A program made the position numbers and the translations under genes. Below are positions 1-64,000 of a stretch of 64,000 bases of DNA, piece by piece. How positions within the stretch are numbered: position 1 is the stretch's first letter; the number at the start of each line of letters is the position of its first letter. A model generated the notes under the pieces. The model ran no database searches. It was given only the letters and a program-made list of their open reading frames with translations, and was not told the DNA's origin. This DNA comes from a virus, in the IMG/VR virus record IMGVR_UViG_3300030329_001736, positions 36,093 through 100,092 of that record. One strand, written 5' to 3'.

Positions 1-1961
1 CTCGTTGGGACCGTCTTAACAGTTTGCGAATTAACTTTATGCTGTCTGGCCCAAACACCCAGATAATAAACACCGTATCAAACTTTATGAACATGAACCT
101 GTTGCCTATGGAACAAGCAATGGGTGGAGCGGTGGCTGGCGACCGACAGGAAATCATGCGCGGCATAAGGCAACTAGGAGCCACCTATGGTTCTATGTGG
201 AACGCCATGAAAATGGCCGCAAGGGCACTCAAAGAAGACCAGACCATTCTTGATCAGTTAAACAAGGTGGAACAAGACGAGCTTCAGCAGGGAATATTTG
301 GGGGAGAGAAAGTCTCGTTTTCTAACATTGCTGAGTTCAAACGGACAGGAAAAAGTGTAAGAAACTGGGCGAACCTTACGACCACCCTGCCTTCACGGTT
401 GCTGTTGTTTTCCGATGAATTCTTTAAACAGGCGACCTACAGCGGAAAGCTACATGCTGATCTATGGGTAGCAGGGCAAAAGGAAATAGCAGATGGGAAG
501 CTTACAAAAGACAAGTTAACGGATTGGATAAACACCAAGGCAAAAGAAGCTTACGACCCAGAAACAGGTGCGGCAGTTGCAACAACAAAGGCAGGGGCGA
601 AACTAAGCCCGCACTCAAAAGCGGCATTGGATATAGCAAGGGAATCCACCTTTACCACAGAATTAGATGGATTTTTTGCAACGATACAAGCACTGGCTAT
701 CAAATATCCAGCCGCAAGGTTTGTCCTTCCGTTTGTCAGAACCCCAACTAACTTGCTTTTAGCCACTTGGCGACGCGCCCCTGGCGTTAACTTGGCGAGA
801 AAACAGGGGAAGATTCGACGCGATCTAAGAAGCAGCGACCCCTCAATTAGAGCGCAAGCCCGTGGAAAAATATTCACTGGCTGGGCAATAACAGGAGTTG
901 CTGGATTTCTTGCACACAGTGGAATCATTACAGGTTCTGGACCGAGCAACCCAAAAGACAAGAAAGAACTGATGGCTACTGGGTGGCGTCCTTATAGCAT
1001 CCGAAGGGAGAATCCTGATGGGACGTTCTCATACATTCCATACCAGAGATATGAGCCCTTATCTAATTTCCTAGGTATTGCCGCTGATTTATATGAATTA
1101 CAAAAAGAAGCCTTACTAGAAGGTAGGAAAGGGGAGGAAGACCGCGTTGAAGATATTGTATTAGGTCTTATTACTGCGATTAGTGAAAACACAATTAACA
1201 AAACGTACATGCGCGGCCTCAGTGATTTTATGGAAGCGTTGATTAGCCCTGAAAGGTCTTTTGAACGAGTTGCTGCTGGTGTTGTAAAAAGCTTCAGTCC
1301 AAACATTATCAACCAATTAAATAACGATCCGTATCTAAGAGAAACCAGAAGTATTCTTGATGGGCTTCGGTCTGCTTGGAATACAGAATTAGGCGGTATG
1401 GCAGCACCGCGAAAACGAAACGCTTTGGGAGAGCCCATCCTTAGACAGACTTCTAAAGCACACCCTTTTACAGCATCTGAGCGCGATCCTGATGATATTG
1501 TACTGAATGAACTTGCAGCTATCGCTCAGTACACAGGTAAAACCTTTGGTCTTCCGTCTGACAGAAGGATGGGGACAAACAAAGATTTCTCTCTGGTGCC
1601 GCTAGAAGATGGAATGTCTGTCTTTGAAACTTATCTGGATGATATACACACTTTAAAAATAGGGGGTAAGACGCTAAGGCAGCGTTTAGAGAGGTTAATC
1701 TCTAGTCCTTCTTATCAAAAACTCTCCCCAGGAAGTCGTGATTTTAAAGACGGCCCAAGAGTTGAGCGTCTACAGAGTTTGATCAATACTTACAAGAAAA
1801 CTGCCAGAAAGAAACTGTTTGCTAAAGGGCGATCTTCAACTGCGCCTGAAGGTTTACGGATGTTCTACCAAGAATCTAGAAAATTTCTAAAAGATGAAGC
1901 AGCGACAAAACGCGGGGGTCCACCGAAAGAGTTCAAAGATTTAATACTGAGGCGAAACTGA
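1..1961 (+). CDS. C-terminal part of a giant polyvalent (DNA-ejection type) virion protein, 5' end outside window
   Basis: The frame is open back to base 3 (codons read RWDRLNSL before the first possible start at 24), so only the C-terminal ~650 residues are visible. The opening block with LSGPNTQIINTVSN is a signature I associate with large polyvalent proteins of marine podoviruses, which are packed in the virion and probably ejected with the DNA. The protein is largely helical and charged, with a hydrophobic stretch (GWAITGVAGFLAHSGII) near residue 290 and a basic C-terminus. No catalytic motif is seen. The protein from 20212 has a comparable mixed helical/hydrophobic design and may be related. 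The stop is 1 base before the next ATG, so the gene is probably co-transcribed with fibre 1. Role is inferred from context. Confidence 0.65.
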   Translation, partial: RWDRLNSLRINFMLSGPNTQIINTVSNFMNMNLLPMEQAMGGAVAGDRQEIMRGIRQLGATYGSMWNAMKMAARALKEDQTILDQLNKVEQDELQQGIFGGEKVSFSNIAEFKRTGKSVRNWANLTTTLPSRLLLFSDEFFKQATYSGKLHADLWVAGQKEIADGKLTKDKLTDWINTKAKEAYDPETGAAVATTKAGAKLSPHSKAALDIARESTFTTELDGFFATIQALAIKYPAARFVLPFVRTPTNLLLATWRRAPGVNLARKQGKIRRDLRSSDPSIRAQARGKIFTGWAITGVAGFLAHSGIITGSGPSNPKDKKELMATGWRPYSIRRENPDGTFSYIPYQRYEPLSNFLGIAADLYELQKEALLEGRKGEEDRVEDIVLGLITAISENTINKTYMRGLSDFMEALISPERSFERVAAGVVKSFSPNIINQLNNDPYLRETRSILDGLRSAWNTELGGMAAPRKRNALGEPILRQTSKAHPFTASERDPDDIVLNELAAIAQYTGKTFGLPSDRRMGTNKDFSLVPLEDGMSVFETYLDDIHTLKIGGKTLRQRLERLISSPSYQKLSPGSRDFKDGPRVERLQSLINTYKKTARKKLFAKGRSSTAPEGLRMFYQESRKFLKDEAATKRGGPPKEFKDLILRRN

Positions 1962-1962
1962 C

Positions 1963-4900
1963 ATGGCTAATGCATCCCACATTATACAGGCAAGCAGTGT
2001 GGATGGGACAACGAATACATTCAATATTCCGTTCTCATACATCAGTGAAGATCATCTTGCATTTTATGTAGATAATGTTTTAACAACGGATTCTTCATCT
2101 CTCTACACCGCCACTGTACTTACAGGTGGGACCACGGTTCAGATTGTTAAGACTTCAGATTCTTCTAATCCTAACAATGTCACAATTAAACTTGAACGTA
2201 ACACTCCTATAAGCACAGCCAGTGTTGTCTTCTCAAATTCCTCTACACTTAAAGCGTCTGATCTAAACACCAGTAATAACCAGTGGCTTTACGCAGCCCA
2301 AGAAGCCGCTGACGATGCTGCTGAAGCCATCCGCCTAGACGCTGCCGGGGTATACGATGCCAATAGTACAAAAATAACAAATGTAACTGACCCCACAGCC
2401 GCCCAAGACGCTGCGACGAAAAACTATGTGGACACTGCTGGCGACTCTAAGGTCGCGCAGGCCGCCGCCAGTGCAACAAGTGCAGCTAATAGTGCTACAG
2501 CAGCGGGGCAGTACGCCGGAACCCAGAATGTTGATACCTTCAACGGAACTGGGTCACAAACTGCCTTTACTTTGTCTGCTTCCCCTGCAACAGAGAACAA
2601 CACTCTCGTTACGATTTCGGGAGTAGTGCAGCACAAAAGCTCGTACTCCCTTAGTGGAAACACGCTAACCTTTTCGTCACCACCAGCGGCAGGAACCGGG
2701 AATATTGAGGTCGTTCACTTATCGCTTTTGTCGATAGCGAATCTTGATGAAGACCTATCCTCTACATCGTCGGCACACGATTCGATCCCTTCGGCTAAAG
2801 CTGTAAAGAGCTATGTGGATACGCAGGTCGATACGGTCGATACGTTGGCTGAGGTGTTAGCGAACGGCAACGGAACCGGCGGCAACGACATTGCTGTTGG
2901 TGCGAACGACGACATAACTCTGGTTGATGGAGCAAACATTAAGTGGGGAACGGGTGGAGACGGTCTAGGAATCTACCACAATGGCTCGAACAGCTACATC
3001 ACCGAGATTGGTAATGGTACGGGCAACCTGTTTGTACTCGCCACGGACCTGACGCTCGGTGACAAGGGAAATCAACATCATTACGCGCATTTTGTCAGCG
3101 GCGGCGAAGCAAAGCTGTTTTACGACAATGGGTTGTCATTTGAGACGACCAGCGGCGGCGGTAAAGTTTATGGCGACTTACAGATCACTGGGGGCGACAT
3201 TGAGCTTGGCAGCAGCAACGATACGACCATCTCGCGGGCGTCCGCTGGCGTCGTAACCATCGAAGGGCAGACTGTTCGCACTGGCACTGTTGGAATCTCG
3301 GACGGCGGAACCGGCGCGACGACTGCGGCTGCGGCAGCGACCGCGCTGGGTGTTGGCGCTGGGTCCAATGTTACATTTCATGGGCTGACAACGACCGGTA
3401 ACGCAAGCATTGATGGCGCGGTCACGGTAAACAACTCCGGTGCAGATGCCGATTTCCGGGTCGAAACATCTGGCAATGCAAACATGCTGTTTGTCGATGG
3501 CGGCACCAATCGCGTCGGCATAGGCACAGGCTCGCCAAACCAGTTACTCGCTGTCAACGGATCGGATGGCGCGACGAACATGATGTTGCAATCCGGTGGC
3601 ACTTATCGGCTCGGATTCTACAACGACTCATCGCAACAGCGTCTCTCAACCTATGGCTCGCCTACTACGGCCCTGACCTTCGCGATCCAAGAAAGCGAAA
3701 AGATGCGGGTTTCGGCTAATGGGAAAATCGCAATCGGCGGCCAGACCGCTGACGGCCCGCTGCACGTTTTTAACGGGTCTGCGGGCAGTGTGACAGCCGC
3801 CACGGGCGCGGAAACAATTGTTGCTGAAGCTGGCGGACATGGGGGGGTGTCTATCCTGACTCCCCAGACCCACACCGGCTACCTCACGTTCGGGTCGCCC
3901 ACCGCATCTACTCGCGGTTTTGTCAGTTATGAACACAACAACGACGCTATGGCGATCCAAGTCGCTGGCGGCGAAGCCATGCGGATCAACTCGTCTCGCA
4001 ACGCGACGTTTGCCGGGAACGAAATCAAAGTTGGCGACAACAACGCTGCTGGCGGCAACTACGATTCCGTGTTGCACTTGCTCGGAGATTCGTCCAGCGG
4101 CTTTAAGTTAAGCACCAACAGCGGCAACAGCGCCTTCAATATTGAGCGCGAATATTACGGCTGGCAAGGCGGGCTGACGATGAAACGCGACACGGGAAAT
4201 ATCGGAATTGGCTGTTCCGACCCCGGTGCGGAGCTTGAAATTGCTGGGGATTATCAACCGCTTATCGTCAATAGCACGAACAGTAGCATCCCCAAGATTG
4301 TCCTTGAAGACAATGGCTCGGCGCGAGGATATTTAGGAGCCGGTTCGGGGCACCCGCTCGTCGTCAGTGCCAGTAACGGATCAAACAAATATTTCTTCAG
4401 CGATTTGAACGGACACAGCTACTTCCAGATTGCCGCCAGCAGCACAGCGGGTAGCGGCGCTGGGGGTGCCTACATCAAAGCGACAGGCAGTGCCGCTTCT
4501 GGACCGCCACAGATAGCTGGCATTGACTTGTCGATGACGGACGGAACCGATGGCAGTGAGAGCGGAATCATTGCTTTCCACACGACGAATAGTGGTACTT
4601 CCTCCGAGAAAGTTAGGATAACGTCATCGGGGCTAGTCGGTTTGGGAGTAGCGGCACCAACCGAGGAGCTACACATTAAAGCGTCGGCTCCCACGATCAG
4701 GCTGGAAGATTCCGACAACAATCTATCTGGCTACATCAATGGGGATAATGGAAATGTCCTCATCCAAAGTTACAACGCAAACCGAGATATTATTTTCGGC
4801 GAAAACGCTGCCGGTGGTGAGATCATGCGCGTCACTGGGCTGGGGTCCGTCGGGATTGGCACTTCGGCACCCGGCGCAGAACTTGAAATTGCTGGGGATT

Positions 4901-6090
4901 ATCAACCACTTATCGTTAATTCGACGAACAGCAGTGGTGCCAAAATTGTCTTTGAAGACAACGGTGTGACGAGAGGTTATATCGGCGGCGCGTCTAGCAT
5001 GCCAGTAACATTTTACAACTCTAGTGCCACATTGCTTGGCGGCTTCGACACTAACGGCAGATTTGGAATTGGTACTTCGACGCCAACATCTCCTCTAACT
5101 GCCCACGGATATACTAGTGGTGTTGGTGTTATCTACGGTAACGCTGGTGCAGCATCACAGCACTTAATAACACTAACAGACGGTGTTGCGACCAACTTTT
5201 CTATCGTCACTAGTGGTACAGTTCTTACTCTTGGGTCAGATGCTGGAAGCAATCAAACGGCCATAAAATCTTCGGGGGTCGAGGCAATACGGATCGATTC
5301 CTCGCAGCGGGTCGGGATTGGTACTTCGACGCCAGATAGCAATCATAAATTAGAAGTGTACAGCACAGGTACTACCGAAGTAGCAATCCGAAGCGGAAAC
5401 AGTTCTGAGGCAATCATTAATTTTGGAGATGTCGCTAGTCGTTTACGAGGTCGAATAGCGTATAACAACAGCAGTGAATACCTAGCTTTTTGGGCTAATG
5501 CTGGTGAAAAGATGCGAATTGATTCATCTGGTAACTTAATCGTAAAACCAGCTAGTTCAAGTCAGACTATCAGCGTTGAAGCGTCGGGCGGCGGCGCAAA
5601 AATTGAAATGCAAGCTGATGGTGGTACACTCACAACAGTAGGCAGCACGAACAATGTGCCGACTGCTATTCAAGCTAATAGCAGTGAAGCTGTGAGGGTT
5701 TTAACGGATGGAAAAGTTGGAATTGGCACAACCTCACCTTCAGCAAAACTTGAGGTAAACGGAACAGTATTGGCGTCTACTGACACTGATACAAGTAACA
5801 CTGGAAGTGTGACGCTAGACTTTTCTGCTAATCAAAACTTTGTCCTGACTCTCACAGGTAATGTTACACTAGCCAACCCATCCACAGAACAAGTTGGTCA
5901 GGCTGGCGTGATGGTCTTTATTCAAGACGGAACGGGGTCCAGAACCCTGAGTCTCGGATCGGACTACGAGACGGCTGAAGGGGCTGGCATTACGCTTAGC
6001 ACCGCTGCTAATGCGGTTGATATTGTTCCGTATTTTGTTAAGGCTTCTGGCTCGATTCAACTCGGCGCACCACAACTGGCGTTTAGTTAA
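1963..6090 (+). CDS. Tail fibre 1 (T7 gp17-like N-terminus, repetitive shaft)
   Basis: This 1,375-residue protein begins with a T7 gp17-type N-terminal domain (residues ~1-150, motif TFNIPFSYISEDHLAFYVD), which attaches fibres to the short tail. An alanine-rich linker with the fibre motif AAQDAATKNYVD follows, then a long shaft of repeats of the type VGIGTxxPxxxLEI (around residues 515, 750, 960, 1045, 1110, 1265). Two copies of the block AELEIAGDYQPLIVNSTNSS are nearly identical (DNA near 4226 and 4876). The last ~90 residues form a cap-like module also seen at the end of the protein from 10862. Bases ~2800-5000 are visibly GC-richer than the flanks, suggesting acquisition or recombination. 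Part of the shaft is shared almost base for base with fibre 2 at the window end. Confidence 0.9.
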   Translation: MANASHIIQASSVDGTTNTFNIPFSYISEDHLAFYVDNVLTTDSSSLYTATVLTGGTTVQIVKTSDSSNPNNVTIKLERNTPISTASVVFSNSSTLKASDLNTSNNQWLYAAQEAADDAAEAIRLDAAGVYDANSTKITNVTDPTAAQDAATKNYVDTAGDSKVAQAAASATSAANSATAAGQYAGTQNVDTFNGTGSQTAFTLSASPATENNTLVTISGVVQHKSSYSLSGNTLTFSSPPAAGTGNIEVVHLSLLSIANLDEDLSSTSSAHDSIPSAKAVKSYVDTQVDTVDTLAEVLANGNGTGGNDIAVGANDDITLVDGANIKWGTGGDGLGIYHNGSNSYITEIGNGTGNLFVLATDLTLGDKGNQHHYAHFVSGGEAKLFYDNGLSFETTSGGGKVYGDLQITGGDIELGSSNDTTISRASAGVVTIEGQTVRTGTVGISDGGTGATTAAAAATALGVGAGSNVTFHGLTTTGNASIDGAVTVNNSGADADFRVETSGNANMLFVDGGTNRVGIGTGSPNQLLAVNGSDGATNMMLQSGGTYRLGFYNDSSQQRLSTYGSPTTALTFAIQESEKMRVSANGKIAIGGQTADGPLHVFNGSAGSVTAATGAETIVAEAGGHGGVSILTPQTHTGYLTFGSPTASTRGFVSYEHNNDAMAIQVAGGEAMRINSSRNATFAGNEIKVGDNNAAGGNYDSVLHLLGDSSSGFKLSTNSGNSAFNIEREYYGWQGGLTMKRDTGNIGIGCSDPGAELEIAGDYQPLIVNSTNSSIPKIVLEDNGSARGYLGAGSGHPLVVSASNGSNKYFFSDLNGHSYFQIAASSTAGSGAGGAYIKATGSAASGPPQIAGIDLSMTDGTDGSESGIIAFHTTNSGTSSEKVRITSSGLVGLGVAAPTEELHIKASAPTIRLEDSDNNLSGYINGDNGNVLIQSYNANRDIIFGENAAGGEIMRVTGLGSVGIGTSAPGAELEIAGDYQPLIVNSTNSSGAKIVFEDNGVTRGYIGGASSMPVTFYNSSATLLGGFDTNGRFGIGTSTPTSPLTAHGYTSGVGVIYGNAGAASQHLITLTDGVATNFSIVTSGTVLTLGSDAGSNQTAIKSSGVEAIRIDSSQRVGIGTSTPDSNHKLEVYSTGTTEVAIRSGNSSEAIINFGDVASRLRGRIAYNNSSEYLAFWANAGEKMRIDSSGNLIVKPASSSQTISVEASGGGAKIEMQADGGTLTTVGSTNNVPTAIQANSSEAVRVLTDGKVGIGTTSPSAKLEVNGTVLASTDTDTSNTGSVTLDFSANQNFVLTLTGNVTLANPSTEQVGQAGVMVFIQDGTGSRTLSLGSDYETAEGAGITLSTAANAVDIVPYFVKASGSIQLGAPQLAFS
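4801..4900 (+). repeat. Fibre 1 copy of a 100 bp near-identical repeat shared with fibre 2
   Basis: These 100 bases differ from 63901-64000 at one position only (the third base). Both copies are in the same reading frame within fibre genes. The flanking ~130 bases on the left are still homologous but clearly diverged, so the identity boundary is sharp. The right boundary lies beyond the window. Confidence 0.95.
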
Positions 6091-7742
6091 TGACGATGTT
6101 TGGTTCACAATGGTTTGCTAATTCAGGCGGGTTTGATACAGGCTTGATTAGCAACTCGGTATGGTTAGATGAATCCGACTATCTGAGTCGCTCGACCAGT
6201 AGTTTTAGTAGCAATGAATTTATAATGGCATGCTGGTTTAGAATTATGGAACCGCTAGGTACTGGCGGCTACGCTATAGAGCCGCTAATGAGCATTGGAA
6301 ATAACTCTGCTTCGGGCGTTGGAAACGTGGCAATGAATTTTGAAGGCGGTATGGCTTATTTCTCATGTGATGGCTATGCCGTAAAATCTTCTGCGAACAT
6401 GATTAGAGACATTGGTTGGTATCATATACTTGCAAGTTATAAAATTAACGAATCAACGGCAAGCAACAAAGGTAAGTTTTTTCTTAATGGTGTAGAAATT
6501 ACTAGTTTTTCGGCAGACCAGCGTAGTTATTGGGGTACGTCTTTTAACAATACAAGTAAACAACTCGTTGGTGCTTCATTTGCGTGGACCGGAAAAACCT
6601 ATATTGCACAGCCGGTAATGCTTGATGGGCAATCAATTCAAGGCGGCGATGTTTCTATATCTGATTTTGTAGATACAGAAACTTTTGCGCCAAACGATGC
6701 TCAGACTATTCCTAAATCAGACGCAGATATAGCTGCGCTTGCGTCATCTGCTGGAGGAAATAGTTTTTGCTTAGACTTTTCTGATAGCTCTAATCTTGGA
6801 AACGATCTAAGCAGCAATAACAGTGATTTAACTACGACAAGTATGACAGCAGCGAATCAGTCTGCTAACACGCCCAGTAAAGTTTATCCAATTTGGAATC
6901 CGTTAGAACCGACGAACTCGACCATTACCTTGACTGAAGGTAATTTGCGAGCAGCGGGTTCGGGTGGTTCCGATGGCGGTGCAATTGGAACAATGCCGTT
7001 GCCGACGACCGGCACATCAGAATTTCAGATAAAAACAAATAATGGTCAAGGAAGAGTTGGCATCATTGCTCATGCTGGCGCTGTCGCTGTTGATGAAGTG
7101 TCGAACAATTGCGCTGCAGGCGCTGGATATAATTTTAATGCGGCATACCATTATGCTGAAAATGGAAGCATAAGACAAATACTCTCTTCTGGTAGTAGTG
7201 ATGCACAAACAGGTATTGGCTCATGGTCAACAAATGATGTGATTACAGTGCGATATAATGCCGATGACAACGAATTGAGTTTTCTAAAAAATAACAGTGC
7301 TGTGGGAAGTGCAGTTTCCACTGTTTCGGGACTAGTCTACTATCCAGTTGTCTGTCGTTGGAACAACTATGACATAACTGCATATTTTGATTCTTCTGAT
7401 TTTCCGCACACAATAGGTACGGGAAATAAAGAAGTTAATAGTGCTAATCTAACAACAGAAACATTTTCAAATCCAGCAACAGGTTCGTTTAAAGGTAACG
7501 CAAGTACGGCTGGTCCGCTTATCTTTTTGGGATTCAAACCGTCGCCAGACGATGCGCTTACTATTAACGGCAATAGCGTTACTTACGGCACAGACGTTAG
7601 ACTTACCTCCGATGGATTCAAAGTTATAAGCAGCAGTTCAAATTTTAACACAACCAGTGGAACAAACAGTTATTCAATTGTGACAGCAAACGCATTGCAA
7701 ATTAACGGAAAATTTCCACCAGCAATTGCTGAGACAAGCTAG
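6090..7742 (+). CDS. Tail-associated lectin-like protein (LamG-like plus SPRY-like domains)
   Basis: A 550-residue beta-rich protein, probably a receptor-binding or fibre-tip protein. Residues ~20-200 resemble a LamG/concanavalin-type sandwich (ACWFRI, GWYHILASY, GKFFLNGVEITSF). Residues ~285-440 resemble a SPRY/B30.2-like fold found in phage tail proteins (RVGIIAHAG, DVITVRYNADDNELSFLKN, YYPVVCRW). The C-terminal ~80 residues (LIFLGFKPSPDD) may trimerise or cap. The start ATG shares one base with the fibre 1 stop (TAATG), so translation is probably coupled. Carbohydrate binding is inferred from fold resemblance and position only. Confidence 0.7.
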   Translation: MTMFGSQWFANSGGFDTGLISNSVWLDESDYLSRSTSSFSSNEFIMACWFRIMEPLGTGGYAIEPLMSIGNNSASGVGNVAMNFEGGMAYFSCDGYAVKSSANMIRDIGWYHILASYKINESTASNKGKFFLNGVEITSFSADQRSYWGTSFNNTSKQLVGASFAWTGKTYIAQPVMLDGQSIQGGDVSISDFVDTETFAPNDAQTIPKSDADIAALASSAGGNSFCLDFSDSSNLGNDLSSNNSDLTTTSMTAANQSANTPSKVYPIWNPLEPTNSTITLTEGNLRAAGSGGSDGGAIGTMPLPTTGTSEFQIKTNNGQGRVGIIAHAGAVAVDEVSNNCAAGAGYNFNAAYHYAENGSIRQILSSGSSDAQTGIGSWSTNDVITVRYNADDNELSFLKNNSAVGSAVSTVSGLVYYPVVCRWNNYDITAYFDSSDFPHTIGTGNKEVNSANLTTETFSNPATGSFKGNASTAGPLIFLGFKPSPDDALTINGNSVTYGTDVRLTSDGFKVISSSSNFNTTSGTNSYSIVTANALQINGKFPPAIAETS

Positions 7743-7754
7743 GAGAATAAAATA

Positions 7755-8258
7755 ATGTGGAAATATAACGGGAAAACAATTAATGAGCGGAAGTCTTGGG
7801 TTGATGATAATGGTATTCAGCATCCTTCTAATTGGCATATCTGGTCGCCATCAGATAAAGCTGCCGCCGGTCTGGTAGAGGTTGTCGAAGACACACCACC
7901 AGATAGCCGCTTGTACAATTGGACTATGGATACAAATGGAAAGATAGATAAGACTCCTAGAAATTTAGAGGATGTTAAAGTAAATCTAAAACGAGAAGTT
8001 AAGGACCATCAAGGTGCTTTACTTACTCAAACGGATTGGGCAGTCGTTCGCAAAGCTGACAACGGTACAGCTATTCCTTCCGATATCCAAACTTGGAGAG
8101 ATGCTATTCGCACTAAAGCAACCGAGATGGAAAATGCGATTGATGGTGCAGAGAATACAGATGCTGTAGCTGCGCTGTTTGTGTCTTACACAACTAACGA
8201 AGACGGCAGTGTAACGCAGTCGGGCATCCTTTACGATTGGCCTGAATTAGAAAGTTAA
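7755..8258 (+). CDS. Tail fibre assembly/chaperone-like protein
   Basis: A 167-residue protein with the layout of phage fibre-assembly proteins: a short beta N-terminus, then a helical C-terminal half with LLTQTDWAVVRKADNG...IPSDIQTWRDAIR, the TDW-plus-IP...WR pattern typical of DUF4376-like and tail-fibre-chaperone proteins. A good ribosome binding site (AGGAG) lies before ATG 7755. Its position directly after fibre and adhesin genes fits a role in folding or trimerising them, or as a small structural piece. Function is inferred. Confidence 0.6.
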   Translation: MWKYNGKTINERKSWVDDNGIQHPSNWHIWSPSDKAAAGLVEVVEDTPPDSRLYNWTMDTNGKIDKTPRNLEDVKVNLKREVKDHQGALLTQTDWAVVRKADNGTAIPSDIQTWRDAIRTKATEMENAIDGAENTDAVAALFVSYTTNEDGSVTQSGILYDWPELES

Positions 8259-8310
8259 ATGTTTACAAACTGGTACAAAGATTTAAATAATACAAGAAAG
8301 GAATTAAATT

Positions 8311-8640
8311 ATGGCTGCTACAATTGAATGGCTAGTAGAAGCATTAGATTGTTATCCTACAAAAGATAGCAAGACTGATGTTGTTATGATGGTTCATTGG
8401 CGTTGCAATGGGTCTGAAGAGAATGATAGTAAAACCTATCACTCAACTTCTTATAGTACGGTTGGCGTAACCTATGAAGATGGTGATGCTTTTACTCCCT
8501 TCGCAGATTTAACTAAGGATCAAGTTCTTGGTTGGGTCTGGGAAAGTGTAGATAAGAATGAAACTGAAGCTAGTATACAAAAAAGTATTGACAATCAAAT
8601 TAATCCTCCTATAATTCAACCTGACCTACCGTGGTCTTAA
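8311..8640 (+). CDS. Small conserved tail-module protein (DUF7936-like)
   Basis: 109 residues. The pattern MVHWRCNG, a central YEDGDAFTPFADLT and a C-terminal VLGWVWESVDKNETEASIQKSIDNQI is what I recall for a small family (DUF7936-like) near fibre genes of marine phages. No catalytic residues, membrane segment or signal is visible. AAAGGA precedes the start. Function unknown. Confidence 0.6.
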   Translation: MAATIEWLVEALDCYPTKDSKTDVVMMVHWRCNGSEENDSKTYHSTSYSTVGVTYEDGDAFTPFADLTKDQVLGWVWESVDKNETEASIQKSIDNQINPPIIQPDLPWS

Positions 8641-8663
8641 TAAAATAAAAGGAGAAATAAATA

Positions 8664-8924
8664 ATGACTCAAGAAGAAAACAATAATAATATCATTAATA
8701 TTAATGGGACTGATTATTCTCAAGATGATCTTAGTAAAGAGCAGCAATACATGATTGCTCAAGTCAAGGACTTGCAAATAAAAGCAGCCCAGACCAAGTT
8801 TCAGCTTGATCAAATCCAAGTATCACTAGATCATTTTACTAATAAGGTAATTGAAAGTATTGAAGATAAGGGACAAGATTCTGACCCTTCTGAGATTATT
8901 CAACGGAAACAATTGGTGAATTAA
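8664..8924 (+). CDS. Small conserved helical protein (DUF6447-like)
   Basis: 86 residues. ININGTDYSQDDLSKEQQYMIAQV followed by a helical LQIKAAQTKFQLDQIQVSLDHFTNKVIESIE matches the arrangement of the DUF6447 family, common next to phage tail genes. AAGGAGAAATAAATA precedes the ATG. Asn-rich N-terminus; no membrane segment. Function unknown; presumably a virion accessory or chaperone from its neighbours. Confidence 0.6.
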   Translation: MTQEENNNNIININGTDYSQDDLSKEQQYMIAQVKDLQIKAAQTKFQLDQIQVSLDHFTNKVIESIEDKGQDSDPSEIIQRKQLVN

Positions 8925-8933
8925 TAGTTAGCT

Positions 8934-9617
8934 ATGGCTTTTGGCAGTATTATATTATTAGGAGCAGGTTCTGCAGGATCAACAGGGTTAGACCTTGTAA
9001 TCTCTTCTAATACAACAGATTATAATGTTTTGACTGCAGCAACCGCTGCTGGTTACGATAATTCATTAGGAGATAATGTTACTATTACAGTAACTATCAA
9101 CTCTGGTGTTAATGTAACTGCAACTGGAGGAGGCGGAACTGCATTTACTACTGGTGCTTTGAATGCCAATACTACACTTAGTATTATTAATAACGGTAAT
9201 ATTACTGGGAGTAATGGTGGCACAGGCAGTAACGGAGGTAATGGTGGTTCTGGTGGTAAAGGTGTTTTCTTTAATACTGTTACTGGTGGATCAGCTACAC
9301 ACAGTTTAGAAAATAACGGCGTTATCGCTGGAGGTGGAGGTGGCGGTGGTAGTGGTGGACATAAGCGAACATGCTATTCAGACGGCGACGGAGGCCACGA
9401 ATGTAATGATCCAGTTGCAATAGGTGCTGCTGGCACTGTTGGAGCTTTAGGACAAAGTGGCACAGCCGGTGCTAATCCTCCTGCTCAAGGTCTTTGTGAT
9501 TGTAGTCTAAGTCCTGCCCGTGGTCTTGGCGGTGCTGGTGGTTATTCTATAGATAAGAATGGTCGTACAGTTACTCAAACTGGTTCAGGAACCTATGTTG
9601 GAACACAAAAACCATGA
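8934..9617 (+). CDS. Glycine-rich tail adhesin-like protein
   Basis: 227 residues. Residues ~70-190 are runs of Gly with Asn/Ser/Thr (for example GGGGGGGSGGH), the composition of glycine-rich phage tail-tip adhesins such as T-even gp38-type proteins, whose polyglycine helices carry variable loops that touch the receptor. Loops here contain a cysteine pair (KRTCYSDGDGGHECNDP) and a CDCS group, possibly disulphides or a metal site. The stop overlaps the next start (ATGA). Host-recognition role is inferred from composition and position. Confidence 0.6.
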   Translation: MAFGSIILLGAGSAGSTGLDLVISSNTTDYNVLTAATAAGYDNSLGDNVTITVTINSGVNVTATGGGGTAFTTGALNANTTLSIINNGNITGSNGGTGSNGGNGGSGGKGVFFNTVTGGSATHSLENNGVIAGGGGGGGSGGHKRTCYSDGDGGHECNDPVAIGAAGTVGALGQSGTAGANPPAQGLCDCSLSPARGLGGAGGYSIDKNGRTVTQTGSGTYVGTQKP

Positions 9618-10453
9618 GAGTATTAGTACCGTATAGTGGTCTAGGAACCAATAGTACTTATGGACTGTATCGCTGGTTAACAGAAACAGACTATGAAGTA
9701 GTAGCTATGTTTTTAGATATATATTATTCTTCAGATGAATATACTGCTTTTGAAAGAGAACATTTTCACAGAGGAGTTAAATGGTTTAAAGATAATATAA
9801 GAGATTTTGAAACTATAGAAAGAAAATGTGAACAAGTATATTCTGATACTTATGAGCCAGTCAGAGAAAATTTTACTTTGAATGTGAAAACCGGTTCTTA
9901 TAAAAATATGAGAAAGGTTTATATAGATACTGCTAAAGAATATAAAGTTGATTTTTTAAGTAGTGGTAAGTCAGGAGAAGACACAAATGTTTCTTTGAAC
10001 AAATCTGTTAGTATTTCAAAAGGATCAGATTATGATTATATTCATCCTTCTTGGTCTTTAACAGAACCAGTTACTTTAGAGAATAGAGATCAAGCAATAA
10101 AAGAAATGTCTGCTAAATGGAGTCAACGAGAAAAGTTACCACAAGAACTAAGAAATATTATTACTGATTGCACTTGTAAAGGTGATGGAGGAATATGTTA
10201 TTTTTGCACAGACTTACTTTTAAATGAAGTTCGTCCAGAAACAGGACAAGAGCTTGATGATGTTATACTAGAAAAATTATGTGCAGGAAAATTTAGACAC
10301 TTAGCTGATCCAAAAACTTTTAGACTAGACCAGCGAACAGTTACATATTTTAAGTTATTAGGTTATAACGAAGAACAATGGCTTGATCCAGTTACAAGAA
10401 AAGAATACAAGGAAAAAGTTAAAGATATGTATGCAAAAGCAGGAAACATATGA
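9614..10453 (+). CDS. QueC-like PP-loop (adenine nucleotide alpha hydrolase-fold) protein with altered PP-loop
   Basis: 279 residues. The N-terminus MRVLVPYSGLGTNSTYGLYRW lies where QueC and other N-type ATP pyrophosphatases have SGGxDST; here it reads SGLGTNST, lacking the usual second Gly and the Asp. Cysteines 186, 188, 195 and 198 (CTCKGDGGICYFC) recall the QueC zinc cluster. The middle has FLSSGKSGEDTN. So the fold is probably that of 7-cyano-7-deazaguanine synthase, but activity is doubtful. It sits between an adhesin and a secreted protein, coupled to both by ATGA overlaps, with no other queuosine or deazaguanine gene in the window. It may modify a tail component or be a recruited scaffold. 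AT-rich like its neighbours. Confidence 0.55.
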   Translation: MRVLVPYSGLGTNSTYGLYRWLTETDYEVVAMFLDIYYSSDEYTAFEREHFHRGVKWFKDNIRDFETIERKCEQVYSDTYEPVRENFTLNVKTGSYKNMRKVYIDTAKEYKVDFLSSGKSGEDTNVSLNKSVSISKGSDYDYIHPSWSLTEPVTLENRDQAIKEMSAKWSQREKLPQELRNIITDCTCKGDGGICYFCTDLLLNEVRPETGQELDDVILEKLCAGKFRHLADPKTFRLDQRTVTYFKLLGYNEEQWLDPVTRKEYKEKVKDMYAKAGNI

Positions 10454-10848
10454 TAAAGAAAATATTATTCTTAGTAACTTTTTTAAGTTCTATTTTATTT
10501 TTTTCTACGAATGTTAATGCTGAAGATAAAAAAGATAAGGAAATATATTGGCAGATTGGAGATGCAGTACTAACCATTATGGTTTGTAGAACTGAGGAAG
10601 ATATTTTAGAAATAGGTTATGCTGATAGTCAATCTGCATTAAAACTAAATCAGTTAATTCAAATTAAAATTATGCAAAATAGTTGTCTAGTCTTTAATCC
10701 TCCTTTACAATTAGAAGTATCTAAGATTGTAGGAGACTACAAAGATTATAACGGAAATAATACAACAATGGTTGGTGTTTCTCCTATACAGGAACCAGAT
10801 AATATCTTAGGTTATTTAATAATATTAGGTAAACCTTTAACAATTTAG
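10450..10848 (+). CDS. Secreted/periplasmic protein of unknown function
   Basis: 132 residues with a clear Sec signal peptide: MIKKILFLVT start, hydrophobic core, and a likely signal peptidase I site after NVNA (residue 24). The mature ~108 residues contain two cysteines (IMVCRTEEDI and NSCLVFNPP) that could form a disulphide in the periplasm. Start overlaps the preceding stop (ATGA). I do not recognise the family. A phage-encoded exported protein in the tail module could alter the envelope, for example in superinfection exclusion, but this is speculation. Confidence 0.7.
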   Translation: MIKKILFLVTFLSSILFFSTNVNAEDKKDKEIYWQIGDAVLTIMVCRTEEDILEIGYADSQSALKLNQLIQIKIMQNSCLVFNPPLQLEVSKIVGDYKDYNGNNTTMVGVSPIQEPDNILGYLIILGKPLTI

Positions 10849-10861
10849 TAAGGGATGAAAA

Positions 10862-11788
10862 ATGGCGAGTACTTATACTTCTAGAATTAGATTAGAAAAG
10901 CAGGGAGATGGAGAGAATCCTAATACTTGGGGTTTACGTCTTAATCAGAATGTTATTGATTTGCTTGATGAAGCTGTAGCTGCATACGTTACTGTTTCTG
11001 TATCTAATGCTAATGTAACTCTATCTGCTAATAATGGAACTACTGATCAGTCTAGGTCACCTTTTATTGAACTACAAGGAGAGGTAACTTCTAATCTTAA
11101 TGTTATTGTTCCTAGTGTAGATAAGGGTTATACAATTAATGATAAAACAACTAGAAATCCAGCAGGAAGCACAGTTACACTAAAGACTGCTACAGGAACA
11201 GGAACTGAAGTTAAGGTAGGAAGAATTGCTCAGTTTGTATGTGATAGTGTTTCTGTTCATCCAGTAGAAGGATACACAAGTGTAAGTGATGTATATGCAG
11301 GAACTAATAATACCTTTACTGGTACAAATACTTTTAGTGGTTTAGCTAGTTTTACTAGTGCTACATCGTTTAACACTAGTGTTTCAGTAAAAGATTTAAG
11401 AATTACTGAAGGGCGCATAGAAGATGTTAGTGTTTCTGTTGCTTCTATAGTACACGCAAGTGTTACCAGAGGTATTATGCCTTTTACTTCTCTTACTGAT
11501 GGTGCAACTATTACAATAGACTTTAATACAGGAAATAACTTTTGTGTGACATTAGGAGGTAACAGAACTTTAGCTAACCAAACTAATGGTACAGTAGGAC
11601 AAACAGGGTATATTTACGTTAAACAAGATGGAACAGGAGGTAGAACTTTAACCTTTGGTAACTGGTGGAAATTTAGCGGAGGAGAGACGCCTGAACTAAC
11701 AAGTGTTGCAAATTCTGTTGATATGCTTGTTTATAATATACGAGAGACAGAAAAAGTAGATACTGTTTTTATAGCTGATTTTAAATAG
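10862..11788 (+). CDS. Fibre-like structural protein with shared C-terminal module
   Basis: 308 residues. N-terminal SRIRLEKQGDGENPNTWGLRLNQNVIDLLDEA is a motif I know from marine-phage tail proteins. A Thr/Ser-rich beta shaft follows (FTGTNTFSGLASFTSATSF). Residues ~215-308 (ITIDFNTGNNFCVTLGGNRTLAN...GQTGYIYVKQDGTGGRTLTFG) are homologous to the C-terminus of fibre 1 (TLDFSANQNFVLTLTGNVTLANP...). AAGGGATGAAAA precedes the ATG. Probably a secondary tail fibre or tip subunit. Confidence 0.7.
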   Translation: MASTYTSRIRLEKQGDGENPNTWGLRLNQNVIDLLDEAVAAYVTVSVSNANVTLSANNGTTDQSRSPFIELQGEVTSNLNVIVPSVDKGYTINDKTTRNPAGSTVTLKTATGTGTEVKVGRIAQFVCDSVSVHPVEGYTSVSDVYAGTNNTFTGTNTFSGLASFTSATSFNTSVSVKDLRITEGRIEDVSVSVASIVHASVTRGIMPFTSLTDGATITIDFNTGNNFCVTLGGNRTLANQTNGTVGQTGYIYVKQDGTGGRTLTFGNWWKFSGGETPELTSVANSVDMLVYNIRETEKVDTVFIADFK

Positions 11789-11809
11789 GAATACTAGTAA
11801 GGATAACAC

Positions 11810-13693
11810 ATGTCTTCTACTACTTCCAGATTATCTAAGTTAAATCTTAAACCGGGATTTCACAGAGAATCAACTCAATACTCTGAAGAGGGGCGTTGGT
11901 TTGATGGAGATCGTGTGCGTTTCAGAGAAGGAAAGCCAGAAAATTTAAGAGGCTATAATAAATTTACATTAGATGATAACAGAACACTTGAAGGTATTGG
12001 CAGAGATTTAATAACTTGGTCACGAAATAATTCACAAAAACTTCTTTCTGTAGGAACAGAGAAGAAACTTTATATTGTAGATGGTTCTTTCCCTTATGAT
12101 GTAACACCTATTGTTACTGTAGTTTCTATAGGTAATAGTGGAACACAAGGTAATCTTAGTACTGTATCTGGTCAAAATAGAATTTATGTAAGTATTACAA
12201 ATAATAATGTAAGTGTAGGAGATTTTGTAGAATTTACTTCTGCTTCTACTAATGGATTTAGCCAAGGAACAGACTTTGCTGTTACTGCGTTTGGTGGTCC
12301 TGTTTATGAAGTTGTTAATGTTTCAGGTGTAAATAATTTTAGTGTATCTGTTAACTATTCTTCTAATGCAACACAGACAGGACCGGGACAAGCTACTGCA
12401 CATTTTCTTTTACCTACTGGATCAAATGATAGTATCCAAGGAACTGGATATGGTGCAGGAAACTATCTTGCAGGAACAAATGATCCTTCTGCAAGAGCAT
12501 GGAATGAACCTGCAGCTACGTCTAATATTGTTTTTGCTGCTTCTCAGTGGTCACTAGATACATTTGGTGAAGATTTGTTAGGTGTTAGAAGAGGAAATAA
12601 ATTATGTCATTGGGATGCAGATGCCAGTGTAACGCCAGTAAGAGCTAATATTATTTCTGGAAGTCCTGATCAAATAAATAGTATTGTTGTATCTCCTAAT
12701 GATAGGCATGTTATTGCATTAGGTGCAAATGAATTTGCTACTGGTACTTTTAATCCTATGCTTATTAGATGGGCAGATCAATTAAATTTTAATAACTGGA
12801 CTCCTGCTATTACTAATACAGCAGGAGAACTGGTTGTAGTAGACGGTACAGAAATCATTGCTGGTATTAGAACCAGAAGCTCTATTCTTATTTGGACAGA
12901 TAATGCTTTGTATGGTTTACAATTTGTTGGTCCTCCGTTTACATTTAGTATTCAACAGTTAGGGTCTAATTGTGGACTTATAGGACAACATGGAGCAATA
13001 GCTGTAGACTCTGCCTCTTTCTGGATGAGCAACGATAACTTCTATGTTTTTGATGGAACTGTAAGAAAATTAGATTGTACTGTTAGAAGACATCTATATG
13101 ATAATTTTAATATGACGCAGAAAGATAAAGTTTTTTGTGCTACTAATTCAGAGTTCCACGAAATTATTTGGTTGTATCCTTCAGAAAGTTCTTCTGAACC
13201 TGACTCATATATTATCTATAACTATGAGGAAAATACTTGGGTATATGGGTCTAGTTTCTATACTACTTTTTCTGATGATCATGTATTTGATAATACCATT
13301 ACAACAGGAAGAGTTAGTGCTTCTGATGATACTCGTATATGGAACAATGAACCTGAGAATATTTTTACTGGAGATGGTAAAGCACTAACTTCTTTCTTAG
13401 AATCTGCTGATTTTGATTTGCAAGATGGTGCAGATATAATGTTTGTTAATAGAGTTATCCCTGATCTTACTTTTGGATCAGGTACTAATTTAACTTTTAC
13501 TATTAATTTAAAAGATTATCCTGCTGATTCAACTACGCAAAAAGGACCGTATACTTTAAATTCAGGAATAAAAAAAGTAGATTTAAGAGCTAGAGGAAGA
13601 CAAGCTAATGTTCGTGTCTCTACTTCTGATTTAGGTGCAGAGTGGAGATGGGGTAATGTTAGGGTAGCCTTACAGCCAGATGGTAAACGATAA
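11810..13693 (+). CDS. Tail structural protein (nozzle-type candidate)
   Basis: 627 residues. Starts with LKPGFHRESTQYSEEGRWFDGDRVRFREGKPENLRGY, a conserved opening of a large beta-rich protein found in many marine podoviruses and prophages in the tail block. Repeats of beta-strand pairs (SRNNSQKLLSVGTEKKLYIVDG, RTRSSILIWTDNALYGLQFVG) suggest a propeller-like body, reminiscent of short-tail nozzle proteins such as T7 gp12. The family is consistent; assignment to the nozzle is inference. Its stop overlaps the next start (TAATG). Confidence 0.6.
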   Translation: MSSTTSRLSKLNLKPGFHRESTQYSEEGRWFDGDRVRFREGKPENLRGYNKFTLDDNRTLEGIGRDLITWSRNNSQKLLSVGTEKKLYIVDGSFPYDVTPIVTVVSIGNSGTQGNLSTVSGQNRIYVSITNNNVSVGDFVEFTSASTNGFSQGTDFAVTAFGGPVYEVVNVSGVNNFSVSVNYSSNATQTGPGQATAHFLLPTGSNDSIQGTGYGAGNYLAGTNDPSARAWNEPAATSNIVFAASQWSLDTFGEDLLGVRRGNKLCHWDADASVTPVRANIISGSPDQINSIVVSPNDRHVIALGANEFATGTFNPMLIRWADQLNFNNWTPAITNTAGELVVVDGTEIIAGIRTRSSILIWTDNALYGLQFVGPPFTFSIQQLGSNCGLIGQHGAIAVDSASFWMSNDNFYVFDGTVRKLDCTVRRHLYDNFNMTQKDKVFCATNSEFHEIIWLYPSESSSEPDSYIIYNYEENTWVYGSSFYTTFSDDHVFDNTITTGRVSASDDTRIWNNEPENIFTGDGKALTSFLESADFDLQDGADIMFVNRVIPDLTFGSGTNLTFTINLKDYPADSTTQKGPYTLNSGIKKVDLRARGRQANVRVSTSDLGAEWRWGNVRVALQPDGKR

Positions 13694-13965
13694 TGATTTA
13701 TCCTGAACTACCTACATATGGACGAAAAATAGAAGATGAAGAATTAAAGAAAATGTACAGGGATATTACTTCTTGGGCTTCTCAATTAAAAAATCTATTA
13801 GAGATCAGAGATATTCAAGTTGATAGTACTCCTTCTACTACAATTTTTTCTGTAGTTACTGTAACATCTATAGGTAGACCTGCAAGTGGAGATGTAGCTT
13901 TCTCTATAGGCGAAGGAAAATTTAAAGGATATGTTAGCGGAACAGGATGGGTAGACTTTAACTGA
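13693..13965 (+). CDS. Small hypothetical virion-module protein
   Basis: 90 residues: a helical N-terminal half (DEELKKMYRDITSWASQLKNLLE) and a beta C-terminal half ending GEGKFKGYVSGTGWVDFN, which resembles the short fibre-foot style endings of tail proteins. Coupled to both neighbours by one-base overlaps (TAATG before, TGATG after). Function unknown. Confidence 0.6.
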   Translation: MIYPELPTYGRKIEDEELKKMYRDITSWASQLKNLLEIRDIQVDSTPSTTIFSVVTVTSIGRPASGDVAFSIGEGKFKGYVSGTGWVDFN

Positions 13966-14174
13966 TGGCAATGACACAAAGACAAAAGATTTTGGATATA
14001 TTATACAACAGTACTTATATCCAGAATATGAATAAAGGTTATATAGAAAGCACAGAGGATAAGGGTATGGCGTATCCTAACAATTCGGTGTATAATAACC
14101 CCAACACTTTACATGCAGATATGACTAAATCTCAGTCTAACTATATGAATCCCAAACAAGCAAAGGTAATTTAG
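13965..14174 (+). CDS. Small hypothetical protein
   Basis: 69 residues, Asn/Tyr-rich, no recognisable motif (ILDILYNSTYIQNMNKGYIES). Start overlaps the preceding stop by one base and the next gene begins 2 bases after its stop, so it is part of the tail/internal-protein operon. Function unknown. Confidence 0.5.
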   Translation: MAMTQRQKILDILYNSTYIQNMNKGYIESTEDKGMAYPNNSVYNNPNTLHADMTKSQSNYMNPKQAKVI

Positions 14175-14176
14175 TA

Positions 14177-17100
14177 ATGGCGTATATGGTAAACAGGGAC
14201 GCTCCTTATAGTGGTTTAGCTACTCTTATGAACATGAGAGATAATAATCCAAATACTCAGTTGGCTTATGTACCTACTCGCGATGTAGAGATGCGCTATG
14301 ACACTATCTATAACCCGTCTACTGGTATACCTCAAGCAGTAGGTGTTTCTTCCTTCAATGAAGGAGGTGCTATTGGTTTTGCTCCTCCAGTACCAGAAGC
14401 AGAATATATGGATAAGTTAGGAGAACTACAAAAAGAGTTGTTATCTACTTTACCTCGTCCTGCTAGACCTAATTTTAATGCGCCTTCACCACTAGCAAGG
14501 ACTCCTATGCCTATGTTTGATAGCTCTTATACACCTCCTCAAGGAGGTCGTGGAGCAGGTAAAGGAACTTCTATGCCTCCTATGCCTCCTATGCCTCCTA
14601 TGCCTCCTCAAGGAGGTCGTGGAGCAGGTAAGGGACCGGCTGGTCAAACAGGTACAGGACCAGTTATAACAGGATTACCTGATGGTTTGGTCGTAGATAG
14701 GTTTCCTCCTAGTATGCCTAATCCTATTCATCCTGATATGGTAACAGCACAGATTGAACCGAAACTACCTACACCTAGTATGCCTACTCCTGCTACACCT
14801 AGTATGCCTACTACACCTAGTATGCCTACTACTCCTTTACCTGATACAGCTCTGACAGAACTAAACGATTTAAAAAATTTAATTGATAGTAGACATCCTG
14901 TTACAACTCAACCGGCTACTCCTACTATGCCTACTCCTAGTATGCCAAGTTATCCTATACCTACTCTCCATACTCCTAGTATGCCAAGTTATCCTATGCC
15001 TACTCTCCCTAATCAACCACAACCGCAACCGAATAAACCTGTATATGATCAGTATGGTTATGTACAGTCAGGTTACGAAGGTGGATACCGTCCACCAACT
15101 AATAATAATAACACTAATAATCTTACTGGTCTTACTGGTATTGGTGGTGGTTTAGCAGGTATCATGGGGCATCGCGCTGCTGGTGGTAGTGTAGCTAGTA
15201 AAGCTGATGAAGTAGCTTCCTATGGTAGATACGGAGATACTACTCTTGTTCATATGACACCAAGAGAAGTAAGTGGTCTAGCTTCTTTAGGTCAACTTAC
15301 TATTAATCCTGATACGGGATTACCTGAAGCTTTTAGTCTAGGCAGTATTATGCCTATTGTAGCAAATGTAGCATTAGGTGTTGCGACGGGAGGAATGTCT
15401 GTTCCTATGCAGATGGCTGTAATGGGCGGTGCTAATCTATTTATGGGTCTGGCTCAAGGACAAGACTTTGGAGATGCTTTACTGGGTGCTGCTCTTAGTG
15501 CGGGTAGTACTGGAATAATGAGAGGTCTTGGTAGTGGTCTGTTTAGTGGTGCTGCAAGTGGTGGTGCAGATGCTGCTGCTGCTGGTTCTTTAGCTGGTGG
15601 TGCAGATGCTGCTTTAGCAAGTAATGCTGTTCCTACATTTGCAGAAGGTGCTTTAGCTCTTCCGACAGCTACTCAGATAGAGGCAGGAATTCTACCACCG
15701 GGATTTGGGGGTGTTACTGCTGATACTTATTTAGCTGATGCTATTAGTACACATGGAGGTGAACTAGGTGGAGTAGGTCAAGCAATGAGTCCTGTTTCTC
15801 CTCCTAAATCTCCCTCTTTTTTGTCTAACGTGACAGATTTTATTAAAGATAATCCTGTTAAAACAGGTCTTTTAGGTTTAGGTTTAGGTTCTGCTTTTCT
15901 TGGAGGAGAACCAGAACAACTAGATAATGAGCCAACTATAGCCCCGCGAAAACCTCTTGAATTTACAGGACATGAAGCTAAAGGTCCATTTACAGAACAA
16001 CAACTGCTAGACTTAGCTCTTAAAGGAGAAACATTTGATGAAGATGGTGAGCGTATTGATTATGATCTCTTTACTCCCGGTAGGGGTGAAGGTGGACAAT
16101 GGTACGTTAGTAAAAATGAAGGTGGTTTAGTTGGAATACCTCAAACTAAACAAAGAAGTAATGTAACTAATTATATGTTTGACAAAAAACAGGGGGCAGT
16201 TTCTCCATTTAATATCTTTGAAGTAGGTAAGGGTTTAGGAAGTATGGGGAAGAAAAATAATTCTACTCTTATGCAACTAGCTACTGGTGGACAACCAAGA
16301 TCAAATGTTGCTGATATGATAAATCCTATGTCAAGACCTGTAGAATTTCCTAGAATGATTTCTCCCTCTGTTTTTAGTTATGATAATTTATTAAAGAGAG
16401 CGGCAGAGAAAGAAGAAGTAGAAGGCTTTGAATCTCCTGATGCTTATCAAAAAAGGCATGAGGAGATACTAGAAAAACTTCTAAAAGATATGAAGAATAT
16501 TTCTACAATACTTCCTGAAGAAAAAGAACCTGTAGTTGCTGCCCCTGAACCTTTGATTGAGGAGCCTGATGATTCTACTTTTGCAGACGGTGATCCTGAT
16601 CAAGGTATGGGTCCACCTTCAGGAGTAGGTGTAGATGCAGCAGCGGCAGCGGCAATGGGTATGGCAGATGATGAAGCAGATGTAGGTGCGGCAGCGGCGG
16701 CGGCAGCGGATGCGGCAGATGCAGCAGCAGCGGAAGCAGACGGGGTAGATGAAGCTTCTAGCGGAGATGAGTGGGCAAAGGGTGGTCTTATTGGTTTAGC
16801 TAAAGGTGGTAAACTAAACTATTATGATGAAGCTTTTGACAGTCTTTATAAGTTAGGTGTTAAATTTCCTGAACTTGAAAGTATGTTAGCAGGAGAAACT
16901 GAATCTTCCCTTCCATTAGAACAAAGATTAAGGAGAGTTAACCCTAAAAGTAAAGCAACAGGTTTATTTCAATTTATACCTAAAACAGCTAAAGACTTAG
17001 GAACAACTACATCTAAAATTAAAAACATGTCAGCAAAAGAACAAGCTGATCTTTATGCTAAATATTTAAAAAAGTATAAATGGAAGCCGGGAATTCCTCT

Positions 17101-17770
17101 TGGTATGATGCAAGCTGCACCAAGTATGGCTAACAAACCAGATGATCATATTGTTTACAAGAAGGGAAGCAAAGCATACAAACAAAATCCTAATTGGGTT
17201 GGACCTGACGGAGAAATCAGGGTAGAAAGCATAAAAAAATACTATGATCCTAACTATAATGTGAAACCTGAAGAAGAATCAGATAGTAGTTCAGGTCTAT
17301 TAGAAATGTTGCAAAACTTATTTACAAGTCAAGACGACAATACTATTACTATTAGTAAAGGAGATACTTTATTTGATATATCAAAAGAGTATGGTATACC
17401 TTTGCCAGAGATACTACAAAAGAACCCTAGTATTACAGACCCTAATCTTATTAGGGAAGGACAGGTTATTAACAAATATCAAGGTGGCTCCGTCAACCCT
17501 TATTTTGAAGGACAAGTTATAGGTAAAGGAGATGGTCAGTCTGATCAAATTCTCTTTGAGGTAGAAGGAAAGAATCCTGATATGGCTTTGCTAAGTAGAG
17601 ATGAGTACGTTCTTCCTGCAGATGCAGTAGCTATGCTAGGTAATGGTTCTTCTAATGCAGGTGCAAAAGAGCTTGATCAGTTCGTAAAAAATTTAAGACA
17701 GCAATCTTTCGGAACACAACAACAGCAGAAAAGATTAAATCCCCAGAAAGGATTGTCAGCATTAGTATAG
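14177..17770 (+). CDS. Proline-rich internal virion protein with lytic transglycosylase-like and LysM domains
   Basis: 1,197 residues. Residues ~90-320 are low-complexity Pro/Met/Thr repeats (SMPTPSMPS type; tandem MPP). Residues ~390-480 are hydrophobic, alanine/glycine-rich. An Ala/Asp-rich run lies near 815-855. Residues ~880-1015 resemble an SLT-type transglycosylase: GETESSLPLEQ with a candidate catalytic Glu, then SKATGLFQFIPKTAKDLG. Residues ~1055-1097 are a LysM domain (ITISKGDTLFDISKEYGIPLPEILQKNP). It probably cuts and binds peptidoglycan during DNA entry. Several GG tags (NEGGAIG, AAGGSVAS, AKGGLIG, YQGGSVN) recur, as in other virion proteins here. Confidence 0.75.
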   Translation: MAYMVNRDAPYSGLATLMNMRDNNPNTQLAYVPTRDVEMRYDTIYNPSTGIPQAVGVSSFNEGGAIGFAPPVPEAEYMDKLGELQKELLSTLPRPARPNFNAPSPLARTPMPMFDSSYTPPQGGRGAGKGTSMPPMPPMPPMPPQGGRGAGKGPAGQTGTGPVITGLPDGLVVDRFPPSMPNPIHPDMVTAQIEPKLPTPSMPTPATPSMPTTPSMPTTPLPDTALTELNDLKNLIDSRHPVTTQPATPTMPTPSMPSYPIPTLHTPSMPSYPMPTLPNQPQPQPNKPVYDQYGYVQSGYEGGYRPPTNNNNTNNLTGLTGIGGGLAGIMGHRAAGGSVASKADEVASYGRYGDTTLVHMTPREVSGLASLGQLTINPDTGLPEAFSLGSIMPIVANVALGVATGGMSVPMQMAVMGGANLFMGLAQGQDFGDALLGAALSAGSTGIMRGLGSGLFSGAASGGADAAAAGSLAGGADAALASNAVPTFAEGALALPTATQIEAGILPPGFGGVTADTYLADAISTHGGELGGVGQAMSPVSPPKSPSFLSNVTDFIKDNPVKTGLLGLGLGSAFLGGEPEQLDNEPTIAPRKPLEFTGHEAKGPFTEQQLLDLALKGETFDEDGERIDYDLFTPGRGEGGQWYVSKNEGGLVGIPQTKQRSNVTNYMFDKKQGAVSPFNIFEVGKGLGSMGKKNNSTLMQLATGGQPRSNVADMINPMSRPVEFPRMISPSVFSYDNLLKRAAEKEEVEGFESPDAYQKRHEEILEKLLKDMKNISTILPEEKEPVVAAPEPLIEEPDDSTFADGDPDQGMGPPSGVGVDAAAAAAMGMADDEADVGAAAAAAADAADAAAAEADGVDEASSGDEWAKGGLIGLAKGGKLNYYDEAFDSLYKLGVKFPELESMLAGETESSLPLEQRLRRVNPKSKATGLFQFIPKTAKDLGTTTSKIKNMSAKEQADLYAKYLKKYKWKPGIPLGMMQAAPSMANKPDDHIVYKKGSKAYKQNPNWVGPDGEIRVESIKKYYDPNYNVKPEEESDSSSGLLEMLQNLFTSQDDNTITISKGDTLFDISKEYGIPLPEILQKNPSITDPNLIREGQVINKYQGGSVNPYFEGQVIGKGDGQSDQILFEVEGKNPDMALLSRDEYVLPADAVAMLGNGSSNAGAKELDQFVKNLRQQSFGTQQQQKRLNPQKGLSALV

Positions 17771-17771
17771 T

Positions 17772-18203
17772 ATGAAATTAATTAAGATTGAGCAGAATTG
17801 TACTCAAATTACTTTTCCTTATGTGTCTCATTTATTAGAGAAGGCTATAGAACATAGTGACGGAGAATATTTAATAGGCGATATTTACTCTAGTTTACTG
17901 GATGGTAGATTAAATTTATGGGTAGGTTGTTCAGAAGAAAGAAAGAGAATAGTCTTTGCAGGAGTTACCTCTTTAATTGGCTACCCACAATATAATGCAT
18001 TGTTAATATCACATATAGGATCAGAGACTAATGAATTTATGAGACACATAGAAGATATGTGGAACGAGAACTCTGAATTAATGAAGTACATAAAACTAAA
18101 TAATGTTAAGAAGGTAGAGATTTTAGGAAGAAGTGGTTGGCTTAGAGCTTTGAGTAAAGTTGGTTTTAAAAAGTCATATACAGCATTAACAAAGGATATA
18201 TAA
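17772..18203 (+). CDS. GNAT-like internal-core-associated protein
   Basis: 143 residues. The layout (helical start, LNLWVGCSEERKRIVFAGVTSLIGYP, LLISHIGSE, VKKVEILGRSGWLRALSKVGFKKSYTALTKDI) matches the GNAT-fold family often found beside podovirus internal virion genes. The acetyl-CoA binding loop is not obvious, so enzyme activity is uncertain. Starts 1 base after the previous stop. In T7-like phages the equivalent position holds gp13/gp14-type core genes. Confidence 0.55.
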   Translation: MKLIKIEQNCTQITFPYVSHLLEKAIEHSDGEYLIGDIYSSLLDGRLNLWVGCSEERKRIVFAGVTSLIGYPQYNALLISHIGSETNEFMRHIEDMWNENSELMKYIKLNNVKKVEILGRSGWLRALSKVGFKKSYTALTKDI

Positions 18204-18205
18204 CT

Positions 18206-20203
18206 ATGGACCTGATGAAAAATATTAATAGTCTTTCTATCCCAGAAAAGATTTCTCTTTATAATTGCCTTTATGAAGATTTGTCTGGTAAGGGTATTGA
18301 TGGAGATACTGAACTTGCTCATGTGAATAAGGAGGAAATGGAAGTACTTCGTTCTATGGGCGGATCAGGTACTACTAATCCACACACTAATCTTATTCAG
18401 TTTGGTGGTGGTAGTAAAAGCCCCCCAGCGACACAGACTGTTAAACAGGAAGCTTCTATTCCTCCTGAACTTCGTCCCTTTGTTACGGATATTCTTGAAC
18501 AGGCACAGGCTCTTAACAAGAAAAGAACGTCGGAAGGCTACGTTCCTTTTCAAGGTCCACGATTAGCTGACTTTACTCAAGATCAGCAAGTTGCCTTCCA
18601 AGGTGTAAGAGATACAGTAGGAGCAAGCGATCCTTACTTTACTAGAGCTTCGCAACTAACTGAATCTAGCAGTGCTGCACCTACATCTGAGTCAGTAGGT
18701 GAGCTTATGAATCCTTACATTCAGAATGTACTAGATATTCAGAGGAGAGAAGCAAGAAGAGATGCTGATAGAGTAGGTCAACAGATTGCTGCTAGAGCAG
18801 CCCAGCAAGGAGGTTTTGGAGGAACAAGAGATGCTGTCTTAGCTGCAGAGCATGAAAGAGAAACCCAAAGAAATCTTGATGATATTCAATCAAGAGGATT
18901 AGCCGCTGCATTTGAAGATGCTCAAACCAGATTTGCTCAACAAAGAGAAAGAGAGCGTGCATCAGGGCAGCAGTTTGCTGGTTTAGGTACTAGAATACCA
19001 GAGCAAAGATTGAGAGAACTTAGCGCTCTTGAAAATGTAGGTAGTGTTCATCAAGACAGAGGTCAGCAAGCTCTTGATATTGCCCAGCAAGAATATGAAT
19101 TTGGCAGAACATTTCCTGAGAGAACTTTGCAAGACTACAGTTCTATTATCAGAGGATTTAGTTCACCTGTTCCTGCCTCTCAATTTACAACATCTAGGAC
19201 TACTCCAGCTAGAGCGACCTTTGGTCAAAAGGTTTCGGGTGCAGCAGGTTTAATAGGTGCTGCAGATAGAGCAGGATTTTTTGGGAAGGGTACTAGTATA
19301 AGCTCAACTGGTGGTTTGATTGGTCGTGCCAGTGGTGGTAGGGTAGCAAGGTATAATGACGGTACTGGTGAGTATACTTTAGCAGGACAAACTAAGCAAC
19401 AGATTGAAGACAAATTAAAAATGAGTCCTAGAGAACGTGCTGTTTTACACCAAAATAAGGAGGCTGAAAGACTTGCTAAAATTAAACAAGAAGCAGAGGC
19501 GGCTAGAAAACAAAAATTATCCGCAGGAGAAGCTCCAAAACCCGTTCCGCCACAGGTATCAGAACCATCTTTCCCTCAGTTTTCCCTTCCTGTTCAAACA
19601 ATGGAAGATTACCAAAGACTTTTAGTAAAGCAGGGCGATCTTCAGAAAAGCAGGGCTGCTATGTTAGATGCGAAAAGAAAACTATTACAAAAACAAATAG
19701 CAGATGCTGAAGGTGCGGGTAAAGATGAGTTGTATGCTGGTCTTCTAAGGTATGCTGCTGCTGATCCTGACAAGGGAATACAAGGTCTTTTTGAGGCTTT
19801 CCAAGATTCTCCTGAAAATCTAAAAAAATCACAACAAAGATTAGCCGATCTTCGACTAACAGAAGCTGGTGTAGATTTAGAAGGTGAAGAAGCAGCTATA
19901 GAGGACATAAAGGGACGAATAACTTTAAGCACTGCCATACAGAAAGCTATTGAATCAAGGCAAGTAGGTATGTCTGAAGCTATTCAAATGAAAAAGTTAG
20001 TAGAGTTGGGTATTGATCCTGAAGACCTACAAAAATATAATATTAAAATTTCTCCAGAGAAACTAAAAGTTTACAAACAACTGTGGAATGCAAGGAACAA
20101 TAATCCTATAAAAACTACTGGAGGAAATACCCGTTCTCCTTCAGCAAAAGACGCTGCGAAGGCAATAAATGATCTTGTAGTAACAACGACAACAAAGGGT
20201 TAG
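18206..20203 (+). CDS. Internal virion/DNA-ejection protein, helical
   Basis: 665 residues, mostly helical and Gln/Arg/Ala-rich. MNPYIQNVLDIQRREARRDADRVGQQIAARAAQQGGFGGTR is a block typical of a widespread podovirus internal/ejection protein; GAAGLIGAADRAGFF is a short hydrophobic segment. A GG tag pair follows (TGGLIGRASGGRVARYNDGTGEY). The C-terminal third is charged coiled coil. Located between the GNAT-like and the 1,268-residue protein, the place of core proteins in T7-like genomes. Confidence 0.65.
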   Translation: MDLMKNINSLSIPEKISLYNCLYEDLSGKGIDGDTELAHVNKEEMEVLRSMGGSGTTNPHTNLIQFGGGSKSPPATQTVKQEASIPPELRPFVTDILEQAQALNKKRTSEGYVPFQGPRLADFTQDQQVAFQGVRDTVGASDPYFTRASQLTESSSAAPTSESVGELMNPYIQNVLDIQRREARRDADRVGQQIAARAAQQGGFGGTRDAVLAAEHERETQRNLDDIQSRGLAAAFEDAQTRFAQQRERERASGQQFAGLGTRIPEQRLRELSALENVGSVHQDRGQQALDIAQQEYEFGRTFPERTLQDYSSIIRGFSSPVPASQFTTSRTTPARATFGQKVSGAAGLIGAADRAGFFGKGTSISSTGGLIGRASGGRVARYNDGTGEYTLAGQTKQQIEDKLKMSPRERAVLHQNKEAERLAKIKQEAEAARKQKLSAGEAPKPVPPQVSEPSFPQFSLPVQTMEDYQRLLVKQGDLQKSRAAMLDAKRKLLQKQIADAEGAGKDELYAGLLRYAAADPDKGIQGLFEAFQDSPENLKKSQQRLADLRLTEAGVDLEGEEAAIEDIKGRITLSTAIQKAIESRQVGMSEAIQMKKLVELGIDPEDLQKYNIKISPEKLKVYKQLWNARNNNPIKTTGGNTRSPSAKDAAKAINDLVVTTTTKG

Positions 20204-20211
20204 TAGTTGTA

Positions 20212-23200
20212 ATGTCAAGTAAGGCATCCAGAACATATGACGATATGCTACAGGATCAAGCATTAATTGATGCTATGTGGCATACGGATAAAGCTTTGGG
20301 AAATGAGGTAGCTTATGGTGATAACAAAGCTATCCTAGATAATTTCTTGGAAAACTATAGATGGCGTGAGACTAATCTAGGCTCTATTATTAATGCTTCT
20401 AATAGAGTTGAAGATATGGATACTGATCACAGGAAGATGTTTGCCTACACTCTTCAAGAAATAGAGAAACTGCCTAGCGCTTTCTCGGAAGGTGGTGGAA
20501 GCATGTGGGACGCTATTCTAGATTATGGTGGTGCTGCTATTGCTGATCCAACCAACCTTGCATCTCTGGTTGCAGGTGGTTTTACATTTGGTACTGCAGG
20601 GGCGGCTACATTTGCTGCTAAAGAAGCAGCGAAGCAAGCAGCTAAAGCTAGTGTCAAAGCTAAACTTAAAGCATTGGTAGGTAAAGCTGGAGCAGCTTCT
20701 TTAGTTGCAGATGGGTCTATAGCCGCTACAGGCGGTGCTTATCATAATCTAAAAAAACAAGGGATACAAAAAGACTTAGGTCTTATTGATGAAATTGATG
20801 AGTGGGGTGCAGTAACTCAAGGACTAATAGAAGGTGTAGCTAGTCCTGTTGTAGGCATTGGGGCTGGAGCAATTGGTCAGGGAATAGGGACAGCAGCAGG
20901 TAAACTTATTGATAAATCTGAGATAGCTACCCAAGGTAAAGATTTTATATCTCGTTGGCTTATGCCTACTGCAGGTGTATCAGAAATTCAAAGAAGGCTT
21001 ATTGAAAAACCTACTGGTGAGATGCTTCTATTAAAAGAAGATGCGGATATCCTATATAAAAAGCTGAATAAAATTATTTCGGCAGATAAGAATCTTAATT
21101 CAAAAGAAGGTAGAGACTTAATAAACAATGCTCTTGAAGGTGATAAGAATGCTATGGATGTCTTGCGTCAAATGCAAGAGCAAGTAACATATGATAGTGC
21201 TGGTAATAAAGTAGCTAATCCAAATGCAGAACTAGCAGATTTGATAGAAGCAAATAGAGCAAAGATTAAAGAGGCACAAGACTTTGCTGATGAATCTGCT
21301 TTATCCAGAGAGATAAAGGGGTTATTTAATACAGAGAAAGATTATGTAAGAAATATTTATGATGTATATACTCAAAGAAAAAGAAATGTTCCATTCGATA
21401 AGTTTATAAAGGAAAATCCAGAAGTTTTAGGACAACTTAAATGGCAGATCAGAAAAAATCCTAACTCACATTTATGGAATGATTTATCTGAAAAATATAT
21501 AAACCTCAAGACTAAAAAAATAATACCTGAAGAAGCAGGTAATGAAGATGCTGTTGTGAAGGAGATTGCAAAAACTCTTTATGCTCCTACTACTAGACTA
21601 AGAAAAGAATCTGCACCTCTCTTAAAGAAAAGAATCAGAGCGTTAGACCAAGAAAAGATATCTCCATTAGTTCGTAAAATTATGGGTCAGAATAATGATC
21701 CTGCTTTAAGAGCTTTGGAAAGCATAAACGGTTTGATTGAGTCTGCTGCACGAACTAATGCTATCAGAAACATAGCTTATGATTCAGTCAGAAATAATTA
21801 TGGTTATATTTCTAAAGCAAGAAATCTTGAAGAGGCGCGTGCTGAAGCGGTAGCAAAATTAGGACCAGATATAATGCGTTTGGTTGGTACAACTACAGAC
21901 GCTGGAAATAAAAAACTTAAAGATAAAAAAACAGTAACAAGTCTAGATGACGATGTAATTGAAGAAGGTCTGAAGTACACCTTTGTTACTAAGAAAGAAG
22001 GTGAAAAATTAAAGATGCTCCTTGATGAGACAGATATGTATCAAGGAGATAGTTTACTTGCTAGTGCAGGTAGGGCTATTTCTGGTTTACAAGGGTTTAT
22101 GAAGGCAGGTAAAACTCTTTACAATCCTATAGGTGCAGGTAGAAATATTTTAGGCGCTGCTGGATATACGTTAGCTGGTGGTAATGTCAAAGGTATTATA
22201 AATGCTGCTACGAATGCATACGGTAAGATGACTAATAAAGAAAGAGGTCTTCTAGAAGAAGAGTTTATTAATTCTGGTTTGAAGGGGTCAAACATTGATC
22301 TCAACCAAGCAATGAAAAGAATAGGCGATATCTCTAACAGAGAAAATAACCAGAGTTTTTGGACAGACACAAGTTTATCTAACCTTGCTAGATCAGGAGG
22401 TTTATCTTTATTTGGTAAAGGGGGTGCTAAAACAGCAGAAAAAATGAGAGCATTCTACGCTGCTGGTGATGATGTATTTAAGTATGGTACGTTTGTCAAT
22501 GAAAAGGATAAAGCCAAGAAAGTTTTTAACAGTTATTCTAAAGAAAGACAAGACGAAATACTAGATAAATTCCAAAAGGATTTCTTCTTCGATCCAAAGG
22601 TAGCTGACAACTATGGACCTTGGGATGAAAAATATGGGGCAGCAAGAAAAGCTTTAGAGAATGCTTACCTAAAAGAAGAAGCAGCAAGAATTACAGCTAA
22701 TATTACTCCTGTCTATGATCGTATTCCTAAACTCTTAGAGTTAATGAGAGGTGTACCTGTTATCGGTTCGTTTACTGCTTATCCTGCAGAGCGTCTACGC
22801 AATAGATACAACATTATGAAACAAGCTTCTGAAGAAATATCCAGAGGTGCGGCTGAAGGTAACGGTAAGTTAGTTTTAAATGGAGTAAAAAGACTATCAG
22901 GATTTGGTACGATGGTTGGTGGTCTTCATGTAGGAGCGCATCTTTTAAATGAATATAATAATTTTTCTTCAGAAGAGGATGTTTTAAGAAAGAACGCTCC
23001 TGAATATGATAGGAATGGCGCTCTTCTTGTTACGGGTAAAGATAAGAAGGGTAATATAACTTACCATAATTTAAATTACATCCATCCTGACAGTGATATG
23101 CTGGATGCTATAACTCCAATTATGTTGAAAGCATTTAGAGGAGAAGATGTAAGTGAAAATTTAGGTGAAGCTGTAAAGGATTCCTTCTTTGGTTTAATCA

Positions 23201-24018
23201 AACCTTATGTACAACCTAGTTTAGCTTTACAGTTTGCTAGTGACATGTTAGGTTATGTAGAGACAGGTGAAGATTACTTTTTTAAAGAAGCTCTTAAAAC
23301 AATAGAGCCGGGATATGCCAATATTATTAGAGATTTTTCTCACCATGCAGGTGTTATGCCTACAGGAGTAGAAGAAACACTATATCCTAGTAGGTTTGGA
23401 GTTCCCTCTGAGAAGGCTGAAGGTGTAGGAGACTACTTAAATAAAGCTGGATTTGGTACTGTTCCTTTTGTCAAGGAGAAAAAATTTAATCCTAAACTAG
23501 GTTTAGCTTTTGCTCTGAAAAAAATAGCTAGGAATGTATCGGAAGAAAACAGAGACTTTACTAAGGAGATTAAAACTAAATTATTAAATACAAGCAGAAG
23601 TTCTTCTCTTCAAGATATATACGATACAGACTTATCTATACTAAAAAAATATAGCGATCTCCTTCAAGTTAAGCATGAGGAACAGAGAGCTTTGGCTAAA
23701 ATTATAGACAATTTAAAAGGGGTTATGTCCCATAGAGAAATAAAGAATTTTTTGAAGTACCAAGGAAGTTCTGCTAGAACTGGACTATCAGATAAAGTTA
23801 TTAATTCTGTTATGAGAGGTAGAGCTTACGCTTTCGATAAAGGAAGAAACGATTCTTTTTGGAGAGGTATAAATAAATCTTTAGAAGGACAGACAGGTTT
23901 ACTTCAAGGTAGAAGACTCAATCCTTTAAGAAAGAAGATGAAAGAAATAGAATCTTATTACCATAATCTTGATCTTCTCGAAGATGCACCTGAGTTAGAG
24001 TTTAGTCAACCAAAGTAA
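20212..24018 (+). CDS. Large internal virion (DNA-ejection/polyvalent-type) protein
   Basis: 1,268 residues, helical and lysine-rich. N-terminal hydrophobic, Ala/Gly-rich segment (residues ~95-190; GGAAIADPTNLASLVAGGFTFGTAGAATFAAK) and another near 620-660 (LQGFMKAGKTLYNPIGAGRNILGAAGYTLAGG) could insert in membranes. Long charged helices lie between. It is the size and position of T7 gp16-type ejection proteins, but the transglycosylase domain is in the protein from 14177 instead. No catalytic motif recognised. The N-terminal block resembles pore-forming parts of polyvalent proteins. Confidence 0.65.
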   Translation: MSSKASRTYDDMLQDQALIDAMWHTDKALGNEVAYGDNKAILDNFLENYRWRETNLGSIINASNRVEDMDTDHRKMFAYTLQEIEKLPSAFSEGGGSMWDAILDYGGAAIADPTNLASLVAGGFTFGTAGAATFAAKEAAKQAAKASVKAKLKALVGKAGAASLVADGSIAATGGAYHNLKKQGIQKDLGLIDEIDEWGAVTQGLIEGVASPVVGIGAGAIGQGIGTAAGKLIDKSEIATQGKDFISRWLMPTAGVSEIQRRLIEKPTGEMLLLKEDADILYKKLNKIISADKNLNSKEGRDLINNALEGDKNAMDVLRQMQEQVTYDSAGNKVANPNAELADLIEANRAKIKEAQDFADESALSREIKGLFNTEKDYVRNIYDVYTQRKRNVPFDKFIKENPEVLGQLKWQIRKNPNSHLWNDLSEKYINLKTKKIIPEEAGNEDAVVKEIAKTLYAPTTRLRKESAPLLKKRIRALDQEKISPLVRKIMGQNNDPALRALESINGLIESAARTNAIRNIAYDSVRNNYGYISKARNLEEARAEAVAKLGPDIMRLVGTTTDAGNKKLKDKKTVTSLDDDVIEEGLKYTFVTKKEGEKLKMLLDETDMYQGDSLLASAGRAISGLQGFMKAGKTLYNPIGAGRNILGAAGYTLAGGNVKGIINAATNAYGKMTNKERGLLEEEFINSGLKGSNIDLNQAMKRIGDISNRENNQSFWTDTSLSNLARSGGLSLFGKGGAKTAEKMRAFYAAGDDVFKYGTFVNEKDKAKKVFNSYSKERQDEILDKFQKDFFFDPKVADNYGPWDEKYGAARKALENAYLKEEAARITANITPVYDRIPKLLELMRGVPVIGSFTAYPAERLRNRYNIMKQASEEISRGAAEGNGKLVLNGVKRLSGFGTMVGGLHVGAHLLNEYNNFSSEEDVLRKNAPEYDRNGALLVTGKDKKGNITYHNLNYIHPDSDMLDAITPIMLKAFRGEDVSENLGEAVKDSFFGLIKPYVQPSLALQFASDMLGYVETGEDYFFKEALKTIEPGYANIIRDFSHHAGVMPTGVEETLYPSRFGVPSEKAEGVGDYLNKAGFGTVPFVKEKKFNPKLGLAFALKKIARNVSEENRDFTKEIKTKLLNTSRSSSLQDIYDTDLSILKKYSDLLQVKHEEQRALAKIIDNLKGVMSHREIKNFLKYQGSSARTGLSDKVINSVMRGRAYAFDKGRNDSFWRGINKSLEGQTGLLQGRRLNPLRKKMKEIESYYHNLDLLEDAPELEFSQPK

Positions 24019-24034
24019 AGAGTACCAAAACAAA

Positions 24035-24406
24035 ATGGAAATGAACGCTGAATTTTTATTTCAGGTAGGAGCAGTAGTAGCTTCTCTTGCTGGAGCATGG
24101 GGTCTGGTCAGGGCGCAAGTCAATACCTTGAAGTCTACCCAAGAAGAAATGAAGAACTACATAGATGAACTGAATCGAGAGTTAGATAAGGCTGAGAATA
24201 ATGTATCTGTTATGAAGAGTCAGATTAAAATCTTAGCTGATATACTTAGCCCTGCTAATCTAGCTTCAGAGAACAGAAGAAAAGGAGAAACTGCTAGAAG
24301 ATTACAATCATTAGAAGAAGCTGTTGTAGTACTCCAGCACATGCACAACGGAAAGCATCCCCCTGTGGATTATAATGAGCCTAAAAAGACAAAATCCTCT
24401 GAGTGA
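24035..24406 (+). CDS. Membrane-anchored coiled-coil protein
   Basis: 123 residues: one N-terminal membrane segment (FLFQVGAVVASLAGAWGLV), then a long heptad-rich helix (LKSTQEEMKNYIDELNRELDKAENNVSVMKSQIKILADIL) and a polar tail. This is the plan of an inner-membrane spanin or of small virion membrane proteins, but a separate spanin pair is present at 24987-25311. It is the last substantial gene of the plus-strand tail block. Function unknown. Confidence 0.55.
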   Translation: MEMNAEFLFQVGAVVASLAGAWGLVRAQVNTLKSTQEEMKNYIDELNRELDKAENNVSVMKSQIKILADILSPANLASENRRKGETARRLQSLEEAVVVLQHMHNGKHPPVDYNEPKKTKSSE

Positions 24407-24512
24407 AGCTGTAAGAGACACACAGAGGATTGATGTTCTTTCTGGTAGGTTGCCCTATAAAACTAAGAGAAGGCTACTCAGGGGCTTTCCTAGCGAGACA
24501 ATTTTCTACTGA
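24375..24512 (+). CDS. Possible 45-residue basic protein at the convergence point
   Basis: An open frame starting inside the end of the previous gene encodes 45 residues (MSLKRQNPLSEAVRDTQRID..., ending SETIFY). It fills the gap between the plus-strand and minus-strand blocks and overlaps the terS stop by 7 bases. Composition (Arg/Lys-rich, sensible helix) looks protein-like, but there is no good ribosome binding site, so coding status is uncertain. Confidence 0.35.
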   Translation: MSLKRQNPLSEAVRDTQRIDVLSGRLPYKTKRRLLRGFPSETIFY

Positions 24513-24982
24513 ACCGTAGTAATTTCCTGTTCTTCCTCCTCTTCCTCCTCAATATCCTCTTCTTCCTCATCTTGAAACCATTTACATCCTAAAAATATTT
24601 TGGATGATCTTTCCTCTCCTAAGATTTCAAAATTGTTTATTATGTCTTGCTCTAGTTCAGCGATAGATTTAATAACTTCTTCATCTTTGACTGATCTTAC
24701 TTTGGATAGAACTTCAAGAGCTTTGATTGCGCTGTTGGTGTGACCATTATTCTTGGCGTAGGTATACTGGTTTTCTATTTCAGAGATAACATCAATCTTT
24801 GTCTCTAATTCTTTTTCTAGTTCTTCTATTCTTTCCTTGATGTCTTCTCGTTGTACTAGCCTGTGTCCTTGAGTGTGAGCAGACACGGCAGAATATCCTG
24901 CTGACTTAGCAGACTCCGTGGCATTACGAAGAACAACGTATGCCTGACAAAACTTCTCTTGTTTTAAATTTAATTCTGCCAT
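24506..24982 (-). CDS. terS: Terminase small subunit
   Basis: 158 residues. N-terminal LNLKQEKFCQAYVVLRNATESAKSAGYS is the DNA-binding helix-turn-helix signature of the Terminase_2-type small subunit, followed by the central oligomerisation helices. The C-terminus is very acidic (EEEEDIEEEEEEEQ), as in many small terminases. It recognises the packaging site and feeds DNA to TerL. Unusually, terL is ~23 kb away on the opposite strand; terS instead follows the spanin genes as the last gene of the leftward lysis operon. Confidence 0.85.
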   Translation of the reverse strand: MAELNLKQEKFCQAYVVLRNATESAKSAGYSAVSAHTQGHRLVQREDIKERIEELEKELETKIDVISEIENQYTYAKNNGHTNSAIKALEVLSKVRSVKDEEVIKSIAELEQDIINNFEILGEERSSKIFLGCKWFQDEEEEDIEEEEEEEQEITTVQ

Positions 24983-24986
24983 TACT

Positions 24987-25187
24987 CTACCCGCAAAATT
25001 TTTCCCATGTTACATTATGTGATAGTATTTGTTTTGCTGTTATTTCAGTAAGCTTATCCTTGTCTGATATAGATATAGGTTTCGTCCATCCGCATTTAAG
25101 GCTCCCGCCTCCAACGCTTACGCAACCGCTTAGTAACAGTATCAGAAGAAAGCACCCAAATTTCGTTTTCAATTTTATTCCTTTCAT
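24987..25187 (-). CDS. Outer-membrane spanin lipoprotein (Rz1-like)
   Basis: 66 residues with a lipoprotein signal: basic start, hydrophobic core and lipobox LLSGC (Cys22). The first 92 bases lie inside the 3' part of the preceding gene in another frame, the classic overlapping Rz/Rz1 layout. The mature part is short (~45 residues) and has two further cysteines. With the inner-membrane partner it would fuse the two host membranes at lysis, which implies a Gram-negative host. Confidence 0.75.
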   Translation of the reverse strand: MKGIKLKTKFGCFLLILLLSGCVSVGGGSLKCGWTKPISISDKDKLTEITAKQILSHNVTWEKFCG

Positions 25188-25311
25188 TAGCTTTTTCTAC
25201 TGCATCTTTTAATCCAGCTTTCTGAGCCGCATCACTACCAGCTTTATAGGCAAAGATCAACGGAAGAAACTTAGTAACGAAACCAAACACAGATGAAATA
25301 ATAGATAACAT
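25096..25311 (-). CDS. Inner-membrane spanin-like protein (Rz-like)
   Basis: 71 residues: N-terminal membrane segment (MLSIISSVFGFVTKFLPLIFAYKAG) then a charged helix (AAQKAGLKDAVEKANERNKIENEI) ending in a basic tail (LRKRWRREP). The lipoprotein gene is nested out of frame in its 3' end. AAGGAGTATAAA precedes the ATG. Shorter than lambda Rz, but of a size seen in marine phages. Pairing with the lipoprotein is inferred from the overlap. Confidence 0.7.
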   Translation of the reverse strand: MLSIISSVFGFVTKFLPLIFAYKAGSDAAQKAGLKDAVEKANERNKIENEIWVLSSDTVTKRLRKRWRREP

Positions 25312-25334
25312 TTTATACTCCTTTAAGAAGGAAG

Positions 25335-25364
25335 GACAGGGACACTAATATGAATGCCCCTGTC
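25335..25364 (-). terminator. Strong hairpin between holin-like and spanin genes
   Basis: Arms GACAGGGACA (25335-25344) and TGCCCCTGTC (25355-25364) pair over 10 bp on either strand, with one G-U, around a 10-base loop. No long T-tract follows on the minus strand, so it may be an mRNA processing or stability element rather than a true terminator. Confidence 0.5.
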
Positions 25365-25375
25365 TTGTTGGTAAT

Positions 25376-25561
25376 CTACTTGCCTGTCTCTTTAGCCTTT
25401 CCGATAGTAAGGCTCAAGAACTCAAGCACTTTGTAAATCTTTCCCATAACAGAATCAGGAGCAGGTGTTTTCGTACCTGCTACCAGTAGACTAGCGATAG
25501 TAACAATACCTGTTACAGTTGATAGAATAACATCACTATTAGACATAACCATTTCTAGCAT
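25376..25561 (-). CDS. Small membrane protein, holin-like
   Basis: 61 residues with one hydrophobic segment (VILSTVTGIVTIASLLVAG) and a C-terminal part TPAPDSVMGKIYKVLEFLSLTIGKAKE that I recognise as a conserved small protein near lysis genes in marine phages. AAAGGAGTATTCTAA precedes the first ATG. Placed directly before the spanin pair, it is the best holin or lysis-timing candidate; no endolysin gene is recognised nearby, though the transglycosylase domain protein at 14177 exists. Function inferred. Confidence 0.5.
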   Translation of the reverse strand: MLEMVMSNSDVILSTVTGIVTIASLLVAGTKTPAPDSVMGKIYKVLEFLSLTIGKAKETGK

Positions 25562-25574
25562 TTAGAATACTCCT

Positions 25575-27878
25575 TTATGCTGCTTCTCTTTCTGGAATCA
25601 AATCCAAGTAATGTACTTTATTGTTTTGCTTGGATGCCTTATATACTTCTGAGATTAATGTGTTCTCTCCGTATATGTTAATATTCATTTCTATTTCAGT
25701 ATTATCAAATAGTCTTTCGCAATCTTGTGCCATAGCTAGTAGTTCTCCGGTAGTCCAGAACTCTACACCATTGGTTTCTACTTTCATATACTTAGGTTTG
25801 TTATCCCTGACTGTTTCCTTTTTCTCTTCCTCTGTAATTTCTCTTGGCATACTACAATCGAAGCCAAACAAATGGAAGTTACGGAAACCATATATGTGCA
25901 TCATACCAATAGATCGCATGGCAGCGCAAGTACCTCCATTAACAAACACTGCATCACTTTGGATATCTAGTTTCTTATCTACCTCTATACTCTCTGTTGA
26001 TTGACCCTTAACTTGTTTAGCTACAGCTTGTGAAAAGGCGTGCCATCCGTAGATGTTATCTGTTTTAGATTTAAGTAATTCAGTAACACTAGGATCAGTC
26101 ATAGAGGCTATAAAGAATTTTGTTGTATCATCTACAGTATCAAACAAAGATGAACGTACTACACCATGAGTGCTTGTGCCTGTTACTGGTCGAGGATCAA
26201 GTATAACACATGCCCACGGCTGTACACAAGCCTCTAGAAGTTTAGGATAACTGTGCTTCACACAGATAATCTTACCATTGGTTTCTTTCTGTACCCTCTT
26301 CACTTCTTCAAAGTCAACTGAAGGGCCAGCAGATACGATGATGGCATGTTCTTCGTGAATGTTACATGTCTTAATGGTATCCCACTTAGAGATTAGTTTT
26401 GCATTCTTATTAATGTTATCCCAGATATATTCTTTTGGTACAGAATCTTTAGGTTGAACAATGATAGGCATCTTAGTTAAATCTGTAGGAATATCAGGAA
26501 GACTATCATCATTAAGAAGAACAGCTAGATGGGTTCTTCCTCCACCCTTCACTCTATCTTGAGAGGGCAGAACAGTTACTCTCTTATTCTTCAGAGATTC
26601 TACAAGACGGTTAGTTCCTAAGTACTCGTCGTCCAAGATGTTTCCATTCTCATCCTTAGAAAAGAAATCATCAAAGACAATACAAGGAATATGCTTTAGA
26701 TTTTCGTAGTCTGACCTTACAGTTTCCTCACTGTGACCACCATCAATGAATGCAAAGGAAGCTTTCTTTAGTTTCTTCTGGGCTTTCTTCAGTGTAACTT
26801 TTGAATCACCTCTGAATAGATTAAAGGTGAACGTCTTACCTTGCTCCTTCATCTTCTTCTTGAAGTCAGACAGTCTCTTTCGTACTGCCTTGGCTTTGTT
26901 GTGTGCCTTAGAGTTTAGTTCTACTACATCTAACTCATCCGTAGCTTCTTCAAATAGATCGAAGCCTACATACCTAACCTTATCGCTCTTCTCAAAAGCA
27001 GCTAGTGACATTTCAATAGCACGACCGCCATTCCATGTACCTACCTCTACAATACTATCAGTAGCATACGCTCTAACAAGGTCTGCTAGTTGCCTGTAGC
27101 GTGGCAGATTAACATCTGGTGCAACAGTATCATCAGATAGCTCACTCTTCAGATTACCTTTGAAGTGTTTCATATACTGGGATACAGGAGAATTAGCAAA
27201 GGCAGACAAGCCCTTGACGTTTGGAGTAAGGTTGTGAACCTTCATGCCATGAGCAATGTAAATCTTTAGAAGACGTTCAAAGATAAAGCCATCATGCCAC
27301 TCTCTGTAAGACACCACCTCACCAATATCATAACACCCTCTCAAGTCTGCAAGAAGATAGTGAGGTGATTGATAATCAAGGTTAAAGCCCACGAAAGAAG
27401 TCTCACTGTAGTCTACATCCTTACGTCCGAGATGTACTAGCTCTGCTTTCTCTGGAAGAAAAGAAAGAACCTTCTCTTCGCTTAGAGGTTTGATAGTTTG
27501 AGTATCTGCATCAAGCCAGATCAACCATCCACCTTTGACTTCTTTCTCGCTTATCTCTAGGGATAGGTCAGTCATAGCATAGACTTTATGACACCACTTA
27601 ATAGCATCCATACGCCAGTTGTAGTCTACCACCCCTCCTTCAGTACCGTCATGTACCTTCATGCTCTCTCTGTAAGATAGCATGTCTTCTACATCATTAA
27701 GATTCCTGTACTCAATTACTTTTGAATAAGGAAACTCAGCTACCAATTCATCAGGACAGTCATGGTAGTAAGCAATAAGTTTAAGGTCGTCTTTCCAATA
27801 CTTAGCCACTGAGTTAAGCATGTTCTCGGCATAGCTTACATAGCCAGCCGCACTAAACGAAGTTACAAATCTGATCAT
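25575..27878 (-). CDS. Three-domain glycosyltransferase / SAM-methyltransferase / DUF115-like protein
   Basis: 767 residues from the ATG at 27878, chosen because GAGGAGAT lies 11 bases upstream and the previous stop ends 2 bases before it; a longer frame starts at 27932. Domain 1 (~1-245): GT-A-like glycosyltransferase with WLIWLDADTQT (D123, D125). Domain 2 (~260-440): class I methyltransferase of the Methyltransf_24 type, motif I IVEVGTWNGGRAIE, and FIDGGHSEETVRSDYEN. Domain 3 (~510-680): DUF115/MptE-like fold, IIVSAGPSVDFEEV, HLFGFDCSMPRE. Such fusions make or modify sugars on surfaces. It follows the glycosyltransferase at 27880 in one operon with the lysis genes. Targets could be virion proteins or host polysaccharide. 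Confidence 0.8.
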   Translation of the reverse strand: MIRFVTSFSAAGYVSYAENMLNSVAKYWKDDLKLIAYYHDCPDELVAEFPYSKVIEYRNLNDVEDMLSYRESMKVHDGTEGGVVDYNWRMDAIKWCHKVYAMTDLSLEISEKEVKGGWLIWLDADTQTIKPLSEEKVLSFLPEKAELVHLGRKDVDYSETSFVGFNLDYQSPHYLLADLRGCYDIGEVVSYREWHDGFIFERLLKIYIAHGMKVHNLTPNVKGLSAFANSPVSQYMKHFKGNLKSELSDDTVAPDVNLPRYRQLADLVRAYATDSIVEVGTWNGGRAIEMSLAAFEKSDKVRYVGFDLFEEATDELDVVELNSKAHNKAKAVRKRLSDFKKKMKEQGKTFTFNLFRGDSKVTLKKAQKKLKKASFAFIDGGHSEETVRSDYENLKHIPCIVFDDFFSKDENGNILDDEYLGTNRLVESLKNKRVTVLPSQDRVKGGGRTHLAVLLNDDSLPDIPTDLTKMPIIVQPKDSVPKEYIWDNINKNAKLISKWDTIKTCNIHEEHAIIVSAGPSVDFEEVKRVQKETNGKIICVKHSYPKLLEACVQPWACVILDPRPVTGTSTHGVVRSSLFDTVDDTTKFFIASMTDPSVTELLKSKTDNIYGWHAFSQAVAKQVKGQSTESIEVDKKLDIQSDAVFVNGGTCAAMRSIGMMHIYGFRNFHLFGFDCSMPREITEEEKKETVRDNKPKYMKVETNGVEFWTTGELLAMAQDCERLFDNTEIEMNINIYGENTLISEVYKASKQNNKVHYLDLIPEREAA

Positions 27879-27879
27879 T

Positions 27880-28632
27880 TTATTGTGCCATCTCCTCATA
27901 TAATTCTGTCCACTCTCTAGCATACTGCTCATCTACTTTTCTTTTAGGTTCCCACGTTCTGAACAAGGGACCGCCAGTAGTAAAGTGAACGCACTTAGGT
28001 TCAATATCAGGAGAAGAATGATCATCAAGCCAGTTCCATTCTTCGTTTATGCTTCCTATGTCCTCACTGTCACACCAATGAAATCCGTGTAGCCATGTAC
28101 CTGATTTAATATTAACATCTGATATAGTTAGTTCTGTCTTCAGCCAAGGGTGAGAACAGTTCCAGAACATAAAGCTAGACCAGTTCTTTCTTGGGTATAC
28201 CTGTTGTACTCTACCATCCATCTTAGTCTTAGCTTTAGGATAGTGCTTATGCTTCACACAACTAACTACTTTGTTAGTATCTTTATGTGAATTAAAAATT
28301 TCTAAGATGTCTGACCTGACAAACATATCGCAGTCCATGAAGATAGCATGACCTTGATGTAAGTTCAAGAAAGGAACAAGAAACCTAGAAAAACTAAAGT
28401 CAGTAGAGAAAGGTTTCCTATCAAAGATATCTACATGTTTACCTTCATCAAGGATTTTACCTCTACGATAAAGACCAGACAACCTCACACTATCTTGCAT
28501 CAAAGGTACAATATTAACAGGACCGGATGCATGTTTTAAAATGCTATACTTCAGTACATTGTAATAAGGTTCTTCTCTTGAATCATATCCAATGTAGACA
28601 GTAGGCATACGACTAATATCGCTATCCATCAT
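27880..28632 (-). CDS. Glycosyltransferase (GT-A, GT8-like)
   Basis: 250 residues. TVYIGYDSREEPYYNVLKYSILKHASGPVNI is the opening of GT8-like phage glycosyltransferases, and AIFMDCDMFV supplies the DxD metal/nucleotide-sugar site. HGFHWCDSEDIGSINEEWNW and CVHFTTGGP form the acceptor end. AAAGGAGATAATAATAATA precedes the double ATG. First gene after the 28.7 kb promoter and hairpin, and nearly overlapping the three-domain gene, so both probably act in one glycosylation pathway in the cytoplasm. Confidence 0.8.
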   Translation of the reverse strand: MMDSDISRMPTVYIGYDSREEPYYNVLKYSILKHASGPVNIVPLMQDSVRLSGLYRRGKILDEGKHVDIFDRKPFSTDFSFSRFLVPFLNLHQGHAIFMDCDMFVRSDILEIFNSHKDTNKVVSCVKHKHYPKAKTKMDGRVQQVYPRKNWSSFMFWNCSHPWLKTELTISDVNIKSGTWLHGFHWCDSEDIGSINEEWNWLDDHSSPDIEPKCVHFTTGGPLFRTWEPKRKVDEQYAREWTELYEEMAQ

Positions 28633-28660
28633 TATTATTATTATCTCCTTTCGTGCCTAT

Positions 28661-28697
28661 AAAAAGATAGAGGGCAGCACCCCAACCGCCCCCTATC
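28661..28697 (-). terminator. Intrinsic terminator-like hairpin (attenuator) in the glycosyltransferase leader
   Basis: Read on the minus strand: arm GATAGGGGGC, 12-base loop, arm GCCCTCTATC, then TTTTT. The 10 bp stem has one G-U pair. It lies ~30 bases before the glycosyltransferase start and ~30 bases after the promoter at 28731-28759, so most transcripts from that promoter may stop here unless antitermination occurs. Confidence 0.75.
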
Positions 28698-28724
28698 CTA
28701 CAGCCTAACGTACTTCCGACTAAC
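28661..28724 (-). ncRNA. Candidate short leader RNA between promoter and hairpin
   Basis: With a start ~7 bases after the -10 box at 28731-28736 and an end at the T-tract, a ~64-base RNA would be made. It contains no open frame of note. It could be a by-product of attenuation or a free small RNA. Existence is inferred solely from the promoter and terminator signals. Confidence 0.4.
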
Positions 28725-28730
28725 GACTGA

Positions 28731-28759
28731 ATCATACACTACTAATTAAGTAATGTCAA
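28731..28759 (-). promoter_or_regulatory. Strong sigma-70-like promoter for the glycosyltransferase-lysis-terS operon
   Basis: On the minus strand: TTGACA (28759-28754), 17-base spacer, TATGAT (28736-28731). The -35 is a perfect consensus and the -10 has 5 of 6. It sits just after the Hsp20 stop and drives towards 28632 and beyond. Confidence 0.8.
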
Positions 28760-28781
28760 GCATTGATTTGTATGGCATTAT

Positions 28782-29198
28782 CTATTTTATTGTAATTAAT
28801 TTAGGCTTTTCTTCTTCAGGAATAATTTCTTTTAATGTGACAGTGAGAAGACCGTCTTTTAAAGCAGCGTCTGTCACTTCCATAGCGTCAGATAAAGAGA
28901 ATGACTTACGGAATTTACGCGCAGCAATTCCTGTTACTATATAATTTTTAGTATCATCACCATATCTATTTCCAACAATAGTAAGTATGTTATCCTTCAA
29001 CTCAATTGTAATATTTTCTTTTGAGTATCCAGCAACAGCTAGTGTCAGCCTATAAATATTACCATTTTTTTCCAGATCATGTGGTGGGAATGAGCCAACA
29101 TTACTTGGTACTCGTTTAAATAAATCTTCAAAGGTAAATCCTAACATATAATCTGGAAGTGTTTTGGAATTTTTATTGATATAATCTATAAAGTTCAT
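28782..29198 (-). CDS. Small heat-shock protein (Hsp20/alpha-crystallin)
   Basis: 138 residues from the ATG at 29198, chosen because AAGGAGA lies just before it (an earlier ATG at 29213 precedes that site). The alpha-crystallin domain is clear: SFPPHDLEKNGNIYRLTLAVAGYSKENITIELKDNILTIVG, FRKSFSLSDAMEVTDAALKDGLLTVTL. ATP-independent holdase that would protect host or phage proteins from aggregation; related Hsp20 genes are known in cyanophages. It has its own promoter at 29257-29285 and lies between the RNR gene and the lysis operon. Confidence 0.9.
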   Translation of the reverse strand: MNFIDYINKNSKTLPDYMLGFTFEDLFKRVPSNVGSFPPHDLEKNGNIYRLTLAVAGYSKENITIELKDNILTIVGNRYGDDTKNYIVTGIAARKFRKSFSLSDAMEVTDAALKDGLLTVTLKEIIPEEEKPKLITIK

Positions 29199-29256
29199 TT
29201 CTGTCTCCTTCATTAAGCAAGTTAATTAAGTACACCACTATGGTCGTACTATTTAT

Positions 29257-29285
29257 ATGCTACTATAAGATGTAATAGTTGTCAA
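29257..29285 (-). promoter_or_regulatory. Sigma-70-like promoter before the Hsp20 gene
   Basis: On the minus strand: TTGACA (29285-29280), 17-base spacer, TAGCAT (29262-29257). The -35 is perfect, the -10 is 4 of 6. Lies in the 106-base gap between the RNR stop and the Hsp20 start. Confidence 0.6.
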
Positions 29286-29304
29286 GTAAAAAGATAATAA
29301 AGCG

Positions 29305-30990
29305 TTACACGCCGCAACTACCACCATGACCAGTGATATCACAGATATCGTGTGTCTCTAGGCTCTCTTCAAACTCTTCGCCTAACTTGGTCACTGCTTC
29401 TTCGTAAGGTACACTAGTTAAGGGTTGTCCGCCTCTGCAAGAATCGGGATAGACAGTAAAGCCTCGCAATCTGTGAGCATAAGAAGCAAGAGTGTTAGCA
29501 AAGTCATCTACTGTATCAGGATTGTTAAGCTTGCTACCCCATGATGGTAGGTTAATAGTAGAAGATATGGACATATCTACATAGTCTTGAACGTCTGCTT
29601 GAAACTTCATTCGACGTTCGTAATCTTCAGCAAGATCAAGAGCAGACTCAATCTTATCTGGAGCAGCACCATACAGATCAATCAACTCTTGTGCTGCACT
29701 ATCTACAACGTACTGATAATGCCAACGTGTACCACCTTTAAGATACCTACGCTTGTAAGCAACAGCGAAGATAGGCTCAACACCAGTAGATGTACCAGCA
29801 AGAATACCAATACTTCCTGTTGGTGCGATAGCCCTGTTAGCTACTGGTCTACTGATACTCATCTTATCGGCAGTCTCTCTCGATACCTTGTCGCTTTCTC
29901 CTTTGTAAACTCCTAACCATCTATGAAGTTCTTCTGTCACTTCGTACTTAGAACCCTTCTTGATGAGCCATTCATGCATACCCATCAAGCCAAGACCAAG
30001 ACGCCTGTTCTTTTCCCTGACAGAGTATACTTTATTATAGGGCAGCTTTGCTTTTAAAGTACCACAGATAAGAAACTTTGTAGCCAATCGTACAATATCT
30101 CTAAACTCACTAAGAGTGTCAATCCTACCCAAGTTAATGCTGCCAAGATTGCACACATCCGAGTCTGTATCGCTGCAGACTTCGGTACAAGCGTTGCGTA
30201 GAGTTTCGCTTTCCTTGTCAAAGAAGTTAAAACTAAAGCCCGGTTCTGCTGTTGATAGAGCTTGCCGTACATTATCCCGAAAGACATCTCCTACATCTCC
30301 TGTATCCCAATAGTTAAGTAACCATTCAGTATCATAATTAACACTAATGTTTGTCATGTCAAGAGGCGCTACAAAATTAAAGTCCTGTTCTTTAATCTGA
30401 CCTAGACTGTACTCTGTATTCCCTACCTTCATGTCATACCAGTTCTTACTGATCAAGAACTTGGGAATGTCTGAATGTTTCCAGTTCAGGCTGGCATATA
30501 TAGCTGACCTTCTGCTTCCACCCTGCATAACCCTTCGACCAATCTCATTGATCATCTGCATCTTAGGGATAGGACCAGAAGCCAGACCACCAGTACCAGA
30601 AAGAACTCTTCCTTCTTCTCTGTACACAGAATAGTCTGCACCAATACCACCACCTGTCATCAGGCATGACTCTGCTTTCCAAGAAAGGTTGGCCCAATCT
30701 TCGCGAGTATCTTCTTCAGCTTTGAGCAAGTAACAATTGTTAAAGAACTTGTTGGGTCTACCTGCATAATACAGATAGCGACCACCGGGAATAAATTTAA
30801 GATCAGTAATATATTCTTTTAGCTGGTCTTGTTCGTCATTGGTTAGTTGAACACCACATACATCCTCTACTAGAGTGGATGCTAGGCTTGCCCATGTTTC
30901 GCAACCTTGATGGGCATACTTGTGTTTGAAAATATCTTCAGAAAATTTAGAGCGAAACATAGGGTTTTCGTTAGATCGGAACGTAGGCAT
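29305..30990 (-). CDS. nrdJ: Class II (B12-dependent) ribonucleoside-triphosphate reductase
   Basis: 561 residues, the size of monomeric class II reductases. Radical-site motif NACTE (N266, C268, E270), first redox cysteine C86 (NNCYLL), second C280 (CNLGS), glycine-rich MTGGGIGADYSVYR and RVMQGGSRRSA, PTGSIGILAGTSTGVEP, and a C-terminal reducing pair C550/C559 (CDITGHGGSC). It makes deoxynucleotides and needs adenosylcobalamin from the host or its surroundings, but no oxygen and no small subunit. GGGAGACTAAACTAA precedes the ATG. With ThyX it forms a nucleotide-supply set for replication. Confidence 0.9.
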   Translation of the reverse strand: MPTFRSNENPMFRSKFSEDIFKHKYAHQGCETWASLASTLVEDVCGVQLTNDEQDQLKEYITDLKFIPGGRYLYYAGRPNKFFNNCYLLKAEEDTREDWANLSWKAESCLMTGGGIGADYSVYREEGRVLSGTGGLASGPIPKMQMINEIGRRVMQGGSRRSAIYASLNWKHSDIPKFLISKNWYDMKVGNTEYSLGQIKEQDFNFVAPLDMTNISVNYDTEWLLNYWDTGDVGDVFRDNVRQALSTAEPGFSFNFFDKESETLRNACTEVCSDTDSDVCNLGSINLGRIDTLSEFRDIVRLATKFLICGTLKAKLPYNKVYSVREKNRRLGLGLMGMHEWLIKKGSKYEVTEELHRWLGVYKGESDKVSRETADKMSISRPVANRAIAPTGSIGILAGTSTGVEPIFAVAYKRRYLKGGTRWHYQYVVDSAAQELIDLYGAAPDKIESALDLAEDYERRMKFQADVQDYVDMSISSTINLPSWGSKLNNPDTVDDFANTLASYAHRLRGFTVYPDSCRGGQPLTSVPYEEAVTKLGEEFEESLETHDICDITGHGGSCGV

Positions 30991-30995
30991 TTAGT

Positions 30996-31277
30996 TTAGT
31001 CTCCCTTTATAATATGATCGTGAGCGTACAGCATGAGTAAAGCGTAGTGTATCATCTTTGTTATGTCCTGTCTATTCCTTCCTCCTTTCTTTCCGTACCT
31101 CTTCCAGTATTTTAAAATATTACCCATAAGAAATCCTTCAGCATAACCGCTATCAAAAATAACTTCAGAGGCTTGGTGTTTTCCTTTAGCGTAGTGTTGT
31201 GTATATGTTTCTTGGATGTACTGATGAAGCTCATCTAGATAAGTATCTTCATCAAACTTAAAAGTAGGTAACGACAT
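30996..31277 (-). CDS. DUF3310-like small protein
   Basis: 93 residues. GYAEGFLMGNILKYWKRYGKKGGRNRQDITKMIHYALLML matches the GN-KY-R-x-KGG-x-x-D-x-K-x-x-Y core of the DUF3310 family (sometimes annotated nucleotide kinase on weak grounds). It lacks a Walker motif. AAGGAAGTTAGA before the ATG; 5 bases before the RNR gene, so it could belong to nucleotide metabolism. Confidence 0.6.
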   Translation of the reverse strand: MSLPTFKFDEDTYLDELHQYIQETYTQHYAKGKHQASEVIFDSGYAEGFLMGNILKYWKRYGKKGGRNRQDITKMIHYALLMLYAHDHIIKGD

Positions 31278-31287
31278 TCTAACTTCC

Positions 31288-31641
31288 TTATTTAAAAGAT
31301 ATGACAGTATTGATTCTCTTCCTTACATAATCTATTTCTTTAGACTCAATAACCTTATAGGCGAATGACCTAGCATAGTCAATATCTATTCCAGCTAAGT
31401 CACATACAGTTCCAAAGTCTTCTGCTGTAACGCCAACAGATGCAGTGAACCATGCTTTAGCACTGTCTCTTGCTAACCTAGCTTCGTTGGACTCTCGTTG
31501 TTCCTCTGGCTTGGTAGCATCTAAAATTGCTTGGAGAATTACAGTTAGAAAAAGAACTTGTTCTGGGGCTGTCTTCCTTGTTTCTATTAACTGTTCCACC
31601 TCAACTATAAAGTCATTACCAATCTCTATGCTATTCACCAT
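31288..31641 (-). CDS. Conserved small phage protein of unknown function
   Basis: 117 residues from the ATG at 31641 (MVNSIEIGN), which overlaps the endonuclease I stop by 11 bases; a longer frame begins at 31665. RDSAKAWFTASVGVTAEDFGTVCDLAGIDIDYARSFAYKVIES is a motif of a small protein common in marine phages next to replication genes. Helical, no catalytic motif. Function unknown. Confidence 0.6.
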   Translation of the reverse strand: MVNSIEIGNDFIVEVEQLIETRKTAPEQVLFLTVILQAILDATKPEEQRESNEARLARDSAKAWFTASVGVTAEDFGTVCDLAGIDIDYARSFAYKVIESKEIDYVRKRINTVISFK

Positions 31642-32014
31642 ACAACCATTCTTCTGGAATACCATCCTTTAAATCACAAAATAAAAAATCATTCTTGGTA
31701 CACCAGTCAGCGTAAGAAGTCTTTGACCCTTTATATATCTTGTTCTTAGAGTTAGTAAAGACAAACCTAACATCTGCTTCAGGATTGCTCTCTCTTAGAA
31801 AGAGATGCTTCTTCCTGTCTTCTCTGGTAAACCTTCCCTTAACTTCCAGAATAATACCTGTATCATCAAGAACAAAATCAGGCAAGTACTTTTTATGTTC
31901 GATCCACATGTAAGGAATATAGTGTGGCTCAAAGTCAAACCCAACATCTTTACTGGTTAGATATTCAGCAGCGGTTCTCTCTGCTCCTGATCTGAATCTA
32001 TAGTTCTGGGACAT
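31631..32014 (-). CDS. T7 gp3-like endonuclease I (Holliday junction resolvase)
   Basis: 127 residues. YLPDFVLDDTGIILEVKGRFTREDRKKH and RFVFTNSKNKIYKGSKTSYADWC match phage endonuclease I. Catalytic residues by alignment to T7 gp3 (E20, D55, E65, K67): E12, D46, E57, K59. It resolves branched DNA before packaging and helps degrade host DNA. Overlaps the exonuclease gene by 17 bases and the following gene by 11, so translation is coupled. Confidence 0.9.
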   Translation of the reverse strand: MSQNYRFRSGAERTAAEYLTSKDVGFDFEPHYIPYMWIEHKKYLPDFVLDDTGIILEVKGRFTREDRKKHLFLRESNPEADVRFVFTNSKNKIYKGSKTSYADWCTKNDFLFCDLKDGIPEEWLYGE

Positions 32015-32882
32015 TGGGCGTCTTACCTACTTCAGTAAGATACTTTACATTGGTTGAGTACTGGAACGCTCGTAGTCCTTGTCCGTTGTTGGCATCATTC
32101 CAACAATCAAACTTATAAGAACAATACACACACCCGGTATCAAGCTTACGATTGCCAGAAGCACCATCAGGAACATCATCATAACAACGATCAGGTGGAT
32201 TCCTATCGTTGATAGCTTGTCTAATATTGTCGATACGAGATTCTGCATTGATCATTTCCATGTGATGTACTGGGCAATATGTAATCTCTCCTGTCGTTTT
32301 ATCTATGACTACAAAGCCAGCTTCCTTTGCGTCATTAGCTTGAGCATAAGCAGATAGCTGGGAGATGTAACCGAAAGGATCATCTTGGAATATCTTTCCG
32401 CTTTGAAATTTCTTAAAAGAAAAACTAGATGCACTCTTAAAGTCTACCAGTACATCATCAACCTTACCATCTTGATGACCAACTACATTGTTAACCACTA
32501 ATTCTTTTTGTCTTTCTGTTACGCTATGCCCTGCAGTTTTGGAAAGAAAGACAAGCAAACATTCTAAGATATCTCCATAAAGAAACTTGATATAGTCTGA
32601 ACCAGATAGGCCATTCTCTTTGTCTTCTTCTTTATTGGACGGGTTGTTATATTTAGCATTAAGAGAATACCATATCTTCCTGTCTGGTTGTCCTATCATA
32701 GACAGTCTTAGATTTCTGCTTGGCTTCCTTTCCTCACTGATAGCAGAGACAACACATTCAGTAACATCTGCTGCTAGTTCCTTTAAATCTTCAGCAGATA
32801 TCGTAGCTTTCTTATTAGTAAAGAGACTATAAATATCCTCTACTAAAGTATCTATTGTTTTCTTTTGCGCTGTCCCTGCCAT
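31998..32882 (-). CDS. PD-(D/E)XK exonuclease, Cas4/RecB-like
   Basis: 294 residues. GHQDGKVDDVLVDFKSASSF gives the nuclease core (D138, D147-x-K149), followed by a Q-containing helix (GYISQLSAYAQA). Four C-terminal cysteines, C233, C251, C254 and C260 (CVYCSYKFDCW), could hold an iron-sulphur cluster as in Cas4/AddB nucleases. In T7-like replication modules this place holds the 5'-3' exonuclease, used in recombination and host DNA breakdown. The cluster is inferred, not proven. Confidence 0.75.
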   Translation of the reverse strand: MAGTAQKKTIDTLVEDIYSLFTNKKATISAEDLKELAADVTECVVSAISEERKPSRNLRLSMIGQPDRKIWYSLNAKYNNPSNKEEDKENGLSGSDYIKFLYGDILECLLVFLSKTAGHSVTERQKELVVNNVVGHQDGKVDDVLVDFKSASSFSFKKFQSGKIFQDDPFGYISQLSAYAQANDAKEAGFVVIDKTTGEITYCPVHHMEMINAESRIDNIRQAINDRNPPDRCYDDVPDGASGNRKLDTGCVYCSYKFDCWNDANNGQGLRAFQYSTNVKYLTEVGKTPNVPEL

Positions 32883-32890
32883 AGCTGTAC

Positions 32891-33118
32891 CTACGCAGCC
32901 TGTTTTGTAGGTAGCGGCTCACTGACAAGACGATAACGAGTATAGCTCTTACCCTCTGGCGTCTTAGCAGAGATAGCTTCGATAACGTAACCCTTCTTAC
33001 GCAACTTAGAGATCGCAGCAGTTACATTCTCTGCCCAACCATTTTCAATTGCAGTCTTTCTTGTAACTCGCATACGCTTACGCAGTGCAGTAAGAAGTTT
33101 GTTCTGTCCACTTCGCAT
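32891..33118 (-). CDS. Small winged-helix/HTH DNA-binding protein
   Basis: 75 residues. KLLTALRKRMRVTRKTAIENGWAENVTAAISKLRKKGYVIEAISAKTPEGKSYTRYRL has the layout of an HTH_55-like winged helix: recognition helix then a wing. AAAGGATAAATTA precedes the ATG. It sits between SSB and exonuclease genes and is a candidate transcription regulator, possibly of the palindromes near 46-47 kb, but no target is shown. Confidence 0.65.
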   Translation of the reverse strand: MRSGQNKLLTALRKRMRVTRKTAIENGWAENVTAAISKLRKKGYVIEAISAKTPEGKSYTRYRLVSEPLPTKQAA

Positions 33119-33232
33119 TAATTTATCCTTTCTATAGTGTGCAGTATCCTATATCCGACAGTCCCTCTCCACTCCTGTCAGACAGTTTTGTTGCCCCATA
33201 TCTTAATAGCAACCCCGTGTACACCTTATTAA
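33119..33232 (-). promoter_or_regulatory. Non-coding gap with a T7-promoter-like element and hairpin
   Basis: On the minus strand bases 33154-33132 match the T7 RNA polymerase promoter consensus at 15 of 23 positions, including CACTATAG with the G at 33132, followed by AAAGGA. A small inverted repeat (CTGTC/GACAG) lies near 33178. No phage RNA polymerase is in the window, so the match may be chance. Confidence 0.3.
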
Positions 33233-33718
33233 CTAAAAGGGTACTGCTTCTTCTTGCTGTTGATTGGAGGACGATGATGGCTTGACTACATAACCATCAT
33301 CAATGGATTCAAAGTCATTACTGTTTCCATAAGGAACAAGATCAACAACCTGTACAGCCATCAGGTCTGCACCTACACCAGACTTACCTGCATAAGTCCA
33401 ATCGTATGTAGAGAACTTAACATTGACCTGACTGCCGTTACCAATAAGCTGGTCATTCCAGTTATTATTGGCAGAGTCTTTGACGGTAGGAGCAGGACGC
33501 TCATCACCGTTCTTCTTATAAAGCTTACGCTTGATGGTGACAAAATCATTGCGACCATCACCCTTGTTCTTGATAGTTAAACCAAGACCTTCTACTGTAC
33601 TCTTAGTGTCGTCGTCCAACTCAAGATCAATTGAGTATACTGGTTCGTAGGTAGTGTTAGGAGCGAGGACGCTTGCCCAATGTGCCTTACCAGAAATAAT
33701 GTGGACGTTATTAGCCAT
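33233..33718 (-). CDS. Single-stranded DNA-binding protein, gp2.5-like
   Basis: 161 residues from the ATG at 33718 (MANNVHIISGKAHWASV), chosen because AAAGAAAGG precedes it; a longer frame starts at 33751. The OB-fold region contains TTYEPVYSIDLELDDDT and DFVTIKRKLYKKNG; the C-terminus is Ser/Gln-rich and ends EEAVPF, the acidic tail with terminal Phe that gp2.5-type SSBs use to bind polymerase and helicase. A promoter lies directly upstream. Confidence 0.8.
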   Translation of the reverse strand: MANNVHIISGKAHWASVLAPNTTYEPVYSIDLELDDDTKSTVEGLGLTIKNKGDGRNDFVTIKRKLYKKNGDERPAPTVKDSANNNWNDQLIGNGSQVNVKFSTYDWTYAGKSGVGADLMAVQVVDLVPYGNSNDFESIDDGYVVKPSSSSNQQQEEAVPF

Positions 33719-33773
33719 GTGTAAAACCTTTCTTTGTGTAGGCCGCACCATGCAACCTTTCTCTAGTTTCCGA

Positions 33774-33802
33774 ATTATGCACTATTACGAATGCTAAGTC
33801 AA
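33774..33802 (-). promoter_or_regulatory. Sigma-70-like promoter before the SSB gene
   Basis: On the minus strand: TTGACT (33802-33797), 17-base spacer, CATAAT (33779-33774); each box 5 of 6 to consensus. Lies in the 103-base gap between the nuclease stop and the SSB start and would drive SSB, HTH, exonuclease, endonuclease I and perhaps RNR. Confidence 0.7.
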
Positions 33803-33821
33803 GCACTCTTTAGAATATTTT

Positions 33822-34394
33822 TTATTTTTCTTTTGATTGGTTGATAACATCTTGGAACATAAGATCATTTATATTTTTCAAGGAGGAAATCTTCAGGTTG
33901 TAACAGTCACTCTTTACTATATAACCGTTGGATTTATCTCTGGTTCCCTTCTCCATAAAGATACTATCTTTAAGGTACTGATCCTTATCATAATAACCTA
34001 GTATCCAACCAACAGAAAAATCATTTTTAACTCTACAGAAAATATAGTAATCGCACTGCTGCTTAGTATTCCAGTTGGATATAGAACAATCATAGTCTAG
34101 CTTTGGTTTGACTGATGTCCTTTTTGTTTTAACATCAACAGTCTTACCATCAGAAAGAACTATGTCATAGTCGTAGGTAGATTCAATAGGACGATTGAGA
34201 TATTTAGATACTATCAGTTCACCCATAGCACCATAGATATTTCCTGCACCTTTCGTAAAAGAACCTTTGAGTACTCCCATACCTTTAGACATTCTTGTAG
34301 CTTCAGCAGCTATGTCTTCAGTGATTTCCAGTTCCTTTATCAGTGCGTCTGCGCCCAAGTCTTTCCTATCTTGTACTCGCTTCCTAGTGGGCAT
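33822..34394 (-). CDS. PD-(D/E)XK-fold nuclease-like protein
   Basis: 190 residues. GAMGELIVSKYLNR (E59), YDYDIVLSDGKTVDVKTKRT (D77, D87-x-K89) form a restriction-endonuclease-like active site. Role may be host DNA breakdown or DNA processing. The chosen start lies 55 bases inside the DNA polymerase 3' end; a later start cannot be excluded because no strong ribosome binding site is visible. Confidence 0.65.
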   Translation of the reverse strand: MPTRKRVQDRKDLGADALIKELEITEDIAAEATRMSKGMGVLKGSFTKGAGNIYGAMGELIVSKYLNRPIESTYDYDIVLSDGKTVDVKTKRTSVKPKLDYDCSISNWNTKQQCDYYIFCRVKNDFSVGWILGYYDKDQYLKDSIFMEKGTRDKSNGYIVKSDCYNLKISSLKNINDLMFQDVINQSKEK

Positions 34395-36064
34395 AGTACT
34401 TTTAAATCCTTTTCTGTTTGTTTCATTGCTTTCTTTGTTAGTTCTCCAAACAATTCAGCATGTGGATTGTATACCTCATGTTGGTATTCGTCATGTATAG
34501 ATGCTACAAGAGATGCTTTAACCTTCCTTTCTTTATAGAGTTTATTAATATTAATTAACCACTGCTTACATATAACTGCACCAGCACCTTGAATAAGTAA
34601 GTTAACAGCAGCGTGTCTATTCCTTATCATCAGGTGCCTGCCATCTAAGCCGACAAGGTAGCCTCTTTGACTAGCCCTGTCAACCCTCTCTCTGAATATT
34701 TTTAGAGAAGGTGTATTAGACAGAAAGGAATCAATCAACTCCTGTCCTTTCTTTGCATCACCACCTACTACCTGACCTATCTTAGCTGCGCCAGCACCGT
34801 AGATGAATGCATAGATGAATGTCTTTGCTTGATCGCGTGTATCTAATCCAGCAGCCTTTTGATTTGCTGTATGTATGTCACCATCTACTACCTCATCAGT
34901 AAACTTCTTGTCACTGAGATAGTGTGCTAATGCCCTTAACTCAAGAGAACTAGCATCACAACCAACAAGAACATTACTGCTGTTGGAAACTGTCCAGCAA
35001 TCCCTACACTCTTTACCATAAGGTGAGTAGACTGCAGGAACTTGAGCCATGTTTGGTGAATGATGCGCCATCCTTCCAGATATAGCTCGTAAGGTGAGTA
35101 CTTGTCCATGAACTTTCCCATCTTCTTTCGTTGCTTCTAACCAAGACTTCACTTGTGCTATACGTTTCTTTAGCGTAAGATACTCTGCAATCATCTGTGC
35201 TTCAGGTATATCTACATTCTTCAGGACACTCTCATCTACAATAGCGTGTCCCTTCTCTGTAAACTTATCTGGTTCCCATCCACACCTCTTCAGCCTTTCA
35301 ACAATCTGCTGACGCGAGGCAAGGTTGAAGGTTTGGTACTCAATGGATGTATGGACTCCTGCGACTGTGGTGTAATCTTGTATGTGACGAAGCCCAACGG
35401 TAGATAGGCTCCCATCTTTCTTATAACGTGGCGTAATTTCTTTGACTGCAACAGGTATCGGTATAAACGTATTCTGTACAGCCTGTTCAAGATGATCCGA
35501 TTTATCTTGTAACTTAGCAATAAGGCTTGTAGCTTTTTGTATGTCGAGGGCAAATCCGTTCCTTTCTTGTTGATCAATTAAAGCTCTGATTTTATATTCT
35601 AATTCAATAGAATCTCTGCTTATGTTTTTAATATCTGGTTGAAGAGTAATCCATACTCGTTCAGTCAAGTCAACGTCACGCTTGCAATACTCTATCATCT
35701 CGTCTGATACACCAGAAGAAAAGTCATTGAACTCTATCTTAGAGAAGTTCAGCCGCTCACCCCAAGCGTTCAAGGAATGTCCCTTATCTCTTGATGGGTT
35801 TGTTAACTGGGATAATATTAAAGTATCTTCTAATTGAGATAGAGTTATCCTTGTGCCTAGTAGTTTATTAAGAACTGGTGCGTCAAAAGATATACCGTTG
35901 TGCATTATAAACTTGTCTACTTTACTACAGAATAGAGGGAAGTCAGTGTAGCACTCCTGTTCTTTCCAAGAGTATACCTTACCTGTCTGTCTGTCTTTAG
36001 CTACGATACAATGTACAACGGTAGCATCTAAACTATCTGTCTCAATATCTAATACAACTATCAT
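34340..36064 (-). CDS. DNA polymerase, family A (T7-like)
   Basis: 574 residues, shorter than T7 gp5 (704). 3'-5' exonuclease motifs: LDIETDS (D6, E8), MHNGISFDAP, YCKRDVDLT. Polymerase motif A VLVGCDASSLELRAL (D370), motif B KTFIYAFIYGAG with Tyr418 at the E. coli Phe762 position, motif C SIHDEYQHE (H524, D525, E526). Replicative enzyme acting with the primase-helicase and SSB. Tyr at this position, as in T7, is usual in lytic phages. Confidence 0.95.
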   Translation of the reverse strand: MIVVLDIETDSLDATVVHCIVAKDRQTGKVYSWKEQECYTDFPLFCSKVDKFIMHNGISFDAPVLNKLLGTRITLSQLEDTLILSQLTNPSRDKGHSLNAWGERLNFSKIEFNDFSSGVSDEMIEYCKRDVDLTERVWITLQPDIKNISRDSIELEYKIRALIDQQERNGFALDIQKATSLIAKLQDKSDHLEQAVQNTFIPIPVAVKEITPRYKKDGSLSTVGLRHIQDYTTVAGVHTSIEYQTFNLASRQQIVERLKRCGWEPDKFTEKGHAIVDESVLKNVDIPEAQMIAEYLTLKKRIAQVKSWLEATKEDGKVHGQVLTLRAISGRMAHHSPNMAQVPAVYSPYGKECRDCWTVSNSSNVLVGCDASSLELRALAHYLSDKKFTDEVVDGDIHTANQKAAGLDTRDQAKTFIYAFIYGAGAAKIGQVVGGDAKKGQELIDSFLSNTPSLKIFRERVDRASQRGYLVGLDGRHLMIRNRHAAVNLLIQGAGAVICKQWLININKLYKERKVKASLVASIHDEYQHEVYNPHAELFGELTKKAMKQTEKDLKVLCPLGSEYKIGKTWAQTH

Positions 36065-36249
36065 TTACCTTCCAATAAAGATACTAATTCAAAGTCACAT
36101 ACAGGACAGAAACCTATTTCAATATCTTCTAAGTATAGTACAGCGTCACAGTTTGTGCATTGTTGATACTCCTTATCGTCAAAGCCATCGTCATGTTGGT
36201 ACTCGTAGTCAGGGTTTAACCATGAAGGATGTATACTATACTTCGACAT
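36061..36249 (-). CDS. Small zinc-ribbon protein
   Basis: 62 residues from the ATG at 36249, which follows AAGGAGCTTGAAAAGA. Two CxxC knuckles (CTNCDAVLYL and CPVCDFELV) 17 residues apart form a zinc ribbon; the N-terminus is acidic/aromatic. Its start overlaps the end of the HNH gene and its stop overlaps the polymerase start (ATGA-type). Function unknown. Confidence 0.6.
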   Translation of the reverse strand: MSKYSIHPSWLNPDYEYQHDDGFDDKEYQQCTNCDAVLYLEDIEIGFCPVCDFELVSLLEGK

Positions 36250-36772
36250 TCTTTTCAAGCTCCTTATAAAATTTACCTACCTTTATTATTTCATCTGGTG
36301 TGGAGTAGTTTTTAATCATGTTAACTTTGTTACAAACCCATATCACATTTCCTATTTCATATCCTTTATCGTTATCAATTCTATCAAGTGAAGGTGAATT
36401 GGGTATTGCACCTCTACCTGTAGGATTTCTTTTAAATTGAAGATTTAAAACAGGACATCTTCGATCTTCGTGAGGAAAAATTTCTTTTATGTAATCTGTA
36501 GTTATGTTAAAAAGTTTATCAGGAAATTTCTTTCTGGCTCTTATTTTTGCCCCATAAAAAGCGCGAGAAAAATAAGGGTTTTCAAAATTATCCTTTCTTT
36601 TACGCTTTCTTTTCTTAACTTCTGGACGTTGCCTATATTCTTTCATGTATTTACGATGACGTTCTAGTGTACGTTCCTTAACTTCTGGACGTTTCAAATA
36701 TTCTTTCCTACGTTCCTTAACTTCTGGACGTTGCCAGTATTCTTTCCTATATTCTTTTTTATCAAAAGTCAT
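36236..36772 (-). CDS. HNH-like homing endonuclease with RPEVKER repeats
   Basis: 178 residues. The first ~60 residues are near-perfect repeats of QRPEVKERRKEYxK (four RPEVK units at ~15, 27 and 48 and related spacing), likely DNA-binding helices. The C-terminal part has CPVLNLQF, SPSLDRIDNDKGYEIGNVIWVCNKVNMIKN, the His-poor HNH-like core of free-standing phage homing nucleases (DRID-x4-GY-x2-GNVxW). Lies between polymerase and primase-helicase genes, a usual target, with an ATGA overlap to the latter. Underlying DNA repeats are listed separately. Confidence 0.75.
   Translation of the reverse strand: MTFDKKEYRKEYWQRPEVKERRKEYLKRPEVKERTLERHRKYMKEYRQRPEVKKRKRKRKDNFENPYFSRAFYGAKIRARKKFPDKLFNITTDYIKEIFPHEDRRCPVLNLQFKRNPTGRGAIPNSPSLDRIDNDKGYEIGNVIWVCNKVNMIKNYSTPDEIIKVGKFYKELEKNVEV
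36613..36735 (-). repeat. Short direct repeats encoding RPEVKER units
   Basis: The plus-strand text CTTAACTTCTGGACGTT occurs at about 36615, 36678 and 36717, inside the HNH gene. Near-identical DNA suggests recent expansion or selection on the repeat sequence. Confidence 0.8.
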
Positions 36773-38478
36773 AGAACAATATCTCCTTCACCGTCATCAC
36801 CATCAGGATTGTCACCTAGACTCTGGACTTCGCTTAACCGTCCAGTATCCTTGTTAAAGAACAGGTGACAAGCCACGCCTGTCTCTCCGCTGTAACGGTT
36901 CTTCAAGACGCGGATCGTAGTAGTGTTAGAGATGTTCTCGTCATCAGATTGTTGATCCCTTTCCATAGCTACCACTGCATCAGACAGTTGCGCTATGCTC
37001 TGACTACCTCTGAGATGAGCCAAGCTTACCTCCTTGCCATCCTCATGCCCCTTGTCTGCACCAGTGCGTCGTAGGTGAGATACCAGCAGCAGGGCTACGT
37101 TACATTCTTCTGTGATGCTACGCAGCTTAGTCATTAGGTTGTCGATGTTCCTTCGCTCATCCTCCCCTTCTAACCCAGACACTAGAATAGATAGATGATC
37201 AAGGAATATCCACTTACAATCCAGTGCCTTGATCATGTACCTGATGCGACTAAGGATTTCATCTGTACGCATAGAACCAAAGTGATCGAAGGCATAGAAC
37301 CTTCGCGTACCTACAGTAGCATCCTGCCACGCCACAAGATCGTCGCGAGAGAACTCATCCCTGACCTCCCTGATGTACAGTCTGGCATTAGCTTCGACTG
37401 ACATGAGATGGAAGATAGTGCTGCGTACATTCTCTTCCAAAGAAATGACACCGATATTCTCTGTAGTATTCTTCAATACAAAGTGCATCATCTCTCGCAT
37501 GACACTGGACTTGCCCGTGCCTGTACCCGCAGTGAACGTCACTAGCTCACCAGTACGCATACCATAGAGCTTGTCGTTAAGACCAGCGAAGGGATAGAGA
37601 CAGGTCTTGTAGTGTCCTTCTTCATAAAGAGCTTCGCCCATGTCAGCAAGATTAAGGATACCTGCTGGTGTATACTGCTTCGCATTCCACCAAGCAATAG
37701 AAAAGTCTTCACGCTTACCCTTCATCAGATACTCGTTAGCATCCTTGAAGGTAGACATGTTGACGATCTTGCACTTGTTAGGTTCAAACAGAGAAGCAAC
37801 CTTCTGTGCTGCTGACTTACCTGCGTCGTCAGAATCAAAGCAGAGTACTACGTTATCAAACGTATTCAAATACTCTAGGTTTGCCTTGCAGTTTTTGTAT
37901 GCAGATTGTGCGCCAGAGTTAACAGAAACAACAGGCCATTTAGAACCTAACATTTCGTAGGCAGACATAGCATCTAGCTCTCCTTCGCAGACAGTGATGT
38001 ACTTACCACCACCAGAGAACAGGGTCTGCCCAAAGAGAACAGCTTTGTTAAGGGTTCCCTCTGGTTGAGAGAACATAACCTTGGTATCACATATCCTTAC
38101 CTTAGTAGATATATGATTGTTATTCTTATCGTAGTAAGGGTAATGATGTTTGATAATTTTATTAGAGTTGTCTAATTCTACTGTAACATTATACTTCTTA
38201 CAGGTATTGTGAGTGATCTTTCTGTCAGCAATAGCTGAAGATACAGAGTTGTTAGTGTTCGTCATGGGCTTCACCGTAGTCCTTGGTTGTTGAAGCTGCA
38301 TTGATCTAAAGTCTCCTTCGGTCAGACTGCTTGTGTTACGATGATAGGTGGAGCAAGAGAAGCACCAAGAATGCCCATCAGAGTAGATGGTGTATGCGTC
38401 ACTTGATGAGCAGTCTGGGCATGGTCCTTGCTTGATTACCTTTGTTACATCATGGTGTTCTTGATGCTGCTTGTACAT
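36769..38478 (-). CDS. Primase-helicase (T7 gp4-like)
   Basis: 569 residues. Zinc-binding primase domain with C20, C23, C39 and C42 (CPDC...CFSC); TOPRIM core with CEGELDAMSA and LCFDSDDAG; RecA-like helicase with Walker A TGTGKSSV, Walker B WIFLDHLSI and VSHLRRTG. It unwinds DNA and lays primers at the fork, with the family A polymerase. Acidic C-terminus (DDGEGDIVL) for polymerase contact, as in T7 gp4. Confidence 0.95.
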   Translation of the reverse strand: MYKQHQEHHDVTKVIKQGPCPDCSSSDAYTIYSDGHSWCFSCSTYHRNTSSLTEGDFRSMQLQQPRTTVKPMTNTNNSVSSAIADRKITHNTCKKYNVTVELDNSNKIIKHHYPYYDKNNNHISTKVRICDTKVMFSQPEGTLNKAVLFGQTLFSGGGKYITVCEGELDAMSAYEMLGSKWPVVSVNSGAQSAYKNCKANLEYLNTFDNVVLCFDSDDAGKSAAQKVASLFEPNKCKIVNMSTFKDANEYLMKGKREDFSIAWWNAKQYTPAGILNLADMGEALYEEGHYKTCLYPFAGLNDKLYGMRTGELVTFTAGTGTGKSSVMREMMHFVLKNTTENIGVISLEENVRSTIFHLMSVEANARLYIREVRDEFSRDDLVAWQDATVGTRRFYAFDHFGSMRTDEILSRIRYMIKALDCKWIFLDHLSILVSGLEGEDERRNIDNLMTKLRSITEECNVALLLVSHLRRTGADKGHEDGKEVSLAHLRGSQSIAQLSDAVVAMERDQQSDDENISNTTTIRVLKNRYSGETGVACHLFFNKDTGRLSEVQSLGDNPDGDDGEGDIVL

Positions 38479-38709
38479 TTAGTACCTCGACGGTATAGGT
38501 TTACCTTTATCTTTTGTTTTGATTTGATCAGAAACACTTTGTAAACTATAGAACTCTCTTAATAGATTTTGTAAATCAGATATAAAAATATCTCCATTGT
38601 GTTCATCCATTTGTTGGTAAGCACAAGACACAGAAGAAACATAATCTTCTACGATGTCTTCTAAGGTACGTTCTTTGTCCTTCCATCTGTATTTAGAAAG
38701 CGTAATCAT
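38479..38709 (-). CDS. Small hypothetical protein
   Basis: 76 residues from the ATG at 38709 (MITLSKYRWKD), which lies 9 bases after AAGGAG and 1 base after the preceding stop; longer frames begin at 38727. Helical, acidic, with DEHNGDIFISDLQNLLREFYSL. No family recognised. Precedes primase-helicase in the same operon. Confidence 0.55.
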   Translation of the reverse strand: MITLSKYRWKDKERTLEDIVEDYVSSVSCAYQQMDEHNGDIFISDLQNLLREFYSLQSVSDQIKTKDKGKPIPSRY

Positions 38710-38710
38710 A

Positions 38711-38896
38711 TTATTCATCTCCTTCATTTACATATGTGAACTCGGCCTTGTCTGTGCCATTAGAAAACAAAGTGAAGGTCGCTCGTTCTCCGTTTTCAGT
38801 AGTGACAGTTACGGTAGTGTAATGAGTTTCAGATGTAGGCAGGTAGCTATCTTCGATTTTGACGTTAGTTACTTGATGGATGTTAGTGCTAATCAT
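38711..38896 (-). CDS. Small hypothetical beta protein
   Basis: 61 residues, beta-strand alternation (TTVTVTTENGERATFTLFSNG), no motif recognised. Its coding end holds the AAGGAG used by the next gene. Part of the run of small early genes. Confidence 0.5.
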   Translation of the reverse strand: MISTNIHQVTNVKIEDSYLPTSETHYTTVTVTTENGERATFTLFSNGTDKAEFTYVNEGDE

Positions 38897-38900
38897 AATA

Positions 38901-39119
38901 TTAATCCTTTACGATTTTATATTCAAGGGTTTTACGAGGGGATATTTTAACAATCAATCTATCTTTACTCTTAAACTTGTTATCGTATTTGAGGTGACTC
39001 ATTAGATTTCCTAATGAACATAGCTCATCTCGCATCTCCTGTCTAGTGCCTTCGTCAAAAATAAAACCAACAGACCAACTCTTAGCTGTTCTATTTGAAC
39101 CTATAATTATCTTGTACAT
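38901..39119 (-). CDS. Small hypothetical protein
   Basis: 72 residues from ATG 39119 (MYKIIIGSNRTAKSWSVGF), which follows GGAG by 11 bases; a start at 39134 is possible. Overlaps the preceding gene by 29 bases in another frame. No motif recognised. Confidence 0.5.
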   Translation of the reverse strand: MYKIIIGSNRTAKSWSVGFIFDEGTRQEMRDELCSLGNLMSHLKYDNKFKSKDRLIVKISPRKTLEYKIVKD

Positions 39120-39258
39120 CTTTTGATTCTCCATAGATAGTTTTCTTTATAGGCTTATCCTTCTTTCTGTTATACTTTTTCTTGGACACAACCACCTTGT
39201 GACCCAGAGCGCGTCGCCATCTCCAGTTAGGATCACGGTTCTTAATTACTTTGCTCAT
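39091..39258 (-). CDS. Small basic hypothetical protein
   Basis: 55 residues from ATG 39258 (MSKVIKNRDPNWRWRRALGHKVV), within the last codons of the upstream gene; very basic (KKKYNRKKDKPIKK), possibly nucleic-acid binding. A longer frame to 39312 exists, but it would lie wholly inside the neighbour's frame. Confidence 0.5.
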   Translation of the reverse strand: MSKVIKNRDPNWRWRRALGHKVVVSKKKYNRKKDKPIKKTIYGESKDVQDNYRFK

Positions 39259-39427
39259 CTTGGTTATCCAATATCTCATTGACAAATGCCATGTCACCAG
39301 ACATGATTTCATCTGTCTCTTCCGCTGCCAATTTCTTGGCTTCCTTCCTGTTATAACCCTCTTGCATATAGGTTGTCAACAGTTCTCTGAAAATAATTTT
39401 CCTGTCTTTCTCCCATAGATTTTTCAT
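39242..39427 (-). CDS. Small hypothetical helical protein
   Basis: 61 residues, helical and charged (YMQEGYNRKEAKKLAAEETDEIM). Start shares one base with the preceding stop (TAATG). The QEGYNRKEAxxLAxEE pattern resembles that of the 46-residue protein at 44462 (EEGLSESAAVSVALAEEI), so they may be related small families. Confidence 0.5.
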   Translation of the reverse strand: MKNLWEKDRKIIFRELLTTYMQEGYNRKEAKKLAAEETDEIMSGDMAFVNEILDNQDEQSN

Positions 39428-39582
39428 TACTCTTCCACTTTCTCCCGGTGGATATTATGTAGAGACAGAGACAAAGAATCATCTATTGAATCTGATTTTT
39501 TAATTTCAAAACTGTGTATTCCATGCTCGTTTGTATAGATGGCTAAGTATAAACCATTTAAAGATATCTCATTATAAATCAT
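39427..39582 (-). CDS. Small hypothetical protein downstream of thyX
   Basis: 51 residues from ATG 39582 (MIYNEISLNGLYLAIYTNEHG), coupled to the thyX stop by an ATGA overlap; AAGGAAAAGGAACA precedes it. No motif recognised. Confidence 0.5.
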   Translation of the reverse strand: MIYNEISLNGLYLAIYTNEHGIHSFEIKKSDSIDDSLSLSLHNIHREKVEE

Positions 39583-40259
39583 TGTTCCTTTTCCTTGTTG
39601 GTTAAAGCATTCCAAGAAGCAGGATACAATACCTTAATTATTTTATCCCAAAGGGAAGCTAAGTATTGTATCTCCTTCTGTGCGTGAGGATCACTCCTCA
39701 AATTGTAGGCTCTAGCAAAAGCGTAGAGAGAACCAGTAACATAATAGCTGGTGTACATAGATTGTGGCAACACCATTCTTGCTTGCTCTGGACATACACC
39801 TAATCTTAATAGGTGATTATATGTCCACTCACAAGTCTTCAATGCCTTCTGGTATTCATTCATGTAAGAACCTGTATCGATATCGACAGTCTCATTACTA
39901 CTACCTTGCTTTGCATTCGATGCTCTTCGACGCCATTCCGTTGGCTCATAAAATTCTGGTGGACTATCAATGTATCTTCGCGATACCTCATTGTAAGAGA
40001 ACCCTACCATATGTTTGAACCTTTGTCTAGCCACAAAAATAGGAACCTCTTCTCGTAGAGTTATACTACAATGAGTGAATGGTGTAAAGTGATTATGTTT
40101 TGATAGATAGTTAATTAGTTTTATATCTGATTCCTTTAGTTCTTTCAGACCTGTAGCAGGTATATCTTTTTCCCAGATAGATTCTTTATCGAAGGATACT
40201 CTGGCTGAATTAACTACAGTTAAATCATCACCAGAATAACTTATTAATTCTGCTTTCAT
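39579..40259 (-). CDS. thyX: Flavin-dependent thymidylate synthase
   Basis: 226 residues. ThyX signature R78-Q79-R80-x7-S88 (RQRFKHMVGFS), followed by YNEVSRRY, and C-terminal PQSMYTSYYVTGSLYAFARAYNLRSDPHAQKEI, with the NLRxxxxAQxEI end of the family. Makes dTMP from dUMP using FAD, NADPH and methylenetetrahydrofolate. Supplies thymidine for replication along with the class II reductase. AAAAAGGTAAGTAAAT precedes the ATG. Confidence 0.92.
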   Translation of the reverse strand: MKAELISYSGDDLTVVNSARVSFDKESIWEKDIPATGLKELKESDIKLINYLSKHNHFTPFTHCSITLREEVPIFVARQRFKHMVGFSYNEVSRRYIDSPPEFYEPTEWRRRASNAKQGSSNETVDIDTGSYMNEYQKALKTCEWTYNHLLRLGVCPEQARMVLPQSMYTSYYVTGSLYAFARAYNLRSDPHAQKEIQYLASLWDKIIKVLYPASWNALTNKEKEQ

Positions 40260-40274
40260 TATTTACTTACCTTT

Positions 40275-40349
40275 TTACTGTGTCAATAAGAAAGAAACAA
40301 TCATAACAATACCTATAAGACACACTATGGTTTCAGTCTTTGTTATCAT
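40275..40349 (-). CDS. Possible 24-residue membrane peptide upstream of thyX
   Basis: ATG 40349 after AAGGATAGAGTATATA opens a frame of 24 residues (MITKTETIVCLIGIVMIVSF...), almost entirely one membrane helix. It fills the 112-base gap between the 105-residue gene and thyX. Might be a leader peptide or a micro-membrane protein; coding not proven. Confidence 0.4.
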   Translation of the reverse strand: MITKTETIVCLIGIVMIVSFLLTQ

Positions 40350-40371
40350 TATATACTCTATCCTTCTTAGT

Positions 40372-40689
40372 TTAAGGTAACTCTAATGGTGCATATATTT
40401 TTCTGACCATATCAACCTTCTTATCTCGCGGGTAATCCTTACAAGATTCATGTTTCTTGTCAAATAAATCTATCATTTCTTCTTCATTAATTGTAGCAGT
40501 ATTTACAATATATTCGTCAATATAATCTTGAGAAAATGCATCACATTGTTCACAGATAACAGTGTCCCTTGCCCATTCAACAGGATCACAAGGTTGATCT
40601 GGGTTTAACTTTTGCAAATCATCTTTGTGTAAGACATAACGCACACGGAAAGATGAGACACAAGTTACAACAACATAATCTTTATCCAT
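40372..40689 (-). CDS. Hypothetical protein
   Basis: 105 residues, acidic, five cysteines including CEQCDAF. RVRYVLHKDDLQKLNPDQPCDPVEWARDTV has a beta-then-helix layout. AAAGGAAAAGAAA precedes the ATG. No family recognised. Directly follows the tRNA gene. Confidence 0.55.
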   Translation of the reverse strand: MDKDYVVVTCVSSFRVRYVLHKDDLQKLNPDQPCDPVEWARDTVICEQCDAFSQDYIDEYIVNTATINEEEMIDLFDKKHESCKDYPRDKKVDMVRKIYAPLELP

Positions 40690-40703
40690 TTTCTTTTCCT
40701 TTT

Positions 40704-40780
40704 TGGCGCTCTCGGTAGGACTCGAACCTACAACCTATAGATTAGAAGTCTATTGCTCTATCCGGTTGAGCTACGAGAGC
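40704..40780 (-). tRNA. tRNA-Arg (anticodon UCU)
   Basis: A full cloverleaf reads on the minus strand: acceptor GCTCTCG/CGAGAGC, D-arm GCTC/GAGC, anticodon arm ATAGA-CTTCTAA-TCTAT with anticodon TCT, T-arm GTAGG-TTCGAGT-CCTAC, discriminator G and an encoded CCA. It decodes AGA and AGG, codons used heavily in this AT-rich genome, so it probably supplements the host. Its first base is the last base of the TAG stop of the preceding gene. Confidence 0.95.
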
Positions 40781-41118
40781 TATCTGTTTAACAACCTGTT
40801 AGAGATACTTTCTAATTCCTGCTCTACTCTTGATAACTTTCCTTCAAGGTACTTTACTTCCTCAGTTAATTGTTTTACTTTCTTATACTCATTATATAGT
40901 TGAGCAGTAAGTGTAGATATTTCTTTCTTAGCTAACATTACTTCATAGCTATCATCTTTTACTTCATTACTATCTACTTTTAAATCACCATCGTTGTATA
41001 CTTTATCACCATCTAATATATTTCTTAGTGCTGCTCTAAGTTTAAGAGCATCTATCAATGGTGCTTCAGATGGGGATATGTCCTTTAATATAAATTCTTC
41101 TAGGTCATCTCTTAACAT
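40780..41118 (-). CDS. Coiled-coil hypothetical protein
   Basis: 112 residues from ATG 41118 (MLRDDLEEFILKDIS), 1 base after the previous stop; starts at 41130 or 41160 are possible. The C-terminal half is a heptad coil (EISTLTAQLYNEYKKVKQLTEEVKYLEGKLSRVEQELESI). Ends in a TAG whose G begins the tRNA. Function unknown. Confidence 0.55.
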   Translation of the reverse strand: MLRDDLEEFILKDISPSEAPLIDALKLRAALRNILDGDKVYNDGDLKVDSNEVKDDSYEVMLAKKEISTLTAQLYNEYKKVKQLTEEVKYLEGKLSRVEQELESISNRLLNR

Positions 41119-41119
41119 A

Positions 41120-41482
41120 CTAAAAGTCATCCCCAAATCCAGAGTCAGGGAAGACATCATCCATACTTTCTATATTAGAATTACATTTCTTTTCTGAAGA
41201 TGCTTTATTAATTATGTCCTGTAACTCACTGGCAATAAAGTCAAATTCATACATCAGTTGTTCTGCATTGAATAGCATAACACCTTCTGCATATTCAGAA
41301 GCTTGTCCTTCTTTTTTGTGATTGCTCCCTATGTATTCAGAAACAAGATCACTCATCAGAACTTTACAGATAGGTTTAACTCCGTACTCTGCATCAAGAT
41401 AAAAGGATACATACAAACCCTCATCCCGTGTCTCAAGCTGAACTCCTACATCATCCAAAACAAATTTACTTTTGATCATCAT
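41120..41482 (-). CDS. Hypothetical acidic protein
   Basis: 120 residues: beta N-terminal half (FVLDDVGVQLETRDEGLYVSFYLDAEYG), helical middle, acidic tail (DDVFPDSGFGDDF) reminiscent of protein-interaction tails. AAGGATTAAATCA precedes the ATG. No family recognised. Confidence 0.55.
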   Translation of the reverse strand: MMIKSKFVLDDVGVQLETRDEGLYVSFYLDAEYGVKPICKVLMSDLVSEYIGSNHKKEGQASEYAEGVMLFNAEQLMYEFDFIASELQDIINKASSEKKCNSNIESMDDVFPDSGFGDDF

Positions 41483-41500
41483 TGATTTAATCCTTAGTTG

Positions 41501-41746
41501 TTAAGTCACTGTGTACTTTACTATTCCATTAACAAGCAATGCACAAGACACAGAATTAATAACTATCAATGCCCTGTCATTCCAAATTATAGCTACGATC
41601 AACCAACCAAACAACCCTAATGAATGAACAAATAGATTAAAAGGGTATAAATTATTGGATGTAAGTATCATGCCAAAGATAAGAACAATAGTTGATACCC
41701 ATTTAATATACCAATCTACAGTGTGGGTAGGTGTGATTTTTTTCAA
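41501..41746 (-). CDS. Small membrane protein (DUF6552-like)
   Basis: 81 residues with three membrane segments (~15-30, 36-54, 58-77). THTVDWYIKWVSTIVLIFGMILTSNNLYP...SLGLFGWLIVAIIWNDRALIVIN is a conserved small membrane protein (DUF6552-like) found in many marine phages. Role unknown; may act on the host inner membrane early in infection. Confidence 0.65.
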   Translation of the reverse strand: MKKITPTHTVDWYIKWVSTIVLIFGMILTSNNLYPFNLFVHSLGLFGWLIVAIIWNDRALIVINSVSCALLVNGIVKYTVT

Positions 41747-41771
41747 TAGATTAATTCCTTACATAGGTAAA

Positions 41772-41807
41772 GGAGGTGGACTTAGCACATAAACTAAATC
41801 CACCTCC
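41772..41807 (-). terminator. 14 bp hairpin after the 62-residue gene
   Basis: Arms at 41772-41785 and 41794-41807 pair over 14 bp with one wobble only when transcribed from the minus strand (on the plus strand it would be C-A), around an 8-base loop. The arms carry GGAGGTGGA and TCCACCTCC. Only TTT follows, so it may be a processing or stability hairpin. Confidence 0.6.
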
Positions 41808-41817
41808 ACGCTTACAA

Positions 41818-42006
41818 CTAATGGACTCTATTTAACCGAGAAATACTTTCAGGATATTGCTCAGTCTCCCACTCTTCTACACCATTAAGGTAGTCGTTAA
41901 TCTGACTAACTGGAATAGCCTCAATGAATGGTGCATGAGACACAGTAAGCAGATAAGACTTCATGTAGCCGGGGATATCAGTATGATTTCTATACTTGTA
42001 AACCAT
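41818..42006 (-). CDS. Small hypothetical protein
   Basis: 62 residues (MVYKYRNHTDIPGYMKSYLLTVSHAPFIEAIPVSQINDYL), AAAGGACTACCATA before the ATG. No motif recognised. Followed by a strong hairpin. Confidence 0.5.
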   Translation of the reverse strand: MVYKYRNHTDIPGYMKSYLLTVSHAPFIEAIPVSQINDYLNGVEEWETEQYPESISRLNRVH

Positions 42007-42032
42007 TATGGTAGTCCTTTCTTGTTGTGTTG

Positions 42033-42977
42033 TTAAGCTGCCTCAAGGAAGTCAGCAAACACCTTACTACCAAGCCATTTACTGACCTGTTCCTGACGCT
42101 TGAGTAGTGTACCATCATCTCCACTACGAGTCAAGCTGAACCTAGTATCCTCATCACCGTGACTGCTGTAGTTACTCAATGAAGATACAACAGAGAAGAC
42201 GTTGCTGCCACGTTCCTTCACCTCATCAATGTACTGTGCGAACAAACGGTCAGACAGTACGTTGGTCCGCTTGGGATCATCGGTCGTACCTGATGTTAAC
42301 TTACGGAAAAGGTCAAGGACTTTCTTGCTGTCATAGATATGGGAGTCAGCCCACTGCTGGTACTTCTCAACGGTATCCTTGTGTCGCTCAAGGGACATTT
42401 CAAATGCTTCAATGAACCCATCGACAGCAAAATTTCTTGTGTGCTTGCGTCGAGTAACATCATACACACCATTGATCTGACCATTGGTACAGAAGAAGTC
42501 AATGTCACCAGCATAGAACACAACACTAGAAGAACTATTAAAAGCATTCTTCATAATAAACCTAAGACCAAACTTAGTCTTATGTCCTGTGTTGGTTTCT
42601 ACTTCCCTGCTAAGAGCAGGTAAGATGTATTCTGCAAAACACGTTACACCGTTACGAGTAATGTGATCCTTGATTACTACATCATCAAGGACAGTAGGAT
42701 CGAAGTAGTTGATCATCTGTTCTTGAAGAGGCATGAGAATCTCTTGGTTCTCTACTACCCTATAGTTCTTTCCTACTATACCGAGGCAATGATCTTGTTC
42801 AGAGAAACCATCTCCGCGTGACAGCATCTTGTAGTTTTGAGGAACAAGACCAGTAGTAATACCTACTACATCCTGTTCAAAGACAGGGAAAAAGATATCC
42901 CTGCCCTCCGTTGTAGACAGTCGCTCCACTCCGCTCATGGTAGTGGTATTAAACTTATCTTCTACAAAGCTCATCAT
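42033..42977 (-). CDS. DUF932-family protein
   Basis: 314 residues. FFPVFEQDVVGITTGLVPQNYKML, GKNYRVVENQEILMPLQEQMI, GDIDFFCTNGQINGVYDVTRRKHTRNF and the C-terminal helical part match the plasmid/phage DUF932 (TIGR03299-like) family. Its members occur in mobile elements and are of unknown biochemical function. AAAGGAGACTAAGAC precedes the ATGATG start. Largest gene of the early small-gene run. Confidence 0.75.
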   Translation of the reverse strand: MMSFVEDKFNTTTMSGVERLSTTEGRDIFFPVFEQDVVGITTGLVPQNYKMLSRGDGFSEQDHCLGIVGKNYRVVENQEILMPLQEQMINYFDPTVLDDVVIKDHITRNGVTCFAEYILPALSREVETNTGHKTKFGLRFIMKNAFNSSSSVVFYAGDIDFFCTNGQINGVYDVTRRKHTRNFAVDGFIEAFEMSLERHKDTVEKYQQWADSHIYDSKKVLDLFRKLTSGTTDDPKRTNVLSDRLFAQYIDEVKERGSNVFSVVSSLSNYSSHGDEDTRFSLTRSGDDGTLLKRQEQVSKWLGSKVFADFLEAA

Positions 42978-42996
42978 GTCTTAGTCTCCTTTAAGG

Positions 42997-43197
42997 TTAA
43001 TCTTCGTCATCATCATACATATCAGTTATTTGTTTCTGAGTAAAGCCTAAATTCACCATCTCATAGATAAATTTATCTTCTGTTATAGCACCGTAAGCGT
43101 AGAGAGTTTTGACCCTCTCTACCTTACGATTCCAGAACTCCTGCACAGAAACAATAACTGCCGTCGTAGGTTTATTCGTTGGGGTCTGGATTACCAT
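42997..43197 (-). CDS. Small hypothetical protein
   Basis: 66 residues from ATG 43197 (MVIQTPTNKPTTAVIVSVQEFWNRKVERV), chosen because GAGGAGATGT precedes it inside the end of the upstream 50-residue gene; the longer frame to 43299 would overlap that gene fully. Acidic tail (DMYDDDED). Translation is coupled. Function unknown. Confidence 0.55.
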   Translation of the reverse strand: MVIQTPTNKPTTAVIVSVQEFWNRKVERVKTLYAYGAITEDKFIYEMVNLGFTQKQITDMYDDDED

Positions 43198-43324
43198 ACA
43201 TCTCCTCATAGTGTTGGACATATCGTTCGTAAATCTTCTTAGATTTGGTATGGTTCCAGTACCATTGAGGCATCCTTTCGTACTGCCTCTCCAGATCACG
43301 GCACCATTCCATATAGGTCATCAT
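43172..43324 (-). CDS. 50-residue hypothetical protein
   Basis: ATG 43324 lies 2 bases after the HTH gene stop and 8 bases after GGAG. The product (MMTYMEWCRDLERQYERMPQ...) is rich in Tyr, Trp and charged residues. It overlaps the next gene by 26 bases, carrying its ribosome binding site. Confidence 0.6.
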   Translation of the reverse strand: MMTYMEWCRDLERQYERMPQWYWNHTKSKKIYERYVQHYEEMYGNPDPNE

Positions 43325-43326
43325 TA

Positions 43327-43734
43327 CTACATCTCCAAGGTATTGTCAAGGATGCGAAGACATTCCAAAGCGTTGCGCCGCATCGTTTGTTTTAGGTTAA
43401 GATCAGACTTACCATTCTCTTGATCTCGACGGGCTTGAAGTTTAACAGCAAAACCAAAGTCTGTCCAGTGTCCTAATCGAATGTTCCTGCCCATCAATTT
43501 GTTTACTTCATCAGTCCGATAATCGGCATACCCTCCACCAATGGGCGAGACAGTCTGATAGTTATACTTCTTTGTGTTGTCTCTCCACTCTTTGACATCC
43601 TCTTCCGCAAAGAAGATGTTAGACTTATGCTTGATGGACTTGAGCAGTCCCTTGTGCTTGGCATTATACACTGTTCCAACAGTAAGATTAGTTGCTGCGG
43701 AAACGTCGGCGGCGGTCAGGTTGTAGTTCTTCAT
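43327..43734 (-). CDS. HTH DNA-binding protein (MerR/excisionase-like N-terminus)
   Basis: 135 residues. N-terminal YNLTAADVSAATNLTVGTVYNAKHKGLLKSIKHKSNIFFAEEDVKEW is the helix-turn-helix plus wing of the MerR/excisionase (HTH_17) type. The C-terminal half is basic and helical. AAAGGAATAGAACC before the ATG. With the 75-residue winged-helix protein it is a candidate regulator of the early operators. Confidence 0.7.
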   Translation of the reverse strand: MKNYNLTAADVSAATNLTVGTVYNAKHKGLLKSIKHKSNIFFAEEDVKEWRDNTKKYNYQTVSPIGGGYADYRTDEVNKLMGRNIRLGHWTDFGFAVKLQARRDQENGKSDLNLKQTMRRNALECLRILDNTLEM

Positions 43735-43765
43735 GGTTCTATTCCTTTAAGGTTGGGGTTAAGTT

Positions 43766-44455
43766 TTAGTGTATTGACAGGTGTACTACCTGCTGTCGGT
43801 TAATAGTTGTCTGACTAAAGCAACCTGCTTTGCAGTCAGCACAATGCCCTGTTAATTTCTTGTGTGTCTTAGGACATTTGAAGACACGCTTGCCTGTTGC
43901 TGGACTGTGCGTCAGGGCATCATCACCAAAGAACATGATGTTCCAGCCATCTCGTTCTAACATACTCCACTCATCGCTAGTGTTACTTGGATCAAGACTA
44001 GCGTTGACTGCAATATTATCTAATGGGAATAGCTCAATCTGTATTAACTCTTTGAGCATAGGGTTTCGCCACGCTCTCGTTGGCATCCACCATGTAGTGT
44101 TAGGCATAGACTGTACCATTGCTTTAACACGGTAAACATCAGCAATATCTTTGATTGCTTCGCCGCGTGTGTTCAACCTAATACGTTTGGTTTGCTTACG
44201 TTTCCTAGAAAAATATTTAGGAACCAAGGACATATTGGTTTCGTTGAGAGCTTGCCATTCTGTCTCACACCTATCATCGCGCTTCGCCATGTTAGGATAT
44301 AACTTGTACAGTTTTACATTGTAACAAGTATCATCACAGAAAGGTGTTCTGTGGTCACATGATCCAGTATGGTTTACCGTGTCATTGATTGGCCTGTCGC
44401 TTGCGTACATACCAATATCAGAACAAAAGCGGTATAAGTCTACTATCTTTTCCAT
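43766..44455 (-). CDS. GP88/DUF7227-like cysteine-rich protein
   Basis: 229 residues. HTGSCDHRTPFCDDTCYNVKLYKLYP (C33, C40, C44), RLNTRGEAIKDIADVYRVKAMVQSMPNTTWWMPTRAWRNPML, NASLDPSNTSDEW and CPKTHKKLTGHCADCKAGCF match the phage gene product 88 family, whose fold and cysteines resemble radical-SAM enzymes. An iron-sulphur site is plausible from CxxxxxxCxxxC but unproven. Widespread in phages; substrate unknown. Confidence 0.7.
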   Translation of the reverse strand: MEKIVDLYRFCSDIGMYASDRPINDTVNHTGSCDHRTPFCDDTCYNVKLYKLYPNMAKRDDRCETEWQALNETNMSLVPKYFSRKRKQTKRIRLNTRGEAIKDIADVYRVKAMVQSMPNTTWWMPTRAWRNPMLKELIQIELFPLDNIAVNASLDPSNTSDEWSMLERDGWNIMFFGDDALTHSPATGKRVFKCPKTHKKLTGHCADCKAGCFSQTTINRQQVVHLSIH

Positions 44456-44461
44456 AGTAGT

Positions 44462-44602
44462 TTAATCCTCGTCGTAGTCACAGGGTTCAATCTCTTCCGC
44501 TAATGCAACAGAGACTGCCGCACTTTCGCTTAGACCCTCTTCCATTAGAGCATCTATCTTGTTAAGTAAACTATTTTCCCATGCTAGTTCCCTACTTGTC
44601 AT
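44462..44602 (-). CDS. 46-residue hypothetical protein
   Basis: ATG 44602 follows AAAGGATGCCAAACA and overlaps the stop of the upstream gene by 11 bases. The product (MTSRELAWENSLLNKIDALM..., ending EEIEPCDYDED) has a helical EEGLSESAA motif and an acidic end, a layout common in small phage proteins. Confidence 0.6.
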   Translation of the reverse strand: MTSRELAWENSLLNKIDALMEEGLSESAAVSVALAEEIEPCDYDED

Positions 44603-44807
44603 TGTTTGGCATCCTTTCAATGACATCAACGACTATCCATTTTCGATAGTCGAAATTGAATCCGCTTCGATCCTCTATTACATCACGGTATTCATCGTGA
44701 TCAAACCACGGCATGTGAAGCTCATTAACTTGAACCCACACGTTGACTTTGCCGTCTGCCCGCTTAGAGTATTCACGCGGGTAGTTCTTTAATACTGCAT
44801 CCAACAT
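44592..44807 (-). CDS. Small hypothetical protein
   Basis: 71 residues from ATG 44807, which follows GAAAGGAAACAAGAA; starts at 44828 or 44861 are possible. Beta-rich NVWVQVNELHMPWFDHDEYRDVIEDRSGFNFDYRKWIVVDVIER. Linked by overlaps to both neighbours. Confidence 0.55.
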   Translation of the reverse strand: MLDAVLKNYPREYSKRADGKVNVWVQVNELHMPWFDHDEYRDVIEDRSGFNFDYRKWIVVDVIERMPNNDK

Positions 44808-44820
44808 TTCTTGTTTCCTT

Positions 44821-44979
44821 TCAGTCATTAAGTAGATGTTCCCAGTAAAGATCGACGACATCCTGTGCCGTCATAAGCAACAGTTGTCTAGTGTCCAGCG
44901 AGTGCTGGAATACTAACCACCATTCATCTATCTTATCTTCGACAGACCTATGGAAGTCTTCTGCTTTGCAGTATTTCAT
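44821..44979 (-). CDS. 52-residue hypothetical protein
   Basis: ATG 44979 after GAGGAAGGAAAACTACGA; product MKYCKAEDFHRSVEDKIDEW... ends YWEHLLND. Helical, Trp-rich. Its stop (TGA) is coupled to the following gene's start region. Function unknown. Confidence 0.55.
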   Translation of the reverse strand: MKYCKAEDFHRSVEDKIDEWWLVFQHSLDTRQLLLMTAQDVVDLYWEHLLND

Positions 44980-44995
44980 TCGTAGTTTTCCTTCC

Positions 44996-45157
44996 TCATT
45001 GAAAATTAGTATTGTTTTTAGTTATTGTCCTAACAAAGTCTATTAACTTGTCTCGATTATTGTTAACCTTCTTATGGAACTGAACACTTTTGACCAGTTC
45101 CCACGGGACATCTGCCAGTTCATCTTCCCAGATTTTTTTTAATTCTTTTCTTGTCAT
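44996..45157 (-). CDS. 53-residue hypothetical protein
   Basis: ATG 45157 lies 7 bases after GAGGAG. Product MTRKELKKIWEDELADVPWE... is helical and basic. The stop region carries the next gene's ribosome binding site (GAGGAAGGA). Function unknown. Confidence 0.6.
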   Translation of the reverse strand: MTRKELKKIWEDELADVPWELVKSVQFHKKVNNNRDKLIDFVRTITKNNTNFQ

Positions 45158-45161
45158 AATT

Positions 45162-45359
45162 TTACTCCTCTTCTTCTTTTAATACGAAATCTCTACCGTA
45201 AGGGATGAGAATTTTTCCCTCATTGTATACGGTGATCCGTATCTCACCACCACTCTCGTTCAAGAATACGAGGTTGATAGCATCATCCGCAGTACGCTCT
45301 GCCTTGACGAAGCGTTGCACTTCAGTCAGTGCTATCCCTGCTAAATCTAATTCTGCCAT
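45162..45359 (-). CDS. Small hypothetical protein
   Basis: 65 residues: helical then beta (EIRITVYNEGKILIPYGRDFVL) with an acidic end (KEEEE). AGAAGGATAACG precedes the ATG and overlaps the upstream stop region. Codon use here is visibly more GC-rich than further downstream. Confidence 0.55.
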   Translation of the reverse strand: MAELDLAGIALTEVQRFVKAERTADDAINLVFLNESGGEIRITVYNEGKILIPYGRDFVLKEEEE

Positions 45360-45361
45360 CG

Positions 45362-45490
45362 TTATCCTTCTCCCATTACTCGTCTTTTGATTTTTTTACG
45401 AAGCTTCTTGTTGGCCATTCTCTTTCCCCACTTTCGTAGGTGTTTGGCCCACTCCTTAGTGCATTTGACGCCAGCGATAGGCTTTGCCAT
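45362..45490 (-). CDS. 42-residue basic protein
   Basis: ATG 45490 after AAAGGAAACGATC; product MAKPIAGVKCTKEWAKHLRK... continues as GKRMANKKLRKKIKRRVMG. Strongly basic, possibly binding nucleic acid or host polymerase. Tightly packed between neighbours. Confidence 0.6.
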   Translation of the reverse strand: MAKPIAGVKCTKEWAKHLRKWGKRMANKKLRKKIKRRVMGEG

Positions 45491-45502
45491 GATCGTTTCC
45501 TT

Positions 45503-45793
45503 TTAATCGCTGCTAGCTTCGTAGTAATCTTCACAGAAATAATCAAAGAGTTCCGCTGCTTTCTGCGTTCCGAAATCTTCATCGAAGTACTCTTCATACT
45601 TCGGTTTCTCTTTGTTGCGACAGTACCACGCCGCCATCTTGAGCGTATCGCACGCAGCATTGGTAAGACCGCCGTCAGCAGCCCGCCAGTCATCGACCGC
45701 TTCCTTGACATAGCTGAGATACTTAGGCCAGAAGCCTTCTTCCTCCTCGTTAAACTCCCGTGAGAGTTTCTCGATCTCTTCAAAGTCAAACAT
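45503..45793 (-). CDS. Acidic early protein behind palindrome 1
   Basis: 96 residues from ATG 45793 (MFDFEEIEKLSREFNEEEEGFWPKYLSYV), with AAGGAAGGAAAAGCAA before it; a longer frame to 45937 has no such site. Very acidic, as in small phage proteins that mimic DNA or bind host proteins. The palindrome at 45812 lies 18 bases before its start. Function unknown. Confidence 0.6.
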   Translation of the reverse strand: MFDFEEIEKLSREFNEEEEGFWPKYLSYVKEAVDDWRAADGGLTNAACDTLKMAAWYCRNKEKPKYEEYFDEDFGTQKAAELFDYFCEDYYEASSD

Positions 45794-45811
45794 TTGCTTT
45801 TCCTTCCTTGT

Positions 45812-45825
45812 TTTTACTAGTAAAA
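45812..45825. promoter_or_regulatory. Operator-like palindrome 1, TTTTACTAGTAAAA
   Basis: Perfect 14 bp palindrome just upstream of the ribosome binding site of the gene starting at 45793. Identical to palindrome 2 and in the same T...C flanks. Confidence 0.75.
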
Positions 45826-45833
45826 CGATCCCA

Positions 45834-46109
45834 TTAACTAAGGGACCATCGGGCCTTGCGTCCCGTGATCTTATTAATAGATCGGGACTGTGGTATATGT
45901 AAACTGCTACAGCCCAGCCCGTTCCAATCGAAGCCATGAAAATATTCTATAGCATCCGATAACAAAGCGAACGGGTCGGGATTTTCCCTTGTTCTCTTAT
46001 CCGCAACAGAAAAGACACCATTAGCTTCACGCTTAATGGTGCCTACTATTTCTTTGCTGCTATTCGTTACGACAAATAGCGTGCCGTTATTCTTCGCTGT
46101 TACCTTCAT
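45834..46109 (-). CDS. Small early protein behind palindrome 2
   Basis: 91 residues from ATG 46109 (MKVTAKNNGTLFVVTNSSKEIVGTIKREANG), which follows a repeated GGGGAACG. A longer frame to 46193 would start inside the terminator T-tract. Beta N-terminus, helical middle (DPFALLSDAIEYFHGFDW). Function unknown. Preceded by palindrome 2. Confidence 0.6.
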   Translation of the reverse strand: MKVTAKNNGTLFVVTNSSKEIVGTIKREANGVFSVADKRTRENPDPFALLSDAIEYFHGFDWNGLGCSSLHIPQSRSINKITGRKARWSLS

Positions 46110-46129
46110 CGTTCCCCGTTCCCCGTCGT

Positions 46130-46143
46130 TTTTACTAGTAAAA
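46130..46143. promoter_or_regulatory. Operator-like palindrome 2, TTTTACTAGTAAAA
   Basis: Same 14 bp palindrome as at 45812, 20 bases before the ATG at 46109, between a terminator T-tract and the ribosome binding site. Confidence 0.75.
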
Positions 46144-46180
46144 CACAAAAAAAAATAAAAAAAAAATAACAAAAGGGAAA

Positions 46181-46208
46181 AGGGACGCGACACTAAATGC
46201 CGCGCCCT
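46181..46208 (-). terminator. Intrinsic terminator after the 225-residue gene
   Basis: On the minus strand: AGGGCGCGGCA, short loop, TGTCGCGTCCCT (stem with one bulge/mismatch), then TTTTCCCTTTTG and long T-runs down to 46145. It separates the 225-residue gene from the next, so that gene probably has its own promoter near palindrome 2. Confidence 0.65.
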
Positions 46209-46217
46209 ATTTCTAGT

Positions 46218-46895
46218 CTATTTCGCTTGGCTTTCTGCTATCTTGTGCATTTCATTTAGTTGATCATATTGGCGCTTTGCTTCCGCGAGGCACGCTTTCA
46301 ATTGTGGCGGCGTTAGCTTGCCTATGTTCTCATTGATAGCCTTTGCCGTGGCTTTTTGAGGCTTTTCGATACGCTCAACGGGTCGGACGCTGCCTTCTTT
46401 TATTTGTTTATAACGCTTGACGATAGTCTTGTCGTGCTTGTTTTTGCTACTGTAGAGGCGCGGAAGCGAACCATCCGCTGCCCAAACCTTGCTGATTTTG
46501 GACATGACCTGACCAAACGTGGCTGGTTTTTTCTCTGTACCTTCGATTTTGATTTCCTTGCCCGACGCCATATGCGTCACTAGCGGCCAGTTGAAGGATA
46601 GGCAAATATCCATGTTTAACGTGGCTGGGTCGCCACCAGCCGCAACGTGGTCGAAGAATTTGGCGGCGATTGCGTTGCAGATACCACGCTCATTCTCTCG
46701 AATAATTTTTTTATCTGCCGCAAGGTCGCGGCTTTCTTCAACAAGTGACGCAACGGCGTTTCTCAAATCATCCGGCAACGGGCGCGCCTGATCCAGCGCG
46801 GAACCAGAAAGCCACCGGGCATGGGCCGCTGCGCTTTCGGTGTCCTGTTCTTCTACCGCAATCTTAGCGGCAATAGCTTCGTTTGGTTTCGGCAT
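46218..46895 (-). CDS. Hypothetical early protein behind palindromes 3 and 4
   Basis: 225 residues from ATG 46895 (MPKPNEAIAAKIAVEEQ), with GAAAGGGTTGAAA before it. Helical and Ala/Lys-rich; central HMASGKEIKIEGTEKKPATFGQVMSKISKVW and a C-terminal coil (LTPPQLKACLAEAKRQYDQLNEMHKIAESQ). Noticeably GC-richer than most of the genome. First sizeable gene leftward from the control region, so very early. I do not recognise it. Confidence 0.65.
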   Translation of the reverse strand: MPKPNEAIAAKIAVEEQDTESAAAHARWLSGSALDQARPLPDDLRNAVASLVEESRDLAADKKIIRENERGICNAIAAKFFDHVAAGGDPATLNMDICLSFNWPLVTHMASGKEIKIEGTEKKPATFGQVMSKISKVWAADGSLPRLYSSKNKHDKTIVKRYKQIKEGSVRPVERIEKPQKATAKAINENIGKLTPPQLKACLAEAKRQYDQLNEMHKIAESQAK

Positions 46896-46910
46896 TTTCA
46901 ACCCTTTCGC

Positions 46911-46924
46911 TTTTACTCGTAAAA
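46911..46924. promoter_or_regulatory. Operator-like palindrome 3, TTTTACTCGTAAAA
   Basis: Same arms TTTTAC/GTAAAA with TC centre; 15 bases before the ATG at 46895, overlapping the approach to its ribosome binding site. Confidence 0.7.
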
Positions 46925-47000
46925 CCGGCCAAAATGGCTCGGCGGAACCGGTTAGTTCCAACCAATCAAATGGGAACGATTGCCCTAATTTTCAAGGGCT

Positions 47001-47014
47001 TTTTACCGGTAAAA
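47001..47014. promoter_or_regulatory. Operator-like palindrome 4, TTTTACCGGTAAAA
   Basis: Perfect palindrome with CG centre, 76 bases beyond palindrome 3. A short hairpin (GCCCT/AGGGC) lies between them at 46982-46999. Confidence 0.7.
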
Positions 47015-47028
47015 GAATATTTATTTTT

Positions 47029-47050
47029 TTTAATCATTCGGACGATTAAA
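47029..47050. promoter_or_regulatory. Second operator-like inverted repeat, TTTAATC-N8-GATTAAA
   Basis: Perfect 7 bp arms (47029-47035, 47044-47050) spaced so their centres are 15 bases apart, close to a helical turn and a half; a likely dimeric protein site next to palindrome 4. Confidence 0.5.
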
Positions 47051-47154
47051 CTTGACATACGGGGTTACCTATGAATGGCGCAAACGCTAGCGATAGGCAT
47101 TTTCAATTGGCAATATAAGACGCTAGCTTGCTAATAATTGCCTTGCTCATTATA
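47051..47154. other. Non-coding control DNA with CGCTAGC repeats
   Basis: No gene is seen. CGCTAGCG (47085-47092) and CGCTAGC (47121-47127) recur, and a TTGACA at 47052 has no fitting -10 box. Probably part of the leftward promoter/origin region. Confidence 0.4.
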
Positions 47155-47295
47155 TCACCATGAACTAATTAGCACCCTAATAGTAACACTCGTTACTAAA
47201 TAGACCAGCCCCCACCCCCACCCAAAAAATCCCCCCACTGTGTAGATATCATATATTATGGGTGACATATATAGACCAAAAATAAAAAGGAACAT
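47155..47295 (-). CDS. Possible 46-residue membrane protein
   Basis: ATG 47295 follows AAAGGGGGCATTGTTTA. Product MFLFIFGLYMSPIIYDIYTV... is hydrophobic with GGFFGWGWG encoded by the G-rich tract. Could be the first leftward gene, or chance coding across a structured DNA element. Confidence 0.3.
   Translation of the reverse strand: MFLFIFGLYMSPIIYDIYTVGGFFGWGWGLVYLVTSVTIRVLISSW
47209..47236 (-). other. G-quadruplex motif
   Basis: Plus strand runs C5-A-C5-A-C3-A6T-C6; the minus strand thus has four G-runs of 3 or more with loops of 7, 1 and 1 bases. It stands out in very AT-rich DNA. Confidence 0.7.
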
Positions 47296-47387
47296 TAAAC
47301 AATGCCCCCTTTGTTTTATTTCAACAATTCTATCCAAAAATAATAACAAAAAATAACTCGGCTTGCTACACATTCAGCCTATCTAAG

Positions 47388-47469
47388 TTATATTCTTAAT
47401 TATATTTATTTATAATATTAATATATAACTAAGAATATAATCTTAATATATCTTATATAGTACTATATA
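47388..47469. other. AT-rich inverted-repeat region, candidate replication origin
   Basis: TTATATTCTTA (47388-47398) and TAAGAATATAA (47430-47440) are perfect inverted 11-mers; TATATAGTACTATATA (47454-47469) is a perfect 16 bp palindrome. The stretch 47388-47470 is almost pure A/T. Suits DNA unwinding between divergent transcription units; origin role is inferred. Confidence 0.4.
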
Positions 47470-47536
47470 GTATAGGGTAACACAGATTCTAAAATAAGCA
47501 AGGGATATTTTCTTTCTTTCTTCTAAAGATTAGGGG

Positions 47537-47565
47537 TTGCAAAAATATAAGATAAATAGTAAAAT
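47537..47565 (+). promoter_or_regulatory. Sigma-70-like promoter for the rightward head genes
   Basis: TTGCAA (47537-47542), 17-base spacer, TAAAAT (47560-47565). Start expected near 47572, 50 bases before the cysteine-rich gene. It would serve the mini-gene, terL and the head operon. Confidence 0.6.
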
Positions 47566-47622
47566 ACATTTTATTCCTGTAAGCTAAGAAAGCGAACTCA
47601 AATCATCATAAGGAAGGAACTT

Positions 47623-47793
47623 ATGTCTTCACCAAAATATAAAGACGAGTGTCCGTGTGAATGTGAAGATTGCGACTGTGATTGTGATCAATGTGACTGT
47701 AACAAGGCTACCCAACAACAAGAAGAAAAAGAAGTAGTAAACCCAGACTTTATGGCTCACTACTCTAAAAAGGATGAACCAGTGTGGAACTAG
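47623..47793 (+). CDS. Cysteine-rich metallothionein-like mini-protein
   Basis: 56 residues, with AAGGAAGGAACTT before the ATG. Eight cysteines lie between residues 10 and 26 in pattern CxCxCxxCxCxCxxCxC (CPCECEDCDCDCDQCDC), surrounded by Asp and Glu, then a Gln/Glu-rich linker and PDFMAHYSKKDEPVWN. The CxC/CxxC density is that of metal-binding metallothioneins, though no known family is recognised. The terL GTG start lies in its last codons, so translation is coupled. It could bind zinc or another metal, or be a redox-sensitive regulator. First gene of the rightward unit. Confidence 0.7.
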   Translation: MSSPKYKDECPCECEDCDCDCDQCDCNKATQQQEEKEVVNPDFMAHYSKKDEPVWN

Positions 47794-49355
47794 ATTCCTT
47801 ACCATCAGATAACAATGAAGAAGATATAACATATAATGTTCTTCTAAATATAAATAACAATCTTAAAGATATAGTAAACAAACAATGTCAGGATGACTTT
47901 CTTACTTTTGTGAGGGCTATGGCACCTACTCTTGTTTCTGATTGGAAGATGGGTAGGCACATAGAACTAATATCTGATAAGCTACAACAGGTAGTAGAAG
48001 GAAAGATCAAAAGGCTTATGGTCTTTCTTCCTCCTCGTTCGTCCAAGTCTGTTATCTGTTCTAAGTTGTTTCCTGCGTGGTACATAGGCAAGAACCCTAA
48101 TCACGAAATCTTGACTGTATCTCACTCTGATCAACTATCTAGTGACTTCGGTAGATCAGTAAGAGACATAGTAAACCAAGAGAAGTTTGCTGATATGTTT
48201 CCCGGTGTACTTCTACGTCAAGATGTCAGGGCAGCAGGTAAATGGAAAACGAACCTAAATGGTTCTTACTATGCTGCAGGTGTAAGATCACAGATTGCTG
48301 GACGAGGCGCACACATGGCTATCCTTGATGATGTCATGTCAGAAGAAGATAGTTTCTCTGATGCAGGTAGAAGATACATCAAGGAATGGTATCCGTCAGG
48401 TCTGAGAACTCGTATCATGCCTAACGGATCAATAATAATTATTAATACCAGATATCATTATGATGATCTATGTGGCTGGCTACTCAAGCAGCAGGATGAG
48501 TTCGACATAGAAACGAAGATGAGATGGAATGTAATCAGCATACCTGCATGGCTAGATGAGAAGGCAAGCAAGCTATTAGGCTTAGAGGAAGGAACAAGTT
48601 ACTTTCCTGAATGGAAGGATGATGAGACACTACGAATAGACGAAGCAGAGATCAAAGCTACCAATGGAGCTAAGTATTGGGAAAGTCTGTACATGCAGAA
48701 CCCAACTCCAGATGAAGGAAGCTTAATCAAAAAGAACTGGATTAACAAATGGGAATACCAAGAACCTCCTCATTGTGATTTTATATTACAGACTTATGAC
48801 ACTGCTTTCTCTACAAAAACAACAGCAGACTTTTCTGTTATTCAAACTTGGGGTGTCTTTCATTTCTTTGATGACAGAGCAGATGGAGAAGAGGTAGCAG
48901 CAAGTAATCTTATATTGTTAGGTCAAGTAAGAGGAAGATATGAATACCCAGACCTCAGACGGATAGCCCAGCAAGAATACCAGAAGCACAGACCAGACAT
49001 ATGCTTAGTAGAAAAGAAAGCCAGTGGTCAGTCTCTCATACAAGATATGCGACGAAGCGGGCTACCAGTACTGGAGTACATGCCAGACAAAGATAAGATA
49101 TCAAGGGTTTTCTCTGCTTCTCCTTTGCTTGAGGCAGGACGAGTATGGATACCAAAGAGTAAGGCTTGGGCTAATGAGCTATACGAAGAAGCTATCTTGT
49201 TTCCTTACGGAAGGCACGACGATCAGGTAGATGCGATGGTCATGGCTATCCATTACGTCAAGGATAGTTGGAGGATGGAACATCCAGATGATCCTGATTG
49301 GGAAGATGACATAAATCCAAGAAAACAAAAGAGAGTTGCATACTGGAGGGTTTAG
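47784..49355 (+). CDS. terL: Terminase large subunit
   Basis: 523 residues from GTG 47784, 9 bases after AAGGA and overlapping the previous stop by 10 bases. ATPase: Walker A-like PPRSSKSV (83-90), Walker B AILDDVMSEEDS (179 on). Nuclease: LQTYDTAFSTKTTADFS, CLVEKKASGQSL, and YGRHDDQVDAM near the C-terminus. It is the packaging motor that cuts and pumps DNA through the portal. Its partner terS is 23 kb away on the other strand. Confidence 0.95.
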   Translation: MELDSLPSDNNEEDITYNVLLNINNNLKDIVNKQCQDDFLTFVRAMAPTLVSDWKMGRHIELISDKLQQVVEGKIKRLMVFLPPRSSKSVICSKLFPAWYIGKNPNHEILTVSHSDQLSSDFGRSVRDIVNQEKFADMFPGVLLRQDVRAAGKWKTNLNGSYYAAGVRSQIAGRGAHMAILDDVMSEEDSFSDAGRRYIKEWYPSGLRTRIMPNGSIIIINTRYHYDDLCGWLLKQQDEFDIETKMRWNVISIPAWLDEKASKLLGLEEGTSYFPEWKDDETLRIDEAEIKATNGAKYWESLYMQNPTPDEGSLIKKNWINKWEYQEPPHCDFILQTYDTAFSTKTTADFSVIQTWGVFHFFDDRADGEEVAASNLILLGQVRGRYEYPDLRRIAQQEYQKHRPDICLVEKKASGQSLIQDMRRSGLPVLEYMPDKDKISRVFSASPLLEAGRVWIPKSKAWANELYEEAILFPYGRHDDQVDAMVMAIHYVKDSWRMEHPDDPDWEDDINPRKQKRVAYWRV

Positions 49356-49364
49356 TGTTATAGT

Positions 49365-49547
49365 ATGGTTTCTATAAATGAAGCTAAAACAAATAATGAT
49401 TTAATAAGACCTAAGTGGGAAGACTATCGCTGTCCAAAATGCGAATGCGATATCCATGAACTATGTAGACGAAAATGGACAAAGTACAGCTTAGATTTAA
49501 ATAAATATATGGTATTAAAATTTAAGGATACTTACACACATGACTAA
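49365..49547 (+). CDS. Small cysteine protein, zinc-binding type
   Basis: 60 residues. CPKCECDIHELC gives CxxCxC-x5-C, a possible zinc site; the rest is basic (RRKWTKYSLDLNKYM). No ribosome binding site is striking (TTATAGT). It lies between terL and the 577-residue gene. Function unknown. Confidence 0.5.
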   Translation: MVSINEAKTNNDLIRPKWEDYRCPKCECDIHELCRRKWTKYSLDLNKYMVLKFKDTYTHD

Positions 49548-49559
49548 AAAGATATAACT

Positions 49560-51293
49560 ATGGCAACTGGACTTGAATCATTAGTACAGACCCAACCTTC
49601 TCCTGCAGTTGAAGAAAAAGAAGAAGAAGGTTTTATTGATAAAACAATGGATGTTGCTGGAGATGTCTGGAAGAATATGTCTGCGCTTGATAAAGCTGCA
49701 CTACTCACTTCCCCTGTTCCTATTGTAGGTGATCTTGTAGGTGGTGCAGCAGATGCAAAAGCTTTGTTTGATGATCCTAGTTTATTAAATCTTGCCTTAT
49801 TAGGCGCAGGTCTTATACCCTTTGTTCCTTCTGGAGGAGTTACCAGAACTGCACAAAAAGCTTTCACTAATTTAAGAAATGATATACCCGGTTTTTATGA
49901 AACAACCGATCCAGTAAAACAAGCAGGAGCTTGGGTTAAAACATTACCAGAAGGTGTAGGTAATGTAGCTAAAGCTAGGTATTCTCCTGAATCTAAAGCA
50001 ATACAAGATGAATTTAATATTAGTGTTGCAGATCAAAAAGCAGCAAGGAACGCATTAAAAGTTAGTAAAAAAGAAACAGAGAATATAAAAGAGTTAGATA
50101 AAAATTTAAAAAAGGCAAAAGAAGTAAAAAATAAAGAAGACATTAAAAGAATTGAAGAAGATATTAAGAATGCTACTAAGCGTGCTAATACCGCAACTAA
50201 ACAAGCTATGGGGCAACTAAATCAATCACGCTCTATGACTAAACAATACTACGGAGCTAACAGCGGACCACATGAAGGACTACTAAAAAATATAGATGAG
50301 ATTGATCACATTAAAACTTTTAACAAGTTTAATGTCGATGACTATTTTGATACAGTAGGTGATTTATCAGGATTATCTAGAGATAATATAGATGATCTTT
50401 TTAAACAAATTGAAAAAACTCAAAATATTAATCCGAATAAAAATTATCAAATGAATATTAGAAGAGTGTATACTAAATCTGCAGGAAATCTAGACCCCGG
50501 TATGGTATCAAAAGTTTTTGGTGGTAAAAGTCTTGAAGATATACAGGCTGAAGTTTTTCCAACTAAATTTAATTCAAAAACTGGTAAAATTATCAATCCT
50601 AAACCATATAAAAATAATAAAGAATTTTTAGAAGCATTACAAAAAGCAGAGGTTAATGTTTTAAATCCAAAAGAAGTTTTAAAAGGAAGATCAGCTATTG
50701 TTCAAGGAAGTGGTAAAACAGATGCTTGGGAATTAGGTGGCGTTAATTATATGTCTTCTATTTCAAAAGATGGAAAAGTAGTTACTATTATTAATGATGA
50801 GCATGATTTATTTGGTACTCCTGATAAAATAAAAAAAGTAATGAGAACAGACTCAATAGGGAAACTTCCCGGTGCTGATCGTTATATGAATGTTTCTGAA
50901 CCTATAGTTAAAGAATTAGTTTACACTAAAAAAGCTGCAACAACAAAAAAGCAAGCTGCTAAAAAAAGAAATTTAGATTCTCAAAAAAAGATTGCTTCAG
51001 AACAAGCAATCAAAGAATATAAAGAAAAATCTAATATAGATATATCTGGGAAAATGCCTGTTGGATTTGGAACAAAAGAACAATGGGCAAGAGTTCAAGC
51101 AGTAGCAAATTTAAAACCAAGTAAAAAAGACCCCTCAAGACTTTATAAAGAAGTAGGAATTGGTCTTCCTGTACGAGCATCAAAACCTCTTTTAAGGGAA
51201 GAAGAAGAAGAAGAAGTAATGTTACAAGAAAGAAAGAAAGGCGGTTCTGTAGTAGAACGCAATCCATATAATTACACAGCAAAGGCAATATAA
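49560..51293 (+). CDS. Putative packaged/ejected virion protein between TerL and portal
   Basis: 577 residues. N-terminal hydrophobic segment (LTSPVPIVGDLVGGAADAKALFDDPSLLNLALLGAGLIPFVP) resembles pre-toxin or polyvalent-protein membrane segments. Lys/Glu-rich coils follow (~155-220), then a mixed region with HIKTFNKFNVDDYFDTVGDL and NNKEFLEALQKAEVNVLNPKEVL. The C-terminus KKGGSVVERNPYNYTAKAI is a tag I recall at the ends of marine-phage virion proteins. No catalytic motif is identified. Position and tag suggest a virion-associated effector. Confidence 0.55.
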   Translation: MATGLESLVQTQPSPAVEEKEEEGFIDKTMDVAGDVWKNMSALDKAALLTSPVPIVGDLVGGAADAKALFDDPSLLNLALLGAGLIPFVPSGGVTRTAQKAFTNLRNDIPGFYETTDPVKQAGAWVKTLPEGVGNVAKARYSPESKAIQDEFNISVADQKAARNALKVSKKETENIKELDKNLKKAKEVKNKEDIKRIEEDIKNATKRANTATKQAMGQLNQSRSMTKQYYGANSGPHEGLLKNIDEIDHIKTFNKFNVDDYFDTVGDLSGLSRDNIDDLFKQIEKTQNINPNKNYQMNIRRVYTKSAGNLDPGMVSKVFGGKSLEDIQAEVFPTKFNSKTGKIINPKPYKNNKEFLEALQKAEVNVLNPKEVLKGRSAIVQGSGKTDAWELGGVNYMSSISKDGKVVTIINDEHDLFGTPDKIKKVMRTDSIGKLPGADRYMNVSEPIVKELVYTKKAATTKKQAAKKRNLDSQKKIASEQAIKEYKEKSNIDISGKMPVGFGTKEQWARVQAVANLKPSKKDPSRLYKEVGIGLPVRASKPLLREEEEEEVMLQERKKGGSVVERNPYNYTAKAI

Positions 51294-51295
51294 AT

Positions 51296-53821
51296 ATGGC
51301 AACTGAACGCAATCCATTTGATCCCATTCCTGAAGTAGAAGTCTCTATGATAGAGATTGAACCAGAAGCAGACAGCGAGGATGCAAGTATAGAGTATGAT
51401 CCTACTGATGGTGGAGTAGTAGTAGAGTTTAAGACGAATGAAGATGAAGGACTAACCAAAGAACAAGTAGAAGAAACAGAAGAAGAGTTCTACAGAAATC
51501 TAGTTGATGATCTAGATGAAAATACTCTAGAGGATATCGCTTCTCAAGTTCACGAAAACTTTACTGCTGACAGAGACAGTAGATCAGAATGGGAGTCTAT
51601 GTTTGAAAGAGGTTTTGATCTTTTAGGATTAAAACTAGAAGAAGCTTCAGAACCCTTTGAAGGTGCATGTACTGCTGTTCATCCTGTTCTTATTGAGTCT
51701 GCAGTTAAGTTTCAATCCAAAGCTACTCAAGAATTATTTCCTGCTTCAGGACCAGTTAAGTCTCAGATTATTGGTGAGGTAACAGAAGAGAAAGAACAAC
51801 AAGCTCACAGAGTAGATCAGTTTATGAACTATCAGGTAACGGAACAGATGCCTGAATACTTTGATGAGTTTGAAAGAATGCTGTTCCATTTGCCTTTGAT
51901 TGGTTCAGCTTTCAAAAAGATTTACTTTGATAGCAATCTTAATAGACCAGTTTCAGAATTTGTTCCTATTGATCAGTTCTATGTTTCTTACTATGCTACC
52001 GATCTAAGACGCGCAGATCGTTACACGCATGTTATCTATCGTTCTCCAGTGGAAATGAAAAGAGATATTGCGTCAGATATGTATGCAGATGTAGACTTGC
52101 CATCAGCAGGTACACCAGATATGGCACCTATCAGTCAAAAGATGGACAATATTATGGGTCTATCTCCTTCAGGTAGCCACGATCCACAATATGTAGTACT
52201 GGAGCAGCATTGTTATCTCGACCTACCAGATAAGTTTTCTGATGAAGATGGTCTATCTTTACCGTATATTGTTACTATTGAAGAGCAAAGCCAGCAGGTT
52301 TTGTCTATTCGCAGAAACTACAACAAGGATGACAAGCGTAAAGAAAAGAAAATCTTCTTTACTCACTACAGATTTGTGCCGGGTTTTGGTTTCTACGGTA
52401 TGGGACTTATCCACTTCCTTGGTAACTTGACGATGACTGCTACTGCTGCCATGCGTAGCTTGGTAGATGCAGGACAATTTGCTAATCTTCCCGGTGGTTT
52501 CAAAGCTAAGGGTATGAGGATTGTTGGTGATAATGATCCTATTGCACCGGGTGAGTTCAGAGAAGTAGAGGCTACAGGTAATGATCTTTCTAAGATGATC
52601 ATTAACCTTCCTTACAAAGAACCATCTCAAACTTTATTCCAGATGCTCAACTTTGTAACTTCTACAGCCCAGAAGTTTGCTGACACAACTGAACAAGTTG
52701 TTTCTGATGCAGCGAGTTACGGTCCAGTAGGCACAACGATGGCGCTTCTTGAAGCATCAAGTAAATTCTTTTCTGCTATTCATAAGCGTTTGCATAAGTC
52801 TCAGCACGATGAGTTCAAGTTGCTTGGACGTATCAACTGTGAGTATCTTCCAGAAGAATCTATGTGTGATGTACCCAACGGTACTCTAAAAATTTATAGA
52901 AGTGATTTTGATGGTAGAATTGATATTGTTCCTGTATCTGATCCAAACATTCCTTCATCCGCACACAGGATGATGATGGCTCAGTTGGCTTTGCAGCTTT
53001 CTCAATCCGCACCACCGGGAATGTTCAACGTAGAAGAATTGAATAAGACTATTCTATCTGCAGCTAACATACCTAACTTAGATAAGATTCTACCAGAGAA
53101 ACCAGAACCAATGCCGCTTGATCCTATCAGTGATATTCAAGCTGCAGTCAAAGGAATGCCAATCAAAGCTTTTATTGGTCAAAACCATCCTGCTCACATT
53201 CAAGTAAAGACAATGTATCTACAAGACCCGATGAACGGTGGTAATCCAGTTATGCAAAGGATTGCTCCTGTTCTTCAAGCTAATATCCAAGAGCATATGG
53301 TTATGCAATATCAAGAACAAGTTAATGGAGTTGCTCAACAACTTATACAACAGTATGGTCAAGAAGCAGCAGAAGCAGGTATTGATCCTCAAGACCCAAG
53401 AGTTATGGAAGAGGTTATGGCTCAAGCTGCACAACAAGTTATGTCTGCTAATCAAGCGATGGCTGCTCAACAGCAAGCAGGATCACCTGAAGCACAAATG
53501 GTTCAGATTGAACAGCAGCGTCTTGGTGTTGAACAACAAAAAGTTCAAACTCAAATGGCTAAAGAAGCTGCAAACGCAGCAAATAAAAACAGAGAGCTTG
53601 ATCTTAAAGAGATGGAAATACAATTGGATATGTTCAAGGAAGGTGTTAACATCTCTACAACTAAAGAAGAAAAAGAACTTGACAGAAATGCCAAGAAAGC
53701 TATTGCAGCTTTGGATGCTCTTATTGATCTGGCAAAAACAGAATCTAATATTGACAGAGACAAGACTCTTAAAGCTGCAGATATGTTAACTAAATTTATA
53801 GGGAATGCACAGAGACAATAA
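51296..53821 (+). CDS. Portal protein
   Basis: 841 residues, the large portal type of short-tailed phages. Blocks: GACTAVHPVLIESAVKFQSKATQELFP, PIDQFYVSYYATDLRRADRYTHVIYRS, YRFVPGFGFYGMGLIHFLGNLTMTATAAMRSLVDAG, and SYGPVGTTMALLEASSKFFSAIHKRLHKSQ. The C-terminal ~170 residues are Gln-rich coil (the barrel). Forms the dodecameric vertex through which TerL pumps DNA. Its start MATERNPFDP echoes the tag at the end of the preceding gene. Confidence 0.93.
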   Translation: MATERNPFDPIPEVEVSMIEIEPEADSEDASIEYDPTDGGVVVEFKTNEDEGLTKEQVEETEEEFYRNLVDDLDENTLEDIASQVHENFTADRDSRSEWESMFERGFDLLGLKLEEASEPFEGACTAVHPVLIESAVKFQSKATQELFPASGPVKSQIIGEVTEEKEQQAHRVDQFMNYQVTEQMPEYFDEFERMLFHLPLIGSAFKKIYFDSNLNRPVSEFVPIDQFYVSYYATDLRRADRYTHVIYRSPVEMKRDIASDMYADVDLPSAGTPDMAPISQKMDNIMGLSPSGSHDPQYVVLEQHCYLDLPDKFSDEDGLSLPYIVTIEEQSQQVLSIRRNYNKDDKRKEKKIFFTHYRFVPGFGFYGMGLIHFLGNLTMTATAAMRSLVDAGQFANLPGGFKAKGMRIVGDNDPIAPGEFREVEATGNDLSKMIINLPYKEPSQTLFQMLNFVTSTAQKFADTTEQVVSDAASYGPVGTTMALLEASSKFFSAIHKRLHKSQHDEFKLLGRINCEYLPEESMCDVPNGTLKIYRSDFDGRIDIVPVSDPNIPSSAHRMMMAQLALQLSQSAPPGMFNVEELNKTILSAANIPNLDKILPEKPEPMPLDPISDIQAAVKGMPIKAFIGQNHPAHIQVKTMYLQDPMNGGNPVMQRIAPVLQANIQEHMVMQYQEQVNGVAQQLIQQYGQEAAEAGIDPQDPRVMEEVMAQAAQQVMSANQAMAAQQQAGSPEAQMVQIEQQRLGVEQQKVQTQMAKEAANAANKNRELDLKEMEIQLDMFKEGVNISTTKEEKELDRNAKKAIAALDALIDLAKTESNIDRDKTLKAADMLTKFIGNAQRQ

Positions 53822-53826
53822 TAAAA

Positions 53827-54024
53827 ATGAATTTTTGGGATGAACTAAATTTAAAATATGAAGAAAAATTAAAAGATACGAAAAATTCGCTTGCATATGG
53901 CAATGCTTCCAATTATGATGAGTATCAGCATTCTGTCGGTGTTATTGAAGGAATAGAATGGGCCAAAGAATGTTTGAAACATATTGTGAAGCATAGAATA
54001 TACGAAGAAACGGAAGGAGAATAA
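53827..54024 (+). CDS. Small conserved hypothetical protein
   Basis: 65 residues, helical: LKYEEKLKDTKNSLAYGNASNYDEYQHSVGVIEGIEWAKECLKHIV. A small protein with a similar A-x-N/D-Y-D-E-Y...G-x-I-x-G-I core often stands downstream of marine-phage portals. Function unknown. Confidence 0.6.
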   Translation: MNFWDELNLKYEEKLKDTKNSLAYGNASNYDEYQHSVGVIEGIEWAKECLKHIVKHRIYEETEGE

Positions 54025-54031
54025 TAATAAT

Positions 54032-54451
54032 ATGCAAGCAGTAAGAATGGATAAATCAATCAGTAACTCAGATTGGATTACTGACGAAGACGTAAAAATT
54101 GATTTAAATAGTTTGCCTGACATACCGGGCTACCATCTTTTGATTCAACCAGTATCAATTAAAAAAGAAACGAAGGGTGGCATTATCTTACCAGATAAAG
54201 TTAAGGATGATGTAGCTTATCTTACTACGGTAGGTAAAGTTCTAAAACAAGGTGATTTGGCATACAAAGATGAAGAAAAGTTTCCTTTGGGTCCGTGGTG
54301 TAATACTGGGGATTATATCTGTTACGCTAAATATACGGGACAGAAGTTTATGTATAAAGGATTGAAACTTCTTTTGATCTTTGATGATCAGGTAATTATG
54401 AAAGTCGAGCAACCTTCGTTGCTTGATCCTACATATCACCTATCAAATTAA
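54032..54451 (+). CDS. GroES-like phage cochaperonin
   Basis: 139 residues. IPGYHLLIQPVSIKKETKGGIILPDKVKDD contains the mobile-loop region of Cpn10/gp31 cochaperonins; VGKVLKQGDLAYKDEEKFPLG, CNTGDYICYAKYTGQKFMYKGLKLLLIFDDQVI form the barrel and roof. It would bind host GroEL and adapt it for folding phage capsid protein. Place between portal and scaffold fits. Confidence 0.85.
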   Translation: MQAVRMDKSISNSDWITDEDVKIDLNSLPDIPGYHLLIQPVSIKKETKGGIILPDKVKDDVAYLTTVGKVLKQGDLAYKDEEKFPLGPWCNTGDYICYAKYTGQKFMYKGLKLLLIFDDQVIMKVEQPSLLDPTYHLSN

Positions 54452-54563
54452 TATTTGTGTAATAATAAATAATATAGTATTATACTAAATTATTACTTAC
54501 AGCGGGTTTACAAATAAACCAAGTCGTTAAGTTCGCTATTAACGGGAACAAGAAAGGTAAAAA
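54452..54563 (+). promoter_or_regulatory. Leader of the scaffold gene with two small hairpins and a weak promoter-like box
   Basis: GGTTTA/TAAACC (54505-54520) and CGTTAA/TTAACG (54525-54544) can form stem-loops shortly before the scaffold ribosome binding site (GAAAGG). TATACT at 54481 could be a -10 box, but no good -35 is spaced for it. May tune scaffold expression. Confidence 0.4.
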
Positions 54564-55604
54564 ATGAGTGATGTAACACAAGATGGTGATTGGGCTACAG
54601 TTGATTTAGATGCAGCAGGAAACCAAGAACAAGAACAAATTGAAATTGAAATTGAAGAAGATACTGCCACTGAACAAGAAGAAGAACCTGTAAGGCAAGA
54701 AATTAAAGCAGATGATATTGAAACGACTTTTGATAATGAAGTTGTTCAAGAAGAAAAAGAAGAAGAAAGCCGTCCTAAAGAACTAGAAGGTATTAAGACT
54801 AAGGGCGCAGAAAAAAGAATTAAACAGTTAATCAGACAACGTAAAGAAAGAGATGAAGAACTACAAAAGCTAAGAGGTGAACTAGAATCTCTTAAAAGTA
54901 GTTCAGTACAAAAAGATTTACAACTTTCTTCAAGTTTAAAAAATAATATTAGTTCTCACGAAAATCAACTTGAAGCTAATATTGAGACAGCTAGACAACT
55001 TTACAAACAAGCTGTTGAGGCTGGTGATACAGATGGCATGTTGCTTGCCCAAGAAAATATGAGCAAGACTTATGCTGAAATGTCTCAAGTAGAACAAAGA
55101 AAACAAGCGTGGGAAGAATATAACAATGCCGTTGAACAAAGTCAACAACAACAGCAAGAACTAGCTCAATCAGGTGCAGCACCTGAATACGATCCTAAAG
55201 CTGTTGAATGGGCAGGTAGGAATGGTTGGTTTGGTCAAGATCAAATTATGACTGCAGCGGCTTTGACTATTGATCAAGAATTAAAGAATGAAGGGTACGA
55301 TCCTTCAGACGAAGATTTTTACGAGGAAGTAGATAACAGGTTACGTCAAAAGTATCCTAATCGCTTTCAAGTAGGACAAGAAGAAGATACTCCCCGGTTG
55401 CAGGATACGACAGCAAATTCTGCTCAAGTGGTAGCTGGTGCTTCACGCACACCTAAGACTTCATCTAATAGCAAGAATAAGATTAAACTTACTCAAGAAG
55501 ATGTTAGACTTGCTAATAAATGGGGAATCCCACTTGAAAAATACGCTGCTGAAAAGCTGAAGGTCGAACAGGCTGAAGGCGAATATACCAGTGTTTATAC
55601 TTAG
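54564..55604 (+). CDS. Scaffolding protein
   Basis: 346 residues, very acidic N-terminus (IEIEIEEDTATEQEEEPV), central long coil (EKRIKQLIRQRKERDEELQKLRGELESLKSS and on), Gln-rich segment, and a basic helical C-terminus (KNKIKLTQEDVRLANKWGIPLEKYAAEKLK) suited to binding the capsid lattice. Typical of scaffolds directed by the coat protein and then removed. Precedes the capsid genes. Confidence 0.85.
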   Translation: MSDVTQDGDWATVDLDAAGNQEQEQIEIEIEEDTATEQEEEPVRQEIKADDIETTFDNEVVQEEKEEESRPKELEGIKTKGAEKRIKQLIRQRKERDEELQKLRGELESLKSSSVQKDLQLSSSLKNNISSHENQLEANIETARQLYKQAVEAGDTDGMLLAQENMSKTYAEMSQVEQRKQAWEEYNNAVEQSQQQQQELAQSGAAPEYDPKAVEWAGRNGWFGQDQIMTAAALTIDQELKNEGYDPSDEDFYEEVDNRLRQKYPNRFQVGQEEDTPRLQDTTANSAQVVAGASRTPKTSSNSKNKIKLTQEDVRLANKWGIPLEKYAAEKLKVEQAEGEYTSVYT

Positions 55605-55625
55605 CGTGGAAGGAGATTTTATACA

Positions 55626-56114
55626 ATGACACGAAATAACAAAACAGTATCACGGGAAGAAGCTACAAGAGAAAAGACTCTTAAAAGAATTTTTGAGGAA
55701 CCAAATTGGTTGGACATTCCTGACACAGTACGACATCGCTTTAAATCTGAGGGCATGTCGTTGCGTTGGTTGCGTATTACCCTGAAAGGTAATGAAGATA
55801 TTCAAAACATGGGTAAGCGCATGGCGGAAGGATGGGAATTGGTTGATCAATCAGAAGTTCCAGAGATGATTCAATCCTCTGTCGTGAGAGAGGAAGGACG
55901 TTATTCAGGTGCAGTCTGTCGTGGAGACTTAGCGTTGGCAAAGATGCCTACCGATCTAGCTGAATCGCGTCAAGAATTTTACGAAAATAGAAGTAGAGAA
56001 GCGGTAGACGCAGTAAATGCTCAGTTAATGAGAACTTCAGATTCTCGTATGCCCATCTCTAATTCTAGCAGAACTAATGTAACAAGAGGAAGGACAGCAT
56101 CTTTCCAAGATTAG
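55626..56114 (+). CDS. Conserved capsid-block protein
   Basis: 162 residues, basic start (TRNNKTVSREEATREKTLKRIFEEP), then WLDIPDTVRHRFKSEGMSLRWLRITLKGNEDIQNMGKRMAEGWELVDQSEVP, a block common beside marine-podovirus capsid genes. AAGGAGATTTTATACA before the ATG. Probably a minor capsid or assembly factor; function not known. Confidence 0.65.
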   Translation: MTRNNKTVSREEATREKTLKRIFEEPNWLDIPDTVRHRFKSEGMSLRWLRITLKGNEDIQNMGKRMAEGWELVDQSEVPEMIQSSVVREEGRYSGAVCRGDLALAKMPTDLAESRQEFYENRSREAVDAVNAQLMRTSDSRMPISNSSRTNVTRGRTASFQD

Positions 56115-56115
56115 T

Positions 56116-56151
56116 CTTTCCTATTTGTCAATGTATTTAATTACAGGAAAG
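56116..56151 (+). promoter_or_regulatory. Possible hairpin masking the ribosome binding site of the decoration-like gene
   Basis: CTTTCCT (56116-56122) pairs with AGGAAAG (56145-56151), which is part of the ribosome binding site AGGAAAGGAAC. A weak 7 bp stem with a 22-base loop; might tune translation relative to the upstream gene. Confidence 0.35.
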
Positions 56152-56162
56152 GAACAAGTGTT

Positions 56163-56747
56163 ATGACTACTACTAAAGCACTTAACGGACTTTCTCCTTC
56201 CCGTATTCGTGGTTCGGGTGCGAACAGCACTGGCTCGAATGAGTACAATATTGCAAGCGGTTATGCCCAGAATATCTTTACTGGGGATATTGTTGTTAAT
56301 AATGCTGGGAACGTAGAAGTTCTTTTGAGTACGACGCAGAAAGCAGTTGGTGTCTTCACTGGCTGTCATTATGTTGCTAATGGCGAACCGAAATGGTCTG
56401 CCTATTGGCCTTCGGGTACGTCGGTTACTGAAGCGAAGGCAATGGTTGTGGATAATCCGCAAGCTACCTTTATTGTTCAGGCTGACGCATCTGTTTCGGC
56501 TGGTGATATTAATTCTCAAAATTTTAATGTCACTCTTGGTTCTGGTTCGACGGTTACTGGTAAGTCTGGTTTTGGGCTTGAAGCCGGTACTCGTACAACG
56601 GGCAACGCAATGCTTCGTGCAGTTGCGGTGGTCGATGAGCCGGGTAACGACATTGACGTAGCGGCAGAACGTGCCTTCCCGAAATTGGAAGTGCGCCTTG
56701 TTAAGCATGTAGATGCTTATATCTCTGCTGGTCCGTCAGTTAACTAA
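56163..56747 (+). CDS. Capsid decoration/minor head-like protein
   Basis: 194 residues, beta-rich: YNIASGYAQNIFTGDIVVNNAGNVEVLLSTTQKAVGVFTGCHYV resembles head-decoration or cement proteins. Codons are GC-richer, with GGT, CGT and TCG preferred, like the capsid gene, a sign of high expression or a different history. Function inferred from position between scaffold and coat. Confidence 0.65.
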   Translation: MTTTKALNGLSPSRIRGSGANSTGSNEYNIASGYAQNIFTGDIVVNNAGNVEVLLSTTQKAVGVFTGCHYVANGEPKWSAYWPSGTSVTEAKAMVVDNPQATFIVQADASVSAGDINSQNFNVTLGSGSTVTGKSGFGLEAGTRTTGNAMLRAVAVVDEPGNDIDVAAERAFPKLEVRLVKHVDAYISAGPSVN

Positions 56748-56768
56748 TTGGGAAAGGAGTAATTAATA

Positions 56769-57713
56769 ATGGCTATTAATCGCGCTAGTATTGCGAAAGA
56801 ACTTCTTCCCGGTCTGAACGCGGTTTTCGGTATTGAATACAACGAAGTGACGAATGAACATGAAGCACTTTTCGATGTTGAAAATAGCGACCGCGCTTTT
56901 GAGGAAGAAGTCCTATTCACTGGATTCGGTACTGCGCCCGTCAAGGGTGAGGGTGCTGCGGTTCAGTATGATGACGCGCAGGAAAGTTACACTGCTCGTT
57001 ATACGGCTGAAACGATCAGTTTGGCGTTTTCGGTTACCGAAGAGGCTATGGAAGATAACTTGTACGACACGTTTGCCAAGCTTCGGGCGAAGGGTCTTGC
57101 CCGTGCGATGGCTAACACCAAGCAGGTGAAAGCTGCCGATGTATTCAACAACGGCTTTAGCTCGTCCTATCTTGGTGGTGATGGTGTTTCGCTTTTCAGT
57201 GATTCGCATCCTGTCGTGGATGGTGGTACGCAAGACAATGATCTTGATGCGACCGATCTTTCGGAGGCTTCGCTTGAGTCTGCTTTGATCACTATTGCGA
57301 AAGCGAAGGATGATCGTGGCATTCTTATCGGTATTAAGGCTGAGTCGATTCACGTTCCGCCTGATCTTGCTTTCACGGCAGATCAAATTCTTAACAGCAC
57401 GATGTCAACGACTATTGGAGTCAATCCGACTACGGCTGCTAATGGTGCAACGAACGTCAATGATATCAACTCGATTCGTAATCAGGGTCTAGTTCCCGGT
57501 GGTTTCTTTGTGAACCATCGTTTCACTGATACGAACGCTTGGTTCATTAAGACGGACTGCCCGAACGGTGCGAAGATGTTTGTTCGCGCGCCGCTTCAAA
57601 CGAAGATGGAACCGGATTTCGATACGGGTAACCTTCGCTTTAAGTCGCGGGAACGCTACAGCTTCGGCTGGTCTGATTGGCGTGGATTCTACGGAGCCAG
57701 TGGTTCTTCGTAG
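56769..57713 (+). CDS. Major capsid protein
   Basis: 314 residues. AINRASIAKELLPGLNAVFGIEYNEVTNEHEALFDVENSDRAFEEEV starts a known HK97-fold coat family; ETISLAFSVTEEAMEDNLYDTFAKLRAKGLARAMANTKQ and C-terminal MFVRAPLQTKMEPDFDTGNLRFKSRERYSFGWSDWRGFYG complete it. AAAGGAGTAATTAATA precedes the ATG. High-expression codon use and a terminator directly after it support the assignment. Confidence 0.9.
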   Translation: MAINRASIAKELLPGLNAVFGIEYNEVTNEHEALFDVENSDRAFEEEVLFTGFGTAPVKGEGAAVQYDDAQESYTARYTAETISLAFSVTEEAMEDNLYDTFAKLRAKGLARAMANTKQVKAADVFNNGFSSSYLGGDGVSLFSDSHPVVDGGTQDNDLDATDLSEASLESALITIAKAKDDRGILIGIKAESIHVPPDLAFTADQILNSTMSTTIGVNPTTAANGATNVNDINSIRNQGLVPGGFFVNHRFTDTNAWFIKTDCPNGAKMFVRAPLQTKMEPDFDTGNLRFKSRERYSFGWSDWRGFYGASGSS

Positions 57714-57739
57714 GTCTTAACCTGATGTAAAGGGAGTTA

Positions 57740-57771
57740 GGGTAAGAAGTGTATAATAATATTTCTTACCC
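57740..57771 (+). terminator. Terminator after the major capsid gene
   Basis: GGGTAAGAA (57740-57748) pairs perfectly with TTCTTACCC (57763-57771); the flanks (AAAGGGAG and CTCCTTTT) extend the pairing partly, and a T-rich stretch follows. Ends the head unit or lets the capsid mRNA accumulate. Confidence 0.75.
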
Positions 57772-57777
57772 TTCTCC

Positions 57778-57806
57778 TTTTATATTTTGTAGATATGGGT
57801 TATAAT
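57778..57806 (+). promoter_or_regulatory. Possible promoter for the connector/tail genes
   Basis: A perfect -10 box TATAAT (57801-57806) sits 30 bases after the terminator, but the -35 area (TTTTAT) is weak. Downstream ATG 57860 follows AGAAGGATAACATAA. Confidence 0.5.
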
Positions 57807-57859
57807 GTAAAGACATAATTCACATTACATTCTATATATAGAAAAGAAGGATAACATAA

Positions 57860-58165
57860 ATGGCTACGACTATTCGACAAGGTTTTGTAACTGGTAGCGG
57901 TGCTGTTCTTGATGTAGCCTCTAGTGTAACTGTAGCAAATACAAGAATCAGAAGTGTGAATGCTTCTGGTGTAGGTACTTTTCTTATTACAGGAACATCT
58001 ACAACTGACAGAGGTCAGATTAAAGGCAATAACATCAAGTTTGTGAACACGACTGCTAATGATGTTAACGAACTATATTTTCCTGATTTAGGTGTATACA
58101 TGGATAGTAAAGTTATGGTATCTGCACCTACGTCTGCAGCTACGGTAGCAGTTTTCTATGGCTAA
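57860..58165 (+). CDS. Small beta-rich structural protein
   Basis: 101 residues: TIRQGFVTGSGAVLDVASSVTVANTRIRSVNASGVGTFLITGTSTTDRGQ. Beta-strand repeats with Ser/Thr, size and layout of a decoration or head-fibre protein. Overlaps the adaptor gene by 8 bases. Function unknown. Confidence 0.55.
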   Translation: MATTIRQGFVTGSGAVLDVASSVTVANTRIRSVNASGVGTFLITGTSTTDRGQIKGNNIKFVNTTANDVNELYFPDLGVYMDSKVMVSAPTSAATVAVFYG

Positions 58166-58823
58166 TTATTCTTACCTAGTAGAGGATATTAAACAAGCTT
58201 GTGAGAACGAAGGCACAGAGTTTGTAGACTATATACCTAAGATGGTCAACAGGGCTGAAGAACGTCTAACAAAAGATTTAGACGACTACGGTTTAGTATC
58301 TTATACTGCTATTACTGTTGGAACTGGTGATATTAATGGTAGAGTTTTGACTCTTCCTACAGGAACCAGAATAGTAAAGAATATTAATATCACTGCTAAT
58401 GGAACCAGAATTAATCTTCTACAGAGAACAGATGAATTTATCAATGATTTTTGGCCTGTAGTTGCTTCTACTGGTACTCCTAAATATTATTCCCCTAGAA
58501 CCAATAATACTGTAGGTATTGCACCTACCCCCTCTTCTGCATTTTCTGGGGAAGTTGTTCATATATCACGACCTGTTACTTTAAATACTTCTACCTCAAC
58601 AAATTATTTTACTGATTTTTGTTACGATCTTCTGTTCTTTGCCTCTATGGTAGAAGCTATGTTATTTCAAAAAGATTTTCCGGGGGCGCAGCTTTACGAA
58701 CAAAAGTATGCCCAAGTTCTTGAACTTCAACGAAACCAAGCTAGACGTACAAGAAGAGATGATATGCAAGCTCCAGCTAGTCCTGCAGGTGCCGATGATA
58801 ATCTTGTACCTAACACTAACTAA
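58158..58823 (+). CDS. Head-tail adaptor protein (SU10-adaptor-like)
   Basis: 221 residues. NYSYLVEDIKQACENEGTEFVDYIPKMVNRAEERLTKDLDDYGL is the opening of phage adaptor proteins of the SU10/gp11-like kind, which bind under the portal. YFTDFCYDLLFFASMVEAMLFQKDFPGAQLYEQKYAQVLELQRNQARR forms the C-terminal helices that dock to the portal. Pro/Ala-rich end. Expected in the neck of a short-tailed virion. Confidence 0.8.
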   Translation: MANYSYLVEDIKQACENEGTEFVDYIPKMVNRAEERLTKDLDDYGLVSYTAITVGTGDINGRVLTLPTGTRIVKNINITANGTRINLLQRTDEFINDFWPVVASTGTPKYYSPRTNNTVGIAPTPSSAFSGEVVHISRPVTLNTSTSTNYFTDFCYDLLFFASMVEAMLFQKDFPGAQLYEQKYAQVLELQRNQARRTRRDDMQAPASPAGADDNLVPNTN

Positions 58824-58841
58824 TAGAAAGGACTAGACTTT

Positions 58842-60215
58842 ATGACTAGAGCAGAAAAAGATAAAGCTATTGGCGAAGCAATGGATAAAGGTGGTTCAGC
58901 AGCAGTTATGAAACTAAGAAGGAAGTGGAAAAGGGAAGCTGCTGAAAAAAAGAGAAGAATTGAAGAAGGAAAGACACCTACATCTAGAGATAGTAGTAGT
59001 GATCTAGCTGTTTCTAGAACTCCAGAAAATATTAATAAAGGTCGATCTGCTGCTCTTAATACTCTTCTTGTAGCAGTTCCCGGTGGTTGGATTGTAAAGG
59101 CAGGGAGATTCGCTGGTAGAGTTTTTAAAACTAGAGAAGCAGCTAAAAAAGCTGCGGGAAAATTAAAACCTCCTAAATCTACAGATAAACCAAAGGTACA
59201 TGGTAGAGTAGTTAAAAAGAAACCTAAGTTGTACCCACAGTCGAAGGTTTGGCCTAAGAAATCTACATCTGAAGCTGCACCTAAACCTAAAGCTAAACCT
59301 AAACCTACACCTGCACCTAAACCTGTAGCTGCACCTAAACCTAAACCTAAACCTAAAGCTAAACCTAAACCTAAACCTAAAAAGGTAGAGACTCCTCCTC
59401 CTCCTCCTGCAAGAGGGATGAGAGTTAGGCGGCGCAAACCTGAACCTAAACCAGAAGCAGAAGTAGTGAATCCTAATGCTGCTTTCGCTCAAGGGCGAAT
59501 GGGTACTGGTCCGCGTAAATTAGTAACAAGACCAAGACCAAAACAAAAGCCAAAACCTCCTGCTGTTGCAGGTAAACCTCCTGCTGTTGTAGCTAAACCT
59601 CCTGCTGTCAGAAATCCTACAAGTCCAAGACCTAGAACAGAAAGACCTAAACCTCCTCCTCCTAAAGGTTCTAAGTCTAGTCCAAGACCACCAAGGAATA
59701 GGAGGCCTAATCCGTTAACAGCAATACCTCCTGCAGTAGCGAACACACCTACACCAAAACCTCCTAAGAAGAGAGCAAAGGATGAGGTATTTGATACTGA
59801 TCTTGTAGCTACAGCTAGTAAGAAATTAAAAAAACCAAAAAAATCAAGTTCAAATATAGATAATGATTTTTTTGATACTCCTTCTGGTGTGACCAAAAAG
59901 AAATCTACAACTAAATCTACAACTAAATCTAACAAGAATCCTCATTGGAGAGAAATTAAAAAAGTTTCTGATCTTTTAGGTGTTAAGTATGAAGTTCCTG
60001 TACTAGATAATCAAGGACTACCTACTGATCCAGATATGAGAGAAGCATCACTAGTTAGTGATTCTACAGGAGGACTAATAGGAAGAAAAAGAAAAGCTAC
60101 TAAAGTTAAAATTAAAAAGAAACCTTCAACAAAGAAAAAATATACCCGTGTAGCAAGAAAAAGAAGAGGCGGATTTATGGGCAAAGGAGCCGGATGCGCT
60201 AAAAGAGGATATTAA
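58842..60215 (+). CDS. Lys-Pro-rich basic protein with KP repeats
   Basis: 457 residues, extremely basic. Residues ~145-190 are tandem KPKPKAKP-type repeats from a CCTAAA hexamer (59281-59385). Further KPP/AVVAKPP repeats follow to ~270. The C-terminus carries TGGLIGRKRKATKVKIKKKP and ends RRGGFMGKGAGCAKRGY, an end I recall on basic marine-phage proteins. Likely binds packaged DNA or bridges the virion interior; no enzyme motif. Confidence 0.65.
   Translation: MTRAEKDKAIGEAMDKGGSAAVMKLRRKWKREAAEKKRRIEEGKTPTSRDSSSDLAVSRTPENINKGRSAALNTLLVAVPGGWIVKAGRFAGRVFKTREAAKKAAGKLKPPKSTDKPKVHGRVVKKKPKLYPQSKVWPKKSTSEAAPKPKAKPKPTPAPKPVAAPKPKPKPKAKPKPKPKKVETPPPPPARGMRVRRRKPEPKPEAEVVNPNAAFAQGRMGTGPRKLVTRPRPKQKPKPPAVAGKPPAVVAKPPAVRNPTSPRPRTERPKPPPPKGSKSSPRPPRNRRPNPLTAIPPAVANTPTPKPPKKRAKDEVFDTDLVATASKKLKKPKKSSSNIDNDFFDTPSGVTKKKSTTKSTTKSNKNPHWREIKKVSDLLGVKYEVPVLDNQGLPTDPDMREASLVSDSTGGLIGRKRKATKVKIKKKPSTKKKYTRVARKRRGGFMGKGAGCAKRGY
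59281..59385 (+). repeat. CCTAAA hexamer tandem repeat
   Basis: Imperfect CCTAAA/CCTAAAGCT array coding KP and KA repeats; prone to slippage. Confidence 0.8.
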
Positions 60216-60236
60216 CAAGAAAGATGGAGGTGTTAA

Positions 60237-60470
60237 ATGGCTATATCTAGATCATCAGTAAAGAAACAAGTTACTAAACCTCCATCTAAGAAAAAGAAAG
60301 CTAAGTTAGGTATAGGTAAAAGATTTAAAGATGTTTCTAAAGCTATACAAAAAACAGGTAAATCTAAAGAAGCTGCAGATGCTATAGCTGCAAGCATAGG
60401 AAGAAAGAAGTACGGTAAAAAGAAGTTTGCTAAGTTAGCTTCTAAAGGTAGAAAAAGGAAGGATAGTTAG
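60237..60470 (+). CDS. Very basic small protein (DNA-condensing candidate)
   Basis: 77 residues, about one third Lys/Arg (QVTKPPSKKKKAKLGIGKRF...IGRKKYGKKKFAKLASKGRKRK). AADAIAASIGRKKYGKKKFAKLASKG is a motif of small basic proteins in marine podovirus head/tail blocks. AAGATGGAGGTGTTAA before the ATG. Could neutralise packaged DNA; function inferred from charge. Confidence 0.6.
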   Translation: MAISRSSVKKQVTKPPSKKKKAKLGIGKRFKDVSKAIQKTGKSKEAADAIAASIGRKKYGKKKFAKLASKGRKRKDS

Positions 60471-60471
60471 T

Positions 60472-61146
60472 ATGGCAACTAGCGGCACATATGATTTCTC
60501 TTTAGATATTGATGAAGTCATAGAAGAAGCTATGGAGATGATAGGTGGTGAGCAGACTCTGGGTAATGAACCTAAATCTGCTCGACGTTCTATTAATCTT
60601 CTTCTACAGGATTGGCAGAATAGAGGCATTCTTCTTTGGACTGCTGATACTACAACTGTATCTGTTTCTACTAGTGTCACTTCCTATGCTCTTCCTGATA
60701 GTATTATTGATGTTACTGAAGCTGTTATAGGCAGAGATAATACAGACCTACAAATAGAACGTATTACTATGGAAGAGTATCTAAAGATACCAAGAAAAGG
60801 ACAAAAGGGTAGACCTTCTCAATATGCTATTAGAAGAGGAAGAGATAATATATCTGTTTTTCTTTGGCCTGTTCCAGAAAACACAACAGATGTGTTAAAA
60901 CTAGAACACATAAAATATACTGAAGACGTAAATAAATCTGCAATTCAAACAGCAGATATTTCTCGTAGATTCCTTCCTTGTCTCACTGTTGGTTTAGCAT
61001 ATTTTATGTCAATGAAAAGACCGGGTATTGATGCTGGACGAGTTCAGTTTCTTAATCAAGAGTATGAAAACAGATTACAAAGAGCTATGCATGAAGACAG
61101 AGAAAGAGCTAGTGCCTATTTCAGACCAAGGATAAATAGAGTATAA
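60472..61146 (+). CDS. Tail-tube/connector protein (gp4/gp11-like)
   Basis: 224 residues. FSLDIDEVIEEAMEMIGGEQTLGNEPKSARRSINLLLQDWQNRGILLWT is the opening of short-tail tubular/connector proteins (P22 gp4-like, T7 gp11-like), and ISRRFLPCLTVGLAYFMSMKRPG...RLQRAMHEDRERASAYFRPR the helical end. Works with the adaptor at 58158 and the nozzle candidate at 11810. Confidence 0.75.
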   Translation: MATSGTYDFSLDIDEVIEEAMEMIGGEQTLGNEPKSARRSINLLLQDWQNRGILLWTADTTTVSVSTSVTSYALPDSIIDVTEAVIGRDNTDLQIERITMEEYLKIPRKGQKGRPSQYAIRRGRDNISVFLWPVPENTTDVLKLEHIKYTEDVNKSAIQTADISRRFLPCLTVGLAYFMSMKRPGIDAGRVQFLNQEYENRLQRAMHEDRERASAYFRPRINRV

Positions 61147-61150
61147 TATA

Positions 61151-61429
61151 ATGGCAAGTAATAAAAAAGCTGTAGCTCTTTGTGATATTTGTGGTTTTAA
61201 ATATCCTCATAGAGTTTTAAAGCTTAATAGTTATGGTTTGTTAGTGTGTCCTGAAGATTGGGATGGAGCTTATGATCTAAAGAATCATCCTCAAAACAGA
61301 ACACCAGATGTAAGAGATGATGAGAATATAAAAAATCCTAGACCTCCTTCTAATGAAGACAGGAATGTTTTGTGGCAAAATGCTACTAATAATTGGGAAA
61401 CTTATAACAACTATTGGAATAACGTATAA
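61151..61429 (+). CDS. Zinc-ribbon-like conserved tail-block protein
   Basis: 92 residues. CDICGFKYPHRVLKLNSYGLLVCPEDWDGAYDLKNHPQNRTPDV has a CxxC...C layout that is highly conserved in marine-phage tail blocks. Half a zinc ribbon or a structural Cys site. Its stop overlaps the fibre 2 start (TAATG). Confidence 0.7.
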   Translation: MASNKKAVALCDICGFKYPHRVLKLNSYGLLVCPEDWDGAYDLKNHPQNRTPDVRDDENIKNPRPPSNEDRNVLWQNATNNWETYNNYWNNV

Positions 61430-64000
61430 TGGCTACACTAACAGGTAAAACTATTGCTAATACTTACAAAGACCTTCTTCAGGTCAGTAACAATAATAAT
61501 GGTTTGACAGGGACAGTTCAAACTATTTCTGATGGAGCAGGTACAAACTCTGCTCTACAACTTAGCAATGCTGCTGTTAATATCAATGGCACCTTTCAAT
61601 TAAATGGAGAATCCCTCACTGTTAATGCATCAGCTATTAATAACATGGCTGACATTGGAAGTGCCACAGGCATTATTGTAGTTAATAGTGGTAGTGTATA
61701 CGGAAGAACTTTAACTGCTGGCGCACCAGTTTCTATTACTAATGCTAATGGTACTGCAGGTAATCCAACAATTACTCTTGCTAGTATTGCTAATGTATCT
61801 GGTTCTTATGGACCTTTTACTAACTTTGGAGTTAATGACTACGGACAGATTGTAAGTGCTACGGCAGTAAGTACAAGTGTATCTGTTCCTACTATTAGAG
61901 CTACTGAATTAATTGCACAAACTCTAACTCTAAGTTCTAATGCTAGTATTGTTGGTAATGTTAATGTAGATGGAACTTTTATTGTAGATGGTATTGTAAG
62001 TGCAGCAAGTGATGTTGCTGTGGGTGGTTCTCTTTATGTAACAAGTAATATATCAGTAACAGGAAACACAAAAACAAACTTTCTTCAAGCAGTCAGTGCT
62101 AGTATAGGAAAGTTAAACGTAGGTACTCTAGCTTATGAGTTAGTATCTGTATCTGCACTTACAGCAAATACTCTAACTGTTGTTAGTGCTGCTACATTTA
62201 ATTCTGATGTAACTTTTACAGGTGCTTCTTACAATGCAGTTTGGGATAAATCAGACAATGCATTGGAATTTGGTGATAGTGCAAGATTAATCTTTGGAAC
62301 TGGTGCAGATTTAACAATTTACCATGATGGATCAAACAGTTACATTACTGAGTCGGGAGATGAAACAGGTTCGCTTAACATAAAGGGAACAAATCTATTT
62401 CTTCTTGATGCTGATAATGAATACAAAGTAGGTGCGGTATCAGGTGGTGCAGTAACATTGTATCACGATAATAGTGCAGCAAAACTTGCAACTACATCAA
62501 CTGGTATTAATGTAACAGGTAATGTATCGGCAACAGGTTTTTATGGTGATGGTGCAAATCTTACTAATATACCCGCTCCTTCTTCAGTATCTTCTTTTAC
62601 AATAAACCAACTAGCTGTTGTTAGTTCTGCTGCATTTTCTTGTAATGTAACAGCAACAGCTTTTTATGGTGATGGTTCAAACCTAACCAACTTACCGACT
62701 GCACCTGTTTCAGTATCTGCTTATACAGTAAATCAGCTAACTGTTGTTAGTGTTGCAGATTTTGCTGATAATGTTAAAGCTAAATTTGGCAATAGTGGCG
62801 ATTTAGAAATTTATGCTGCAAGTGGTGGAAGCTATATTAAAGATGTTGGTTCCGGTTCGTTTAATATAATGGGAACAAATTTATTTCTTCTTGATGCCGC
62901 TGGTGAATATAAAGTAGGTGCGGTATCAGGTGGCGCAGTAACATTATACCATGATAATTCAGCAGCAAAACTTGCAACCAAATCTGATGGTATAGATGTT
63001 ACAGGTGAACTTCAAGCAGATAGCCTTGATATTGACGGTAACTCACAATTAGATGGTACGTTAACTGTCGGTGTAGATGATACTGGTTATGACGTTAAGT
63101 TCTACGGTGATACAGCTAGTAGGTATTGGTTGTGGGACACATCAGCAGATGGTGTTGTTCAGAGAGGAACTTTAACTATTGGCGTAGATGACGCAGGACA
63201 TGACGTTAAATTTTTTGGAGATACCGCTAGTGCTTACATGCTTTGGGATGCTAGTCAAGATGACTTGATATTAGGTGGCGCAGCTAGATTGGGAATTGGT
63301 GTTACAAGCCCCCTCTTCCCATCAACGATTGCGGGTGCGGATGGTGCAACCAACATGATGTTGCAGTCAACAGCCGGTCTTTACAGGCTCGGCTTCTACA
63401 ACGACTCATCACAACAGCGTATCTCGACCTACAATACTACTGCCTTGACTTTTGCGATCACCGAATCTGAAAAAATGAGGTTGGACACTGGCGGTCGATT
63501 CTTAATTAACAAAAGCACAACTCAAACAGCGAACGCACCTTTACAAATCGCATCGGCACTTGGGACCGGACAAGTTTTCGTGGGGAATACAAGCGGCACC
63601 GGCTACATGTTTGGTCGTGATAACGTCACCACCGGCAATTTTGTACTTGGCGAGGTGTCTAACGATTCCGACACAAGTGTTACAAATTATCTAAACATTG
63701 CGACCGGCACCGGAAACGCTACGTTTATCGGCATGGTCGGCGTTGGTGTGGTGCCAACCGAAGAACTCCATATCAAGGCATCTGATCCCACGATCAGATT
63801 AGAAGATAGCGACACCGCCGGGCTCGGTTCCTTCATATCTGGTGAGTCCGGAAATTTACTCCTGCAATCTTACAACGCAAACCGAGACATCATCTTCGGA
63901 GAGAACGCTGCCGGTGGTGAGATCATGCGCGTCACTGGGCTGGGGTCCGTCGGGATTGGCACTTCGGCACCCGGCGCAGAACTTGAAATTGCTGGGGATT
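61429..64000 (+). CDS. Tail fibre 2, 3' end outside window
   Basis: At least 857 codons, open to the window edge. N-terminus MATLTGKTIANTYKDLLQVSN is the attachment type seen in marine podovirus fibres, unlike the gp17 type of fibre 1. Residues ~130-610 are AT-rich, with internal repeats (FLLDAxxEYKVGAVSGGAVTLYHDN twice; FYGDGxNLTNxP twice; GVDDxGxDVKFxGDTAS twice). From ~63290 the DNA becomes GC-rich and homologous to fibre 1 (ATNMMLQS...LYRLGFYNDSSQQR; EELHIKAS), ending in a 99/100 bp match. A chimeric fibre. Confidence 0.85.
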   Translation, partial: MATLTGKTIANTYKDLLQVSNNNNGLTGTVQTISDGAGTNSALQLSNAAVNINGTFQLNGESLTVNASAINNMADIGSATGIIVVNSGSVYGRTLTAGAPVSITNANGTAGNPTITLASIANVSGSYGPFTNFGVNDYGQIVSATAVSTSVSVPTIRATELIAQTLTLSSNASIVGNVNVDGTFIVDGIVSAASDVAVGGSLYVTSNISVTGNTKTNFLQAVSASIGKLNVGTLAYELVSVSALTANTLTVVSAATFNSDVTFTGASYNAVWDKSDNALEFGDSARLIFGTGADLTIYHDGSNSYITESGDETGSLNIKGTNLFLLDADNEYKVGAVSGGAVTLYHDNSAAKLATTSTGINVTGNVSATGFYGDGANLTNIPAPSSVSSFTINQLAVVSSAAFSCNVTATAFYGDGSNLTNLPTAPVSVSAYTVNQLTVVSVADFADNVKAKFGNSGDLEIYAASGGSYIKDVGSGSFNIMGTNLFLLDAAGEYKVGAVSGGAVTLYHDNSAAKLATKSDGIDVTGELQADSLDIDGNSQLDGTLTVGVDDTGYDVKFYGDTASRYWLWDTSADGVVQRGTLTIGVDDAGHDVKFFGDTASAYMLWDASQDDLILGGAARLGIGVTSPLFPSTIAGADGATNMMLQSTAGLYRLGFYNDSSQQRISTYNTTALTFAITESEKMRLDTGGRFLINKSTTQTANAPLQIASALGTGQVFVGNTSGTGYMFGRDNVTTGNFVLGEVSNDSDTSVTNYLNIATGTGNATFIGMVGVGVVPTEELHIKASDPTIRLEDSDTAGLGSFISGESGNLLLQSYNANRDIIFGENAAGGEIMRVTGLGSVGIGTSAPGAELEIAGD
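62385..62520 (+). repeat. Internal fibre 2 repeat, copy 1
   Basis: About 136 bases closely match 62871-63008 (coding TNLFLLDA...EYKVGAVSGGAVTLYHDN). Tandem-like duplication of a shaft module. Confidence 0.8.
62871..63008 (+). repeat. Internal fibre 2 repeat, copy 2
   Basis: Partner of 62385-62520. Differences are mostly at third codon positions, so the duplication is older than the fibre 1/fibre 2 match. Confidence 0.8.
63901..64000 (+). repeat. Fibre 2 copy of the 100 bp near-identical repeat
   Basis: Matches 4801-4900 at 99 of 100 bases, same frame, and continues past the window edge. Confidence 0.95.

Follow-up and report, generated by a model that had tools for sequence, protein, structure and literature searches.

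Four perfect copies of a 14-bp palindrome, TTTTACNNGTAAAA, stand at the first gene junctions of a leftward operon in the 64,000-nucleotide stretch of viral DNA analysed here (the window), and palindromes of other sequence take their place at comparable junctions in several related phages. We favour, with moderate confidence, a reading in which a dimeric phage regulator, probably the product of a swapped cassette, recognises these palindromes as operators in double-stranded DNA and would roadblock the junctions in a stoperator-like manner. The sites and the genes around them are listed below; class A denotes TTTTAC-N2-GTAAAA, class B CTACAC-N2-GTGTAG and class C TTACA-N-TGTAA.

45812..45825, no strand assigned: class A copy 1, TTTTAC-TA-GTAAAA, exact pattern match
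46130..46143, no strand assigned: class A copy 2, TTTTAC-TA-GTAAAA, exact pattern match
46911..46924, no strand assigned: class A copy 3, TTTTACTCGTAAAA on the plus strand (centre TC; GA on the gene strand), exact pattern match
47001..47014, no strand assigned: class A copy 4, TTTTAC-CG-GTAAAA, exact pattern match
46218..46895, minus strand: A1, 225 aa, first cassette gene, candidate regulator from its co-occurrence with class A sites
45834..46109, minus strand: A2, 91 aa, second gene, an open reading frame with homologues
45503..45793, minus strand: A3, 96 aa, acidic, third gene, an open reading frame
46183..46207, minus strand: terminator-like hairpin between A1 and copy 2, pattern match only (8 such patterns in the region against 2.6 expected)

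The four palindromes reported in the initial annotation, at 45812, 46130, 46911 and 47001, are all exact; two share the centre TA and the others have TC and CG. Its placing of the first three 15-20 nt before start codons agrees with our measurements: on the minus strand, copies 1, 2 and 3 precede the ATGs at 45793, 46109 and 46895 by 18, 20 and 15 nt, and a purine-rich sequence resembling a Shine-Dalgarno separates each site from its ATG. Copy 1 lies in the 40-bp A2-A3 junction, 8 bp past the A2 stop, and copy 4 shares the leader of copy 3, 76 bp upstream of it. The four exact matches, all within 45812-47014, compare with 0.01 expected in the window (sd 0.10), and four or more copies were reached in 0 of 100 dinucleotide-preserving shuffles. 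The annotation had also seen no further copy in the window, which is true and extends to the entire 100,092-base record, where a reversed control pattern likewise gave no match. Together, the shuffles and the whole-record scan rule out chance or an AT-rich artefact as the origin of the copies. With two mismatches tolerated, 11 sites were found against 6.9 expected, which is near chance, so the signal is confined to near-exact copies.

A1, A2 and A3 open a leftward block that holds a helicase-primase, DNA polymerase, ThyX, SSB, a Cas4-like exonuclease and ribonucleotide reductase, and it is from this content that we infer the genes to be early. The block also contains a tRNA-Arg gene (anticodon TCT) at window positions 40704-40780. 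A1 itself has no Pfam or PHROG match.

Establishing which phage carries the sites required a closer look at the record, which we call G000 (G numbers are records, L numbers loci). Pieces of at least 150 bases from 28 relative records fall within ~42.7-97.9 kb of G000 in 27 cases. The 28th, G001, additionally matches G000 at 97-374, at 40.7-41.6 kb and up to 100.06 kb; its order, G000 83.3-98.7 kb and then 44.4-51.1 kb, joins both ends of the ~42.7-97.9 kb part. The first ~40.7 kb of G000 holds a T7-type RNA polymerase, a T7-type terminase, a nozzle protein and an integrase match. Given these alignment extents and the confinement of T7-type genes to the first ~40.7 kb, the record is probably a chimera of a T7-like phage and the phage of this finding, the latter probably measuring roughly 55-60 kb. 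The first part takes in the window from 1 to ~5 kb, and tail-fibre-like repeats at 40749-40992 and 99846-100092 of the record, 81% identical, lie at the junction of the two parts. In its terminase, the palindrome-bearing phage shares 38-39% identity with Pelagibacter phages HTVC023P and HTVC027P; the nearest terminases of named phages, four in number, lie at this level. Searches for T7-type RNA polymerase (PF00940) matched 0 of 13 relatives, a weak negative although the same model matched in G000. Phage integrase (PF00589), in a search that could miss a degenerate relative, was found only in the T7-like half, and neither in this phage's part of G000 nor in 11 relatives. Resolvase (PF00239) matched 0 of 12 records, and the CI/Cro-type HTH_3 domain (PF01381) 0 of 15, several of which are fragments, with controls detected in 14 of 14.

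Using the terminase that adjoins the sites as a query, we collected 45 loci. The expectation that the motif would be conserved at these places in relatives was borne out in part: a palindrome stands at comparable junctions in several of them, with letters that depend on the lineage, and many relatives have none. Class A occurs once in L006 and three times each in L017, L039 and L040, which share an identical A1 and are counted as one lineage; L167, found later by pattern, has two class A sites and a 72% identical A1 piece (78 aa). Class B sites (ACTACAC..GTGTAGT and variants) are present in L007, L020, L103, L104, L106 and G007, ATTTCAC..GTGAAAT in L026, and AGTTTAC..GTAAACT in L005 and L186. 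Class C is found four times in G008 (0.0 expected), twice in G006 (0.22 expected) and once in L012, and in each of these three one site falls within the opening codons of C1 rather than at a junction; TTACANTGTAA also gives single matches in G000, G017, G019, G022, G023 and G024. Class B sites may stand in tandem: three at 22-bp steps directly before a gene in L104, three at the same spacing in L020, whose contig ends short of the gene, and two 28 bp apart in L007. The 87-aa product of the cassette gene behind the L007 pair (322-585) matches the ribosomal L7/L12 C-terminal domain (PF00542, E 2.5e-7, above cut-off).

Site by site, the palindrome identical to copy 1 precedes A3 of L186 (A3 86% identical; L186 was fetched by exact pattern), and the place equivalent to copy 2 is occupied in L017 and L167, with AGTTTACCAGTAAACT in the orthologous place of L186. 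Copy 3 has a site at the aligned place in L006, and one also stands before L017 A1; the counterparts of copy 4 in L005 and L006 are degenerate only. Across the window and L005-L049, an AC-core palindrome with arms of at least 6 is present in 15 of 46 sequences and absent from 31; many of the 46 extend only a short way beyond the terminase on its upstream side. Among the 15, four (L035-L038) carry a different palindrome family, in repeated flanks, and L008, L022, L024, L027, L032 and L044 have no AC-core palindrome in at least 1.9 kb of upstream DNA. The pattern is not universal in the phage group.

A scan of viral contigs for TTTTACTAGTAAAA-N10-24-ATG returned 107 stretches. Among 108 new loci, at least two class A sites were found in L118, L210, L167 and L176. 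L118 and L210 are contigs of L039 and L017, L167 is new and carries A1 and A2 homologues, and L176 has its class A sites 5.9 kb apart, with neither A1 nor A2; in the other loci the motif is single and probably due to chance. L167 and L186 came from this exact-pattern scan and their TTTTACTAGTAAAA identity is partly by construction, which does not apply to the AGTTTACCAGTAAACT site of L186. Other repeated palindromes were seen in the same loci. The AATGA-N3-TCATT family lies before the first gene, in five copies in L104 (3389-3510), in three in L103 (1687-1805) and, as GAATGATTCTCATTC, twice each in L010, L012 and L014; it could represent operators or origin iterons. A third, AGGTCAATAGTNCTGACCT, occurs as two copies 27 bp apart in L012 (732-777) and L014 (4267-4312), and singly in L011 (3851) and L020 (1222).

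The sequence of the sites tends to go with different first-gene families. We queried 39 entries, two of them the same contig, by tblastn with A1, B1, C1 and D1. Homologues of A1 were found only in G000, G002, G009, G026 and G027, exactly the five entries of the 39 with class A sites; because G009, G026 and G027 share one A1, these represent three lineages. B1 was found in nine entries, corresponding to eight contigs, with exact class B sites in L007, L020, L103, L104 and L106 and only class B variants in L018, L108 and L026 (L103, L104, L106 and L108 had been fetched with a B1 query). All three C1 entries have class C, L012 having just the site inside C1. Class B junction sites also occur without B1: three, one of them mismatched, in G007, where the first gene is D1, and one each in G026 and G008. 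None of the four queries matched another of these families among the 39 entries, and the A1 and B1 profiles show no homology (hhalign probability 1.0%). A1, B1 and C1 are thus candidate binding proteins, by co-occurrence.

Orthologous genes carry different site classes in different phages. The site before A2 is class A in G000, G009, G026, G027 and L167, GTTTAC..GTAAAC in L186 and class C in G008 and G006 (A2 homology between L017 and L014: BLASTP E 3e-11, a single comparison). Zn61, a 61-aa Cys-rich protein, has class B before it in G007, G026 and L106, class C in G008 and no site in G009. In G007 and L106, GP88-family genes stand behind a class B site with one mismatch; the site is class C in G008 and missing in G026. 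The G007 and G008 proteins are homologous (E 4e-10), and each scores above the PF17338 cut-off. The start of a gene for a 54-aa protein is accompanied in G008 by an 18-bp block containing a class B site; L106 has this block with 6 additional bases, and G007, G009 and G026 lack it. L005 has a terminase 99% identical, yet a different first gene, under a GTTTAC..GTAAAC site.

The orthologous A2 sites of the window (TTTTAC..GTAAAA) and of L186 (GTTTAC..GTAAAC) differ in both arms, by matched changes that keep the dyad symmetry. This is a single orthologous case, the remaining comparisons being between classes, and L186 and L005 were recovered from one sample and, by their contig names, may be a single population. 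Among 45 collected sites, symmetry holds in 43-45 at arm positions -5 to -1 and in 39 at position -6; the search patterns fix most arm letters, so these counts are not independent evidence. The centre was left free by all patterns. It is pyrimidine-purine (TA, CA, TG or CG) in 41 of 42 sites, which are not independent of one another, and GA in one, compared with 170 of 497 AC..GT places in the same loci, sites included. Between L017 and L167 (chosen by exact pattern) both sites are identical, and the intervening 282 bp are 74.5% identical.

Searches for the identity of A1 and B1 gave little. Neither had a match in the phages collection; B1 had no relative among 44 pattern stretches in bacterial genomes, and A1 had four among 59 stretches of viral contigs, none on a new contig. 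The best PDB sequence relatives had E values of 0.33 for A1 and 0.097 for B1. The predicted structure of A1 (pLDDT 41.6) was too poor for use. That of B1 (pLDDT 75.5) gave a best Foldseek PDB E of 0.39 and a best VIA-align Z of 3.7; its best viral match was the uncharacterised phage protein A0A6J5P665 (E 9.7e-4), and two DUF3102 proteins matched at E 0.45 and 1.4, a likeness of the predicted fold that we treat as a weak lead. A literature search, mostly of papers outside subscription, returned no description of these sites, and the motif strings gave unrelated matches only.

In the model we propose, the palindromes serve as operators where the first genes of the leftward early operon meet, and the exchangeable cassette itself most likely supplies their regulator (A1 in this phage, B1 or C1 in relatives). 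After its synthesis, this protein would bind the junctions and throttle transcription of the early cassette genes, acting as a roadblock between genes, and cassette and operator sequence would be swapped together between lineages. Many junctions leave little room for a separate promoter. In L017 and L167 (TTT TAC TAG), L106 and G007 the sites overlap the preceding stop codon with the next start 6-16 nt on, hence the little room. L007 has a TTGACA/TATAAT pair upstream of B1, and its site follows the second hexamer at a distance of ~35 nt. The initial annotation had offered an operator family for a dimeric regulator or a repeated promoter/translation element; lineage specificity, class switching, matched arms and centres make the former the better reading, with the latter a less likely alternative. 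Its suggested partners are not supported. The HTH_17 protein (43327), whose match is below its Pfam cut-off, is found only in G000 among the 39 entries; it was not found in G009, although that record has class A sites and the homologous early block is covered there. The other suggested partner, the HTH_39 protein (32891), is present in G000, G006, G009, G012 and G021, of which G006, G012 and G021 have no class A sites. A1 (46218-46895) is by co-occurrence the better candidate. Several points count against operators: the poor A1 model, the missing homology between A1 and B1, the class B sites without B1, the orthologues without any site (Zn61 in G009, GP88 in G026) and the class C site inside the C1 start, one per C1 genome. 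The near-constant distance to the Shine-Dalgarno sequence, which is not required of a roadblock, also counts against the operator reading, as do the strong hairpins at some class B sites, the TATAAT beside one class B site in L103 and the many relatives that lack all of these classes.

The position just before the Shine-Dalgarno sequence would suit an RNA element, a hairpin serving for binding, processing or termination, an explanation we regard as unlikely. Long hairpins with the palindrome at their tip do form at the B1-B2 junctions of L104, L103, L020 and L007 (a degenerate site) and before a gene in G007, the five folds having z-scores of -7.23, -7.56, -6.35, -6.96 and -4.55. However, eight class A sites scored between -1.33 and 0.40, mostly with no self-pairing of the palindrome, three other class B junction sites between -0.57 and 0.18, and one class C site 1.45; moreover, a pyrimidine-purine centre fits DNA deformation better than a loop. 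As strong folds appear at some class B sites only, a hairpin role is possible there and is not a common feature. The G007 hairpin, tipped by a class B palindrome at 11868 just before a putative MazG-type gene, has counterparts at G009 21226 and G012 near 47200, and is kept in three lineages.

Alternatively, the palindrome might be part of a compact promoter, recognised by a phage initiation factor or activator that recruits host RNA polymerase, with the classes reflecting changed factor specificities. The terminator-like hairpin between A1 and copy 2 would need a new start before A2, the class A site-to-ATG distance of ~12-20 nt suits short leaders, and a TATAAT lies 3 nt upstream of one class B site in L103. 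Nonetheless, sigma-70-like matches in 45400-47800 number 5 against 4.1 expected, with none at the class A sites, the stop-codon-overlapping junctions leave little room, and the L007 site is downstream of a good promoter-like pair; with a T7-type RNA polymerase also missing from the 13 relatives searched, we consider such a promoter quite unlikely. A promoter for a T7-type RNA polymerase itself was rejected, as PF00940 sits in the other half of the probably chimeric record and, in the weak negative given above, matched none of 13 relatives. It is more improbable still that the sites are cassette linkers, short conserved gene-border sequences that aid exchange between phages and have no regulatory role. 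Exchange is evident from L005, with its near-identical terminase and other first gene, and from the 18-bp class B block present in some phages and missing in others. Yet 14 bp is short for homologous exchange, the matched arm changes, 22-bp tandem arrays and constrained centre are unexpected of a linker, and the recombinase searches were empty (PF00239 in all 12 records, PF00589 in this phage's part and 11 relatives). Site-specific recombination sites were discarded on the same PF00239 result.

If the operator reading is true, exchangeable operator classes at orthologous junctions would extend multi-site repressor logic to apparently lytic marine phages, whose group has no recognised lysogeny genes. 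The reading would further draw attention to the uncharacterised regulator families A1, B1 and C1, and would provide a simple sequence handle for predicting mutual interference between phages. More tentatively, and with doubt prevailing, phages without a recognised integrase or CI-type repressor may show an immunity-like specificity in lytic growth: A1, B1 or C1, first in the early operon, would shut down its own early genes through private junction palindromes and silence a same-class co-infector, and swaps would yield 'heteroimmune' phages up to 99% identical in their terminase.

Multi-site repressor systems are a feature of temperate phages. In lambda, dyad operators occur in tandem copies, and regulator and operator are exchanged together between relatives. 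The sites described here are likewise dyads, and the class B tandem copies lie about two helical turns apart; they differ in being spread over several gene junctions, where lambda has a single divergent promoter pair, and HTH_3 was found in none of the 15 records searched, several of them fragments. A short repeated element near several phage genes is also described for the Bacillus prophage SPbeta, where computational work recognised the 15-bp SPBRE motif of promoter regions ahead of its master repressor, MrpR, a tyrosine-recombinase-like protein that binds it (PMC10516654). Here, a PF00589 match is confined to the T7-like half of the record and missing from 11 relatives, where a degenerate relative could escape the search. 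The closest comparison is with the stoperators of cluster A mycobacteriophages (L5, Bxb1, TipsytheTRex), which are described as repressor sites in short intergenic spaces with a proposed elongation halt, differing between related phages along with the repressor (PMC9283540, PMC6550527). Our sites share the short intergenic setting, as at the 40-bp junction of copy 1 and the stop-codon overlaps. Stoperators, however, are asymmetric 13-mers that number more than 20 per genome and point in the direction of transcription, and a repressor with an N-terminal HTH binds them as a monomer; the whole record here has four perfect 14-bp dyads in one 1.2-kb stretch. The candidate A1 has neither a domain match nor a confident model. 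With both the asymmetry and the large number missing, we do not class the palindromes as stoperators, despite the stoperator-like working that we propose for them as operators.

Follow-up and report, generated by a model that had tools for sequence, protein, structure and literature searches.

A cysteine-rich mini-gene in front of terL in a clade of uncultured tailed phages, and its possible metallothionein-like role

The locus in front of terL

The window is the whole stretch of viral DNA analysed here, 64,000 nucleotides long (positions 36,093 to 100,092 of the IMG/VR record IMGVR_UViG_3300030329_001736). In it, a very short cysteine-rich open reading frame runs into the start of the gene for the large terminase, terL. 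The relevant features, in positions of the window, are:

24506..24982, minus strand: terS, small terminase (Pfam Terminase_2, E 1.4e-15; PHROG 51, E 3e-20)
28782-29198, minus strand: Hsp20 small heat-shock protein
47537..47565, plus strand: putative sigma-70-like promoter of the terL operon, TTGCAA-17-TAAAAT (consensus scan)
47610..47618, plus strand: ribosome-binding site (RBS) of the cysteine-rich ORF, AAGGAAGGA, just 5' of the ATG (from the sequence)
47623..47793, plus strand: cysteine-rich mini-gene, 56 aa, type A (ORF; homolog in L001; related mini-genes at the same site in one TerL clade)
47650..47700, plus strand: codons of the cysteine core C10-C26, CxCxCxxCxCxCxxCxC (from the sequence)
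47768..47774, plus strand: RBS of terL inside the mini-gene tail (AAAGGA region, KKD codons), likewise arranged in L001-L004
47784..49355, plus strand: terL, large terminase, GTG start (PHROG 38, E 2e-105; Terminase_6C, E 2e-13)
51296-53821: portal (PHROG 1216)
54032-54451, plus strand: GroES-like Cpn10
56769-57713: major head protein

To the left of the mini-gene, minus-strand genes extend to about 46.9 kb and are followed by a largely non-coding, AT-rich stretch, so that the cysteine-rich ORF is the first plus-strand gene and terL the next. Its product, which starts with ATG and has 56 aa, is MSSPKYKDECPCECEDCDCDCDQCDCNKATQQQEEKEVVNPDFMAHYSKKDEPVWN. An initial annotation, made from the sequence alone, had described eight cysteines in 17 residues, a strong RBS and a terL start within the last codons of the frame. 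All three were borne out: the cysteine spacing is 1-1-2-1-1-2-1, the limits 47623-47793 are exact, the RBS directly before the ATG was rated good, and the GTG at 47784 makes the overlap 10 nt. In 60 dinucleotide-preserving shuffles of the entire window, open stretches of at least 40 codons reached a maximum of six cysteines per 17 residues, and the spacing pattern was never seen. The remainder of the real window, however, has up to seven per 17 residues, which means that the pattern and its conservation stand out, and the number of cysteines alone does not. By conservation and by the selection tests described below, the mini-gene is judged to be a real coding gene and more than a product of chance.

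The slot in front of terL is usually occupied by the gene for TerS. As TerS is encoded far from terL here, on the opposite strand, and the mini-gene has no match to a TerS profile, the identity of the mini-gene with terS was rejected. A fusion of the cysteine domain to TerL by a -1 frameshift was also excluded: a TGA at 47775-47777, past the AAAAAG run and two codons before the GTG, interrupts the terL frame (the open terL frame has 525 aa as against 523). The gene after terL (49365-49547) encodes another small cysteine protein, CPKCEC...C, whose resemblance to Phage_zn_bind_8 is below threshold.

The record from which the window was taken (100,092 bases) seems to be a composite of two joined phages. 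Its first 36 kb (1-36092; L165 and L166) have a GC content of about 47% and encode an RNA polymerase of the T7 type; a second terminase match there is weak, and a second set of replication genes is 23-39% identical to those of the window. The GC content falls near 6-8 kb of the window, and the suspicion of a composite covers positions 1 to about 8000. The terL region is confirmed by two independent contigs, L001 and L002. Another contig, IMGVR_UViG_3300025168_000039 (106,894 bases; L028/L053 and L109), carries two terL genes about 57 kb apart that are 80% and 72% identical to that of the window, and is possibly also composite. Among bacterial genomes, no relative of TerL was found by the patterns used, and thus no clue to the host.

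Distribution, cysteine types and selection

A search with TerL as the query gave 45 IMG/VR loci, and most of those that contain the terL start have a cysteine-rich ORF just upstream. A search for such upstream frames in related phages, and a comparison of their cysteine spacing, had been proposed in the initial annotation. It was found that the closest IMG/VR relatives have a cysteine-rich mini-gene at the same site; the spacing is kept within each type, but it differs across the clade. Grouped by cysteine pattern, the loci fall into five types:

Type A, the window and L001: 8 Cys
Type B, L002-L004: 4 Cys, CxxC-x6-CxC; tail NPDF...Y.K..EPVW in common with A
Type C, for example L006-L016 and L070-L082: 9 Cys, Cx4Cx5CxCx2CxCx9-10CxCC
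Type D, L018: 10 Cys; begins with Cx4Cx5CxCx2C as in C
Type E, L019-L030 and L040: 7 Cys, Cx5-6CxCx11CxCxCC

The mini-proteins are 41-58 aa long. That of L001 is 93% identical to that of the window (alignment A1), with all eight cysteines retained. Types C, D and E have the layout C-x5-CxC ... CC in common, with dense CxC, CxxC and CC motifs, few histidines and one or two aromatic residues, as against four to six aromatics in A and B. The tails of A/B and C/D/E are completely different, and the hhalign score between these two sets of proteins was not significant, so that separate arrivals of different cysteine-rich genes at one site are possible. Their homology is supported along two lines, position and the TerL tree.

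Searches with the mini-proteins only led to new loci (up to L085), and each of the 22 that were examined has a terL downstream, 78-88% identical. In INPHARED, no relatives of the A, C and E mini-proteins were found. Among cultured or named phages, those with the most similar TerL are 023Pt_psg01, HTVC027P and HTVC023P (about 38% identity), and they have no such cysteine-rich ORF before terL. A wider TerL search reached relatives of about 69% identity; in those at 74% or below, no comparable ORF precedes terL within 700 nt, or within as much of this distance as the contig covers. A TerL tree was made with 87 rows; the window was entered twice, and at least 330 nt of upstream sequence were required of a row. 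One clade with an SH-aLRT of 99 holds 36 of these rows, 35 of them with the mini-gene, which none of the other 51 has. Two changes explain this distribution, the simplest pair being a gain and a loss, the latter in L005, a close relative without the mini-gene; since the tree was a quick one with midpoint rooting, we infer the direction of these changes rather than read it from the tree. On this distribution and the loss in L005, the mini-gene is best described as a marker of the clade and not as something that TerL always needs.

Codon alignments of four types (A, B, C and E) gave a pN/pS of 0.37-0.39. In pairwise comparisons, which are not independent events, cysteine replacements numbered 0 of 1539 (C), 0 of 147 (E), 0 of 12 (B) and 0 of 8 (A), with 180, 64, 2 and 0 synonymous TGT/TGC differences, respectively. 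As evidence for purifying selection, the codon comparisons are strong for C and E and weak for A, for which there is one pair with two synonymous differences. In type C, the residues from the last cysteine to the stop vary freely and accept small insertions, which places the function in the cysteine part.

The connection with terL also varies with the type. In A and B, where the terL RBS lies in the KKDEP/KREEP codons, the two genes overlap by 10 nt; type C has an overlap of 1-32 nt or a gap of 2 nt; in D and E, a gap of 3 to about 400 nt separates the genes, and several loci have another small gene in between. The terL start that sits in the A/B tail explains its conservation in part; the synonymous changes in the NPDF codons indicate that the amino acids of the tail are preserved as well. 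Because the end of the mini-gene overlaps the RBS and start of terL, coupled translation from the mini-gene to terL is likely in types A-C, to judge from the arrangement of the sequence. Phage operons often show such coupling, and it cannot account for the cysteines.

Known families and possible roles

The mini-proteins matched no family in Pfam, PHROG or NCBIfam, and a search of the PDB returned no homolog, or chance matches only. AlphaFold models had a pLDDT of 53-55 and were uninformative on the fold; such low confidence in models calculated without metal would be expected for a metal-dependent fold and is no proof of one. In the literature searched, which included few subscription papers, no phage metallothionein or comparable gene before terL was reported, and this counts as weak evidence for novelty.

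The initial annotation had called the product metallothionein-like. This holds for its cysteine content and not for membership of PF02069 (Metallothio_Pro): the profile had no match at E values up to 10 in the record of the window and in those of L013, L078, L006 and L018, and hhalign against a SmtA/PflQ2MT profile gave a probability of 6% over 12 columns. Bacterial metallothioneins such as SmtA of Synechococcus and PflQ2MT of Pseudomonas fluorescens are in the same size class (below 60 aa, 8-9 Cys), and such small ones hold three to four Zn or Cd ions, with four Zn in SmtA and a Zn3Cys9His cluster in PflQ2MT (PMC7387436). The element CxCxxCxC is found as CACEPCLC in SmtA, CECEDCDC in the window and CNCNDCSC in type C. 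The small, cysteine-rich build with CxC, CxxC and CC motifs by which metallothioneins are generally recognised is found in types A, C, D and E, and not in B with its four cysteines. Unlike the bacterial proteins, the mini-proteins lack a second half of the GLYYCSEAC type, those of A and B have a conserved aromatic tail, and the gene lies in a phage operon where no metal-regulatory context was seen.

A dense array of invariant cysteines in CxC, CxxC and CC motifs, in an intracellular protein of 41-58 residues, indicates metal-thiolate binding, with zinc as the default. The reading proposed here, which is given about an even chance, is that of a phage-specific, metallothionein-like mini-protein, coupled to terL, that buffers or donates metal while the structural genes are made. 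The mini-gene is then a genuine gene with which the packaging and morphogenesis operon of this clade of uncultured tailed phages begins. Its product would probably take its fold from bound metal ions, with Zn(II) the likeliest, held in a small metal-thiolate cluster, and could buffer or donate metal in the infected cell when the head and the terminase are made. Translation of the mini-gene ends inside the terL start, and terL would probably be translated by coupling. Late expression, coupling and metal binding of the mini-protein are what we infer; metal buffering or donation as its function is speculative. The types with seven to ten cysteines are the best argument for a buffer or donor. As a rule, metallothioneins have few or no aromatics; the four to six of A and B are unlike the classical proteins and speak against a metallothionein. 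No metal-gene neighbourhood common to the mini-gene loci was found.

Very small cysteine-rich ORFs are easily overlooked by gene callers, and the mini-gene is in none of the family databases searched. Its types, with 4, 7, 8, 9 and 10 cysteines as potential metal ligands, form a compact natural series for the origin of metal-thiolate proteins, and its linkage to terL in a single clade hints at metal management in some phages at the time of head assembly.

The main rival is a zinc-dependent adaptor, that is, a structural zinc protein (knuckle or ribbon) that binds a partner such as TerL, host RNA polymerase or nucleic acid and serves packaging or late expression as an accessory; this seems possible, at clearly less than even chances. 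The cysteines would then hold the fold and the A/B tail (NPDF...Y.K..EPVW) would make the contact. The best argument for it is type B, whose exactly four cysteines (CxxC-x6-CxC) fit one structural zinc site better than a buffer and resemble the small zinc-binding proteins of phages (Phage_zn_bind families, zinc ribbons, HNH proteins by terminases), which are also small, contain cysteines and lie near terminase genes. The strict linkage to terL and the A/B tail, kept as protein with synonymous changes, agree with this. However, the mini-proteins match none of those families in Pfam or PHROGs, and the seven to ten cysteines of the other types exceed the need of a single zinc site. A count that varies from 4 to 10, with little conserved sequence between the cysteines, is unusual for such a site. 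Besides, the A/B tails are wholly unlike those of C/D/E, the close relative L005 lives without the gene, and some type E members have another gene between the mini-gene and terL. A phage metal-thiolate family that is integrated in the packaging module, where it supplies or guards metal for the terminase or head machine or binds to it while its cysteines fluctuate between 4 and 10, is considered doubtful.

In the initial annotation, zinc buffering and redox control had been raised as functions, both of which stay hypothetical, and so had a translation-coupling leader peptide for terL. Coupling is the part of this suggestion that is likely; a pure leader, in which translation or ribosome stalling at the cysteine codons controls terL and the peptide is dispensable, appears quite improbable. 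It is true that the mini-genes of A and B end on codons that contain the RBS and GTG of terL, and that most type C genes overlap terL. However, purifying selection acts on the peptide sequence (pN/pS about 0.38) while TGT and TGC are freely exchanged, and some relatives have an intervening gene (within a gap of 250-400 nt at some E loci) or no mini-gene. Neither a terminator in between nor a peptide free to vary, as expected of cysteine attenuation or a leader, was found: the ORF of the window runs into the terL start and leaves no space for a terminator. The only hit of ARAGORN and Rfam in the window was a tRNA-Arg at 40.7 kb; ahead of terL they detected neither a tRNA nor a structured RNA of any known kind.

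A role of the mini-protein with iron-sulfur clusters, whether as scaffold, as carrier or as target, is very improbable. A gene for FeS_assembly_P (PF01883) lies immediately upstream of the type B mini-gene in L003 (2336-2644) and L004 (1416-1724), with a match at E 1.4e-12 in L004 and the L003 copy identified by sequence, and HMO-2011-type marine phages were reported to carry iscU and erpA (PMC9038755). The neighbourhood in L003 and L004 is suggestive but isolated, as PF01883 was found in one of 11 related records searched, that of L004, and is absent from the record of the window; a conserved association with Fe-S assembly genes was thus not seen. To our knowledge, moreover, no Fe-S motif has a spacing of the CxCxCxxC kind.

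The cysteine stretch has a hexamer-like TGTGAN periodicity, with 60% self-match at lag 6, which suggests that repeat expansion may have contributed to its origin. That the frame is a non-coding slippage artefact, a TGTGAT-like microsatellite open by chance, is nevertheless scarcely credible, as the sister clades have cysteine-rich ORFs at the same site, purifying selection already contradicts it for C and E, and the mini-gene has its own RBS.

Non-coding sequence upstream of the operon

TTGCAA-17-TAAAAT is put forward from sequence as a putative promoter of the terL operon. The shuffles indicate that promoter-like sites in the region are as many as chance expects; GGGTTGC...TA(A/G)AAT is conserved at the corresponding alignment position in L001, in L002 and in L005, which has no mini-gene. 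The AT-rich stretch at 47000-47600 of the window (AAGAATATAATCTTAATATATC...ATATAGTACTATATAGTATAGGGTAACACA) is well conserved among A, B and L005 and is a possible regulatory or packaging site. Another intergenic element, GTGTTGCAnnnATGTCAC / GTGTTGCATTTATGCAAC, which is partly palindromic, recurs about 200-450 nt before terL in L006, L013, L018, L026, L028 and L031, and may be an operator or promoter element.
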